Origin: a virus
DNA length: 47,946 nt
Reading direction: 5' to 3' (one strand)
Virus record (IMG/VR): IMGVR_UViG_3300033047_000026
Coordinates: 1 to 47,946 of that record
Part shown: positions 1 through 47,946 of the stretch, piece by piece
Numbering within the stretch: position 1 is the stretch's first letter
Layout: every line of letters begins with the position of its first letter
Position numbers and translations under genes: made by a program
The notes under the pieces: model-generated
The model's database searches: none
Told to the model about the DNA's origin: nothing
The model's input: the letters and a program-made list of their open reading frames with translations, nothing else

Positions 1-12
1 CTAAGTATCCAG

Positions 13-2205
13 TTACAACTGCGTGTCAGCTGTATTTCTACCCACTATTAGAAAAAGAAATGTGATCTTTTGCAAAACCCAACCCTGACCGTCGTCCCCA
101 TCGCCATCGATAGATGGGAAGATAAAATCTCCCGGAGTCATAATAAAGCCGACCTGAATACCTAATGAATAAGGAGATTCTGAGCCAGTCGTTCGAATAG
201 ACTTTCTCATGGCAATACCTATCGTTGACTGAGCGCGAGAATGAGCCAGCAATGTCGGAGTATTTGTGTCAACTACAATTGTTTCATTCGTTGTGGACTG
301 AGCGCATGGGGCCTTGCCTCTTCGCTTGACTAAATCAGGCTGATTCTCTATAGCTTTTGATTCTAGACGTTCTCCATTAACAACCTCTCGGAATATTTCT
401 GCATCCTGCGAGAATTCAAAACCTTCCTCAGCATCATCTTCCGATTGAGATTGATTGCTTGAGGTTTCCAACATCTTACTTACGCCCTTATCCCGAAGAT
501 AAAGATTTATATCTTCCTTTTCAACCGGGCCAAGAATACTATAAGTCTGAGGAAGACGAGTCTCATTTATTGAATCGTATGTCAATGTAGAAAAGGTATA
601 TGAACAACGGATATTGCCACCCATAATAGCAATAGGAGCAGGAGATATAACCATAGGAACTTTGGTGGAGCTAAAATCGCTTTCAGTAACAGGAACGCAG
701 TCGGCCTCATTATCTGGCCTCGGCTCTATGTCCGTTCTTTGAATAATCCATGGATTATCCTCGTTACCTGAAAAGGTAACGATAATACGTCCAAGATGCT
801 GACGAACCTGTATCCTCAAGCTTCTATCCTTGAACAAAGAACGGCCTGTAGCGCCTCTATATGTAGAAAGCCTTCTCAACTTCTTGCCGTCTGTTAAACC
901 TACTGTCTGAACAGGTCCGTCGTCGCCTGTACTTCCATCTCCACAAGGAGAATCCTCACCTGTCGATTCGGACTTACTTTCTGTTTCGCCCTCTTCCTTA
1001 ATAGGCTTAGTCTCATAAACAACGCCTGCGTGACAAAATATGGGGTTTGAGTTCTCTGGTATAATAATCCAATATTCATGACCTTGATCTAAGTTATGAC
1101 AATCATCACGAAACGGCCCTTCTAAACCAACGCCAAGCTGTATCATATAGTACGCTTGTCTTGTGAAATCAAATCTCTTCAAGGCGTTTATATCTACATT
1201 GCCTTCTCCGTCAAGCTCTATAAGTGCCTCTTGGGGAATTGTTCCATTTTCATTTTCAGGAATAGAATTTACATCAAGATATTTAAACTCTTCTCGCATT
1301 ACGAAACGAGAACTACCTAAATTTGGAATATCGCTCTGTATGGCATCCTTTGTAAACTCAACATAAAAGTCTTGTCCCTGAAACAATGGAGTTCTCTTAA
1401 CTGTTCTCCAATGAATGCCTGGATTTATCCCAAAGAATACATCTTCTTCGCTTGACGCATTGGGTTGCAATTCCTCTAACCTAGCAATAGGGCTGCCTGA
1501 TTTGTTTGCAAGTTGAGCAGGAGCTAGCCAGTCAGAACCAGTTGTTTTTTCAATGCCTTCCTCGTTGGAAGTATTAGCAGCAGCGTTTATAACGGAATAA
1601 CCCCATCGAGAGGAAAACTGATATTGTAGTCTCTCGAATTCGTCTTCAGGCTCAATATCTTCCTCAGAAGGGCGGACAAGATAACTAGAATACAAGCTAC
1701 CTGTGTTTATCCACATATGATGAGATGCCTGAGGTAAAGACTGAACGCCTTCGCCTCCCTCAACTGTCAACAATGGCAAATCATCTGGACCTGTAATAAG
1801 ATCTTTTCGTATACCGCTATAGAACTCAAGCCTTTCGAGAGGCGTAACTTTCGATGTTTTCTCATCAATAATAGACTGGTTCTTTGTCGCTTCGTCTTCT
1901 GATTCTTTTCTTTTGACAGCGCAGATAAAGTTATGCTGATACTGCGGCTTCTCAGCCAGATAGATACCGTCTATACGGTCTCCTGTTACAGTAGTTACTG
2001 CACGAAGCTTTTGTCTCATATGTTCTGGGGCTGAGACAATCGTTTCAGGAGAAAAGATAAATCCCTGATCCTGGCGACGGCGACGATACATGGGCTTGTT
2101 TTCCCAAATAGTACAAGCGCATTGTAGCTTCCCTTGAAAACCGGGTACTCCGGTCTTGAAAGGATACCCTTGTGGGTCTAGTTTTGGTCCATCACAGTCA
2201 GACAT
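13..2205 (-). CDS. Large tail-tip / baseplate-type protein (730 aa)
   Basis: No exact family recognised. Beta-rich with scattered Cys (such as 'LQCACTIW' near residue 28), acidic spacer regions (around 405-435 and 595-625) and several Trp. The N-terminus starts 'MSDCDGPKLDPQGYPF'. It follows the 1232-aa tip protein with a 1-base overlap, so they are translated in series and probably form one assembly. The gene is complete: its stop lies at 13-15. Receptor contact or tip closure is inferred from position. Confidence 0.75.
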   Translation of the reverse strand: MSDCDGPKLDPQGYPFKTGVPGFQGKLQCACTIWENKPMYRRRRQDQGFIFSPETIVSAPEHMRQKLRAVTTVTGDRIDGIYLAEKPQYQHNFICAVKRKESEDEATKNQSIIDEKTSKVTPLERLEFYSGIRKDLITGPDDLPLLTVEGGEGVQSLPQASHHMWINTGSLYSSYLVRPSEEDIEPEDEFERLQYQFSSRWGYSVINAAANTSNEEGIEKTTGSDWLAPAQLANKSGSPIARLEELQPNASSEEDVFFGINPGIHWRTVKRTPLFQGQDFYVEFTKDAIQSDIPNLGSSRFVMREEFKYLDVNSIPENENGTIPQEALIELDGEGNVDINALKRFDFTRQAYYMIQLGVGLEGPFRDDCHNLDQGHEYWIIIPENSNPIFCHAGVVYETKPIKEEGETESKSESTGEDSPCGDGSTGDDGPVQTVGLTDGKKLRRLSTYRGATGRSLFKDRSLRIQVRQHLGRIIVTFSGNEDNPWIIQRTDIEPRPDNEADCVPVTESDFSSTKVPMVISPAPIAIMGGNIRCSYTFSTLTYDSINETRLPQTYSILGPVEKEDINLYLRDKGVSKMLETSSNQSQSEDDAEEGFEFSQDAEIFREVVNGERLESKAIENQPDLVKRRGKAPCAQSTTNETIVVDTNTPTLLAHSRAQSTIGIAMRKSIRTTGSESPYSLGIQVGFIMTPGDFIFPSIDGDGDDGQGWVLQKITFLFLIVGRNTADTQL

Positions 2206-5200
2206 CAGTCATCTCTCTTCTTCTGCTTAACATCAAGCAGAACGTTCTTTGGAGTAAAGGTTAATCCTCTTATATTTCCTTCGGCATCTTGATAATAAAA
2301 TCTTGTATATCCTGAAGATGAAACAAACCCCACAGTAGGTATGTCGCTAATGGACATTGTTTCTTTGAAAGATTCAATCGCTGATGGCTCATAAGGGAAA
2401 AGTATATTTGTGTTTTTATCATTGAGACCTCGTATAACCGAGTCGTCCAGTTCTCCTACACAAAAAACTGGTCTAGCGTTTGGTGAAGTCGGGTCCAGGT
2501 CTGATAAAAGCGACTTTGTATCAGGATCGAATATGCCAGAATCGAATGTTCTAACAAATAGCATTCCGTCTACTATATATGAGATATTGATTCTATTGGT
2601 AAAATCATCTACCACAGCACTTAAATTTGAGATATATGCTGGCTCTTCAATCTCATTATGCTTATGGAAAAATAAACCGTCCCGAGCATCATCCCCTTCT
2701 CTAGGCCCATACCAGCTTCTACCACTATCTGAACTAATTCTAGCGTAAAGAAGACCATTCTCTACATATAAAACCTTTAGACTTCTTCTAGCATCTTTAA
2801 AGGGAACATAATTAACTTGTGCAAAACCTTCAGAAAAGTCTTCAAAATCGCCTGCCTGTTCAAATCTTAAAAACTTTGCAGCAGTATCTTCTTCTCTGTC
2901 AACATTTTCTTGTTTTCGCTGCTCAGTTATATCAAGCTGCTCATTCAGGAATTCGCCAGAAATATTTCCCACAACAACATAAGATACAGTCTGTCTGACC
3001 TGTTTTCCTTCTTCTGTAAAATGAGCAACTCCAAAGTCAGCAGGAGTATCTTTATCGAATATTACCGGCCTTCTCCATGCTTTGAAGGCATCTTCGGCAA
3101 CCATAATTCCAGATGGTATTTCTTTTTGCATCAGCGTACCGCCGGTCACATAAAACAGGTGGATATTTCCTGATTCGAAATCAGTTATAGCATATGGAAA
3201 GGAAACATCTTCGCTTCCTGCCGTAAATACCACTCCCTTATGGTCGAACCATGTGTCTCCCAAATCAGAGCTAACAAGACAAGATATCTCAGTCGTGCCG
3301 CCATCCACAACATCTCCGTTGCCTGGCTGAGTTCCGTATTCACCGACGTTAGCCTTTGTGTCTTCATAGAAGACATACCAATTACCCTTGGCGTCAAAAC
3401 ATGTTGTAGCATTGCCTGCTATTCCTACTCTTATCTCTTCGTATATATCCTCATTTATAGTTATCATCTCTATAGTAACGTTCTCTATAAACTTCAATAC
3501 TTCGCCTTCAATACGAAGACTGTCATCTGAATAATATCTAGAGTCAAGCAAAATAAATTGCTCGCCACCACGAAGAGCGCCTGCATAAACAAAGCCAACA
3601 TTATCAATGACTTCCCTTGAATTAGGGAAGATAAAAGTAGCCGATCTTTCTCTTAGGCTTAAAAATCCCTTTGTTGGAGTGTATCTTAGTCGGATGTTCT
3701 TTATCTTACGATTATCAAGTCCTGTAACAGTTATGACCCCATTGCTGTCATCATGAACAAAAGACGGCTGAATCTTCTCATAAACCTCTGAAGGGTTCTT
3801 TAGTCCACGAACAATCATGCCGCCCTCAACCGTTATTTCTGTTCCCTTAGCATAGCCAGGCTGATTGCCAATAATCTTATCAAAACCTATAACATCTAAA
3901 GAGTCCTGAGTTGCGCTTTCTATATCTGGCGGATTGTGATTCAAACTATTATCTAGGACATCATGCTCAACCTTCTGTAGTTGACGACGAATGTCACTAT
4001 CTCTAATCTCAGTCCACTTCAAAATTGTTTCCGAACTATCTGAATCAGCAAAAAGCAAATAAGCTCTCTCGGCATACGGATGAATGCCTATGCTCATACT
4101 CTCTCCGCCAACAGGATTAGTAAAGACCCAAATACCTCCATCTGGCTCTAGCGCGAACTGTGGGGTAAACCGCTCAATAAAAATACGCCCTCGCTTAGAG
4201 AGTGGAATGAAGAAGAACGGAGTACGAATAAACATGTCCGCCTGAAGGGTTCCACTTGTGCAGGCTTGATCTGTAACGAAGAATTCATTACAACTTCTAA
4301 CGAAGTAAGCACCGCCTTCAATTGAAGACATCTTTACGCTATCAAACTTAGCACTTGTAAGATCATAATTACTACGACCTGGCACGTTGTTTCTAATAAG
4401 ATCGAGGTTAGGAAATCCGATACCAGTTGTATCTGGGTTCTCTGCATCTGGTTTACTTGCAGTCCTAATAGCAGCAGCAAGATCTCGCTGATACCCGTAC
4501 TTCTCGTTATCAAAGACTGCGCTATTTACATGGTCGCTAATATCAAACAAAAAACCTCGAAGAAGTCTCGAAGAACTATCACTTTCAACTATCAACTCTC
4601 CATTATCAGTAAAGCCTGGACCAAAATCAATAAAACTATCTAAGAATGATATCCACCATTCCTGGTCTTTAATCAAGTCAGCAGGAATCAATAACTCTAC
4701 TGCGCCAGCAAAGCCAGCATCGACAGAGAATATACCCCTAGTGTCTGCCGCATAGTAGCCTAGAATAAATGGACTTTTAGTCTTTGTATCATTAAGAACT
4801 TCAATTAGTCTTTGTCCCTGAATCTCTTCAAGTATTAATTTATCTTCTCTCTGCTCTACCGTTAGCTCTATATTCGCTCTAGTTTCTTCATCATCTGCCA
4901 AGTCTTCAAGATCGGCTCGAATATTTTGAGAAAATACATTATGTTCCTTGTGAACATAGAAATTAAATGGCTTGAAATTCCAAGCTTTAACTTGATCGAT
5001 ACTAATACGGGCAACTGATGGACCAGGGAATACAAAAAAGAAACTTCTAGTTTCAATAGCATGACGAAGCTCGTCATTCAATACCGCATAATAAGATATG
5101 TACAAACGATTGCCAGCTTCAAGCGGTGGGATAGCAGGCTCACTTCCTTGCTGGGGGGTGCCATTGAGAGCTTCTTTCGTTAACTTAATTCGTATCTTCC

Positions 5201-5903
5201 TGTCAACAAGATCATCGCCACCGTTGTTTTTGAATACATTCGACCCGCCCCGAGAACCACCTGCGTTATTGTCTCCTCGGTAGTCATATTTTCTTTCGTC
5301 ACGAAATATATCAACAAACAAATTATCTTCCGGTTCGAATGATGCAGATATTTGGCCTGTACTATCTATTCTCCACCCTCTGAATCTATCGCCAGGAGAA
5401 GCTCCGATATTCTCAAGTTCTTCGACTGTAAACTCAAGAGGAGCAAGAGTCACTCCAAGAACTCCCGCGACAGGCACCGGCATCCTGTATTCAAATATAC
5501 CTTCTTCATGAGTTCTAGCTTCCTCAAGAATTTGCTCAGTAAGAGTTATAGTTCGATTGATTCGATTCTCACCATCCATAAAGTGAAATATAAACTTCGA
5601 TATAGTTGGTTCAAAATCGCCAAGCATTCGACAACCCAAAGCGCCACCGATGCCAGCGCCAGCACCTCCGCCAAGACCACCGAATATTCCAGCCACGCCT
5701 CCGCCGCCAGCTAAATCATTCAGTGTTGTGCCTGTAACTCCCGATCGAACAGAGTATTGAAGCTCAGCGCTGATACGATTAGACGGAAGAATCTTGACCT
5801 CATTATCGCGTATGGTAGCTACTTCAGGAATGCCGCCCTGAGCAATAAGCTCAAGCACATTGAATGCGGTAGCGCCTTGGACAAATGGAGCGCATCTACT
5901 CAT
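2205..5903 (-). CDS. Large tail-tip protein with Asp-box propeller-like region (1232 aa)
   Basis: Directly after the tape measure, so a distal-tail, tip or baseplate-hub component is expected. A Gly-rich flexible segment lies at residues 65-92 ('LAGGGGVAGIFGGLGGGAGAG'), perhaps membrane-active. Beta-rich blocks follow. Two clear Asp-box (BNR) motifs, 'SSDLGDTW' (about residue 877) and 'SSDSGRSW' (about 1057), suggest a beta-propeller that commonly binds or cuts glycans. I see no sialidase catalytic set, so binding is more likely than hydrolysis. The stop overlaps the start of the last gene by 1 base. Confidence 0.8.
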   Translation of the reverse strand: MSRCAPFVQGATAFNVLELIAQGGIPEVATIRDNEVKILPSNRISAELQYSVRSGVTGTTLNDLAGGGGVAGIFGGLGGGAGAGIGGALGCRMLGDFEPTISKFIFHFMDGENRINRTITLTEQILEEARTHEEGIFEYRMPVPVAGVLGVTLAPLEFTVEELENIGASPGDRFRGWRIDSTGQISASFEPEDNLFVDIFRDERKYDYRGDNNAGGSRGGSNVFKNNGGDDLVDRKIRIKLTKEALNGTPQQGSEPAIPPLEAGNRLYISYYAVLNDELRHAIETRSFFFVFPGPSVARISIDQVKAWNFKPFNFYVHKEHNVFSQNIRADLEDLADDEETRANIELTVEQREDKLILEEIQGQRLIEVLNDTKTKSPFILGYYAADTRGIFSVDAGFAGAVELLIPADLIKDQEWWISFLDSFIDFGPGFTDNGELIVESDSSSRLLRGFLFDISDHVNSAVFDNEKYGYQRDLAAAIRTASKPDAENPDTTGIGFPNLDLIRNNVPGRSNYDLTSAKFDSVKMSSIEGGAYFVRSCNEFFVTDQACTSGTLQADMFIRTPFFFIPLSKRGRIFIERFTPQFALEPDGGIWVFTNPVGGESMSIGIHPYAERAYLLFADSDSSETILKWTEIRDSDIRRQLQKVEHDVLDNSLNHNPPDIESATQDSLDVIGFDKIIGNQPGYAKGTEITVEGGMIVRGLKNPSEVYEKIQPSFVHDDSNGVITVTGLDNRKIKNIRLRYTPTKGFLSLRERSATFIFPNSREVIDNVGFVYAGALRGGEQFILLDSRYYSDDSLRIEGEVLKFIENVTIEMITINEDIYEEIRVGIAGNATTCFDAKGNWYVFYEDTKANVGEYGTQPGNGDVVDGGTTEISCLVSSDLGDTWFDHKGVVFTAGSEDVSFPYAITDFESGNIHLFYVTGGTLMQKEIPSGIMVAEDAFKAWRRPVIFDKDTPADFGVAHFTEEGKQVRQTVSYVVVGNISGEFLNEQLDITEQRKQENVDREEDTAAKFLRFEQAGDFEDFSEGFAQVNYVPFKDARRSLKVLYVENGLLYARISSDSGRSWYGPREGDDARDGLFFHKHNEIEEPAYISNLSAVVDDFTNRINISYIVDGMLFVRTFDSGIFDPDTKSLLSDLDPTSPNARPVFCVGELDDSVIRGLNDKNTNILFPYEPSAIESFKETMSISDIPTVGFVSSSGYTRFYYQDAEGNIRGLTFTPKNVLLDVKQKKRDD

Positions 5904-5920
5904 ATACTATCCTCATGTGA

Positions 5921-8900
5921 TTAGTTTCTCATATTTAGATCATCGACAACTTTGTGGGCAGCGGACTCGGTTATCATGCGGAAAGAACGATAAATTTCTT
6001 TCTTTAGTTCTTCCACAATCTGTCTTTTATCGCTAGGTATAAGTTCTATTCTAACCCTATAGGTATCGACAGCGGAAGCCGTAGCCCTTTCAATAAGGCT
6101 TGCAGTTCCGCTTGATGAAGTAGGAGGGTCTATAGGTGTTCTACTGATAGAATCCGGAGAGCCTGTGGACGTTCTACTAATAGAACCCGATGGCCTATCT
6201 GATCCGTCAAGAAATTCGCTTGTGCCGTAACGACTGCCTTCTGCGCCTGCGGCACCTGTACCTAGGTGTCTACCCGTCTCTGACATCCAAGACATCACAG
6301 CTTTTGAGACCTCCGCAGGATCCAGAGCCCCACTTGCTTGCGTAAACAAGGAAGCAAGCGGATTGCTTTCGGTCATTGACTGTAGCCATTCATCAGTTAG
6401 TCCTGAATTGTCGCCGATTATACCACCTGGTACATATCTTTGCGAGTTCTCAAAGCCTCGACCGCCAAAGCCTGTTCTAACGCCAACAGTTCTATTATTG
6501 GTAGCAGCCATCATTCCGCCAAGACGAGTATTTTGGTCCACAACAATCTTAGTAAACATGCCTTCGCCGGTCATCATGGAACTAATAGCAGATACCCAGC
6601 CATCTCTAATAGTTTTGGAAAGACCTGCTTGCTTCGTTCTCTCTGATGTAATCTTTCCATCCATCTCAAGAAGTTCCGTTGTCATCTGGAATTCTAATCT
6701 CTTTGCTTCTTCGATCTTGCCAGAAGCCTCAAGCATCTGTATTTCTGCTTGGTAACTTAGTTCCATCTCTCTTCTTTGAGCCTGTATAGCCTGAATGACT
6801 GCTTCAATAGCTTGAACTTGCCGGAATATCATAGAAGCAGAAGCTCCTACGCCCATGGCAAGATTTTGAGACAACTGAACCTGATTAGCCAAGACGCCTT
6901 CGGCTGCTCGGGCTTGCTCTTCGAGGCCAGCGTATTTTTGAGATACAGAGCTAACAATATCATTTCTCTGAACTTCTTTTTGACCAATCTCTGTTTGAAG
7001 CTGCAAAATCTGAATCATAACTTCACGAGCGCTTATACCTTCAGCCAGTCCTTCAGTAATGTTGTCTAGCATCTTCTCGCTAATACCGGACCCGGAATCA
7101 GCCGCTTGCTGAAGAGCCTCTTTGATGGCATCTAGTTGTTCAACAGGAGGTCGTGCGCCGTCTCTTCCGTCTCCCTCTTGTCGTTGATTGATAATTTCAT
7201 TTAGATTCTGCAATGCAGCAATAGCGCCATGTCTAGATGAGATGCTTCTATCAAGATCATCTAAAAGAGCCGCTTGTTGTCCAGGCTCGTACCCAAACCC
7301 AAGATTTATTGAGCCTCCGCCGCCCATAGACTGCAACTGTATCAAAGTCTGGTATGCACCAATTTGTGAATCGAGCAAAGCTTCTTGTCTTTCAACTTCG
7401 AAAGTAACAAGTTGCATTGCTGCTCTAATTCTCTCAATAGCACCCTGTCTCTCTTGTTCTGCTTTATACGCTGCTTCTTCTGCTTTTACTTGATCTTTTA
7501 GCTCTGTTAGCGTCTCAGAAGCCTCTCTTCTGAGTCTATTCATCTGCTTATGCTGATCACTCATAGCATCAGCAGATCTTTCTAATGGATCGGTAAAGAG
7601 GTTAGCGAATGTACTCCCCATACCACCCATTCTGTCTGTCTGATCGCTATTTATCTCAAGCTCTAAATCCCTTATTTTTTCTTGCTTCTTAATAAGAGCA
7701 TCAAGCTCTTCATTAGGAACCATGCCTCTAAGTCGATTGGCTTGTCCTGACTTTTGTTGAAAGCTAGTCTCCGATTGAGAGTTCATCGTTTCTTTTAAGC
7801 CACTAAGACCTAAAACAAACTCTTCATAAATCATCGTTCCTACTTTAAACCCACCAACAGCAGCAGCAAAAGCGCCAGCAATAGTAACACCAACAGCGGC
7901 AACTCCAGCCGCACCGCCTCCGTAGGTACCCGCCGATAAAGCGCCAACGCCGAGGGTACCAACATTGGTTGACATATAGGTCATTGCCGCGCCGCCGGCT
8001 GTACGAAGGGCGGTTCCGCCTACTCTACCAGCCGTACTGCTCGCTCTAGCGGTATGAGGAGATAACTGTCGAAGTCTTCTTCTACCCATAACACTAGCAG
8101 TTCTTCCAAGGCTACTAGTACCTCTCGCCCCAATGCCTCCTCGAAGAATCCTCATTGCGCCGCCTGCTGCGCCGAAGCCACCCAAGACAGATACTACTCT
8201 GAGAATATTACCAGTAATTGCAGCGGTCTTAACTGCTGCATCTCTATTTTGCTCAAGAGTTTGCGAGATAAGATTTATTGCTGGCTGCATTTGTTCAGCC
8301 ATCTTTATTTGTATATCTTCCCCAACGGTAACAATTCTACGAACAGACTCTAGCTGGTCTCTCATAGTTTGTTGCCCTGGGTCTCTTGATCTATTCGTAA
8401 TATTTGCGGCAGATATAGCACCAGAGCCTTGCTTATATTCTGCTGTACCGAGTTGCCCTGTTACGAACATAGTGTCAAGTATATCTCGGCCAGTGCCTTC
8501 GAGCATCTCCTTGTTGCCTCGAAGCATCTGTTCAAATATAGGCATCTTTTGGCTTATGCCCTGAAATATCTGATCCAAAGCAGCCATCTCAGCAGAAGAC
8601 TCTCCTGTTGCGTCAGCAAGGAATCTCATATATCCAGTCATCTGCTGAATGGGTAAGTAGGTAAATCCAGTCTGGAATTGCTTCTGCAAGCTAAGGAGTT
8701 CGCTTCTTGTGAACTCGTACTCATCCTTCAGCGCAACAATACGGGCTCTGGTTTGAGATACGCTTTCGCCGTACTTCGCAAAAAGTACACGAGAAGCAAG
8801 CAGTCCCTTATTGAATTCAAAAAGCTGACGTTGAGATGAAACCAGGTCAATACCTAGGGATCTCATAGCCAGAGCAGTAGAGCTAACACCCACGCCAAGA

Positions 8901-9100
8901 GCAGTTATACCCCGGACAGTACCAGACGCAACTTTACCAAAACCACCTACAAGCTTGCTGGCCCTCGTAGCTTGTTTACCTGTTTTGTCAAATGATTGAC
9001 TGACCTGACCAAGCTGCTGAACCAATTGGTCAGCGCCTTGCTGTCCAAACGTGACAACAAGGGATCGATATATAGCTTGTGGATCTTGAGGGGGTGGCAA
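5921..9100 (-). CDS. Tail tape measure protein (1059 aa)
   Basis: Determines tail length and carries DNA during ejection. Typical tape-measure features: long coiled coils (residues 460-760, with Gln/Glu/Ala-rich helices such as 'LEQNRDAAVKTAAITGN'), a central hydrophobic Gly/Ala-rich segment (about 365-425, 'GAAGVAAVGVTIAGAFAAAVGGFKVG'), and a disordered Ser/Thr/Gly C-terminal stretch (965-1020) followed by a final basic helix. The start is TTG (9100) with AGAGG 7 bases upstream; no earlier ATG fits. Length predicts a tail of roughly 160 nm using 0.15 nm per residue. The gene is followed by the tail-tip proteins in the usual order. Confidence 0.9.
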   Translation of the reverse strand: MPPPQDPQAIYRSLVVTFGQQGADQLVQQLGQVSQSFDKTGKQATRASKLVGGFGKVASGTVRGITALGVGVSSTALAMRSLGIDLVSSQRQLFEFNKGLLASRVLFAKYGESVSQTRARIVALKDEYEFTRSELLSLQKQFQTGFTYLPIQQMTGYMRFLADATGESSAEMAALDQIFQGISQKMPIFEQMLRGNKEMLEGTGRDILDTMFVTGQLGTAEYKQGSGAISAANITNRSRDPGQQTMRDQLESVRRIVTVGEDIQIKMAEQMQPAINLISQTLEQNRDAAVKTAAITGNILRVVSVLGGFGAAGGAMRILRGGIGARGTSSLGRTASVMGRRRLRQLSPHTARASSTAGRVGGTALRTAGGAAMTYMSTNVGTLGVGALSAGTYGGGAAGVAAVGVTIAGAFAAAVGGFKVGTMIYEEFVLGLSGLKETMNSQSETSFQQKSGQANRLRGMVPNEELDALIKKQEKIRDLELEINSDQTDRMGGMGSTFANLFTDPLERSADAMSDQHKQMNRLRREASETLTELKDQVKAEEAAYKAEQERQGAIERIRAAMQLVTFEVERQEALLDSQIGAYQTLIQLQSMGGGGSINLGFGYEPGQQAALLDDLDRSISSRHGAIAALQNLNEIINQRQEGDGRDGARPPVEQLDAIKEALQQAADSGSGISEKMLDNITEGLAEGISAREVMIQILQLQTEIGQKEVQRNDIVSSVSQKYAGLEEQARAAEGVLANQVQLSQNLAMGVGASASMIFRQVQAIEAVIQAIQAQRREMELSYQAEIQMLEASGKIEEAKRLEFQMTTELLEMDGKITSERTKQAGLSKTIRDGWVSAISSMMTGEGMFTKIVVDQNTRLGGMMAATNNRTVGVRTGFGGRGFENSQRYVPGGIIGDNSGLTDEWLQSMTESNPLASLFTQASGALDPAEVSKAVMSWMSETGRHLGTGAAGAEGSRYGTSEFLDGSDRPSGSISRTSTGSPDSISRTPIDPPTSSSGTASLIERATASAVDTYRVRIELIPSDKRQIVEELKKEIYRSFRMITESAAHKVVDDLNMRN

Positions 9101-9168
9101 AAGAGTACCTCTATACTAAGTGCTTAAAATAAGCGCTGCTTCTAGAGATACTTCGGCTTTTTTGGGGT

Positions 9169-9187
9169 TAGACCCTTCTAGGGTCTA
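9169..9187. repeat. Hairpin, 7-bp stem, upstream of the membrane-protein stop / before the tape measure region
   Basis: TAGACCC pairs with GGGTCTA around a 5-base loop, in the 107-base gap between the membrane protein and the tape measure gene. The minus-strand bases after the stem are not T-rich, but the plus strand upstream carries TTTTTT. Shape matches the hairpin at 21799-21819. Confidence 0.5.
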
Positions 9188-9207
9188 CTACGTCGGGTGG
9201 TAAATCT

Positions 9208-9474
9208 TCAAACAAACAGCGAAAGAAGGAACGCTGTCAAGATTCCGCCAAAAATGCATGGCAAGAATCTGGTCAACGGAAATATTGCACAAGCAATGCA
9301 GCAAACCGCAAACAGGAGGATTATCCCTCCTAAATACAAGAAAATGGCAAACAGACTCCCAACGAGGGTCGTAGCAAGGCTTTCATTCAGGGCTCCCAAA
9401 TTTGCAGCCCAATAGCCTATGCCAATAAAGAAGCCCACGATAAGGTCTAGAACACTGAAATTTGGCTCGTTCAT
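9208..9474 (-). CDS. Small membrane protein, about three membrane segments (88 aa)
   Basis: Almost entirely hydrophobic: segments at about residues 8-25 ('LIVGFFIGIGYWAANLG'), 32-60 and 66-88 ('CIFGGILTAFLLSLFV'). Location between the chaperones and the tape measure is unusual. Holin-like or tail-ejection roles could be imagined, but there is no lysis gene nearby. A longer TTG-initiated form would start at 9489. No strong ribosome binding site is seen for either; I prefer ATG 9474. Confidence 0.6.
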   Translation of the reverse strand: MNEPNFSVLDLIVGFFIGIGYWAANLGALNESLATTLVGSLFAIFLYLGGIILLFAVCCIACAIFPLTRFLPCIFGGILTAFLLSLFV

Positions 9475-9506
9475 ACTAATAGACGCCAATGCGTTATTGC
9501 ATGTGA

Positions 9507-9986
9507 TTATTCTCCTGAAGATTCTTCTTGTCCACTGGAATTCTCAAAAAGTTCCCTCACTTGCTCTAGTACCTCTTCTTCGTATTCTGGCTCAAAGAGC
9601 TTCAGTGCTTGCTCTAGGCCATCGACCAGGGCAAGGGCAACTACTGGGTTGAGTTTTTCAATAGACTCTATTGTAGGTTCAACAGGTTTTCCTGACTCAT
9701 CAACGAAATCCCAAGACTTTATCAGCATAGCCACTCTTTGCATCCTAACGGTACTCAGGTTCATTGCAAACTCGCCGTCTGGTGTTGTGGAAGTAGCCAA
9801 GTCGATCAATGCAACCGTATCGCTGTAGTTCGGCTCTCTAAATGCTATACGGTACTTTTCGCATTGCTCGATATTTTTTGGCCTATTTGCATCATCAGTC
9901 CAAGCAATCGCTCTTCCATTTTTTGTTTCCGAAACGAAAAGATCTACATAGACCTCATCTGATTCCAATATAAATAGCTTACTCAT
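9507..9986 (-). CDS. Tail assembly chaperone-like protein (159 aa)
   Basis: The N-terminal half is a beta domain of the tail-chaperone type ('ESDEVYVDLFVSETKNGRAIAW'). The C-terminal half has the pattern 'AMLIKSWDFVDESGKPVEPTIESIEKLNPVVALALVDGLEQAL', which resembles siphophage chaperones ('W ... D ... GKP' then a helix). The last residues are acidic and Ser-rich. With the 148/70-aa pair, it would make three chaperone-type frames ahead of the tape measure. Alternatively this is a structural tail protein. Start ATG 9986 has an AAGGG ribosome binding site. Confidence 0.65.
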   Translation of the reverse strand: MSKLFILESDEVYVDLFVSETKNGRAIAWTDDANRPKNIEQCEKYRIAFREPNYSDTVALIDLATSTTPDGEFAMNLSTVRMQRVAMLIKSWDFVDESGKPVEPTIESIEKLNPVVALALVDGLEQALKLFEPEYEEEVLEQVRELFENSSGQEESSGE

Positions 9987-10198
9987 TATTTACCCTTCAT
10001 TGATAGTAAACCGTTTCCGATAGCCATCATTCTGTATTTTACTAAGAGAATTCCCATGTGCTGGTTATAGTCAATCGGGCGTAATCTTCGGATGTGTTCC
10101 AAGCTCCATCCGTATTCTGACGCAAACATATGCTCAGCTAGACCTTCTGGAACCTTACCCGAATCAAGTAGAGTTCCTGAGAAGAGGTCTGACGCCAC
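9986..10198 (-). CDS. Tail assembly chaperone, frameshift extension (lambda T-like, 70 aa)
   Basis: This frame begins with GTG and no good ribosome binding site, 5 bases after the stop of the 148-aa gene, in the -1 phase relative to it. The likely expression route is the frameshift at the A8 run, producing a fused protein. The peptide ('GLAEHMFASEYGWSLEHIRRLRPIDYNQHMGILLVKYRMMA') is helical and has the form of the C-terminal extension that recruits the tape measure in G/GT systems. The stop overlaps the next start (TAATG). Confidence 0.75.
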   Translation of the reverse strand: MASDLFSGTLLDSGKVPEGLAEHMFASEYGWSLEHIRRLRPIDYNQHMGILLVKYRMMAIGNGLLSMKGK

Positions 10199-10203
10199 CC
10201 GAA

Positions 10204-10650
10204 TTACTCTTTTTTTTCTTCTTCATCCACCTTCATCGTTTCGTCATACTTGCGTAACATGGAACCCGCTATCGCAGGAGGAAGCATGCCTACATTATCA
10301 AGGGTAGGAGGAACGGCTGTCCCCTCCTTGGTTGTCATGTTCCATTCCTTGAGGCAGTATTGAACCATCTTGTTTTGATAAATTGTCCAATCAATCTCAT
10401 TTGAGTTTGATATTTTATTAAACATAGTGGACTCTCGCATGATGTTGTTATTCAACTGCCAAGTTTGAGGCATCCAGCGAGTCTTTAAAACGTCTGTATT
10501 CTCTTTTTCTTCCTCGATCGCCTTCTCACCGTCTTCTTTAGACAAAATGGTAAATAGGCGGTTTCCTGCTGCATTTCTACGGACAGTATAATAGACGTTG
10601 ACTTCGATCAAGTCTTCCTGACCATCCATAAGTAGGTCTGACGGCATCAA
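10204..10650 (-). CDS. Tail assembly chaperone, first frame (lambda G-like, 148 aa)
   Basis: Located between tube and tape measure, with the composition of tail assembly chaperones: an N-terminal beta segment, a Trp-containing helical core ('LKTRWMPQTWQLNNNIM', 'IDWTIYQNKMVQYCLKEWNM') and an acidic Lys-rich end. A perfect TATAAGGAG ribosome binding site precedes ATG 10650. The last codons GAA-AAA-AAA-GAG contain a run of eight A (10210-10217), a slippery site. A -1 slip there bypasses the stop and enters the next frame, giving a fusion of about 221 residues. This mirrors the G/GT system of lambda, in which a fixed share of ribosomes makes a longer chaperone. Confidence 0.8.
   Translation of the reverse strand: MMPSDLLMDGQEDLIEVNVYYTVRRNAAGNRLFTILSKEDGEKAIEEEKENTDVLKTRWMPQTWQLNNNIMRESTMFNKISNSNEIDWTIYQNKMVQYCLKEWNMTTKEGTAVPPTLDNVGMLPPAIAGSMLRKYDETMKVDEEEKKE
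10210..10217 (-). promoter_or_regulatory. Probable -1 programmed frameshift site (run of eight A)
   Basis: Read on the minus strand, A-AAA-AAA-G lies in codons AAA-AAA, two codons before the TAA of the 148-aa frame, in correct phase for X-XXY-YYZ slippage. The -1 frame is open through the junction (Arg-Val-Ile-Arg-Val) into the 70-aa frame. Confidence 0.7.
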
Positions 10651-10682
10651 TTGCTCCTTATAAGTTTTTTATGAGACGATAA

Positions 10683-10706
10683 CGCCTACACGCACAAGCG
10701 TAAGCG
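10683..10706 (-). other. Imperfect hairpin between tube and chaperone genes
   Basis: On the minus strand CGCTTACGC pairs with GTGTAGGCG (9 pairs, two of them G-U) around a 6-base loop, in the 115-base gap after the tube gene. No T tract follows. A partial attenuator or processing site would explain a lower level of chaperone than tube protein. Confidence 0.4.
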
Positions 10707-10765
10707 CATTGTATATTTCTCAACTATTAGGGTATCGACACAAAGAGGGTAAGGAATGAGTCGAT

Positions 10766-11830
10766 TTAGTCGTCAGGGTTCCAGTTTGGGAATCCTGGAG
10801 AAGTTCTGCCACCAAAGATACCAGGGTCGAAGCTCGCTCCGCTTGGGAGGTCAACGCCCTGTGTGCCAAGCTCAGTTGCTTCATAACCGTTCTCACAGTC
10901 TGCGAGAGCCATGAATGGAACTGTAGTCTCAACAAGCTCGTTAGTAATCGCAATCTCTTCAATCTCGAAGACGACGCCGTGAAGGGCTGTCATAAAGGCA
11001 ACTGTACCAGCAGAGCCAAGAGAATAACCGAATGCTATTCGAGCAGTGGATGTAAATCTTTCTTGGTTGTTATAAGCCATTTCCGAAAGAGCGGTATTGC
11101 GGCCCATAAGAACCATGCGACCGTTGATCTCACGCTTACGAGCCGTGATGTCTTGCGGAGCAAGCTTATTATTCAACGTGAAGTAACGCTCAGCGTTGTT
11201 GTTTACTGTTACTTCAAAGCTACGAAGATAATCGCCACGGATAGGTTCTGACTCAAGGTTATCTCCGTAAATACGGATCAAGAAGTCATTCCATGTAACA
11301 ACGCGAGCAGGAGATAGGAACTCAGGCTCTATATTATCTGATGGCATACGAACGTTATCAGTTGCATCAGCGCCACCTATGACGTTTATGCTCATGTTTA
11401 CGTTGTCTGACTGAGTAACGGCAAGCGTCATGCTGTTTACGATACATGTGGGATACTTAAAGTGAGTATCATCTGTATAGCGAACTTGGAGGTCGAACTG
11501 GTTCAAAAGCCTTCCGAAGGGGTCTCTCTGAGTACCAATCTTCCAGAATGCTTGTCCCAATGTTTCGCCTGATAGTTGGTCGCAATCTCTACCTGAGTTA
11601 ATTGCTGTAATGCCTTCATGGACCATAGGAAAGGCAATGTTACCTTCTACGATACGCGGACCCAACTGATAGAGTGTTCTATCAATTTTACCATCAACAA
11701 CGTCAGGGGTAGTGATGTCTTGCGAAGCTCGCACATCACAGGTTGTTGCTCTTACTCGAATATTACCAGCGGTTGTACCAAGAAAGGTGCAACTACCGAC
11801 ATAACCCATTTTTGCTTGCGGATTAGGCAT
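10766..11830 (-). CDS. Major tail tube protein (354 aa)
   Basis: Beta-rich protein of the long-tail tube type. Typical features are the N-terminal 'GSCTFLGTTAGNIRVRATTCDVRASQDI', 'RIVEGNIAFPMVHEG' and 'DFLIRIYGDNLES ... YLRSFEVTVNNNAERYFTLNNKL', which match tube proteins with 'conserved strand then variable loop' structure, followed by 'REINGRMVLMGRN' and the C-terminal 'HGVVFEIEEIAITNELVETTVPFMAL'. It is directly upstream of the chaperones and the tape measure, as is standard. No sheath gene accompanies it. Composition and codon use are relatively rich in G/C-ending codons, as for the capsid gene, fitting high expression. Confidence 0.8.
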   Translation of the reverse strand: MPNPQAKMGYVGSCTFLGTTAGNIRVRATTCDVRASQDITTPDVVDGKIDRTLYQLGPRIVEGNIAFPMVHEGITAINSGRDCDQLSGETLGQAFWKIGTQRDPFGRLLNQFDLQVRYTDDTHFKYPTCIVNSMTLAVTQSDNVNMSINVIGGADATDNVRMPSDNIEPEFLSPARVVTWNDFLIRIYGDNLESEPIRGDYLRSFEVTVNNNAERYFTLNNKLAPQDITARKREINGRMVLMGRNTALSEMAYNNQERFTSTARIAFGYSLGSAGTVAFMTALHGVVFEIEEIAITNELVETTVPFMALADCENGYEATELGTQGVDLPSGASFDPGIFGGRTSPGFPNWNPDD

Positions 11831-11886
11831 TTATACCGACTCCTCGTGTAAAACTCTTACCAATGTTTCAAGCGTCCAAAGCATTA

Positions 11887-12258
11887 TTAGTCAATGCGGG
11901 AAGGATCGATTGTGTATCCGGCAGCGCCACTAAGGTCTGCCCAAGTCGAAGGTACTGTTACGCCCTCCGCTGCCATCCATGAATCAAGCGTGTTGTATAC
12001 CGAACGATTGATAACATGGTTGTTGATTCGACGTACTGCCGACAAGAAAGTAACGGGGTTCTTAAACAAGTCAGAGTTAATCTGGTAGCTATTCCAAAAC
12101 TCTGTCAAAAGATCTACCTCTGGTTCAATCTCATCAAGCTGAACAATAGTGTAAACTGCATCGAACAGATAGCTTACTGACGAGAGAACCGCATTGCGAG
12201 CGCTCGCGTACTGTGTAGCGACTTGTTCATAGTTAGTTCCTGAAATTACCGATGCCAT
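11887..12258 (-). CDS. Small tail-region protein upstream of the tube (123 aa)
   Basis: No family recognised. The N-terminal half is helical ('QVATQYASARNAVLSSVSYLFDAVYTIVQ'). The C-terminal half has 'FLSAVRRINNHVINRSVYNTLDSWM' and a short Trp-containing end. A GAGGAGA ribosome binding site precedes ATG 12258. Position immediately before the tube gene suggests a tail completion or tube-associated role, without direct evidence. Confidence 0.75.
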   Translation of the reverse strand: MASVISGTNYEQVATQYASARNAVLSSVSYLFDAVYTIVQLDEIEPEVDLLTEFWNSYQINSDLFKNPVTFLSAVRRINNHVINRSVYNTLDSWMAAEGVTVPSTWADLSGAAGYTIDPSRID

Positions 12259-12286
12259 TCGCTGTTCTCCTCAAAGTTCCTTACCC

Positions 12287-12298
12287 CAACGTTGGGAA
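12287..12298. repeat. 12-base palindrome CCCAACGTTGGG upstream of the 123-aa gene
   Basis: A perfect inverted repeat in the 127-base gap between the glycosyltransferase and the 123-aa gene, followed by a second short inverted repeat (CCGTGTCACGG). Together they could form adjacent hairpins in the leader of the tail-tube operon, or be an operator. Confidence 0.45.
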
Positions 12299-12385
12299 AC
12301 CGTGTCACGGCTTCGCTCCCACCATCGACTTATCTCTTCATTTCAGGTTTAGAAGAGGAAACTCCTTCTCAGTGCATAGAAATTA

Positions 12386-13597
12386 TCAGAAAGACTCTAT
12401 TGCAATTTCATCTTTAGCATTTCGGACCTGAACCGAAAGCTCTATAATCTTTTCTACAAAGGACTGTTCAGCATATTTCTTAGAAATGCTTCTTGCTGCG
12501 TCGGATGCCGTCTTGAGAGCTTCTGCGTTATCGAATACCCTTTCCTTGATTTCAAGCAAAACTTGGCTAAGTCCTTCTATAGATATAACAGAATATTCTT
12601 CCTCCGAACTACCAATATAAGTCTCGTAGGGCACAAAGAACTGGTAATCTTTAGGCATTTGACGAATTATCTCAGAACTTCTACCAATGTCCATGCCGAC
12701 TGGGATGCATCCAGAAGCCATTCCCTCAAGCAATGTTAGACCTGTAGCAGATTTGACAGAGCAATCTACAACGACATGAGAAGCTAAATATTCATCATTC
12801 ATTTCTTCGTCTGTTATGCTATCTTTTACGGATACAAACTTTTCTGGAAGATTCATATTAAAAGATCCATATCTATCAATAAGTAAATCTAAATCATATT
12901 CGCCTGGATCATAAAGATTTGTATGCAGATAACCCTTGATTGTTTTTTCATCTTCAGTGAGAGAAAGCATGGAATTTATCTGCCCCATTGACTTGATGAA
13001 AGCAGAAATATTGTTAGCCTGAGCATTATGGGCAGAACAAATAACTTTCATAGGACAATCAGTCAAAGCAGTAGGCCCACCAAAGACATTATGATTAGGC
13101 CCAAAAGAGACATATTCCGCATTTACATTAGCTAGGCCTGTAACATTCGCCAAGCCAAATTCATTCACAGAAATAACCTTGTCCGCATACTCTAAAGCCG
13201 ATTTATGATTCTCATTGATATATAAGCACTCTACACAGAGAACGGCCATCCACTTGAACAAATTGGGATACATAGCCTTGACTTCCCAAATGAAGTCAGT
13301 CTCCTTGTAGTCTCCAATTGAAATAACCAAATCTGGTTGCGTCTGCTTCATTAATTCGTACAAAGCCGCTGACCCTTGAACTTGCGGTTCTATAGGAAAG
13401 ACTTGACAGACTTTCTTATTCTCGTATTCAAACCAATGAGTGCCTCCCTCTTCAGGCAAAAAGAAACCCTCATCATGATGCCATGCCGCCGTAGCGACAT
13501 TGTGCCCCTGAGAAGAAAGGCCTCGGAGGACTGAACTATTCATGCGGCCATTTCGAACCAGCAAGTAAGGAGATGCACTAATCGTTAGTATATTCAT
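12386..13597 (-). CDS. GT4-type glycosyltransferase inside the tail module (403 aa)
   Basis: Two Rossmann-like halves of a GT-B enzyme: the N-terminal 'NILTISASPYLLVRNGRMNSSVLRGLSSQGHNV' pattern with a Ser/Arg target-binding turn, and the C-terminal 'SATGLTLLEGMASGCIPVGM', which matches the GT4 donor region. The first Glu of the usual E-x7-E is replaced by Ser, so activity is uncertain. ATG 13597 is chosen because the Rossmann strand starts there. No ribosome binding site is seen; the leader TGACGATATATACAAT resembles that of the other GT4 gene. A glycosyltransferase between neck and tail-tube genes is unusual. It may modify a tail protein. Confidence 0.8.
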   Translation of the reverse strand: MNILTISASPYLLVRNGRMNSSVLRGLSSQGHNVATAAWHHDEGFFLPEEGGTHWFEYENKKVCQVFPIEPQVQGSAALYELMKQTQPDLVISIGDYKETDFIWEVKAMYPNLFKWMAVLCVECLYINENHKSALEYADKVISVNEFGLANVTGLANVNAEYVSFGPNHNVFGGPTALTDCPMKVICSAHNAQANNISAFIKSMGQINSMLSLTEDEKTIKGYLHTNLYDPGEYDLDLLIDRYGSFNMNLPEKFVSVKDSITDEEMNDEYLASHVVVDCSVKSATGLTLLEGMASGCIPVGMDIGRSSEIIRQMPKDYQFFVPYETYIGSSEEEYSVISIEGLSQVLLEIKERVFDNAEALKTASDAARSISKKYAEQSFVEKIIELSVQVRNAKDEIAIESF

Positions 13598-13610
13598 ATT
13601 GTATATATCG

Positions 13611-14660
13611 TCAAATATTAGAAACGGCGATTGCCCAGTCATTTCCTATAAGAACGGCAGTCAAAGGAACGCCGCCAAGCGAAAATCGCCTGGTCTCTAA
13701 AATGGTGCCTGTAAGTTTCTTACAAATAATATCTCCGAACTCATTCAGTGATATAGGAACGCCCTGCCAAACAGTATAATCCGATACAGAAACACTATGT
13801 TCTCCGCTAACTAGGCCACGAAGAACTCTGTGTTCGCTGTTTTCAAGGAATGAAAAACGATGACCCTGATATACTAAATTACTACCTGATAATGATAGAG
13901 GTCCATCCAGTTCTCCATTTACGTCATAGACAGCAATGGCCCTATCTCTGCTGCTATTCTCATATACAGAAAGAGGCATACCTCCTAAAACTAAATTAGA
14001 TGATGACCTCATTGTAAAACCAGAAGCAGAATCAAAAGCAAAATGCCTGATACCGCCAACAGATATAGTTCTTATTCTATTAGTACCTATCCTTGTTGGG
14101 GCGGGGGCGATTAAGTCTATAACGCCGTCTATTGAAGTCGTAGCGATAACTGGGTCTGTATAATAGACTGTCAAATCTAGACCATAATGCCTATATACAG
14201 ATGATCCGAAACCAGAGTCTCCGTCGAGGTCTGTTGTTATTCCAAAATCAGAATTCATCAACACAGCTATACCATCTACAATATCACCGTTAGAAGTAGA
14301 ACTTCCCTCAGTTACTTCAGCATTGATCCCGCCAGCCGTACTTGTATAATTCATACCAAGACTTCCGATAGAAGTTGACCCGATAACGTACCTTGAACTA
14401 ACAGTGGCGGCTCTAACAGTATCAGAGACTCTAATGAGACCATATACTATCTCTAGACCAGACAATGTTGCAAAAGGATCAAAGGAAAAACCGAAATCCG
14501 ACCACACAAGCTCGTGACTATTGGTGCTAGAAAGGGTAATATTGGAAAATGCGCCATCTCTAGATCTTGCGTTCTGAGGGTTTGCCCATGCAATAGTACC
14601 CCCATTATCGCTATTCGTTGACAACAGACTCGCAGTTTTTGTCTGGGATTGTAAAGTCAT
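13611..14660 (-). CDS. Beta-sandwich virion protein (349 aa)
   Basis: Residues 25-175 fit a recurring phage beta-sandwich recognised by 'NPQNARSRDGAFSNITL', 'HELVWSDFGFSFDPFATLSGLEIVYG' and 'VYRHYGLDLTVYY'. The C-terminal half has repeated units with a Gly-Gly-x-Pro-Leu type turn ('VLGGMPLSVYEN', 'WQGVPISLNEFG', 'SLGGVPLTAVLI'), suggesting a repetitive beta structure. No enzyme motif. It is encoded in the neck/tail group just before the second glycosyltransferase and could be a decoration of tail or neck, or that enzyme's substrate (speculation). Confidence 0.7.
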   Translation of the reverse strand: MTLQSQTKTASLLSTNSDNGGTIAWANPQNARSRDGAFSNITLSSTNSHELVWSDFGFSFDPFATLSGLEIVYGLIRVSDTVRAATVSSRYVIGSTSIGSLGMNYTSTAGGINAEVTEGSSTSNGDIVDGIAVLMNSDFGITTDLDGDSGFGSSVYRHYGLDLTVYYTDPVIATTSIDGVIDLIAPAPTRIGTNRIRTISVGGIRHFAFDSASGFTMRSSSNLVLGGMPLSVYENSSRDRAIAVYDVNGELDGPLSLSGSNLVYQGHRFSFLENSEHRVLRGLVSGEHSVSVSDYTVWQGVPISLNEFGDIICKKLTGTILETRRFSLGGVPLTAVLIGNDWAIAVSNI

Positions 14661-14672
14661 AATAATTTAATC

Positions 14673-15599
14673 TCACATTTGAGGATCAATCCAACCACCA
14701 GCTTCCTGAATCTCTGCCTCCCAAGCAAAGTAGTCAATAGTTGAAGCATGAAGCAATGAGCCTCGATGGACAAATCCGTAATTTATATCCGCAGGCCATG
14801 AGTTGTAGAAAAACCGAGTCATTGCGATTGCTCTAGGTAACTCATCTAGCGTATAGTCATTCATAAACGGAGCATAAAGCTCCAGCGTTGTCTCGTCCGT
14901 AACGCATTTAACAGCAGCTTCTTCTGAACGATGCAGGCTATCGAGAAGCAAGTGCCTGGTCTTTGTTGGATCGAAAACACTCGTATCCGCTACTTTGATA
15001 AAAGTATCTCCTGCAATAATAGGCGCTATTATCTCAGTTGAATTGAATGGGCCAACAAGGGGGTAGAAGTTATTCTTCAATCCTCTTTCTATCGTATCAG
15101 TCAGACTAAGCAATTGTCTGTAGCTTTCTTCATTAGAAGAAGACTTAACAAATGTAGATATCTGGACTTTGAAGTTTTCCTTTGTAAGCTGTAACGCTTC
15201 CCAATTTGAAGACTTGGAATTTCCCATAATAGAGATAGCTGGATATTGTGGTATTACGGCAGGATCTCCGATGTAGATACCTTCCATAAGCTTGCCGCCA
15301 TGCGTCTTTCGAACAACGGCGTTCTGAGCTACTGTCCAACCGTTGTTGACCTGAATAGGAGTAGTCAACTCTAGAGTTGTCTCGTTTACAACTTCTGCTA
15401 TTATTAGCTTGGCTTCAAATATCTGGTTTTCAAAATCTATAATAGCTAATTCATCGCCCTCGCTCCAGCGACTTGTTGTCTGCACATAGAGAGTAGTATC
15501 TCCCTTTGCGACATCCGCAGTCAATGGAGTCTGTGTATTTACCCAGCGATATATAATCCTGCGTATAGATTCGAGTAATTCAATAGTTGGCTTTTTCAT
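14673..15599 (-). CDS. Neck / tail-completion-type protein with two beta inserts (308 aa)
   Basis: The helical N-terminus ('TIELLESIRRIIYRWVNTQ') and the core ('NFKVQISTFVKSSSNEESYRQLLSLTDTIERGL') resemble tail-terminator/neck proteins. Two similar beta domains are inserted: residues 26-80 ('AKGDTTLYVQTTSRWSEGDELAIID ... ETTLELT') and 195-245 ('AGDTFIKVADTSVFDPTKTRHLLLD ... ETTLELY'). The same type of domain occurs once in the 242-aa adaptor. Position between adaptor and tube genes supports a neck or terminator role; the fold assignment is inferred. Confidence 0.6.
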   Translation of the reverse strand: MKKPTIELLESIRRIIYRWVNTQTPLTADVAKGDTTLYVQTTSRWSEGDELAIIDFENQIFEAKLIIAEVVNETTLELTTPIQVNNGWTVAQNAVVRKTHGGKLMEGIYIGDPAVIPQYPAISIMGNSKSSNWEALQLTKENFKVQISTFVKSSSNEESYRQLLSLTDTIERGLKNNFYPLVGPFNSTEIIAPIIAGDTFIKVADTSVFDPTKTRHLLLDSLHRSEEAAVKCVTDETTLELYAPFMNDYTLDELPRAIAMTRFFYNSWPADINYGFVHRGSLLHASTIDYFAWEAEIQEAGGWIDPQM

Positions 15600-15859
15600 T
15601 ATCCTCCAAACAACTTATCTATCAAATCATCCGAAAAATCATTGATCAAATTCTCTTCAACCTGACCTAACTTCTGTCCATTTAGGTCGATCTTTTCTCC
15701 CCTCATGGCCGATTCGAATTGACTACGACGAACAGCTTCCTCAGGGTTTTTGCTCAAAACAGTTTCCTGCTTAGAGATAAAAGAGCCCACATTGAACTCC
15801 GACCCCTCAATCATCTTGATTCTCTTTAGAGATTCAACAAAATCATCCCAGCCATCCAT
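15599..15859 (-). CDS. Small protein in the neck gene group (86 aa)
   Basis: No family recognised. Charged and mainly helical ('WDDFVESLKRIKMIEG', 'NPEEAVRRSQFESAMRGEKI', 'EENLINDFSDDLIDKLF'). Start and stop both overlap their neighbours by 1 base, so it is translated in series with the adaptor and the 308-aa neck protein. Probably a minor neck or completion protein. Confidence 0.75.
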   Translation of the reverse strand: MDGWDDFVESLKRIKMIEGSEFNVGSFISKQETVLSKNPEEAVRRSQFESAMRGEKIDLNGQKLGQVEENLINDFSDDLIDKLFGG

Positions 15860-16587
15860 TAGTTCTCTCCAATATCTCTACTTGAATCTTGATCTGCCTT
15901 TGTTCCTGGCAGTCTATATCTGTCACGAAGAGTTGGATTGAGGAATCTATGACCTGTTCTTCTCTGGCCATGAAGAACTGTCCTGCCATTCAGTATATTA
16001 TTCAAATCTCTTCTCGCTAGTCCTCTTAAGTGTTTGCCATATTCGCTTATGTTAGGAGAAACTTCGGCTGAGTAATACTTGTCATAAATATTCGCTGCGG
16101 CAAGTCTAGCAGAGATAAGGCTAATAGGAGCAGGATATTTTACCCGAAGAACACGAGTGTCGCTGCTATCAAAAACACCGATTACAGTGTCTTCTACTTC
16201 AATCATCGTAGTATTGACAACTAAGGATACAGTATGCCTCTCCTCTTGAGCCGTATCAACAAAGATAATTACATCTCCGGGAACAAGATTAGACGCCTTT
16301 GATATTTGAATATCCATGTTATAGTCATTGATATCGAAAATAAGTCTTGTCTCTAGATCTGATTTCTCACAGAGAGGTACAGCATACATTTCACTCAAAG
16401 CTCCATCTACTTCTTCATCTGACCACATTATGAATTGATTTATAACGCTAAAAGACAAAGCATTTGGATTCGCAACCTGTCCGATACTATTCAACGGCAA
16501 AGCTTCTCCGTTAACAACCGTATTGGTCGCTGACGTGAGCGATTGGCCTAAAATATCCAATACTTGCTGTTGATTTGCATACCCCAT
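15859..16587 (-). CDS. Head-tail connector / adaptor-like protein (242 aa)
   Basis: The N-terminal helices ('ANQQQVLDILGQ', 'VINQFIMWSDEEVDGALSEMY') and the later 'APISLISARLAAANIYDKYYS' helix fit head-tail adaptors of the Mu gp36/DUF1320 type, which sit under the portal. A beta domain is inserted at residues about 88-145 ('LVPGDVIIFVDTAQEERHTVSLVVN'), like the beta domains of the 308-aa protein two genes downstream. The C-terminus is basic and Arg-rich. It begins 5 bases after the actin-like gene, and its stop overlaps the next start by 1 base. Confidence 0.65.
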   Translation of the reverse strand: MGYANQQQVLDILGQSLTSATNTVVNGEALPLNSIGQVANPNALSFSVINQFIMWSDEEVDGALSEMYAVPLCEKSDLETRLIFDINDYNMDIQISKASNLVPGDVIIFVDTAQEERHTVSLVVNTTMIEVEDTVIGVFDSSDTRVLRVKYPAPISLISARLAAANIYDKYYSAEVSPNISEYGKHLRGLARRDLNNILNGRTVLHGQRRTGHRFLNPTLRDRYRLPGTKADQDSSRDIGEN

Positions 16588-16592
16588 TTACA

Positions 16593-17630
16593 TCACTCCT
16601 GTTTCGCTGCCTTTTTCTGAGCAACCATAGCGGCGGCATAAAGGCCCTCTACTACCGCTGTTCTCGGATTTGCTGCTGCTCTAATTACATTTATCTCAAA
16701 AGGCAGCTTCAGACCTCTGATAACCTTATCAACTTTATCAGTAAAACCATTCGGCATAGATGTTCCACCAGCCACGACAACATCCAGTGGAGCATTGAAG
16801 TGACTCTTCTCAGAAGCGAATTTTTTACCGAACAATGTAAAGACGTGCCTGATAAGTTGGTCATAGTACGCATCAAGAGCAAATTGAACATCATCCTCGA
16901 AATCGATATTGTTGAAGTCTAGTTTCTTTTCTTTGATAGTAATAACTTGAGACAGTGGAACGCCTGTTTGCTCAGAAACCTGTTGGTCAACCCAGTCTCC
17001 GCTACGAGCAACGCTCATGCCTATCACAGGCAACCCCCGATACGCCAGGACGCAGTTTGCTCGCCCAGCACCGAAGCTGACGCCGATACCACTGTATGCA
17101 ATCTCCTGCCCATCCTCGACGACCACAGGCCGCTCTGAGAGGATAACAGCATGACCTTCTTCAATGATCTTGACATTCCATCCAAGTCTCTTGAATAGTG
17201 CTTCTAGTCTCTGCCTATGAAAGACATTATTCGCCGAGTCGTCTACTGACTCAGAAGATACGCAAGTGCATACCCAGGAGTTATCTCCTTCTGCACGACC
17301 TACGGCTTGTTCAATAATCTCGGCAAGAACTAGAAGTTTTTTGTCTTCATTCTTATTGAGGACTCCATCCTGTAAGGGACGGCGAATTTCTGTCTTGCCT
17401 GGAAAGATATTTGCAACCTGTATTGCATCGTCTCCAATAACGTAGTATCCATCGCCATCCTTGACATATTGCCAACCATTGCGAGTAAGAATATCATCCG
17501 AATCTTCGGAGCTAGGAAGCTCAACAAAGGCATTACGGACTGTCTTGAAGCTCAATCCTTCTGAGTCTAATTTTTCCGCGACTTGAAAAAACATAGTTCC
17601 AACGTCACAACCAATGGCTCTATCACCCAT
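16593..17630 (-). CDS. Actin-like ATPase (ParM/MreB-type, 345 aa)
   Basis: Resembles bacterial and phage actin-fold ATPases. Phosphate-1 is 'CDVGTMFFQVA' (Asp9, Gly11), the phosphate-2 region is 'GVSFGAGRANCV' (183-194), and the adenosine motif is 'VVVAGGTSMPNGF' (284-296). The normal Asp of phosphate-2 appears to be Ser185, so nucleotide hydrolysis may be altered. A helical segment (250-275) precedes the adenosine motif. Filament formation, for moving DNA or placing the phage in the cell, is a reasonable family-based guess. Its ribosome binding site lies inside the preceding homing endonuclease gene. A neck-protein gene starts 5 bases downstream, so it sits within the virion operon. Confidence 0.85.
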   Translation of the reverse strand: MGDRAIGCDVGTMFFQVAEKLDSEGLSFKTVRNAFVELPSSEDSDDILTRNGWQYVKDGDGYYVIGDDAIQVANIFPGKTEIRRPLQDGVLNKNEDKKLLVLAEIIEQAVGRAEGDNSWVCTCVSSESVDDSANNVFHRQRLEALFKRLGWNVKIIEEGHAVILSERPVVVEDGQEIAYSGIGVSFGAGRANCVLAYRGLPVIGMSVARSGDWVDQQVSEQTGVPLSQVITIKEKKLDFNNIDFEDDVQFALDAYYDQLIRHVFTLFGKKFASEKSHFNAPLDVVVAGGTSMPNGFTDKVDKVIRGLKLPFEINVIRAAANPRTAVVEGLYAAAMVAQKKAAKQE

Positions 17631-18345
17631 GACAAATCTCCTCTTTTGATATATAAGTCAGTTCTCTGACCTTGTTATTTCTTCTATATTCGTTAATGCT
17701 AGCCAAAGGTCTATCAACGTAGCTTTTCTTCAAATATTCTTCATCCGTATATTGCCCAAATTCAAACTTGTAATCGTAATCCGATACTGGATTTTTACCA
17801 TCCAAAATATTTGCTAATGAAACCATTGCGTCACGACCAATAGCGATTTTGCGACCTTCCCGATATATTGATGAATCCCCAAGTTTGTCTTTCAGTTTTT
17901 CAACCAAGAAATCTTGATCTTCATCGACAAAACTATCTGTAGATAATATAACTCGTCTATAGTTGGGTCTAGATTTTTTCCTACACAAATGACCATCTCC
18001 AATATACCACCAAATAATACATTCATCAGTAAGCTCAAGATCTCTAGGAACTATCTTTTTACCATCAGGATACCATCTTTTGAATTGAGCAGTAATAAAA
18101 TCACTAACTCGACTACGCAGTCTATATCCATAATATGTTTTACCTGTTCTTAAATCATTTGTTACTTTTTTAGATATTCCAGACCAAGGTATTGATGGTA
18201 GGTTTTCCCTACTCGCTTCTGCGAAGGATAGAAACTTACAAGTCAAACCCATTCGAGCAGAAACACCACTAGAAGACAAATATGCATCTGACAGCATCAA
18301 TCCATCAAATACCCCCATGTCGACGCCACAAACTCTATCACTCAT
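17623..18345 (-). CDS. LAGLIDADG homing endonuclease with an actin-like N-terminal tail (240 aa)
   Basis: Two LAGLIDADG motifs are visible: 'DGLMLSDA' (residues 14-21) and 'IIWWYIGDG' (residues 110-118), about 95 residues apart, each keeping the acidic residue. The arrangement fits the LAGLIDADG_2 group of site-specific DNA endonucleases that spread themselves into uncut alleles. Residues 1-11 (MSDRVCGVDMG) correspond to the first 11 residues of the next gene (MGDRAIGCDVG), including the Asp-x-Gly nucleotide-binding motif. The gene has a TAAGGAG ribosome binding site, and its last codons carry the GAGGAG ribosome binding site of the actin-like gene, overlapping its start by 8 bases. This looks like an element inserted at the start of that gene. 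Confidence 0.9.
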   Translation of the reverse strand: MSDRVCGVDMGVFDGLMLSDAYLSSSGVSARMGLTCKFLSFAEASRENLPSIPWSGISKKVTNDLRTGKTYYGYRLRSRVSDFITAQFKRWYPDGKKIVPRDLELTDECIIWWYIGDGHLCRKKSRPNYRRVILSTDSFVDEDQDFLVEKLKDKLGDSSIYREGRKIAIGRDAMVSLANILDGKNPVSDYDYKFEFGQYTDEEYLKKSYVDRPLASINEYRRNNKVRELTYISKEEICHG

Positions 18346-18355
18346 CTATCGCTCC

Positions 18356-18940
18356 TTACAGCAATCCTTCAAGTTCATCAATGTTCCTATCTACATTAGA
18401 ATGACCTTTGGACTCTTGTTGTTTTATCTGTCCTGAAGAACCCTTAGTTAATCTATCTATAGTTCTACTGTGTATATCGACAGCCATATCATTAGGCAAT
18501 TCCTCAGGAGCCACATAGTCATCTTTCGTATTTGCCGTAGTTTTTCCTCCACTCATACCCTGTAGCGCCTTTATCGCTTCTTGTAAGGCGTCTACTGCAT
18601 CGGGAGAAAGTTGTTGAGGCGTGGCTTCTGCTTTTTGAACCTGAGCATTTACTCTTTCCACAATACGTTTTTCCATCTCTTGCATTTGCTTGAGAACGGT
18701 TTCGTTATCTTGCTCCTGAATAATAATCGGAGCTTCAGTCAGACTTGAAGGGCGAGAAGGGTCATCCTTTTTTATAACCTTTAGTGCGCCTCGCTTGATG
18801 GCGATATGAAGATCTTTGGATTCATCTACACGATATCGAGGACCGAGCCTATCGAGGTCTTCAACTTTGCCTGGTCTAATCTCTGCTCTGAGATCAGATA
18901 TTACAATAGAATGACATGTCATATTCTTGACTATATACAT
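18356..18940 (-). CDS. Coiled-coil protein with shared N-terminal module (194 aa)
   Basis: Residues 1-58 ('NMTCHSIVISDLRAEIRPGKVEDLD ... LHIAIKRGALKVIK') form a small beta-alpha module. Similar segments occur at the N-terminus of the GT4 glycosyltransferase (38.2 kb) and inside the 219-aa protein (36.5 kb). Residues 75-110 are a Gln/Glu-rich coiled coil. The C-terminal part is polar and probably disordered. ATG 18940 is chosen for its GAGGAAG ribosome binding site and because the module begins there; a longer frame to 19003 would overlap the zinc-ribbon gene. A virion-binding or scaffold-like role for the module is inferred. Confidence 0.75.
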   Translation of the reverse strand: MYIVKNMTCHSIVISDLRAEIRPGKVEDLDRLGPRYRVDESKDLHIAIKRGALKVIKKDDPSRPSSLTEAPIIIQEQDNETVLKQMQEMEKRIVERVNAQVQKAEATPQQLSPDAVDALQEAIKALQGMSGGKTTANTKDDYVAPEELPNDMAVDIHSRTIDRLTKGSSGQIKQQESKGHSNVDRNIDELEGLL

Positions 18941-18950
18941 TGTTTCTTCC

Positions 18951-19124
18951 TCATCGTCTTGTACGAGTGCGAGGCAATGAGGGTGGAGGAGAAGAAAGGA
19001 CAATAGAGTTCATCTCTTTACAGTCAGGACAATACCAAAATATCTTGCCCTCTCGAAAGTTTATCTCTATTGCAGGTTCATGCTCATGATGTCCACATTC
19101 CTTGCATACACAAGTTACATTCAT
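18951..19124 (-). CDS. Small zinc-ribbon protein (57 aa)
   Basis: A short gene coupled to its neighbours. Its ATG overlaps the stop of the 870-aa gene (ATGA), and its stop lies 10 bases before the 194-aa gene. Cys7-x2-Cys10 and Cys32-x2-Cys35 form a zinc-ribbon pattern, with Cys5 and a HHEHE cluster nearby. The C-terminus is Pro/Arg-rich. Such proteins bind zinc and often nucleic acid or protein, but no exact role can be read. The conserved spacing of four Cys and the tight coupling support a real gene. Confidence 0.8.
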   Translation of the reverse strand: MNVTCVCKECGHHEHEPAIEINFREGKIFWYCPDCKEMNSIVLSSPPPSLPRTRTRR

Positions 19125-21733
19125 GCTATTCTCTCAATCTCCCGAAGAATAGCTCTTGCCTCAGACTGTATATCAGTAATCTGGGCATCTATGATATCTG
19201 TAGAAGCAAATTTGCTCATGCTCTGCTTGAGCGCATGAAGGCTATCAAGACGAGAGACTGCTGTCTTGATAACGAAGTAAATAGCCTCTGCTCTCTTGCC
19301 CTTGCGATTTGCAATGCCAAAATCTTTCTTTCTACGAGCGTTCCATTCTTTGCGCTGTTCTGCGTTAGATGGAGTACCCATAGTATATTCTTCTGGCAAA
19401 CTCATAATATTTGCAACAGAGTTCCACATAGGCATGGGAACTTGCTTGTAGTCTTCTTTTTTGATCCTAGCAATACGCTCCTTTAGTGCGCTGTAAGCTA
19501 TTTCATCAGGAATAAACTCAACATGAGATGTCTCAATGGGAGCGCCTACGGGCTTTATACCTTGTCGTTCAAGGTATTGATTCAATATATTTTCGCTTTC
19601 GGGAGAAAGCAATTGATTCTGCACGCTGTCTGTAAGGAGTTCCTTACGAGCGCTCTCTCCAACTTCTCCAGAATAAACAGCGTACCGTGAGAAGTCGGAA
19701 ACTCCTGTGAAAGCTTTTGTTGTATTAAGGAATGCTAAAATAACATTCTTGGGATAATTCTGGAATGCCTCATCAATCAAAAAGTCGCCAAGCTCTGTAG
19801 CAATCATTTGAGCCGCAGAAGCAACAAGAGATTGAGAATTCTTGCCATCATCCAACGTTTCCCAATCACGACCTCTCCATCCAGTAAGTCCCGGAATTAT
19901 ATTACGATAACTATTTGCGTCTTCTTCTGAACCTTGAAGCTTACCAGATTGCAATTCTTTCATTCTCCTCAAAGCCAAGGCAGGTGGGACTACGCTTTGC
20001 CAACCAATAGCTGACCAATTGTTAATTGCTTCTGGAGAATAACGAAGATTACCTAATGATCTATTCTTATTAACCTCTTCCATTTGTTCAGGAGTTATGT
20101 CCTCTGGAAGCTTCCTAGGCGATCGAGTAATCTTCTTACCTTGAGTAAGATTTTCAATCTCTTCATCCGTAAGCTGGCCTGAGTCAGCCAAATTTTTCCA
20201 ACCCATCATAGCTTCTGCTCCAAGCTCCCCAAGAGCATCGATAGTTAGCGCAGCATAAAAGGGAGAGTTAGTAACGGATTTGCCGTTCTTGCCTTGGATC
20301 ATCTCTTCTCGACCAAACTTGTTAAACAAGAAATCACGAGCATCTTTTGCTAATCCATGAATCTGTGTAGCCATGGAACTAAAATCTCCAAACAAAGCGC
20401 TCATATATTCCTGTTGCTTTTCCTCAGACATACGGGCAGCATCAGCCTTCTGTGGTTTAGCCGCAATTTGCGAAGCTAGACCGCCAGTATCCTCTCCTTC
20501 TTGATCGCCTTCTTTATGCTCGGTCTTGGTTCGCCTCATTGTTTTGGAGCGAAGCTTGCGACCAATAAAGTCCCAAAGAGCCTCTTCTGCTCGAACCTTG
20601 AGGTCGCCGTCCTCTTCGCCTAACTCATTAAACATAGGAATATTAGGATCGGCTATTTCAAGAATTCTCTCACTCAACTCATCAATATGCGTATTGTAGA
20701 GTTCTCTATAGTTGTCCCATATTTCTGGATTTGCATGAGAATCGTCTTCTGCCATCCACTGCTGAACTTCTGGTGGAGCAAACTCAGAACCCCCTTCAAG
20801 GAAGAATCTGATTCGGAAGTCTTTCTCTCCTCGCTCGCCTACGCCGCCATCGACTCCTTTGAATACATATTCAGATAAGTCCAGAGGCCATGCGTCGATC
20901 AGTTCACTAAACCGACCGTCGCCCGAAAGCATTTCCATTCTATCTGGACGGTCTTGAATCATGTTCTTAAAGACAGCGGTTGCTAGTTCTGTTGGAGGAA
21001 TACCACGAAGCTTAGACATCTCTTCTTGCTTCATCAATTCTTCTCTTGCTGAAAGATCGGCAATATAGCTTACTTCACGAGCCTTTGCCATATCAAGATA
21101 AGCGGCTAGGTTTTCAGGGACTTGTGTAATCTCACTAGGAAGAGACTCTCCTGGATCGTGACTATCGAAGAACGCAACCATCTGTTCCTGCTCCATAGGA
21201 GCAACAATTTCGGGCTCTTGCATCATTTCTGCGTTTCCTGGATTAACTACTGTAGGAGCAGTTTGTTGGCCGGCAGCCTCATCTGTTAGCTCCTTTAGGG
21301 CTTGTCCCAAGAGAGGTAGCCAGTGGTCATCTTCCATCCATTCTGCTGGAAAACTTGATTGAAAATCAGGATCGGTCTCATATGAGTCGAGAACATCTAC
21401 AAATGACATACTACCTGGAGAAAAATGCGGCCTCAAGCCGTCCTTCATAGCAGGAAGTACAGAATTGTATACCATTGCGCTATAACCTAAATAACCCTGC
21501 TCCTGAACAAAGCCTCCGTCTTTATTGTTATCACGCAAACGGCGAAGTTCTTCCTTTCTCGAACGATTTCTCGTATAAGTAGGCTTAGGAACAACGGGTT
21601 CAGGTATATTACTTACAGGCGGAACCTGTACTGGCATTGGCTCAACATTAGGCTGTACAATCGGTTCATCATACATATCCGCGATGATTTGTCTGCGGGT
21701 AGCCCTTGTCAATAGGTTGCGGAAAAAGTTCAT
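19121..21733 (-). CDS. Large unknown helical protein (870 aa)
   Basis: Not recognised. The N-terminus has a basic amphipathic helix ('FFRNLLTRATRRQII'), then a proline-rich stretch (residues 25-55). The body is acidic and mostly helical with aromatic patches, and its C-terminus is a helical bundle ('DSLHALKQSMSKFAS ... IQSEARAILREIERI'). No enzyme motif, transmembrane segment or repeat is apparent. A GGAGAGG ribosome binding site precedes ATG 21733, and its stop overlaps the zinc-ribbon start (ATGA). Position between PhoH and the neck genes would suit an internal head, ejected or vertex protein (inference). Confidence 0.75.
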   Translation of the reverse strand: MNFFRNLLTRATRRQIIADMYDEPIVQPNVEPMPVQVPPVSNIPEPVVPKPTYTRNRSRKEELRRLRDNNKDGGFVQEQGYLGYSAMVYNSVLPAMKDGLRPHFSPGSMSFVDVLDSYETDPDFQSSFPAEWMEDDHWLPLLGQALKELTDEAAGQQTAPTVVNPGNAEMMQEPEIVAPMEQEQMVAFFDSHDPGESLPSEITQVPENLAAYLDMAKAREVSYIADLSAREELMKQEEMSKLRGIPPTELATAVFKNMIQDRPDRMEMLSGDGRFSELIDAWPLDLSEYVFKGVDGGVGERGEKDFRIRFFLEGGSEFAPPEVQQWMAEDDSHANPEIWDNYRELYNTHIDELSERILEIADPNIPMFNELGEEDGDLKVRAEEALWDFIGRKLRSKTMRRTKTEHKEGDQEGEDTGGLASQIAAKPQKADAARMSEEKQQEYMSALFGDFSSMATQIHGLAKDARDFLFNKFGREEMIQGKNGKSVTNSPFYAALTIDALGELGAEAMMGWKNLADSGQLTDEEIENLTQGKKITRSPRKLPEDITPEQMEEVNKNRSLGNLRYSPEAINNWSAIGWQSVVPPALALRRMKELQSGKLQGSEEDANSYRNIIPGLTGWRGRDWETLDDGKNSQSLVASAAQMIATELGDFLIDEAFQNYPKNVILAFLNTTKAFTGVSDFSRYAVYSGEVGESARKELLTDSVQNQLLSPESENILNQYLERQGIKPVGAPIETSHVEFIPDEIAYSALKERIARIKKEDYKQVPMPMWNSVANIMSLPEEYTMGTPSNAEQRKEWNARRKKDFGIANRKGKRAEAIYFVIKTAVSRLDSLHALKQSMSKFASTDIIDAQITDIQSEARAILREIERIA

Positions 21734-21798
21734 AATCTGCCTCTCCGTGGTTTCTAACTTTTGCGAACTGCTATGCTACCATTTCAATATAGATAGCC

Positions 21799-21819
21799 TA
21801 GATTCCTTGCTGGAATCTA
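21799..21819. repeat. Hairpin, 8-bp stem, between phoH and the 870-aa gene
   Basis: TAGATTCC pairs with GGAATCTA around a 5-base loop. It lies in the 121-base gap after phoH. No T tract follows on either strand, so it is not a clear terminator. It resembles the hairpin at 9169-9187 in shape. Confidence 0.55.
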
Positions 21820-21854
21820 CACAGAACTCAATACTCCCACTCTAGTATCGGCTA

Positions 21855-22622
21855 TTATTCGAATTTCTCTGTATCTCTATGCTCTTTTTTCTTGAGAGCA
21901 GGATGAGACATGGGATTTCGATATCTCTCATCAATGAGGTTCACAAGCGGATCTCTGACGCATGATTCATAGCCCAGATTGACTACGCCAACCTCTTCAA
22001 TGTCTTGCAATCTCTGAACAGCATCTTCAAGGCCATTCATAACAACCCCTCTCCCGATGATATCGCTCTGCCTAGTATCGCCTGTCATAACCACTTTTGA
22101 GTTATCTCCCAGTCGAGTTAGTATAAGGTGCATTTGTTTCTGAGACGCATTCTGACATTCATCGACAACTACAAATGAACTATCAAATGTAACGCCTCTC
22201 ATATATGCAATAGGAAGAATCATAATCTTCTTTTCTGCTTCTAAGTCCTTAAGTTGCTTGGCGCTCATGTACTTCATTAAGATCTCATACATAGGCATCA
22301 TATATGGAGCAATCTTATCCTCAGCGCTGCCTGGCAAATAACCAAGACTTTCTCCTGCTTCGACAACGGGCCTAGAAAGTATAAGACGGGCGAAGCGGCC
22401 CTTATTCATTTCTTGCAAACCCCAACCGACAGAAAGGTGAGTCTTACCTGTGCCGGGGACTCCTGTTACGAAAGTTATCTTATTCTCGCTAATAGAACGT
22501 AGAGCAGACTTTTGTCCTTCGTTTCTTGCGGTAACGGAAATAATCATCTTTTCAGATGAATCATTAGAAAAGGTCTTACCCCCATTTACTTTAGCAGCAA
22601 CGTTTCGGTTCTTTTTTGTCAT
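21855..22622 (-). CDS. phoH: PhoH-like ATPase (255 aa)
   Basis: A P-loop ATPase of the PhoH family. Walker A is GVPGTGKT (residues 54-61) and Walker B is 'FVVVDECQN' (Asp154, Glu155). Further PhoH hallmarks are 'LILSRPVVEAGESLGYLPG', 'MRGVTFDSSF' and 'VVMTGDTRQSDI', the last with the sensor-type Thr-Gly-Asp. PhoH genes are common in large aquatic phages; a role in RNA handling or phosphate stress has been proposed but not settled. It is the only clear ATP-driven metabolic-type enzyme in the window apart from the actin-like protein. The length is normal for the PhoH core. It sits in the accessory group between virion genes. Confidence 0.93.
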   Translation of the reverse strand: MTKKNRNVAAKVNGGKTFSNDSSEKMIISVTARNEGQKSALRSISENKITFVTGVPGTGKTHLSVGWGLQEMNKGRFARLILSRPVVEAGESLGYLPGSAEDKIAPYMMPMYEILMKYMSAKQLKDLEAEKKIMILPIAYMRGVTFDSSFVVVDECQNASQKQMHLILTRLGDNSKVVMTGDTRQSDIIGRGVVMNGLEDAVQRLQDIEEVGVVNLGYESCVRDPLVNLIDERYRNPMSHPALKKKEHRDTEKFE

Positions 22623-22627
22623 AAGCT

Positions 22628-23032
22628 TTATTTTCCCCTTCTCTTATAAGGTACAAGTAAAATCCAGTCGTCTCCCAATTCTTCGCTTTGTATGCCTTCT
22701 AGCACATATGCCTTATGCTTATCTGCATATGGCTCAAGCGCTTCGCAAACGGCCATCCAAAATGATTTGCGGATTTTGCGGATTGCGCCATTGAGGATCT
22801 GTATGCGCATAAATATCAAGTCCTCGCCAAATCTTTCGCGAAGACCATCCAGTATCTCATCTATTTCATTTCTAATAAATAGGTCTTCCCAACCATCTGA
22901 CTGCCAAGACGCAATAAGCGACTTGCGTTCAATCTGTGGAAGACTTTCAACCAACTTTCTACGTTGGTCAAGATTTAAGGGTCTCGTTAGAGACACAAAC
23001 TCTTCAAAGTTACGAAAAACCTTTTTGCCCAT
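22628..23032 (-). CDS. Small helical protein upstream of PhoH (134 aa)
   Basis: No family recognised. Mostly helical and charged: 'LNLDQRRKLVESLPQIERKSL', 'FIRNEIDEILDGLRERFGED', 'NGAIRKIRKSFWMAVCEALE'. The C-terminus has a short strand ('DDWILLVPYKRRGK'). Its stop is 5 bases before the phoH start, so the two are probably co-translated; a functional link is plausible but unproven. Confidence 0.8.
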   Translation of the reverse strand: MGKKVFRNFEEFVSLTRPLNLDQRRKLVESLPQIERKSLIASWQSDGWEDLFIRNEIDEILDGLRERFGEDLIFMRIQILNGAIRKIRKSFWMAVCEALEPYADKHKAYVLEGIQSEELGDDWILLVPYKRRGK

Positions 23033-23048
23033 AGCTCAATATGCTCCG

Positions 23049-23067
23049 CTATAAGGAACCCTTATAG
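23049..23067. repeat. Hairpin, 8-bp stem, upstream of the 134-aa gene
   Basis: CTATAAGG pairs with CCTTATAG around a 3-base loop. It lies 17 bases before the ATG at 23032, similar in position and sequence to the palindrome in the capsid leader. It could affect mRNA stability or translation. Confidence 0.5.
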
Positions 23068-23075
23068 ATACTGAG

Positions 23076-23084
23076 AATATAGCA
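23076..23084 (-). promoter_or_regulatory. Possible extended -10 promoter element
   Basis: TGCTATATT on the minus strand matches the extended -10 pattern TGnTATAAT at all but one base. It lies about 45 bases upstream of the 134-aa gene. No well-spaced -35 is seen. Weak evidence. Confidence 0.25.
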
Positions 23085-23132
23085 CTATTTCCTTTGTAAA
23101 GAATCAAGTCAATGCATTTTCTCAGGAATATT

Positions 23133-23438
23133 TCAAATAGAAATAATATCACCCTTAACAATAACTTCTCCTAATGACAGAAGATAGGAATTGCGCTTAT
23201 CAATCGTTCCGTTGACTATTTTTATAACAAGATTTGGCGACAAAGATATACCCTTCCCATCAGGGCAACCAAGCAATATCGCCGGCATGCCTTCGGGCAA
23301 CTGACCAAGCATAGGGTCTCCGCCCTTCGCTATTTTGTCTTTCAAATCCCGACTTGGGATGAATATGAACTGCGCCTTTTTATCTTTTACTGCATTAACT
23401 ATCTTCTGTCGTTCTTCATTTGTTATATCTTCAAACAT
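23133..23438 (-). CDS. Small unknown protein (101 aa)
   Basis: No known family. An N-terminal helix ('TNEERQKIVNAVKDKK') is followed by the strand-turn 'AQFIFIPSRDLKDKIAKGGD', which resembles a segment of the 190-aa protein two genes upstream. The rest is a compact beta domain ('PAILLGCPDGKGISLSPNLVIKIVNG ... LSLGEVIVKGDIISI'). ATG 23438 follows an AGAGGACATATTGA leader 12 bases after the 2H phosphoesterase stop. A partner or regulator of the neighbouring accessory genes is possible. Confidence 0.75.
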   Translation of the reverse strand: MFEDITNEERQKIVNAVKDKKAQFIFIPSRDLKDKIAKGGDPMLGQLPEGMPAILLGCPDGKGISLSPNLVIKIVNGTIDKRNSYLLSLGEVIVKGDIISI

Positions 23439-23450
23439 TCAATATGTCCT

Positions 23451-23969
23451 CTACTGTAATTTTATGCTCGTCTTGTCTTCTGTCTTAGAACTAAAAACCA
23501 AGCTGTTTACGATGAACTTTTTCCCATCGAACAAATCAGAACCTACTAAATCTTCACATGAACCTTTGTTTACATATGATAAAGTAAGGTGAGGATTATA
23601 GCTCTTGTAAGTCAATGTGTGAGGCAGTTCTTTTAGTAATGAATGTATCTCTCTTAGTCGCTTGCTCTCTATATCTATTTTCAAAACATCATGCTCGTCG
23701 CTTGTTGTAAACTTACTTATTTTTCCCAAAGTTATTTCAAACGATTCAACATCAGATATATGGTCTCTTGCGGTTTCTGCGGACCCTGTATGCAGCCCGT
23801 ATAAGGCCGTAACATGGGGATTATCTTCCTTTCCATCGCTTGCAACATTGCAATCTGGAATGGATTCTTTTATAAATCTCATCAAATCAGATCTTAGAGA
23901 TCCACCTATTTCAAGCATGACAGTTGAAAAACTATGCGACTCTGCAAGAACTTTATTGTACCAATTCAT
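23451..23969 (-). CDS. 2H phosphoesterase (LigT / 2'-5' RNA ligase-like, 172 aa)
   Basis: Two H-x-T motifs mark the 2H phosphoesterase fold: His52-Val-Thr54 in 'NPHVTALYG' and His127-Leu-Thr129 in 'NPHLTLSYV', 75 residues apart as usual. Such enzymes act on 2',3'-cyclic phosphates, 2'-5' linked oligonucleotides or cyclic dinucleotides. In phages some, such as Acb1, block CBASS defence by cutting cyclic nucleotides. Length (172 aa) fits. The N-terminus MNWYNKVL resembles that of the previous gene. It starts directly after the 190-aa gene with an AGGATAG ribosome binding site. Substrate unknown: tRNA repair, RNA decay and anti-defence all remain open. Confidence 0.85.
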   Translation of the reverse strand: MNWYNKVLAESHSFSTVMLEIGGSLRSDLMRFIKESIPDCNVASDGKEDNPHVTALYGLHTGSAETARDHISDVESFEITLGKISKFTTSDEHDVLKIDIESKRLREIHSLLKELPHTLTYKSYNPHLTLSYVNKGSCEDLVGSDLFDGKKFIVNSLVFSSKTEDKTSIKLQ

Positions 23970-23970
23970 A

Positions 23971-24543
23971 TCATCTATCCTGTGGCTTCCAGTGTTTCAG
24001 TAGATCTCTTGCAAAACCAACACCCCAAACATCGTCATCATTGTTTTGGGACTTTTCATACATCTTCCATTCTAACTTCTTTCTATTTTCTGCTTCTCTT
24101 CTTGCTTTCTCCCAGAAATCTTTCTGAGTAACATCACTGAAGCTCAAGCAATTTTCTGCATCATTATGCCTTGCAACGAAGCCGCCTTGTTCACGCTTCT
24201 CTAGGTTCAAGTTTTTGCTTGGGATGAAGATGAATTTATATTCTGAAGACCATCTTGATTGTTTGTCATACTTCTTTTGCATTTGGCAACGGAAGTAGAT
24301 ATTAGGACATTCCCAATCCCCACCAGCTACCCGCATTTCGCACAATACTCGATATGATCTATCGTCTTCTTCGCTTATTTTTACATCGCAATCCAACATT
24401 CTGGTGCCAATAATTTCATCATTTTCTGTATTGAAATGAATATCTACTCTATCCATCTCGTGAGAAATAAGCTGACTCCAAAGGTGCTTGGTCTCGCCTT
24501 CATAGTCAAACTCTTTTTTTCTAGCTATTTTATACCAATTCAT
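23971..24543 (-). CDS. Unknown protein with N-terminal MNWYK tag (190 aa)
   Basis: No known family. ATG 24543 is chosen because it begins MNWYKIA, a start very like that of the next gene (MNWYNKVL), and because the longer frame overlaps the upstream gene by about 145 bases. The body is mixed alpha/beta with aromatic residues. It includes 'YKFIFIPSKNLNLEKR' (about residue 110), close to 'QFIFIPSRDLKDKIAK' of the 101-aa protein two genes later. The C-terminal 50 residues are charged and helical. It starts the accessory group between the fibres and PhoH. It could be a small DNA/RNA-metabolism or anti-host factor; I cannot say. Confidence 0.7.
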   Translation of the reverse strand: MNWYKIARKKEFDYEGETKHLWSQLISHEMDRVDIHFNTENDEIIGTRMLDCDVKISEEDDRSYRVLCEMRVAGGDWECPNIYFRCQMQKKYDKQSRWSSEYKFIFIPSKNLNLEKREQGGFVARHNDAENCLSFSDVTQKDFWEKARREAENRKKLEWKMYEKSQNNDDDVWGVGFARDLLKHWKPQDR

Positions 24544-24559
24544 AATAATCTCATCGGCA

Positions 24560-25564
24560 TTAGCCAGAGAAGCCGCCCATAAGGTAACGGAACCATCTCG
24601 AACGACCGCCAGGTAATGTAAATTCTGGAGTAACAATAGCCTTTGTAAGGCCGACATATGGACCGAATTTCTTCTGTTCCAAAAGGGTTTTATGTTCGCC
24701 CTCAAAGTTCTTTTTGAGCGTCTCTAGATTCTGGAAAGCCTTCTGTGCAGCTTCTCCGCCACCAAAAACTTCTTGCGGTTGCTGGAATTGCAAACATAAA
24801 AGAAGTTCTCTCAAGGCGTCTTTGACGGCCCCATAAAGAATCAAAGGGATAAATCTATCAGGAAGAATCTCAATCGAATAACGCGTTGAAGGGGGGAAAA
24901 GGTTTAATATATGCAAAGCATTGCTCATAAACCGATCTATCTGCTGATCCGAGAACCAACGGAAGTTATAACTCGCAGTAACAGTATCGTATTCTGTAAG
25001 CTCCTGGTCAAAAATCAACTCCCCCTTAAAGTAGTTGACTATAACTCCACTACTTACAGGCCGTTGATTTAGGAATATTCTTGTGTAAGCATTTTGATTC
25101 CATCTAGGAAACGTAAACCTTACTGTTTTTTGATCATCACAAACCAAGCCTTGCTCATCGTACACTGGTATCGCTTGAGCGCACTGCAAATGCATATCAA
25201 CAGACGCTCTAAATCCCGAAAGCCTGTCGCTATAAAGAGAAGCACCTGAAATATTTCCATCTGCGACGACTACGACAGACTGATTAACCGTTGTTTCAAC
25301 ATCGTCAATCTCATAAGTCCATGCAACGGTATACTCTCCTGGATCCTGGTCAGTGCCGATTGTCCAATCAAAAACAAAAAAGCCGTTCACGACCTTCTCG
25401 GGAACGCCTGATGTTATACTAACGTCTAAAGAGTCAGTGATATCAATGGAAATTGTCGAGGGATCAACAGCGTCTCCTTGAAAGTTTGTAACCTTCAAAA
25501 AGAGAGTCGTGACCTCTCCCTGCTCAAAAGAGCCCCTATAATCTGCTACTGCTTGAATTGGCAT
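24560..25564 (-). CDS. Virion structural protein with Ig-like N-terminal domain (334 aa)
   Basis: Residues 1-100 form an Ig-like beta domain ('GEVTTLFLKVTNFQGDAVD ... PGEYTVAWTYEIDDVETT'), common in phage tail and fibre proteins. Residues 155-225 are beta-rich with 'TFPRWNQNAYTRIFLNQ'. The C-terminal third is helical ('LILYGAVKDALRELLLCLQF', 'AFQNLETLKKNFEGEHKTLLEQ') and ends with aromatic, basic residues (RSRWFRYLMGGFSG). A GAGGT ribosome binding site precedes ATG 25564. No exact function recognised; it belongs to the virion group by position and fold. Confidence 0.7.
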   Translation of the reverse strand: MPIQAVADYRGSFEQGEVTTLFLKVTNFQGDAVDPSTISIDITDSLDVSITSGVPEKVVNGFFVFDWTIGTDQDPGEYTVAWTYEIDDVETTVNQSVVVVADGNISGASLYSDRLSGFRASVDMHLQCAQAIPVYDEQGLVCDDQKTVRFTFPRWNQNAYTRIFLNQRPVSSGVIVNYFKGELIFDQELTEYDTVTASYNFRWFSDQQIDRFMSNALHILNLFPPSTRYSIEILPDRFIPLILYGAVKDALRELLLCLQFQQPQEVFGGGEAAQKAFQNLETLKKNFEGEHKTLLEQKKFGPYVGLTKAIVTPEFTLPGGRSRWFRYLMGGFSG

Positions 25565-25597
25565 GACTTCAAATACCTCAAAAGAAGAAAATTACCT

Positions 25598-26242
25598 CTA
25601 TGTAACTCGTATATCAGACTGACCGCCTGTCCCTCTATTAACCCTTGGAGTCTGAGTATTGGGTATAATACGAGGAGATGATGTTTGACTATTCTTAATA
25701 TCCTCAAGGGTTTTATTTATGATTTCCAGTCCTTCTTCTATAGACTGTCTAAGCTCATCTATTTCATCTGAATGATCTGGACACTCAAGTTCTATGTATG
25801 GATCAGGACATATTAAATCTTCCGTGAGAGACCTATCTGAATACTCCCAAATTTCCTGAGGAGTAGCTCCTCCTGAGCCGCTAGCTTCGCAACCGCAAAC
25901 ATCTACTTCTTTCTCTCCATCCCAATAAAAAGTAATAGTGCCTGCAAGGCGGTCAGTAGAACGGTCGAATCCGCTTCCTGTTGCCCGGAAAATTTCAACC
26001 ATATAAAATTGACCATTGACTGTCGCAGGGATATTAGACACATCAATTATATTGTATGTATAGAATCCCGGCCTTGCCGAAATTTCTTCTAAAACGATAA
26101 CAACATCTAACTCATTAGTCCCTGTAACCGTTACAAACTTGTCTGTTGTTGGATTAAATGCAACTAAACGATCTGTGGCACTATAAAGATTGGCGTAAAT
26201 AATAAGACCCGAATTGTCGCTATAATCTATATTTAGTGCCAT
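25598..26242 (-). CDS. Tail-associated protein with Ig-like N-terminal domain (214 aa)
   Basis: Residues 1-115 fit an Ig-like BppU-type fold: 'GLIIYANLYSATDRLVAFN', 'VVIVLEEISARPGFYTYNI', 'FYMVEIFRATGSG'. Then come a short Cys pair (VCGCEA), the phage motif 'ATPQEIWEYSDRSLTE', a Cys-containing acidic stretch and a coiled coil ('DEIDELRQSIEEGLEIINKTL', about residues 160-183). ATG 26242 is chosen because the domain starts there; a longer frame from 26371 would overlap the upstream gene by 95 bases. It sits between the LamG-like and 334-aa genes, so a tail or fibre linker role is likely (inference). Confidence 0.75.
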   Translation of the reverse strand: MALNIDYSDNSGLIIYANLYSATDRLVAFNPTTDKFVTVTGTNELDVVIVLEEISARPGFYTYNIIDVSNIPATVNGQFYMVEIFRATGSGFDRSTDRLAGTITFYWDGEKEVDVCGCEASGSGGATPQEIWEYSDRSLTEDLICPDPYIELECPDHSDEIDELRQSIEEGLEIINKTLEDIKNSQTSSPRIIPNTQTPRVNRGTGGQSDIRVT

Positions 26243-26276
26243 AATTCTTATTTCCGTTTGTTCTTTATAGTATATA

Positions 26277-27344
26277 TCATAATATATGAAATATCCTTCT
26301 AGCCGAAGGAGGTGATGTATTCGCCCAAGCCCCCCAAAACGTTGACTGACTATTGCCTTGCTGGTATTCAAGATTTATTGCATCAGTAGCAACAACAGCA
26401 TCAGCAATGAAAAACTCGCACATTTTTCCGTCGAACAGTTTACTAGCTGTTACACCGCCCCCCAAACTATGGATTGTGCTTGTTACTGCTATTTCAGTAA
26501 GACCAGCGACATTGACAGATGTCTCCAGAGATCCATCAACATATAAATTCATTTCAGGACCAGAACCAGCACCGGCATCGAATCTACAACAAACATGATA
26601 CCATGTACCCGTATTCGTGAGGCTTCCATTGGTGCCGTATTTTACGCCAGAATATTGACCACCGGTATCTGTTATGAGCAGAGCAAGCCTATCAGAAGAT
26701 CCATTTTCGTCACGCCACATACCCCAAGGCTGATTCGCTGCGTGTGTTCCTATCCAAAGAATACCGCTATCACCAGCAGTATCGACGTTTATCCACACCA
26801 TAAGAGTTGCTGCGGTCAGTCCGCTAAAAACTTTAGGAATATTTATCCAGTCATTCGAACCATCAAAATCAGTACCCGCACCAGTTTTTCCTATTGCAGC
26901 ACCAGCGACAATGCCTCCATTGAATAAAACCGCATCATTTGCATTTGAAGTTCTATCGGTTCCACCAGCATCGGGATAGTGAATTATAAAATCTGAACTA
27001 TAAGCATTATCTGAGCCATACGTTGCTGAAGCGACATTAGACGAGTTGGCTGCAAGCGGTGGGTATATTCTTATGGTTTGAGTACCGGAAGAAGCTAGTG
27101 TTCCCGACCATTTTACTCTCAACCAGCCGGTCTCTCCGATGTCATCAAAATCAATCCAGTCGGTGGCAAATTCTGTTTCATCGCTATCTTTAGCAGCCCT
27201 ACCTTTTGTTCCATCTGAAGTATCAACCACAGCCCACCACGCAGTTGTCATGCGAGATAAATCTATCAACAAACTAAAATCAGTAAGAGCCGAAGTTGGA
27301 TTTGTAGCAATTGCTGTGTCATATGTTGTAGCAGGTAGCGCCAT
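26277..27344 (-). CDS. LamG-like (concanavalin-fold) adhesin (355 aa)
   Basis: Residues 1-110 resemble the DUF2341-type beta domain ('LTDFSLLIDLSRM ... VKWSGTLASSGTQTIRIY'). Residues 155-335 are a LamG/concanavalin-like jelly roll, recognised by 'TDFDGSNDWINIP', 'ATLMVWINVDTAG', 'WYHVCCRFDAG', 'MNLYVDGSLETSV' and 'FDGKMCEFFIADAV'. Such folds bind glycans. There is no catalytic motif. The protein belongs to the fibre/adhesin cluster and probably helps recognise surface sugar. The last residues (SARRIFHIL) look unrelated to the fold. Confidence 0.85.
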   Translation of the reverse strand: MALPATTYDTAIATNPTSALTDFSLLIDLSRMTTAWWAVVDTSDGTKGRAAKDSDETEFATDWIDFDDIGETGWLRVKWSGTLASSGTQTIRIYPPLAANSSNVASATYGSDNAYSSDFIIHYPDAGGTDRTSNANDAVLFNGGIVAGAAIGKTGAGTDFDGSNDWINIPKVFSGLTAATLMVWINVDTAGDSGILWIGTHAANQPWGMWRDENGSSDRLALLITDTGGQYSGVKYGTNGSLTNTGTWYHVCCRFDAGAGSGPEMNLYVDGSLETSVNVAGLTEIAVTSTIHSLGGGVTASKLFDGKMCEFFIADAVVATDAINLEYQQGNSQSTFWGAWANTSPPSARRIFHIL

Positions 27345-27347
27345 ATA

Positions 27348-29372
27348 TTAATCTCTTGTATATTCTATTGTTATATTGATTTCATCTGCCGTTCCGCTTA
27401 CTGCTGAAGTTTCTATCCAAATCCACGAGCCAGCAGGAACTACAGAATTGTCAAAAGAAACGTCCTCATCGCCAAGTTGCCTACTGGTTGTGATGGTTCC
27501 ACCAGTAATAATCTCGGTGCCCGTAACATTCCTATCAGAATCATAACGCATTGTCCATGTTACTGATGGTGTTGATGTTCCCCGAAGAACTGAATTTATT
27601 TGCGTAATAGTTATAGAATCATCAGTATAGAACAATGTTATATCTTCAGAAGAAGTGGGATTCTCGACTCCTATAGCTTTAATAAATGGGCCGTTTCCAT
27701 ATTCCCAAGTCATGACTCCGGTGCCATCTGCGGTCAAAACCTGGCCATCTAGCCCAAAGGAATCCGGTAAGATAAGATCAACTGAACCACTACTGCCGTC
27801 CACAGGAAAATCCGGAGATCTAAGAGATACATATGAATCATTCAGAGTATTCCATAGTTGAATTGAATTTCCAAGACGAATACGGAAAGTTCCACGAACT
27901 ACCTCAACAGTCTTGTTTGAGTACACGGAAAGAGCAGGTTGAGGAAAACCCTCATTAATACCATTTGATGTAGCGAGTATCCACTTACCAGGTAATGCTC
28001 CACCAGTTGCATCAACTAAGGCAGGCCCGTCTTTGTCATAAAAAGCACCTAGAATGCACGAATTTAAATAAGAGCTACCATTATGACCTCCTGCTTGAAA
28101 ATATCCGTAAGACTGAGCTTGGCCGGTATCATCAGAATCTTTATAAACAGCAAAGGCTCCTGGCGCATCTGCTACAGCAACAGGAGAATCCAATGTTCCA
28201 CTAACGCCATAGGATTGCCAAATAATAAACCCTCCAGCTAATTCCTGGAAGATTGCGCTTCCGCTTAGGTTTGTACCTGTAAATGAAATACCTGAAATAG
28301 TTTTATTAGAACCAGCAATCAATTGTCCACCACCTGATGTGCCTGGTTCTCCTGAGTATAAATAGCCTTCGCTCGTGTCTCTGCCGTGATCTGTTAGAGT
28401 CCCTTCCAGTTCGTTTATAACAACCAAAGGGTAATTGTTATTTCTTCCTACATAAGGTGAATGAATTCTACCTTCTACAATTGAGCTAGTAGCTCGCCAG
28501 GCATTCAAAGAGCCAGCCTCGAATATAAGAAAATCTCCGTCGTCAGCATTGTCAACCTCTACATCCAAAAGCTCATCAAGAACGGTTGCGCCACCATCTG
28601 CTGGCGTTGACCAAATAAGTTGTCCTGTTCCTGAATTATCAAGCTCAAGATATTGGCCGCTTGAGCCAACAGCATCAGGCAGTATGTAAGTTATAGTGGC
28701 CGTAGCGCCTGAGGCGGTAATACCAATATAGTCTCCATCTGTCCAACCAGTTGAATTCCAAAGCCTAAGTTCATTAGACGCAGCCAAGTTAAGATTACCG
28801 TCTGAGGCAAGGATCATATTCAAAACTTGAGAACCGCTAGGACGAGTATAGAACCAAAGCTCTGTTGCAGTTCCGATACCAGGAGTTGCAAAGGAAGACA
28901 CGCCTGCCCCTGCAATAGAAGCGGCTCGGGTGCCTGTGGAATCAAATTGAAATTGAATAGTAGGAGAATTGGTTGTTGTTGTTGTTTCAATATTTACTTG
29001 AGGCTGACCAGCAGTATTGCTGAACAAATGCAATGCGACATCAGGAGACGCAGTATTTATTCCAAGCCTATTATTTGTTGAATCCCATACGAAATCAGTA
29101 TCTCCATCATGTTGAAGATTTCCATCAGACCCTACGAACATAATATCGCCAGTAGTAGCGCCGCTCGACATTGTAGCTACTTGCAACCATCCGGTATCAC
29201 CTGTTCCTGCATTTTTGATGTATAAAGAATCACCAGCATCAGTTGCATCACTTCTTAGATATAAAGATGCAACGTCAGCAGTTTGACTGCTCTCAGGCAA
29301 ACCAGTACCATAGGCAACCAAGAGGTTGTCTGTGCCAAGTACTATATCTGTAAAGAATCTCTTTTCCGCCAT
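27348..29372 (-). CDS. Tail fibre / adhesin protein (674 aa)
   Basis: Beta-rich Ser/Thr/Gly protein with the N-terminal pattern 'TDIVLGTDNLLVAYGTG ... SLYLRSDATDAGDSLYIKN', which describes a fibre head-binding region. Residues 85-120 ('LGINTASPDVALHLFSN') match the loop typical of fibre shafts next to a chaperone-type domain. Repeated 'LRLWNSTGWTDGDYIGI' and 'IQLWNTLNDSYVSLRSP' units alternate with 'YILPDAVGSSGQYLELDN' and 'LILPDSFGLDGQVLTAD' units (about residues 205-255 and 490-545). The last 100 residues form a separate beta domain ('DITLFYTDDSITITQINSVL'). It follows the 819-aa fibre with no gap. Confidence 0.75.
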   Translation of the reverse strand: MAEKRFFTDIVLGTDNLLVAYGTGLPESSQTADVASLYLRSDATDAGDSLYIKNAGTGDTGWLQVATMSSGATTGDIMFVGSDGNLQHDGDTDFVWDSTNNRLGINTASPDVALHLFSNTAGQPQVNIETTTTTNSPTIQFQFDSTGTRAASIAGAGVSSFATPGIGTATELWFYTRPSGSQVLNMILASDGNLNLAASNELRLWNSTGWTDGDYIGITASGATATITYILPDAVGSSGQYLELDNSGTGQLIWSTPADGGATVLDELLDVEVDNADDGDFLIFEAGSLNAWRATSSIVEGRIHSPYVGRNNNYPLVVINELEGTLTDHGRDTSEGYLYSGEPGTSGGGQLIAGSNKTISGISFTGTNLSGSAIFQELAGGFIIWQSYGVSGTLDSPVAVADAPGAFAVYKDSDDTGQAQSYGYFQAGGHNGSSYLNSCILGAFYDKDGPALVDATGGALPGKWILATSNGINEGFPQPALSVYSNKTVEVVRGTFRIRLGNSIQLWNTLNDSYVSLRSPDFPVDGSSGSVDLILPDSFGLDGQVLTADGTGVMTWEYGNGPFIKAIGVENPTSSEDITLFYTDDSITITQINSVLRGTSTPSVTWTMRYDSDRNVTGTEIITGGTITTSRQLGDEDVSFDNSVVPAGSWIWIETSAVSGTADEINITIEYTRD

Positions 29373-29373
29373 A

Positions 29374-31833
29374 TTATCCCACTACAATGATTCGGTAACT
29401 ATCGCTGCCACTAGGCGCAACGTTGAATTCCAGAGTTACTCTCGTCGTATTAATAATATCGACATCTACCTCAACTTGCTTTCCAGTTGTTGAATCAAAA
29501 ATTTGAACCATAACATACAGCGTTCCCATGTTGTGATCTATATTGAAGGTGGTTGCAGCGTCGTCGCCCGTAATCTCTTCTGCATGCTTTCTTGCAACGA
29601 GATGCGATGTGGAACCATTATCTACGAACCATTCATTTACTATTTCGCTAAATCTAAGATAAGCATTATCGCCAGAGCCGTCGTTCCCTCTTTCAACTTC
29701 AATACCTGCATCTTGTACAATGCCCATTGAGTTGACAATAATGAAGTTATCCTCGACGATAAGGTTGGTGGTATTTATGGTTGTCGTTGACCCGCTTACT
29801 AGTAAGTCTCCCGCAATAGATACGCCACCTAAGAAGGAGGCTGTAACCGAGGGTCCGTCAAACGTAGCAACAATTGTTCCTCCGCCTGATATGGAAACCG
29901 CATCAGCACCAAACCTATACATGCCTGTATCTGTATCTGAAACAAAACTAAAACTAGGACTACCAGCAGAGCCATTTGCTGCTAATATCGTATCTCCTGC
30001 TGAGTAATATGTACCGAAGCCAGAAATATCTGATTCTGTTATGACCGCCCAGCTAGGGTCGTCCGCTCCGGCCTTCAAGAATGTACCATCTGCGCCCAAG
30101 GCCAAAGGAACTGCATCGCTTGAACTATCCTCAACAAGAATATCTCCTCTTGCTGAAAGTCCTGCTAAGTTATTTATAGCTGACTGAGCAGTAGAAGCTC
30201 CGGTGCCGCCATGTAGTATAGCAACATCAGTTGCTTCCCAAACGCCTGTGGCTATAGTTCCTAAAATCGTTATCTGACCCTGAAAGCTAGTAAACGTCAT
30301 ATTCTTATTAGTAGCTGTTGCCGTCATGTCCCAGAATGGGATTAAATCAACGCCAGCTATAGTTGCTGTATCAAGATTGCTGATATCTAAAGAAACAGAA
30401 TCGGCAGCAACAGTAATTCCTGTATTCGCTCCTGCAATAACGTCTACAGTATTAGAAGAAGATGTAAGTCCTGCTCCTGCTGTACTAAAGTATGTACCGA
30501 AGCCAGAAATATCTGATTCTGTTATGGTTGACCAGCTAGGGTCTGTCCCATCGGTCTTTAGGTATTCACCAACACCACCGATTGCTAGCGGAATGGCATT
30601 AGTAGCATCTCGTGTAAGAATATCGCCTTGAGCCGACAGCCCTGATAAGTTATTTATTGCAATCTGGGCAGTAGAAGCTCCGGTACCACCATGTAGTATA
30701 GCAACATCAGTTGCTTCCCAAACGCCTGTGGCTATAGTTCCTAAAATCGTTATTTCCGCTTGGAAATCTGCAAATGTCATATTCTTATTAGTAGCTGTTG
30801 CTGTCATATCCCAGAATGGGATTAGATCAACGCCAGCTATGGTTTCTGTGTCAAGATTGCTTATATCTAAAGTTATGTTATCAGCATTGACCGTTATGCC
30901 GGTATTGGCTCCTGCAATAACGTCTACAGTATTAGAAGAAGATGTAAGTCCTGCTCCTGCTGTACTAAAGTATGTACCGAAGCCAGAAATATCTGATTCT
31001 GTTATGGTTGACCAGTCGGTCGCTGATCCACCGTTATTTTTTAGATATTCACCAGAGGAACCGGAATCGCCTGGAAAAGTAAAACTATAGGAAGACGTGA
31101 TACTAGCGGCAGACATAAGTGCTACATAGTCTACATTGCCAGAATTATATAGTCTTAAATCATTGCCAGTCTTTATTTGCAAAGAAGTATCCATAGATAC
31201 AAAATCTAAATCTGATGTAAAGTAGCTTCTATAACTTCCGGAATCATTATCAAGATAGAACAGGTCGGATGCACCATCTGTCTGCGTAGCAAAAATAACC
31301 TGAGTTCCGCCGCCTGTCGCTCCGCTAAGAATAGTAAGGCCTGTTTGACCAGCGGTCGCCTGTATTGTATTTCGAGTTGGACTTAGTGGAGTTAGTATTA
31401 TTGCCAAGCTCAAGTCAGCGCCAAGAGTGTTTGAGTCAACAGCCTGCCATGCGTCGATGGAACCTCCTTGATACACGAGGACTTGGCTATCGGTGGGGGC
31501 ATCAGCATCTATATCAAAGCCTACAAGCTGATTCGCATTGATGATACCACTACCAGAGAAGGTAAGAAACGCGCCCGTTCCAACTGTCATAGTTGCAGAC
31601 GTGTTGGCAGAAGTCGTTATGCCTGAAAAAGGAACGTTAGACGCTGCTCCCGAAGACATTGATATCCAGACAGATCCATTCCAAAAGAATGGAATATTAG
31701 AACCTGTATCATAGTAAAGCTGACCTTCAACCTCAGAACCACTGCTAGGCGCAGTTCCAAGAGTATGCAGAACGGCAAACTCTAGCTGGTTCTGATTGAG
31801 GTCAATATCTACAAAAAATGGTCTGGTTCCCAT
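29374..31833 (-). CDS. Large tail fibre protein with near-identical 160-residue repeats (819 aa)
   Basis: Starts with 'FFVDIDLNQNQLEFAVL' and 'EGQLYYDTGSNIPFFWNGSVW', an N-terminal attachment/trimerisation pattern seen in many phage fibres. Residues about 286-610 hold two almost identical repeats of 160 and 161 residues, each containing 'ESDISGFGTY', 'DLIPFWDMTATATNKN' and the collagen-like fibre motif 'HGGTGASTAQ'; a third copy begins the same way upstream. The C-terminus ('FNIDHNMGTLYVMVQIFDST ... YRIIVV') is the same beta domain that ends the 317-aa fibre. The repeats lengthen the shaft and the tip probably binds a receptor. Recombination between copies could change shaft length. Confidence 0.85.
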   Translation of the reverse strand: MGTRPFFVDIDLNQNQLEFAVLHTLGTAPSSGSEVEGQLYYDTGSNIPFFWNGSVWISMSSGAASNVPFSGITTSANTSATMTVGTGAFLTFSGSGIINANQLVGFDIDADAPTDSQVLVYQGGSIDAWQAVDSNTLGADLSLAIILTPLSPTRNTIQATAGQTGLTILSGATGGGTQVIFATQTDGASDLFYLDNDSGSYRSYFTSDLDFVSMDTSLQIKTGNDLRLYNSGNVDYVALMSAASITSSYSFTFPGDSGSSGEYLKNNGGSATDWSTITESDISGFGTYFSTAGAGLTSSSNTVDVIAGANTGITVNADNITLDISNLDTETIAGVDLIPFWDMTATATNKNMTFADFQAEITILGTIATGVWEATDVAILHGGTGASTAQIAINNLSGLSAQGDILTRDATNAIPLAIGGVGEYLKTDGTDPSWSTITESDISGFGTYFSTAGAGLTSSSNTVDVIAGANTGITVAADSVSLDISNLDTATIAGVDLIPFWDMTATATNKNMTFTSFQGQITILGTIATGVWEATDVAILHGGTGASTAQSAINNLAGLSARGDILVEDSSSDAVPLALGADGTFLKAGADDPSWAVITESDISGFGTYYSAGDTILAANGSAGSPSFSFVSDTDTGMYRFGADAVSISGGGTIVATFDGPSVTASFLGGVSIAGDLLVSGSTTTINTTNLIVEDNFIIVNSMGIVQDAGIEVERGNDGSGDNAYLRFSEIVNEWFVDNGSTSHLVARKHAEEITGDDAATTFNIDHNMGTLYVMVQIFDSTTGKQVEVDVDIINTTRVTLEFNVAPSGSDSYRIIVVG
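30011..31030. repeat. Direct repeats of 480-483 bases inside the fibre gene
   Basis: The string GTACCGAAGCCAGAAATATC occurs at 30011, 30494 and 30974, giving spacings of 483 and 480 bases (161 and 160 codons). Sequence between the copies is largely the same, with scattered changes. The repeats keep the reading frame. Confidence 0.9.
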
Positions 31834-31840
31834 GTCTATC

Positions 31841-32794
31841 TCACGTTAAATAAGCTGTTCCACTTTGAGCAGGCGAAAACGTTAGAACCACACGGTTCAG
31901 CGTTGCGTACTGCACTTCTGATTCTACTTTCAAACCAGAACCATTCAAAGATGTTACATTGGGGTATCTGTTCAAGTTATGGTCAATTGTCCACGTTGCA
32001 GCGGGGCTCCCTTGAGTGAATGTATAAGAAGAATTAAGAGTTTTCCAACTAGATTGATCTGTAACAAACAAAGCGCTTGAAGTATGGCCGCTTGAAGCTA
32101 CATAGATACCATTGGAAAAATCAGAGTCTCCTGGTATACTAGATTGGTCATAATATACAAAATCTCCTTGGCTATATGTCGTAAAAGGCTGCCAAAGAGC
32201 CATGCCACCGACCTGCGAAGAAGACACCTGATGAGGATTGTCCGTATTGCTTATATGATCCTGAACCGTTTGGCCTGTATAAGCATAGATTCGCATAGTT
32301 CCAGTTGAAGCAAGACTGAGGCTATCTTCAGATGTTACTAGGCATGCGAAATAATCAAAAAACCAATCGCTTGCATCTAATAGGGGAACCTCTATTCCGT
32401 TGTCAAAAAGTCGTACCTGATACCCTCCTGAGTCATCAGATTCTACAGGAATCGTATTATAAAAGAATGGAACAGCAAATGTATAGTCCCCAATATAGTC
32501 GCCTGCCGCTCCTGCTCCAAACTCTCCATTATATCCTGACGGGAATTTACATCTGTAGCTCTTGCCATTAGAAGTAGCATCAAGCTCCAATTCAGCCTCA
32601 ATATACTCAACAACAGAAGTATGGGTTGCTGAAACGGGATCGGAAGAAATAGTGTCTCCTATTATCTGATTTGCAGCAATAGACACCTGAGACGAAAGGG
32701 CCTCGTTGTTGATGCCTTTCGTATTCGTAGTATGAGCTTTAGCTAAAAGCTTTTTGAGAGAAATATTGCGTTCTGTTGTTGATTCAAAAGCCAT
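31841..32794 (-). CDS. Tail fibre protein with shared C-terminal domain (317 aa)
   Basis: Contains the fibre motif 'HISNTDNPHQV' near residue 185, a repeat unit known from long tail fibres, followed by a carbohydrate-binding-like segment ('LWQPFTTYSQGDFVYYDQS'). The last 50 residues ('TWTIDHNLNRYPNVTSLNG ... VVLTFSPAQSGTAYL') form a compact beta domain that also ends the 819-aa fibre. The N-terminal 60 residues are helical and may attach to the tail or trimerise. Start 32794 lies 1 base after the previous stop. Confidence 0.8.
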   Translation of the reverse strand: MAFESTTERNISLKKLLAKAHTTNTKGINNEALSSQVSIAANQIIGDTISSDPVSATHTSVVEYIEAELELDATSNGKSYRCKFPSGYNGEFGAGAAGDYIGDYTFAVPFFYNTIPVESDDSGGYQVRLFDNGIEVPLLDASDWFFDYFACLVTSEDSLSLASTGTMRIYAYTGQTVQDHISNTDNPHQVSSSQVGGMALWQPFTTYSQGDFVYYDQSSIPGDSDFSNGIYVASSGHTSSALFVTDQSSWKTLNSSYTFTQGSPAATWTIDHNLNRYPNVTSLNGSGLKVESEVQYATLNRVVLTFSPAQSGTAYLT

Positions 32795-32795
32795 A

Positions 32796-34550
32796 TTATG
32801 TTACCGCCCACTCAACGCCACATTTACTGATATTACCTGTAAAGTTTGCATCAGACGTTATTCTTATATACATCTTGTCATAAGCATTTGCTGAGTTTCT
32901 TGTACCGATAGATATACCCCAGGTTGACGTGGGCAAAGTCTGGTCGCTACCAAAAGATGCGGCGTAACATCCGTCTCCATCGCTCCATGAGCCTGGAACG
33001 AAGTTCTCATTGATGTCAAGCCAGCCTGTCCCCTCTCCGTCGTTTTCAGGGAACTTGATCGATATCTTAACCTCAGTGTGAGAACCACCCGTAAAGGATG
33101 CGCTCTCAGAAATCACAGTTGCCGTGCCCTCCAATATAATCCTAAAGTTACCTGCTCCTGTAGAATCTGTAAAGTATCGATACCAAAATCTTGTGCCTAC
33201 TGCTGAAGAGTAATCAGGATTGCCAGCAGGAGCATCCGTTGCTGCCGTAAAATCAAGCAACGGAAATGATACGCTTCCGTTTAGAACCTGCAAACCGTTG
33301 CTATATCCAATAGTACCAGAAATAAGAGATACGCTTCCGTTCCAAGAGGAAGATAAATCATTGTCAAAGTCTACACTGCTTAACAGTCTATAACTCTCTC
33401 CATTCATATTGTCGTTGAGGTCTGTTGCGTCATCGGCAACAGAATCAAGCAGCATGTCGAAGCCTTCAGAATAGCTTCCAGTGACAGTTCCTTGAATTGT
33501 TCTCAACGTTCTAGCTCTTGCTCTAAAGCCATCATAGGTTGTAAGTCCTGTTATAATTCGGCTTGCAGTTGCAGTTGCAGTTGATTGATAATTAGTAAGA
33601 GTATTATCATATGCTGTTGGAATTGAAAGGCTCGCTGAGCTTATTGAACAGTTATTTATAGATGGATAGCTTATGGCGCTGGCTGAAGACGAATAAGTAG
33701 TTCTATAAGCGTTGTCTATATCAACCTCAAACGTGCCCGTAGCAGCCGTGTGATATTCGATTCCTGATATATTCTTGCTTCCTGTTCCAGAAAAGCTAGA
33801 CCACGCTTCGCCAGATATGGAAGTAGCCGTTGTATCCGCATCTATGATATAGACAAATTCTTCTGTCGAGTTAGTTCCTAAGCTTGTAATGTGTTGAACT
33901 TGTATTGTATTATAGCCATTTCTTAGATCTGCTGCTTTTACGATCCAGGCTCCTGTTCGATACTTTCTACCATCGAATGAGGAGCCAGTAGGGAATTGTA
34001 CTGAAGTTGCCGCTGAAAGGGTCGAAAAACCGCTTGAGTTGCCATTTAGGGAAGCGCCTGACCCAAACGAGGAAAGATTAGTAGAATGTATTGTAGAGCC
34101 GTTTACGGACAGGTATAGAGTACCATCATCACCAGGTCCAAAAGAGTTCTCAGGATAAGAGTTACTAGGGTCTACTACGACTGCCTCAGCTAAAACGCCA
34201 GAGGCATCTGTGGTTCCTGATATTATACCTCTATCAGGCGTAGTGACATCAAAATCGCCGCCGATATCGATAGAAGGATGAAGCGTATACCCCGCTGGAT
34301 TTGAAACAGCAGATGTTCCGTATGAGAGTTTTCCTGAGGAGCCAGTAGAGGCGCTCATGTCGCTAAGGTCCGGAGATGCGGCAGGAAGCATGGAGTCTAC
34401 AATATCCGCCAGATAATCGAGAGCATCATCTGTATTTCCTGGATCGGCCCCACCCCAATCGTCATTATCTATGGGCGTAAAAGTAACCTCAGATGCGTCT
34501 ACATCTATATCATCATTGTCTGATTGTATATTACGAGGCACATGAGGCAT
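32796..34550 (-). CDS. Fibre-region virion protein (584 aa)
   Basis: A Ser/Thr/Gly/Asp-rich, beta-strand-rich protein starting the fibre group. The N-terminus carries 'DDWGGADPGNTDDALDYLADIV' around residue 30, a short helix-forming segment common near the N-termini of phage fibre and adhesin proteins. The rest alternates beta segments, with jelly-roll-like stretches around residues 150-260 and 400-580. No enzyme motif. A GGAGATTTT ribosome binding site precedes ATG 34550. The next fibre gene starts 1 base after the stop. Role in host contact is inferred from composition and neighbours. Confidence 0.75.
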   Translation of the reverse strand: MPHVPRNIQSDNDDIDVDASEVTFTPIDNDDWGGADPGNTDDALDYLADIVDSMLPAASPDLSDMSASTGSSGKLSYGTSAVSNPAGYTLHPSIDIGGDFDVTTPDRGIISGTTDASGVLAEAVVVDPSNSYPENSFGPGDDGTLYLSVNGSTIHSTNLSSFGSGASLNGNSSGFSTLSAATSVQFPTGSSFDGRKYRTGAWIVKAADLRNGYNTIQVQHITSLGTNSTEEFVYIIDADTTATSISGEAWSSFSGTGSKNISGIEYHTAATGTFEVDIDNAYRTTYSSSASAISYPSINNCSISSASLSIPTAYDNTLTNYQSTATATASRIITGLTTYDGFRARARTLRTIQGTVTGSYSEGFDMLLDSVADDATDLNDNMNGESYRLLSSVDFDNDLSSSWNGSVSLISGTIGYSNGLQVLNGSVSFPLLDFTAATDAPAGNPDYSSAVGTRFWYRYFTDSTGAGNFRIILEGTATVISESASFTGGSHTEVKISIKFPENDGEGTGWLDINENFVPGSWSDGDGCYAASFGSDQTLPTSTWGISIGTRNSANAYDKMYIRITSDANFTGNISKCGVEWAVT

Positions 34551-34606
34551 AGAAAATCTCCAGGTCTATCTTGATTTTCGCAAAAAAACCACTAACATCC
34601 TTGATA

Positions 34607-35413
34607 TTAACGACAGCAAAGAGTAGTCAAAGCAGAATAAATCTGTTTAGGGGTCATTTTTTTATCATAAGACTCTATAAGTCTGCATGCCATGCCTGCC
34701 ATTACTGGGGTCAAAATACTTGTCCCTGACATCTTTATGTATTTATCATTCCTATACATAGTGTCCAAGCTCTTGTATGGCATTGCGACTCCCGGCTGTG
34801 CTCCTGGTATTTCTTGATACTGATCACCTTTCACATAGCCGACTGCCATAACCTCTGGAAACTTCGCAGGATAAACCATGTCTTGTTTTTTGGAGTTAAT
34901 ATTTCCTGCTGCGGAAAATAAGCAGATACCGCTTCTCGCAGCCTTCTGTATGGCATCCCTCAGTAATGGGTGTTCGATATCGCAGCCGAAGGACATAACA
35001 ATAACATCAACCCTTTTTACGATGGCGTACAATATTGAAGCTTGCACGGCGCTATGCTTTCCTAGTCCGCTATCAGATATGCCTTTGGCATAAATAATTT
35101 CAGCGGATGGAGCGAGCCCTTGGATCTCTCCTGTGCCCTTTATAATACCAGCTACGCCGGTGGCGTGACCATGCTCATCTCTTGCGCCTTTTTTACTATC
35201 AGAAAAATCTATTGCATCTCCAAGAGACACAGGTATAGATTTGTGATTAGGATAGCCAGTATCGATGATACAAACACGAACCCCTCGTCCCGTCCCTCGA
35301 AGGGAATTATCCGAAATACCAAAATACTCAGGCGAGTATATTACTTTTTCCTTTAAACTAGAAACTGCATATCTTGAATTCGGTTTTGGACATTTAAACA
35401 TTCCACTTCTCAT
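34607..35413 (-). CDS. Subtilisin-like serine protease (family S8, 268 aa)
   Basis: A small S8 protease with all catalytic elements: Asp51 in 'VCIIDTGYPNH', His83 in 'DEHGHATGVAG', the oxyanion Asn in 'SAAGN', and Ser232 in 'MSGTSILTPVMAG'. There is no signal peptide and only a short N-terminal extension, so it probably acts inside the cell or in the virion and not as a secreted pro-enzyme. The start could be ATG 35413 or ATG 35401; both overlap the end of the GT9-like gene. It closes the enzyme cluster directly before the fibre genes. Likely tasks are maturation of fibre or adhesin proteins or entry-related proteolysis; both are inference. Phages normally use the prohead protease for capsid maturation, so a subtilase here is unusual. 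Confidence 0.9.
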   Translation of the reverse strand: MRSGMFKCPKPNSRYAVSSLKEKVIYSPEYFGISDNSLRGTGRGVRVCIIDTGYPNHKSIPVSLGDAIDFSDSKKGARDEHGHATGVAGIIKGTGEIQGLAPSAEIIYAKGISDSGLGKHSAVQASILYAIVKRVDVIVMSFGCDIEHPLLRDAIQKAARSGICLFSAAGNINSKKQDMVYPAKFPEVMAVGYVKGDQYQEIPGAQPGVAMPYKSLDTMYRNDKYIKMSGTSILTPVMAGMACRLIESYDKKMTPKQIYSALTTLCCR

Positions 35414-36128
35414 GATTCAATATTATCCTGTTGCCATGACCAAAAAATTCAATCTCTGCATTGAAGCTTTCTGAGTCAAGGAACTCAACATGCTTTCTCA
35501 GCGCTAAAGCTGCATGAACGGTAAACAAATCATCCGTTATAATGCGTTGGCATCTATTGATTTCATCTATGCGTTTTAGTAAATCTTGTTTCAAAGGAAC
35601 ATGCCAAGGTTCAGAGAGTCTTAGCGCCAGGTTCTTCTTTACATATGACCGAAGCTCTCCATTGGATATAGCTATTCCTGTTTTTGTTTGCTTGGTCTTG
35701 TTCTTAGGATAATACGCCAAATCATAACCATCTCCTCTCCAGGAAAGTCCTGAAGCCCTAAACAAAATTTGCAATATATGCTTATCAACTTTGTTGCCTG
35801 AGAAATATGACTGAACATCTTTTGGACAATCAATAGAGAGAAAACCCTTAAGCTTAGTTTTGCTTACATCCTCTATATCTAGTTTTCTACCTATCTCAGA
35901 TAAAGTAATTATAAAATCATATGAATCAATCGAGTTAGGCATGCCAATAAAGATGTTATCTATTTTCTTATTATATCTAAAGAGACAATAACTATCTTCC
36001 GTAGTCGCCCAGTCAAGAGACAGTCCTGCATTTTCTTTATGCAACCTCTTGATTAGAGAGGTAGCACATAGTGACTCCCAAGGTTGCCCATGATGAACAA
36101 CTAGTCCTCTTTGTTTCTTTCCTATCAT
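35394..36128 (-). CDS. GT9-like (heptosyltransferase-type) glycosyltransferase, short form (244 aa)
   Basis: Looks like a compact relative of family GT9 (ADP-heptose:LPS heptosyltransferases). The N-terminus has the 'VVHHGQPWESLCATSLIKRL' pattern of the first Rossmann domain with its helix of target selection, and the last 50 residues ('RIITDDLFTVHAALALRKHVEFLD') match the GT9 donor region in which a conserved Asp precedes a helix with His-Ala-Ala. Usual GT9 enzymes have about 330-350 residues, so about 100 residues are missing in the middle; activity is uncertain. It lies 3 bases after the 219-aa gene and overlaps the start of the subtilase frame by up to 20 bases. Substrate unknown. Confidence 0.55.
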   Translation of the reverse strand: MIGKKQRGLVVHHGQPWESLCATSLIKRLHKENAGLSLDWATTEDSYCLFRYNKKIDNIFIGMPNSIDSYDFIITLSEIGRKLDIEDVSKTKLKGFLSIDCPKDVQSYFSGNKVDKHILQILFRASGLSWRGDGYDLAYYPKNKTKQTKTGIAISNGELRSYVKKNLALRLSEPWHVPLKQDLLKRIDEINRCQRIITDDLFTVHAALALRKHVEFLDSESFNAEIEFFGHGNRIILNHEKWNV

Positions 36129-36131
36129 TAT

Positions 36132-36791
36132 TTACTCGCCATCATCTAGAGAAACACCAGACTGTCTTATGTTATCCATAGTCTCCGAATCCATATCTCT
36201 ACCGCTATCAAGGTCTCTTTGAGTTATATCAAGGCTCATAATACCGTCATCCCCTTCTTCTCCGCTACTAATTTTGTCGAGTCGATTCTGCCAACCGTCC
36301 TGTATGATGAGCTTGTCCAACTCTTGCTCTCGACTTGAAATAGGTTTATTGGATCTGTTATTATATTCTTCTTTTATTCTTCCTATTTCTGTTTCATCGA
36401 TAATTTCAATCTTGCCTTTTCTTATAAGGTATTCAAGATCTGGGAATAAAACTTTAGGATCTCCAGCAAAGGAATGAACTGGTTTGCAGTCAATTGGATT
36501 TTCAAACACAATATCCTCGTCTTGGCCTTTGAGTATGAGCTTGCCCTTTGCTGTTGATCTTAGATATAGAACTCCAGTAGGCTCGACCGATTCAAAGCTC
36601 AAGCCTGTTACACTAGAAAGTAAATCAAGAACAGCATTGCCATCTACGACTTCCGCTTCTGTAACATAATAGACTTTTCGTCCTGCTATTTCTTTTGCTA
36701 TGGCTTCCATGCTGTCTATGGGCATAACTTTCATGCCATCCTTTTGAGCAACAGTTACCTGCCCTTTTTCTGAATCAATTAAAACAATCAT
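36132..36791 (-). CDS. Unknown protein between two glycosyltransferases (219 aa)
   Basis: No known family. Start ATG 36791 overlaps the glycosyltransferase stop by four bases (ATGA), so the pair is coupled. Residues 1-65 alternate short strands and helices. Around residues 90-140 ('GKLILKG ... LEYLIRKGKIEIIDE') a segment resembles the 57-residue module at the N-terminus of the upstream glycosyltransferase and of the 194-aa coiled-coil protein encoded at 18.4-18.9 kb. The last 70 residues are acidic and polar and look disordered. The gene is followed after 3 bases by the GT9-like gene. A virion-associated partner of the glycosylation cluster is possible but not shown. Confidence 0.8.
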   Translation of the reverse strand: MIVLIDSEKGQVTVAQKDGMKVMPIDSMEAIAKEIAGRKVYYVTEAEVVDGNAVLDLLSSVTGLSFESVEPTGVLYLRSTAKGKLILKGQDEDIVFENPIDCKPVHSFAGDPKVLFPDLEYLIRKGKIEIIDETEIGRIKEEYNNRSNKPISSREQELDKLIIQDGWQNRLDKISSGEEGDDGIMSLDITQRDLDSGRDMDSETMDNIRQSGVSLDDGE

Positions 36792-38194
36792 GCCTTCTCC
36801 TTTGCTTTGTCCCAAAGATATCTAATTCTCTCTTCAAATCTATCGGCAGAAGTAGAGAAAGAGTATTCGCTCATTAGGAGGTCTTGTAGCTTCTTGTTTT
36901 TATTGACTGACTCTTCTTCATGCATATAAACGTATCTCATTGTCTTTTTTAGTCTGTTGATAAAGTCATCAGACTTTAGGTTGGGCATTAGTTGCCCATC
37001 CCAATAGTGAACATGACTCGAACCTACAGGAACAGGCTGTAGGGAATCTATGTCTACCAAGTACGAATTATCTTCTTTCAAAAACATAGTATGACCGCTA
37101 TGATTTGTAGCAATAACTGGTAGTCCGCATAAGGACGCCTCTGCATAAGGTAGACCAAAACCTTCCCCACGAGAGGGTAAAACAAACGCATTGCATGCGC
37201 TGTACACCCTTGGTAATTCATACTCAGGAATAACCCTGGAGCATCGGGCAATATGTGGAGGATTATCGCCACCATACAGCTCAATAAACTTATCTATTTC
37301 CTTCTTTATAACATCAGCGCGCTTGGTGGAATGCTGATATCTACTAACAATCAAAAGCGAAACGTCATCATCGCCTGTAAACTCTTGTAGATATGCTTTC
37401 AATAAGGCATCATAACCCTTGCGATATGCCCATCCGAATAAGCTACAAAATACAAAAGACTTCATCGCTGGTCGGAACTCGTGGGGTTCATGAGTTTCGT
37501 TATATAATTTGGTCTGTATTGGATTTGGCATAACAATAACAGGTCTAGCAACTCCATGCTTCTCTAGAATTTCCGCACAAAAATCAGATGTAACCCAAAT
37601 CTCATCATACTGATTACATATATCTATTGTTTGCTGAGGAACGGATGCTGCTTCTACCGTTGTATAGAGTATTCGATAGGTTCTGCGGGGACTTATTCTT
37701 GAAAAACTTGGAATAATACTATCAATCCTTATCGCATTTTTTCCTACCTTCTTACTAAACTGAGATAGCTGCCTAGCTTCTAGTTCGTTGAGATCGCTTT
37801 TTCTAACAGTAGTAATATCCGTTTCTACACTTATGTTCCTACTGGCCAGCGCATATGCAAGATTTCGATTTGTCTTAGCATATCCACCTGCTTCGTAAAA
37901 GTGACCAGTAATTATGACTTCTGGATTTGATCCACTATCCATTCTTGTCTCCTCGTCGTTTATTTCTTCATCGCCTTGTTGCTTATGCTTAGATTGCAGG
38001 TAGGCTAAATTTTTCTCTATACGATCATTTGAATGTTCTACCACATCGAATGCGCCTAAGGCAACTAAGTTTTGAAAGGCTATGCTCTTTTTTACATCTT
38101 GCAAATCAATATGCATAACATCATCCGAATGAGGGATGTTCATGTCGATATCTTCGATGTAAACAGAGTTTCCGGTTGTATTGATGAACTTCAT
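36788..38194 (-). CDS. GT4-family glycosyltransferase with an N-terminal phage module (468 aa)
   Basis: Residues about 93-468 are a GT-B glycosyltransferase of family GT4, which transfers a sugar from a nucleotide-sugar donor. There is an N-terminal Gly-rich acceptor-side motif (GGYAKTNRNLAYAL), the linker strand 'VIVMPNPIQ', and the donor-site E-x7-E in EGFGLPYAE (Glu344, Glu352) followed by CGLPVIATNHSG. Residues 1-57 are an added module ('NSVYIEDI ... LVALGAFDVVE') resembling parts of two other proteins of this window, joined by a charged linker. I chose ATG 38194 because the module begins there; a longer frame from 38263 would run through the terminator and T-arm. No ribosome binding site is visible. 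Its stop overlaps the next start (ATGA), so the two are translated together. Acceptor unknown: virion protein, host glycan or modified DNA base. Confidence 0.85.
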   Translation of the reverse strand: MKFINTTGNSVYIEDIDMNIPHSDDVMHIDLQDVKKSIAFQNLVALGAFDVVEHSNDRIEKNLAYLQSKHKQQGDEEINDEETRMDSGSNPEVIITGHFYEAGGYAKTNRNLAYALASRNISVETDITTVRKSDLNELEARQLSQFSKKVGKNAIRIDSIIPSFSRISPRRTYRILYTTVEAASVPQQTIDICNQYDEIWVTSDFCAEILEKHGVARPVIVMPNPIQTKLYNETHEPHEFRPAMKSFVFCSLFGWAYRKGYDALLKAYLQEFTGDDDVSLLIVSRYQHSTKRADVIKKEIDKFIELYGGDNPPHIARCSRVIPEYELPRVYSACNAFVLPSRGEGFGLPYAEASLCGLPVIATNHSGHTMFLKEDNSYLVDIDSLQPVPVGSSHVHYWDGQLMPNLKSDDFINRLKKTMRYVYMHEEESVNKNKKLQDLLMSEYSFSTSADRFEERIRYLWDKAKEKA

Positions 38195-38216
38195 ATATAC
38201 TGTATCGACACAATTG

Positions 38217-38241
38217 AAAAAAGACCCGCAGAGCGAGCCTT
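38217..38241 (-). terminator. Rho-independent terminator after the tRNA-like RNA
   Basis: On the minus strand AAGGCTCGC pairs with GCGGGTCTT (9 pairs, two of them G-U) around a TCT loop, and the stem runs into a T tract (six Ts including the stem end). It lies 11 bases after the tRNA-like unit and 22 bases before the glycosyltransferase start, so it would separate an upstream non-coding transcript from that gene. Confidence 0.7.
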
Positions 38242-38252
38242 CCTTCTTCAAG

Positions 38253-38360
38253 ACACGGACCAAGGAATCGAACCTTGTCCAAAATCGTTTTTGGTTATCC
38301 CAGCAATAGCCCGCATACTCGCCGTCGTTTAGGACGGCGATGCCTGTTCCCAGGCGGGTT
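38253..38360 (-). ncRNA. Candidate structured RNA with a compact tRNA-like cloverleaf
   Basis: On the minus strand: a GCCTG/CAGGC hairpin (38342-38355), a 7-bp CGCCGTC/GACGGCG hairpin (38320-38339), then a 63-base cloverleaf-like unit (38253-38315). The unit has a 7-bp acceptor-like stem TGCGGGC/GTCCGTG with three G-U pairs, a 3-bp arm with a GG-containing loop, a 5-6-bp arm CCAAAA/TTTTGG, and a textbook T-arm: CAAGG, loop TTCGATT, CCTTG, with the conserved T-T-C-R-A pattern and closing G-C pair. It is not a standard tRNA: the middle loop has 6 bases, no T33, almost no variable loop, and no CCA. An alternative 7-bp pairing of 38308-38314 with 38354-38360 would disrupt the first hairpin and part of the acceptor-like stem. 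A terminator follows directly. A decayed tRNA or a tRNA mimic are both possible. Confidence 0.4.
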
Positions 38361-38369
38361 CTTATTGCG

Positions 38370-38456
38370 TTAGCGAATCAAGCGGTATCCCACGCCATCA
38401 ACTTCGCCTCCGACAATTTTACTGAGTGGTTTACTTAAAATACTACAGACCATCAT
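38370..38456 (-). CDS. Possible 28-codon small open frame in the structured intergenic region
   Basis: A short frame starting with two ATG codons, preceded by an AGGGGG ribosome-binding-like sequence 7 bases upstream. The peptide begins MMVCSILSKP and ends GVGYRLIR. The stop lies 10 bases before the first of the downstream hairpins. It matches no family I know. Its position just ahead of folded RNA fits a leader peptide, but chance is a real alternative; the spacing and ribosome binding site are the only support. Confidence 0.3.
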   Translation of the reverse strand: MMVCSILSKPLSKIVGGEVDGVGYRLIR

Positions 38457-38569
38457 TATGTACCCCCTGAGGATTGGAGATCTCCTAAGTTTGAGTGCAT
38501 CTACCCGATCTCTAAAGCAAATGCATACTTGCATCGTCCCTACTTTGTATAACAATACAAAACATAACC

Positions 38570-38594
38570 AGAAGACCATCTAAGAGGGTCTTCT
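38570..38594 (-). other. Hairpin, 8-bp stem (possible processing site or weak terminator)
   Basis: AGAAGACC pairs perfectly with GGTCTTCT around a 9-base loop. About 180 bases after the stop of the 143-aa gene on the minus strand. The bases after the stem (GGTTATGTTTTG) are only moderately T-rich, so it may be a weak terminator or the 5' part of the structured RNA that follows. Confidence 0.45.
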
Positions 38595-38773
38595 AAATCT
38601 TGACTTGAACGGTCTTGGAATTGATATCTATATATGCCTGGAGGAGCGAATAAAACCGCTTCTTTTGCTTGTAGACGAAAAGAGCTACTCTCTATTGATT
38701 GCATTTTATGCTCCAAAGAACAAAGGCAAACTATCTATATCTATTACAATAATAAAGCTTTCGCTCCTTTGAA

Positions 38774-39205
38774 TTACGCAGTAGATTCAGTAGTTTCTTT
38801 GACTTCTTTGACTTCGCTGACAATGCCTTCCTCGTCATCTAAGAAGAATTCTTCAAGCAAAGCCATGTCAGCAATCGTGACATTTGAATTTCCTATTGCT
38901 GAAATTGGAATCGGAGAAAAACTAACAGATATCGTCTCATCTAAGACTCCATTCCATTCTTCGAAGAACTTCTCTGAGTTCTCTTGGCTGACCTGCATAC
39001 CAATTCCTTGCTCAGTCTCGATCTCATCTCCATACTTTCGGATTAGTTCTTCTTTCTGCTCGTTCAGGTTTTTAAGTTCTTCTTGAAGCAACTTTGCAAC
39101 TTTACTAAAGCGAAAAGCAAACTTGGCAAGCATCTCAACCTTGATCAGGTTATTCAAGCTGCCACTCATTTCCGCCAACTGCCTGTAGCTAATATCCATC
39201 TGCAT
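38774..39205 (-). CDS. Small helical protein downstream of the capsid gene (143 aa)
   Basis: No family recognised. Residues 15-60 form a predicted amphipathic helix or coiled coil rich in Leu, Lys and Glu ('KVAKLLQEELKNLNEQKEEL'). The middle holds a hydrophobic 'SVSFSPIPISAIGN' strand segment. The end is strongly acidic and Thr/Ser-rich. It is the first gene after the capsid terminator and is preceded by a TATAAGGAG ribosome binding site at a good distance from the ATG at 39205. Position suggests a virion or assembly accessory role, for example a head-vertex or completion factor, but nothing in the sequence proves it. Confidence 0.8.
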   Translation of the reverse strand: MQMDISYRQLAEMSGSLNNLIKVEMLAKFAFRFSKVAKLLQEELKNLNEQKEELIRKYGDEIETEQGIGMQVSQENSEKFFEEWNGVLDETISVSFSPIPISAIGNSNVTIADMALLEEFFLDDEEGIVSEVKEVKETTESTA

Positions 39206-39290
39206 CCTTCTTCACTCCTTATAGTTCGTGTCAGCGTTTTTGTAAGCAACGCATTATTAGTATCGGCTCTTCTTTTGGCATTCGCCAGTT

Positions 39291-39324
39291 AAAAGCAAAA
39301 GGGGGCGAGCTTTCGCTCACCCCC
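39291..39324 (-). terminator. Rho-independent terminator after the major capsid gene
   Basis: Read on the minus strand, GGGGGTGAGC pairs with GCTCGCCCCC (10 pairs, one G-U) around a GAAA tetraloop. The stem is followed by TTTTGCTTTT. It lies about 37 bases past the capsid stop codon and probably ends the head-module transcript. Confidence 0.9.
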
Positions 39325-39360
39325 TTGCTTAGTTATTGTAGAAACTATCAGCTAAACTGA

Positions 39361-40236
39361 TTAGCTAGCTTCGTCTACTTCAATCTTAGAGATTGCGTAG
39401 TCGTTGATGACGGCGATGCCGACCTCTTCGTAGATAACCCAGCCGAGGCGGAGTTTCTTGGGGTCATCCGCAGGAAGGACAGTAATGTCCTGGCGAATTG
39501 GGAATGCGCCAACAGTGTCAGGCGAAGCGACGACAAGAACAGTGTTCGTTGGCATACGCGACGAGACGTGGATGTCAGCGGTCCACAAGTGACCGTAGAG
39601 ACCAGTCGTGAGAATCTCACGAACTGTTGCCTCATCGTAGAAATCCTTACCGAAAGTACGGATGTCTGCGTAACGGTTAGCGTGAACAACAATCTTAGTT
39701 GCTACGAGGTCGTGACGCTCAATGAAGCGGAATGCAGAGTTCAAAGCCGTGGTCGAAAGCGAAGACATGTCCGTAACGATTTGGTTTTGAGCAGATGCAT
39801 CAGCAGCAGCAATCAAGGCGTTAAAGATCTGTGTATCTTCTTCCTTCTGGATTGCTTCCTTAGCCTTGATCTGGGCACGGTCTACAATGTAGAAACGACG
39901 AGCCTTGATTTCAGACAAACGAATGGTTGGGTTCGCTGCGATTTCCCAAGTAGGAACGAGGATTTCCTCGCCTTCCTGTATCTGGTCAGGGACCGCACCA
40001 CGACGAGCAACAACGTGAGCAGTTGAAGCGAGGTCACGCTCGTAACGAGCAAGAGCGCCCTGTGGCAACTCGTCAACCATAAGCAACTTACGTCCTACAG
40101 CCTGATACTCAAGCGAACGACGGATGGGCTCGACCATAGCCTGAGCGAGAGCCGTGCGGCCTTCTTCAGTTTCTAGGGCCTGAGCGATGATCATTTCTTT
40201 CTGTTCATCAGAGAGATTATTCTTTACATGTGACAT
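39361..40236 (-). CDS. Major capsid protein, HK97-fold type (291 aa)
   Basis: This protein forms the capsid shell. After a helical N-terminal arm (about residues 1-75) come the features typical of the large-phage HK97 lineage: a long helix rich in Glu/Gln/Ala around residues 120-150 followed by strand-turn motifs, and a C-terminal beta region ending 'VGIAVINDYAISKIEV', a typical capsid P-domain/A-domain ending. The start at 40236 has a TAGGAG ribosome binding site. It is encoded right after the decoration protein and is followed by a strong terminator, as for the most highly expressed virion gene. The region is noticeably richer in GC-ending codons than neighbouring genes, consistent with high expression. 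Size fits a compact capsid subunit. Confidence 0.88.
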   Translation of the reverse strand: MSHVKNNLSDEQKEMIIAQALETEEGRTALAQAMVEPIRRSLEYQAVGRKLLMVDELPQGALARYERDLASTAHVVARRGAVPDQIQEGEEILVPTWEIAANPTIRLSEIKARRFYIVDRAQIKAKEAIQKEEDTQIFNALIAAADASAQNQIVTDMSSLSTTALNSAFRFIERHDLVATKIVVHANRYADIRTFGKDFYDEATVREILTTGLYGHLWTADIHVSSRMPTNTVLVVASPDTVGAFPIRQDITVLPADDPKKLRLGWVIYEEVGIAVINDYAISKIEVDEAS

Positions 40237-40254
40237 TTTATATTTCTCCTAAGA

Positions 40255-40270
40255 GTCCCTTATAAGGGAC
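40255..40270. repeat. 16-base perfect palindrome in the major capsid leader
   Basis: GTCCCT-TATAAGGGAC is a perfect inverted repeat lying 19 bases upstream of the capsid start codon and just before its TAGGAG ribosome binding site. In the capsid mRNA it could fold into a short hairpin next to the ribosome binding site; as DNA it could be an operator. No function is shown by the sequence alone. Confidence 0.6.
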
Positions 40271-40346
40271 CAAATTCTCGATACTATTCAATCAGGCTTT
40301 GGAGTCTAACTCCTCGCCTCGGACTTCCAACTAGTAACAAACTAGA

Positions 40347-40886
40347 TTAGAGAGTCAAGACAAACCTGACATACGAACCGAGAGAGATTGAACCCTCTAC
40401 GTCTGTGCCAGGAACACCGCTTGGGTAAGCGGAAGGGCCTTCAACAACACGGCCAATGGGACGGTCAGAGCCGGCATCGGTCGTGGTGACAAGTCCTGCG
40501 GCTGTGCAGAATGCAATAGCGCCTGGTGTCCAGGTCTGGCCAGTTGCATAACGGTCTGTGTAGAACTCGCCGCCGCCGTGGTAAACAGTCATCTTGCTCG
40601 AACCAGTTGTCTCGTCAAAGAAATCAGAGACACGGCTGGATGTTGAGCGAGTCGCACCTGAACCGCTGATTACGATATCAGCAGCGTAGGGGGTGTAACC
40701 ACTGTCGGTAGCGAGAGTATCGCCAGCTAGACCCATTGTGGTCGTGTTGACAGCGGTCTGAGTAACGAATCCGTTTGCATCAAGGGTGACAAATTCACCT
40801 TCGATGATTGGGTTTGCAACCGCGTCGTGTGACGGGCTGACATCATAATAACTTGCAGTAACGTGATAAATTTCAATGAGTGCCAT
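40347..40886 (-). CDS. Probable head decoration / capsid-associated protein (179 aa)
   Basis: A small, Gly/Thr/Ser-rich, beta-strand-type protein encoded between the protease/scaffold and the major capsid protein, the standard position for a capsid decoration or cement protein. Its pattern of short beta segments, with phrases such as 'EGEFVTLDANGF' near residue 30 and 'IGRVVEG' near residue 143, resembles capsid-stabilising proteins that describe a surface loaded around the capsid. A TAAGGAG ribosome binding site lies just upstream of the ATG at 40886. No enzymatic motif is present. The call rests on position and composition, not on a firm family match. Confidence 0.55.
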   Translation of the reverse strand: MALIEIYHVTASYYDVSPSHDAVANPIIEGEFVTLDANGFVTQTAVNTTTMGLAGDTLATDSGYTPYAADIVISGSGATRSTSSRVSDFFDETTGSSKMTVYHGGGEFYTDRYATGQTWTPGAIAFCTAAGLVTTTDAGSDRPIGRVVEGPSAYPSGVPGTDVEGSISLGSYVRFVLTL

Positions 40887-40925
40887 GTGGTTTCTCCTTA
40901 TGGGCTTTAGTTCTGAGGGGTTTTC

Positions 40926-43900
40926 TTATCTTCGACGCCTAATACTGGCAACGTCATCTTCTGAAGCAACATCATTATCCTGCTGCAAACTAAACAATCC
41001 CTGAATTTGAGTTGTTAGTTCCGCATTCTTGTTTCTTTTATTGCTATTTTCTGAGATGACTAAAGGCTTTTCTGTGCCTTGTGCCACGGTGTCAAGTCCC
41101 TTTTGAACAACCCCGAACATAGCTCGCTCGATATCCTGAATCTGCTCAGGGTTATATCTTTCAAGCTCAGCAATCTTTGCAGGCATTTGCTCTGCTGAGA
41201 TTATCTGAGATTGAAGCATGCGAGCCGCAACCTTAATGGCTTCATTACGTTGGGCTGTCAAAGACTCCGCATCGCCACTAGCGATGACCGTGCCTTTGAT
41301 TTCATCCTGCTTCTCAGGATTAAATCTTTCGTTCTTATCATAATTCTTGTTCGAGCCGCCGCCTTCTGGAATGTCAGGCTGATGCTCTGGAGCCTTGGGA
41401 ACATCGCCGATGCTCTCTTGCTCGTTACCCATGAAGGCCTTGTTGCCCGCTTCGGGAACATCAACATTATCAGACTCTTCAAAAGGCTTTATCTTACTGT
41501 TTTCAGGAGTATGCGAGTGGTCCTTGTTGTCAGAGATTGGTTTGATGTCCTCATCCTCTGAGTTAGGCTTCGCCTCCTGAATCTTAGTTGCTACCGAAAC
41601 AATGCGTTCTGCGAGGTCGGAAGTAATATCGCTAGTCTTTACAACGTCGCTCTTAAGCGAAGCTGCTCTACTATTTCCTGCTCCCTCGTGGCCGCCAGTA
41701 AACTGATGGCCTTTTTCTGCTGTGTAGCCTTGTTCTTTTTCATGTCCCATTTCGCCATCGCCAGCAGGGATAACAGGCTGACCCGAAGGTACTGAGTCTG
41801 CGTCCTCTGCTCCCATGGTTGCGCCCTTACCTACTGAAGGGGCATCGGGAGAATCAAGAGACAACTTGTCTTCATGACCCATTTTAGATGCTGAAGGATT
41901 GGAATTTGGCTTGATATCGCCATCGTCCTGAACATTAGTTTGCTCAATAGCAGATTCGCCCGCTGTCTTAGCAAGTAACTCAGCAACCCGAGTAAGGTCA
42001 AGACTTACTTTGTGAGACTTTGTTATTTTACCAGGCTTGAATGCCTCGGAATCTCTCATTACCTGCTCCTGCGATGGGACTTCCATACGATTCTGTAATA
42101 CTTGCGAGGATTCCTTCTTTATTCCTTCGGAATTATTAGAGTAACCATGACGCAAGTGGTCTCCCTCAACTATTTGAGAGCCATCCTCATCTTCTTCTTT
42201 TCCTTTTGGATATTTTCCGTCATCGTCAGAGTCATCATCAGGATCTTCATCAGTATTCTCATCAGAATCGCCGTCTTCTCCGCCGAAGCCAAGAGAATTA
42301 TCAATAGCCTCTCCGCCTTCGCTGTCATCTTTTTCTCCGTCAATAGGAGTTTCTAGGACAGCATCTTCAACGGCATCAGCAACGCCGACAGCGGTGTCAA
42401 GAGCAACGTCAGCAGCTTCATCAACTGCATCTACTGCATCCATTGGTAGAACTATCTCAGCTTCTCCCTCTGGAAGAGCGAACTCATCGTGATGCTCTTC
42501 TTCTGAAGGATCTATACCCAAGGCCTTGTCGATAGCTTTGTCGAAGTTTTCAAGAACATCGAGAGGAATCTCAACGCTTACAAAACCAGCGCCTTCTGCC
42601 TCTCCTCCGAATGGGTCAGCCTCTTCAAAGAGACTCATTCCATCAGAATCAGGTTCCATAATTTCATCAGAAGTTTCCGTTGAATCTTCGAATGGGACAT
42701 CAAGCTCGTCTGCGAGGAGTTCTTCAATTTGTGCGTACTTAGTTCTCATCTGGTCGCAGATAAGCGAGGACTGCTTAGCGGAGAACCCACTACGAATGAA
42801 GTCTTCAAGACATTCAACGCAACCATCAGGCTGTGACCAAATCTCTGCAACCTTGATTGCAAGCTTGTCGCTATATACGCTTGCCGAAGCCAATCTCTTA
42901 CAGATAGAATCAACAAGGTTCTCTCCCTCATCAGGGCCGCTCAAAGCAAGAGCGTTTTCGCCGAAGCGACGAGAAAGGATTTCTCTACAGTTTTCTGTTG
43001 GGAATTCAACGCCAGGACCGTATGCATGTGCTGCCTTGAACTCGCCAAGAACAGAAACATTAGAAGCAGTCTTAACACGATTGAGCAAGCCCTTGTTGTT
43101 CATGGAAAGTATAGTCTTACCACGATCTTCGAGAGATAGCGATTCAAATTCCTTATCATTCATACCATACTGTCCAAGAGCCTGAGCAAATGTCTTCTTG
43201 AGACGGCTGCAAGATGGGCATTGGTTAGCTACAGGTGGAGTCCATTCCCATTGAACGAAGAGTTCTCCATTTTTCATAGCCTGTACCATACGATAACGAC
43301 GACCTGTGTTCAAGCAGAAGCGTTCGTTATCGCCGACGCTAATGGTTGCAGTCGAGCCCGTGTAAGGACTTACTGATCCCAAGACAATGTTAGATTCCGC
43401 AAGCTTCTCAAGAGCATGATTGGTGATTTTGGTGTAAGCTGCAACAGGAACGTCCCCGCCGAAGCCGTCATCGTCAAGAGCGAAACCTTCGCCCTCAAGA
43501 CCACCCTCGTCATCATCTTCGCCGCCCTCTTCAGGAGTTAGGTCAGCCCATTTGGTAACTTCAATTTGAACCTTGAAGACAAATTCAGAGCCACAGTTAT
43601 TACACTTGCCTTGTCCGCCCATGATATCAACATCTTCAGAACCACAAACAGGACATTTCGAACCTGGAGGGGCTGCATCTAAATCTCCATCAGCCAAATC
43701 GGTTTCCATAGCAAGAGGGTCGCCAGCGTCAAGGCTCTCAACAGGAGCAGCCCCGCCAGCGGCGTCAGGAGCGGTTGGGAGCGAAGCTCCGCCACCCTGT
43801 CCATCGCCAAGGCCAGTAGGCATCTGTCCGCCCTGCATCTGAGCAGTCCTATTTAGAGTCTCCTGGCGAGAAGCTGTACGAGTTTTAGCAGAAGTAGAAG

Positions 43901-46835
43901 TAGCGGCCTTCATAGTAGCTTCCATAGCTGCTTCATCGGCAGCATTCTCTGCTTCGTTGCTGTCCCATATTTCCTCGTCATCGCCTGTTTCTGTGTCTTC
44001 TTTATTGTCGCCCCAAGCGGCTGCTTTGAAGTTATCAGCGCTAAGCGATGCGTAAGAGCTAAGCTCTTCGTCAGTTGCAACCGATTCTGACTTAGCAATA
44101 ACCTCAAAGGTTCCTGCTTCTTCGTCAATATCTACATTTGCAATTATTACAGTGTTATCGCCAGTTTGAGCCTGAACATAAGGTAGGGCTCTAGCAAAGA
44201 ACGAAGGAGCATCCTTCGAATCTACGCCTTTGAGATCCTCGGAAAGAGTTCCGCAAACCTTATAAAGCCCATCAGCATTAAGTTCCTCGAATGCAGCAGA
44301 GAACTGAGCAGTCTTATCAATGAACGAAGTCTCATCATTAGCAGAAGCCATCTTCTTCTGAGCTACACGCTCAGCGGAAGCAAATGCCTGCTTATCATTG
44401 ATTGAGAACTTGACCGCATCAATAAAGTCTTCAGCCCTAGCGTAGCCAATGTTATCGCCCATAGCTCCAAGAAGAGCATCAATTGGTTTAACATTAGCAG
44501 GAGAACTAGCTACTCGTGAAAAGTAGTTACTACGAACACGAGCATCGTTTCTCGACTCAATCTTCGAAGGCATAGCGTTTACGAGAGTCAGGTATGCTGC
44601 CTTCATGTGGGACTGAGGAGTATTAGTAATGCTTGCCACAGCCTTACGGAGATCCGTAGGCGAAAGACCATAATTAGCAATAGCGTCCGAAACTGCGGAT
44701 GTAGCGGAACGAACCAGTGCCTTGGGGTCAAAGGTATTAGCAGCCTTCCAACGAGACAAATCGCCAGCGTGAGGCATTGTACCCTTCTGATCTTCAAGCT
44801 GTCCTTGAGTAATTTCGGCAGGATCTACCCAGCGATGATTATCTCTAAGACCTATAAGCTGAGCCTGAGAAATCTGATCAGTGTAGTCTTCTGAGACATT
44901 ACCACTAACCTCTCGGCTCATTTCATCCCATTGCTTCTCTGTAACTATTTCAGGGAATGAATTCCAACGAGCCAAATAACCATCGGAAATTTCCTCAAGC
45001 TGAGACTGTGTGATGAACTCATAACTTCCTGAACGAGTTTGAGGCGACGAAGTAGTCGTGTTATTGACCTTCTCATCGCCACCAATCTGCTCATTACCTT
45101 CAGTAATGGTATTATAATTATCTTCGGTACGACCATGCAAGGGAAGGTTGGAACTGTCCAATTGCTTCTGAGTGATAATCTCAGCTTGCTCTGGTGTAAC
45201 TCCCTGACCTGCCGCTGTCTTGTTCTGGTTAGACATTGAACCTGACTCCTTTTCATATCCACTTAGTATTGTTTCCGCAGCCTTTTGTGGATCATTTGAC
45301 ATCATTATACGCATCTCTGCGCTGAACTCTTCCTGGGAAGACCAACCGACAAGGTTGTCATCGTTCCATCTTCCAACGTGCGTTTCGCCTTCTACGTTAT
45401 GCGCAATGGTTACTCTACGGCTCCCATCTCTTGCTTCATAAATACTTTCTGGGTTAGTCATCGACTTCTTTCTATGTTCTAGCAAAGTCTGCGCCCGATC
45501 TAGCCCAGAATGAATCTTCTGAAGATTATCTCTTATCTTGTAAGACTCTTTAACAAAATCCTCCCTTAATACTCCATTAGAGGAGGAAAAAGTAGGACGA
45601 GTTACAGTTCCAACTTCATTTCCAAGATTTCCTGTTTGAACACCAGGAACTTGTGGTTGAGGTGGAGGAGCCTGTTGTTGCATTTGATTTGGGTCTGCAA
45701 ATTGTTCTGCTCCACCACCATCGGCAGGGGAAGCAGCCTGATCTGTTCCAAACATAACTTCTGATTCGCTTGGGGATGGAAGTTGTGTATAGCCCATTTC
45801 AATAAGTTCGTCAGTAGTGCCTTGGACCTTAGCAAGGACATCAATAAGGTCGCTTGCATATTCCATATCGACCTGCTGCTTCTGAGCCATTATCGAACGA
45901 GTTACCTTCTCTAAAAGATTCATAGCCTCGTTTAGAGCGTCTACTTCCATTTTGCCCGCTACCTTTTCAAGGGTACCAGAAACAATCCTGCTTTCATAAG
46001 AAGCTGCGACTTTCCGTAATTCTTCAACTTTATTTGCAAGCTTACTTTCTACAGCCGGAAGATTTAGAATATCACAAACTAAGCAATCATGACATGCTGG
46101 ATTGACAACAAAACTATCTTCAATAAAGTTGATGTCATAGTTCCATTCGAAGACCTTTAGACCCTCAGTAGCATTAGCCACCTTCTGTCCAGGCTCGCAA
46201 CCGCAAGCAGGACAGTTGTCATCTGGACTATTAGGGCTTGCATGATACTTGCAATCATGATTTCTCTGTTGAAACTTACGAGTCTTCTGATTTTTTACAT
46301 GTGTGCAGAACTCGTCAGCAGTATGAGCCTTGTTATGACAAATCGAACAAACTGAGTGTCCAACTTGAGCGCCCATAGAAGTACCAACGATATAACCCTC
46401 TTGAATACCACGAGCCAACTGAGGATAAGCTGTCTTGTCAACCATGTTGACGCAATAGATACCTTTAGATTCTTCATCGTACCAAGCATGGACGACCTTG
46501 CCTCTAGCCTTCTCTACATCATCATTTTGATGGTTTACAAAAACTGGGCAACCTACAAAGGTGTGAGCAGCTTTCTGTAGTTCTTTTCTAGAAAAGGCAT
46601 CGCCATTATCGTTTACCTCATCTTCCTTGATTGCAAAAACTTTTACAAACAAGTGATCAGGATTACTACCAACAGCAGCCTGTAGGTCAAAGCCATTCAG
46701 GTCTATTTTCTTATCTTTGGTAAGAGACGCTGTTTTTTCTAGATACTCAGTATTAATAAGATCCCAAACGCCACCAGTAGGTACGTTTAATGGCTGAAAT
46801 GGCATCAAGATGGATGCTCTTTTAGTAAAACTCAT
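40926..46835 (-). CDS. Giant prohead protease / scaffold-like protein with zinc clusters (1969 aa)
   Basis: The N-terminal 180 residues look like a U35/S78-type head maturation protease. A conserved Asn-His (His102) is followed by a Gly-Lys-Val strand, and a Gly-Thr-Ser-Met-Gly motif (Ser153) comes about 50 residues later, matching the His and Ser of the catalytic site. Cys/His-rich metal-binding segments follow at about residues 163-215 and 248-256, with a zinc ribbon (two CxxC pairs) near 1060-1085. The rest is acidic, low-complexity and helical, as expected of a scaffold or delivery protein. Five short ITQxQL-like motifs lie between about residues 550 and 680. The start at 46835 follows an AGAGGA ribosome binding site. 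It lies just before the decoration and major capsid genes, the usual place for protease and scaffold. Usual proteases of this type have 200-600 residues, so this length is odd. The protease call is fairly secure; the roles of the long C-terminal region are inferred. Confidence 0.75.
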   Translation of the reverse strand: MSFTKRASILMPFQPLNVPTGGVWDLINTEYLEKTASLTKDKKIDLNGFDLQAAVGSNPDHLFVKVFAIKEDEVNDNGDAFSRKELQKAAHTFVGCPVFVNHQNDDVEKARGKVVHAWYDEESKGIYCVNMVDKTAYPQLARGIQEGYIVGTSMGAQVGHSVCSICHNKAHTADEFCTHVKNQKTRKFQQRNHDCKYHASPNSPDDNCPACGCEPGQKVANATEGLKVFEWNYDINFIEDSFVVNPACHDCLVCDILNLPAVESKLANKVEELRKVAASYESRIVSGTLEKVAGKMEVDALNEAMNLLEKVTRSIMAQKQQVDMEYASDLIDVLAKVQGTTDELIEMGYTQLPSPSESEVMFGTDQAASPADGGGAEQFADPNQMQQQAPPPQPQVPGVQTGNLGNEVGTVTRPTFSSSNGVLREDFVKESYKIRDNLQKIHSGLDRAQTLLEHRKKSMTNPESIYEARDGSRRVTIAHNVEGETHVGRWNDDNLVGWSSQEEFSAEMRIMMSNDPQKAAETILSGYEKESGSMSNQNKTAAGQGVTPEQAEIITQKQLDSSNLPLHGRTEDNYNTITEGNEQIGGDEKVNNTTTSSPQTRSGSYEFITQSQLEEISDGYLARWNSFPEIVTEKQWDEMSREVSGNVSEDYTDQISQAQLIGLRDNHRWVDPAEITQGQLEDQKGTMPHAGDLSRWKAANTFDPKALVRSATSAVSDAIANYGLSPTDLRKAVASITNTPQSHMKAAYLTLVNAMPSKIESRNDARVRSNYFSRVASSPANVKPIDALLGAMGDNIGYARAEDFIDAVKFSINDKQAFASAERVAQKKMASANDETSFIDKTAQFSAAFEELNADGLYKVCGTLSEDLKGVDSKDAPSFFARALPYVQAQTGDNTVIIANVDIDEEAGTFEVIAKSESVATDEELSSYASLSADNFKAAAWGDNKEDTETGDDEEIWDSNEAENAADEAAMEATMKAATSTSAKTRTASRQETLNRTAQMQGGQMPTGLGDGQGGGASLPTAPDAAGGAAPVESLDAGDPLAMETDLADGDLDAAPPGSKCPVCGSEDVDIMGGQGKCNNCGSEFVFKVQIEVTKWADLTPEEGGEDDDEGGLEGEGFALDDDGFGGDVPVAAYTKITNHALEKLAESNIVLGSVSPYTGSTATISVGDNERFCLNTGRRYRMVQAMKNGELFVQWEWTPPVANQCPSCSRLKKTFAQALGQYGMNDKEFESLSLEDRGKTILSMNNKGLLNRVKTASNVSVLGEFKAAHAYGPGVEFPTENCREILSRRFGENALALSGPDEGENLVDSICKRLASASVYSDKLAIKVAEIWSQPDGCVECLEDFIRSGFSAKQSSLICDQMRTKYAQIEELLADELDVPFEDSTETSDEIMEPDSDGMSLFEEADPFGGEAEGAGFVSVEIPLDVLENFDKAIDKALGIDPSEEEHHDEFALPEGEAEIVLPMDAVDAVDEAADVALDTAVGVADAVEDAVLETPIDGEKDDSEGGEAIDNSLGFGGEDGDSDENTDEDPDDDSDDDGKYPKGKEEDEDGSQIVEGDHLRHGYSNNSEGIKKESSQVLQNRMEVPSQEQVMRDSEAFKPGKITKSHKVSLDLTRVAELLAKTAGESAIEQTNVQDDGDIKPNSNPSASKMGHEDKLSLDSPDAPSVGKGATMGAEDADSVPSGQPVIPAGDGEMGHEKEQGYTAEKGHQFTGGHEGAGNSRAASLKSDVVKTSDITSDLAERIVSVATKIQEAKPNSEDEDIKPISDNKDHSHTPENSKIKPFEESDNVDVPEAGNKAFMGNEQESIGDVPKAPEHQPDIPEGGGSNKNYDKNERFNPEKQDEIKGTVIASGDAESLTAQRNEAIKVAARMLQSQIISAEQMPAKIAELERYNPEQIQDIERAMFGVVQKGLDTVAQGTEKPLVISENSNKRNKNAELTTQIQGLFSLQQDNDVASEDDVASIRRRR

Positions 46836-46898
46836 AGTCTATGTCCTCTTTACTTAAAGCCTTTATACATGCTACTGCTAAAAGTCTATAAATCCTTC

Positions 46899-47946
46899 TT
46901 ATTTTCTAGAAAGCCTCTTCATCAGATTCCTGATAGATGACGTTCTTGGACCCAATGTAGTGTCGTAATCAACGGGCTCATTTGATATATTACTTGGACC
47001 AGGTAGGTTTCCACCAGGCTGAGTAATTGGCTGCTGTGGCAATGCGGGAGCATCTGCTGGCATTTCTATCGTCTTTCCAAGAGCATTTTGTGCAATCCTT
47101 GCAGCATCAGCACCGATAACAGACAGGTCTGCATCAGCATCAAACTTCAAAGCCTCAGCCTGAAGAAGTTGGAATGCTTCTTCGATAGTGTCTGTAATCT
47201 CAGTTTTCCAAGCATTACCACCTCTGTCGCCCACGCCCTTCATTCGACCTGGAGCATGGTTGGTCATATGAAGACCCCAATCAATGCCTCGATCAACTGC
47301 AAGAGAATTACTCATTGGGTCTGCTGATGTTTCAGGAGACATCATCATGGGAGTAGTAATCTCGGCTTGTCCTTCTCCGAAATTCTTTGCCTGACTAAAC
47401 ACAGGGCCAATAACAGACAACCGATATGAGTTGACCGAAACCTTGCCCTGACCAAGAAAAGCCGTAAGCTCTCTCAGCGACTCAAAGCTATGAGGATTTT
47501 TACCGTTGCCAGCAGGCGCTTCTAATCCGCTTCTAAAGTATCCTGTACCATCTTCTGCGCTAAGTTCTGCCATCAAGCCTTCAGAAGGAGTAAACTTACC
47601 CATTGCTCCCTGTGTTGAACCTTGACCTTCTCTTGAGGACTCAGGTACAATAGCGACTTCTGGTAGAGATTGATTCCAGCCTTCTTTCAAAATAGACTGA
47701 AGCTGCGGAACAGACATGGGATACCAACCATCTGCTTCTGCAACATTGCGAAGCATAATAGTCCCATCCTCATTGAGCTTCATTTGATATAGCTCACCCT
47801 CAGCAGCGGCTTGCTCTCTAAGGAGATGCAGATCATATGCAGATCTTGCTCTTGTAACCTGTGCAGGATTGAGATGACTCTTAGGAATAGGATCTCCAAC
47901 TGCATTAGTTGCAACATTTCTTCCTTCCATTTCAAACATGCGACCT
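46899..47946 (-). CDS. Unrecognised virion-region protein, C-terminal part (gene runs off the window)
   Basis: The reading frame stays open to the window edge. The first ATG in view (47939) has no usable ribosome binding site, so this is probably the C-terminal part (about 346 residues visible) of a longer protein. The visible part is polar. A proline-rich stretch lies near residues 295-320, and the end is basic and rich in Arg, Lys and Ser. I recognise no family. It sits directly upstream of the prohead protease/scaffold, where tailed phages often keep the portal or another head-vertex protein, but I see no portal signature and do not assign that role. A 63-base gap with an AGAGGA ribosome binding site separates it from the next gene. 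Confidence 0.7.
   Translation of the reverse strand, partial: GRMFEMEGRNVATNAVGDPIPKSHLNPAQVTRARSAYDLHLLREQAAAEGELYQMKLNEDGTIMLRNVAEADGWYPMSVPQLQSILKEGWNQSLPEVAIVPESSREGQGSTQGAMGKFTPSEGLMAELSAEDGTGYFRSGLEAPAGNGKNPHSFESLRELTAFLGQGKVSVNSYRLSVIGPVFSQAKNFGEGQAEITTPMMMSPETSADPMSNSLAVDRGIDWGLHMTNHAPGRMKGVGDRGGNAWKTEITDTIEEAFQLLQAEALKFDADADLSVIGADAARIAQNALGKTIEMPADAPALPQQPITQPGGNLPGPSNISNEPVDYDTTLGPRTSSIRNLMKRLSRK

Follow-up and report, generated by a model that had tools for sequence, protein, structure and literature searches.

Apparent exchange of translation starts between a free-standing LAGLIDADG endonuclease gene and a phage actin gene

Directly upstream of an actin gene in an uncultured phage from IMG/VR lies an endonuclease gene whose first codons read like the start of that same actin, which raises the question of whether a free-standing homing gene can settle inside a coding sequence, take over the start of its host gene and still leave that gene whole. 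The locus lies in a stretch of 47,946 nt (the window, meaning the whole of the DNA analysed here), which is contained in a 49.8 kb virus record. All features discussed below are on the minus strand, in the order gene X (18356–18940), endonuclease (17623–18345) and actin (16593–17630); the sequence-only reading that drew attention to the locus had the sequence and coordinates right, and both the endonuclease and the actin ORFs are confirmed. The endonuclease ORF runs from an ATG at 18345 to a TGA ending at 17623, and the actin ORF from an ATG at 17630 to 16593. The two overlap by 8 nt, with the endonuclease stop codon falling within the first codons of actin; since their starts are 715 nt apart, they are read in different frames and encode two proteins.

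The product of the ORF at 17623–18345 is an I-SceI-type (PF03161) LAGLIDADG endonuclease with two motifs. It matches PF03161 over residues 12 to 169 (E=4.7e-13; 49.9 bits against a cut-off of 25) and phrog_11023 (E=1.9e-19), and both LAGLIDADG motif acids are retained, Asp20 and Asp117 being invariant in the alignment of relatives. The structure model, built on six relatives (pLDDT 84.9), adopts a two-repeat LAGLIDADG fold with the two alpha-beta-beta-alpha-beta-beta-alpha repeats of the I-SceI type and a poorly modelled C-terminal tail. Its top Foldseek matches are I-SceI and I-WcaI (TM 0.65–0.72), and I-SceI is also matched at the sequence level (E=0.007). The window endonuclease shares with these enzymes the single-chain two-motif fold and both motif Asp residues; however, I-SceI is intron-encoded, whereas the window endonuclease is not in an intron and has an apparently borrowed N-terminus and an extra C-terminal tail.

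The downstream gene (16593–17630) is intact and encodes a volactin-family actin of 345 aa (PF25216: E=4.6e-66; 223.9 bits against a cut-off of 35), with relatives in IMG/VR that are 52–84% identical; from bacterial genomes, the actin relatives recovered were all distant. Volactin-family actins are encoded by a large group of uncultured phages, with contigs of up to 548 kb. The closest solved sequence relatives of the window actin (5ljv and 5jyg) are labelled just as actin-like ATPases, and NCBIfam returns a weak MamK match for it. Elsewhere in the window, 12386–13642 and 36788–38263 encode two glycosyltransferases, both assigned to phrog_2170.

The first 11 residues of the endonuclease, MSDRVCGVDMG (18313–18345), stand directly before the first LAGLIDADG motif, VFDGLMLSDAYL, at which the endonuclease proper begins (17623–18312). 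The alignment of these residues with the actin start, proposed from the sequence alone, holds up against controls. On an actin-start profile built from 23 distinct IMG/VR loci, window excluded, the segment scores 22.2–22.4 bits, residues 3–11 (DRVCGVDMG) giving 22.2 bits; true actins range from 17.1 to 27.3 bits, and the window's own actin scores 24.3. No non-actin 9-mer among ~93,500 matches this score, and none does in a larger control set of 122,112. The junction may lie anywhere from codon 9 to codon 11, so that Met10 and Gly11 could be the endonuclease's own; for this reason the control was also run with both residues omitted, and again 0 of 123,064 9-mers score as high. GVDMG occurs exactly in the actin of a relative (L034), and the start of another actin (L040) closely resembles the M-S-R-x-C pattern seen in the endonuclease. 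The segment is likewise absent from the endonuclease family consensus: the PF03161 match starts just past it, Bacillus phage relatives such as phiNIT1 begin MSFKEIMDGLLLGDG, and the N-termini of other LAGLIDADG relatives are unrelated to it. Judged by these comparisons, MSDRVCGVDMG is a displaced actin start and not a feature of the endonuclease family.

The segment also occupies the position of a native actin start. Gene X, to which no function has been assigned and for which Pfam and PHROG gave no convincing match, lies directly 5' of actin in 18 of the 23 relatives (blastp against the upstream ORFs of the 23 loci) and marks that position in the window. The gene X stop codon shares nucleotides with an AAGGAG Shine-Dalgarno site (18352–18357) that now belongs to the endonuclease, and relatives without an insert (hereafter empty) have a Shine-Dalgarno site at the equivalent place. 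The native actin start and its ribosome-binding site are now used by the endonuclease, in agreement with the earlier proposal that a homing gene had taken its host gene's translation signal. The proposal that the target gene was rebuilt complete fares equally well: the 11-codon replacement start, MGDRAIGCDVG (17598–17630, up to the junction Gly11/Thr12), scores as a normal actin start and continues into the conserved TMFFQ. The rebuilt start is preceded by GAGGAG (17638–17643), 7 nt before the actin ATG, which is formed by the Glu-Glu codons of the endonuclease's terminal Lys-Glu-Glu-Ile-Cys-His-Gly-stop (KEEICHG-stop), as had been noticed. The insertion point needs correction: it had been placed in the start codon region, and it is indeed near the actin 5' end, but ~9–11 codons inside the gene and not at the start codon. 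At this conserved junction, ATGTTTTTTCA or one-base variants of it are found in all relatives (23/23).

At the DNA level, the window's two start copies match well over the first 13 nt alone (ATGrGTGATAGAG, 12/13), and to that extent the proposed match of first codons stands; beyond it, leader plus start agree at 31/53 positions, which is not distinctive, as 10 of 374 ORF starts (own start included) score as well. L001 is one of the two relatives that stand closest to the window; against its empty actin allele, the endonuclease leader plus start agrees at 36/50 positions and beats every other ORF start (374 tested). Relatives lacking the endonuclease do have gene X, a Shine-Dalgarno site and an actin start of the same kind, as predicted, but the predicted resemblance of their leader is not significant on its own. 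Because the window leader alone does no better than any Shine-Dalgarno leader (P ~0.2), the case for a displaced start rests on the coding match and its position and not on the leader. When the window is compared with L001, the displaced copy scores 14.5 and the replacement copy 16.5; when a second carrier, L004, is compared with its empty relative L011, the corresponding scores are 12.0 and 14.0. Displaced and replacement copies are about equally close to the empty relatives, and lineage-specific residues are common to both copies within each genome. The second start is a diverged copy, not a perfect repeat.

L004 (IMGVR 3300033067_002502) encodes an endonuclease 50% identical to that of the window in the same slot before actin, with a KEEINHG-stop tail, a GAGGAG before actin and an overlap as in the window. 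The L004 endonuclease begins MANSRAV, the L004 actin MANSRVLGVDLG and the actin of the empty relative L011 MGKSRAVSVDVG. On the actin-start profile, the L004 endonuclease start is the runner-up at 9.8 bits (the next scores 4.4), and none of the 374 ORF-start controls matches the actin start of L011, or that of L004 itself, as well as its leader plus start does. This copy of the actin start is partial, and ~30 further residues of other origin lie between the actin-like start and the first motif; within them, TEEEIKDVEQQL is similar to part of a portal-like protein, and they possibly trace an earlier insertion site. The region L004:4169–4300 comprises an AVAVAVAV run together with these partly portal-like residues. 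The endonuclease tail KEEI(C/N)HG may itself have arisen by reading through an actin leader that the element captured. Aligned with the L011 actin leader, the L004 version of this tail is identical at 14/18 positions, above all 90 control leaders, and the window version is not significant. In L043 (L011), the actin and gene X frames are interrupted by apparent frameshifts, which are probably assembly errors.

The two carriers fall in separate, well-supported clades, each with empty sisters, a distribution that fits either separate gains or one gain followed by at least four losses. They are the only two full cases found in IMG/VR: a search with the window endonuclease alone gave no further case, a two-sequence endonuclease profile recovered L004 and one distant protein, and a DNA pattern of the conserved actin junction recovered the same contigs and no new one. 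Both cases are old, their endonucleases being 50% identical.

We consider it probable (about 0.8) that a free-standing LAGLIDADG homing endonuclease gene was inserted in the actin gene, took the native start and supplied a replacement. The displaced start and its position, the replacement start, the second phage with the same arrangement and the empty relatives can all be read from the sequences themselves; the observation made earlier is confirmed and its interpretation supported, neither of the two refuting outcomes named with it having been borne out. On this account, the insertion lies 27–33 nt inside the actin gene, in the DNA for the conserved nucleotide-binding Asp-x-Gly-Thr, beside the Gly-Thr codons. 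The native start (Shine-Dalgarno site, ATG and ~9–11 codons) remained with gene X and became the endonuclease start, and the element itself provides a Shine-Dalgarno site in its last codons and, beyond it, a full but diverged version of the actin start that is read in another frame. The outcome is an actin gene that is still whole and an endonuclease that depends on actin's old translation signal. By analogy with its family, the enzyme presumably cuts empty actin alleles near codons 11–12, at the conserved GGnACnATGTTTTTTCA site; in the window, the predicted homing-site region is rebuilt at the actin junction, beside Gly11-Thr12 (17575–17614). Repair from an endonuclease-bearing copy would spread the cassette, and differences in the replacement start may protect the carrier from cutting. 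Because the rebuilt actin restores a site-like sequence, immunity would have to come from those differences or from weak binding. Both genes are probably expressed, since their frames are intact and their Shine-Dalgarno sites good, and translation of actin could begin through termination-reinitiation or at the gene's own site. Several points weigh against this account: the full cases number two and are old, the replacement start (~30 nt) is too short to trace to a donor, the leader by itself shows no significant similarity to those of relatives, and the L004 copy is partial.

Among rival accounts, duplication in place deserves a hearing, although we regard it as unlikely. It holds that the actin start was copied locally, or that illegitimate repair captured the endonuclease between two copies, in place of cassette homing; the residues shared by the copies within each lineage, M(S/G)DR in the window and MANSR in L004, speak for it, as does the failure to find a recent donor. 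However, two phages with empty sisters share the endonuclease and its GAGGAG tail at one and the same position, as a mobile cassette would lead one to expect, and the displaced and replacement copies have diverged considerably. A group I or other self-splicing intron would make the endonuclease an in-frame continuation of exon 1 (MSDRVCGVDMG), with exon 2 starting at Thr12 and the second start intronic. Mitochondria offer many intron ORFs that continue an upstream exon, and here, as with introns, the junction falls in a conserved coding site. Against this stand the almost complete lack of non-coding sequence, the endonuclease ORF filling the insert up to the second start, and the second start itself: an intron would have no use for a full actin start equipped with a Shine-Dalgarno site. 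The group I intron was rejected, since no intron RNA core was found in 15500–20000 (no Rfam match at E<=1), and we hold an intron of any self-splicing kind to be highly improbable.

An intein in actin would explain the LAGLIDADG domain and the Thr at +1 after the insert, and inteins do occur in portal-like genes of these phages. Yet a stop codon closes the endonuclease frame, which is not the frame of actin, the insert ends have neither an N-terminal Cys/Ser nor a C-terminal His-Asn, and Pfam finds no Hint domain; with frame and junction residues wrong, the intein was rejected, and its probability is close to nil. There remains an ordinary insertion between gene X and actin, in which the actin-like residues arose by chance or by start-codon context bias. 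The free-standing homing endonucleases of T4-like phages (Seg, Mob) are indeed intergenic (PMC2988022), starts of the M-S/A type are common and the leader alone is not distinctive. The absence of any equally high score among ~122,000 9-mers, with or without Met10-Gly11, weighs against chance; moreover, the match is to the neighbouring actin, at the right position, and L004 shows it again. Ordinary intergenic insertion with a chance resemblance is strongly disfavoured.

The nearest precedents come from fungal mitochondria, where mobile ORFs carry a duplicate of one end of the gene they occupy, as described in Allomyces macrogynus atp6 and in Glomus atp6, atp9, cox2 and nad3 (PMC3630166). As with these LAGLIDADG or GIY-YIG ORFs, the endonuclease sits within its target gene, carries a diverged replacement and adjoins the native part, so that the endonuclease gene lies between native and replacement copies of one target-gene part. 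The fungal elements replace the 3' end (C-terminus), whereas the window element replaces the N-terminus, in a mirror-image layout; unlike in the fungal cases, the displaced 5' end appears to be reused as the endonuclease start, the element supplies a ribosome-binding site, and the setting is a phage. Mitochondrial introns of Tremella fuciformis with N-terminal duplication (PMC7315562) are likewise mobile elements with a duplicated host-gene part beside the insertion and partial gene replacement, but they are introns of ~2 kb in mitochondrial genes, whereas the insert here shows no sign of an intron and has very little non-coding sequence. With Seg and Mob of T4-like phages, the window endonuclease shares the phage setting, free-standing form, patchy distribution and a conserved neighbour gene; those genes are intergenic and have their own start signals, whereas here the insertion lies within coding sequence and start signals seem to have been exchanged. 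The ShiLan element (PMC11855218), in which an HNH endonuclease lies out of frame within a phage methylase gene, also entered a phage coding sequence with neither intron nor intein, but there the host frame stays open through the insert, whereas here a replacement 5' end provides the host gene with a new start. A limited search of the open-access literature gave no phage example of a replaced 5' end.

Free-standing homing genes are thought to be confined to intergenic sites because they lack splicing with which to mend a broken gene. A recent preprint describes free-standing genes as generally limited to such sites (PMC13405050). The sequences indicate that, by exchange of the 5' end, a conserved coding site can be entered without splicing, and since both the empty allele (L001) and the replacement allele are defined, cleavage and immunity can be tested directly. 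A practical warning is that gene callers will attach a fragment of another protein to such endonucleases and may put the target gene's start in the wrong place. More tentatively, at somewhat less than even odds, a phage homing cassette may spread by exchanged translation starts, cutting its host gene at a conserved codon not far from the 5' end, taking the host start and delivering a recoded, cut-resistant one, so that a free-standing endonuclease persists in coding sequence without splicing; portal-like residues in the L004 endonuclease and in a 65-aa ORF of L027 would then be traces of an earlier host gene or decayed copies.

The slot between gene X and actin is an insertion hot spot. In L027, it holds the 65-aa ORF just mentioned (L027:3305–3499), whose residues 8–35 show clear similarity to an internal stretch of the portal-like protein present in most of these phages and whose end (GKEISHV) overlaps the actin ATG, with an AAGGAG, as the endonuclease tail does. 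This ORF (FFDG, then KTGKEISH) may be what a deletion left of an endonuclease gene; compared with the joined ends of the L004 endonuclease, it scores 57 against a shuffled mean of 22, but the signal is mostly the shared portal-like segment. In L028 (L028:2172–3098), an HNH endonuclease (PF01844) lies between gene X and actin, and in L028 and L031 (L031:2654–3502), the slot contains several small ORFs to which no function has been assigned.

Portal-like genes of two related phages carry intein-like insertions (L071:1829–5131 and L070:544–4539); one lies at EWYGA/SGK in G004, and at least one mini-intein-like insert lies at DFY/STF in G015. No close relationship links the endonuclease to the portal intein found in the L004 phage. 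The very large relatives G010 and G013 (L052, L053, L056–L058) encode several further LAGLIDADG endonucleases, some of them with long N-terminal repeat regions.
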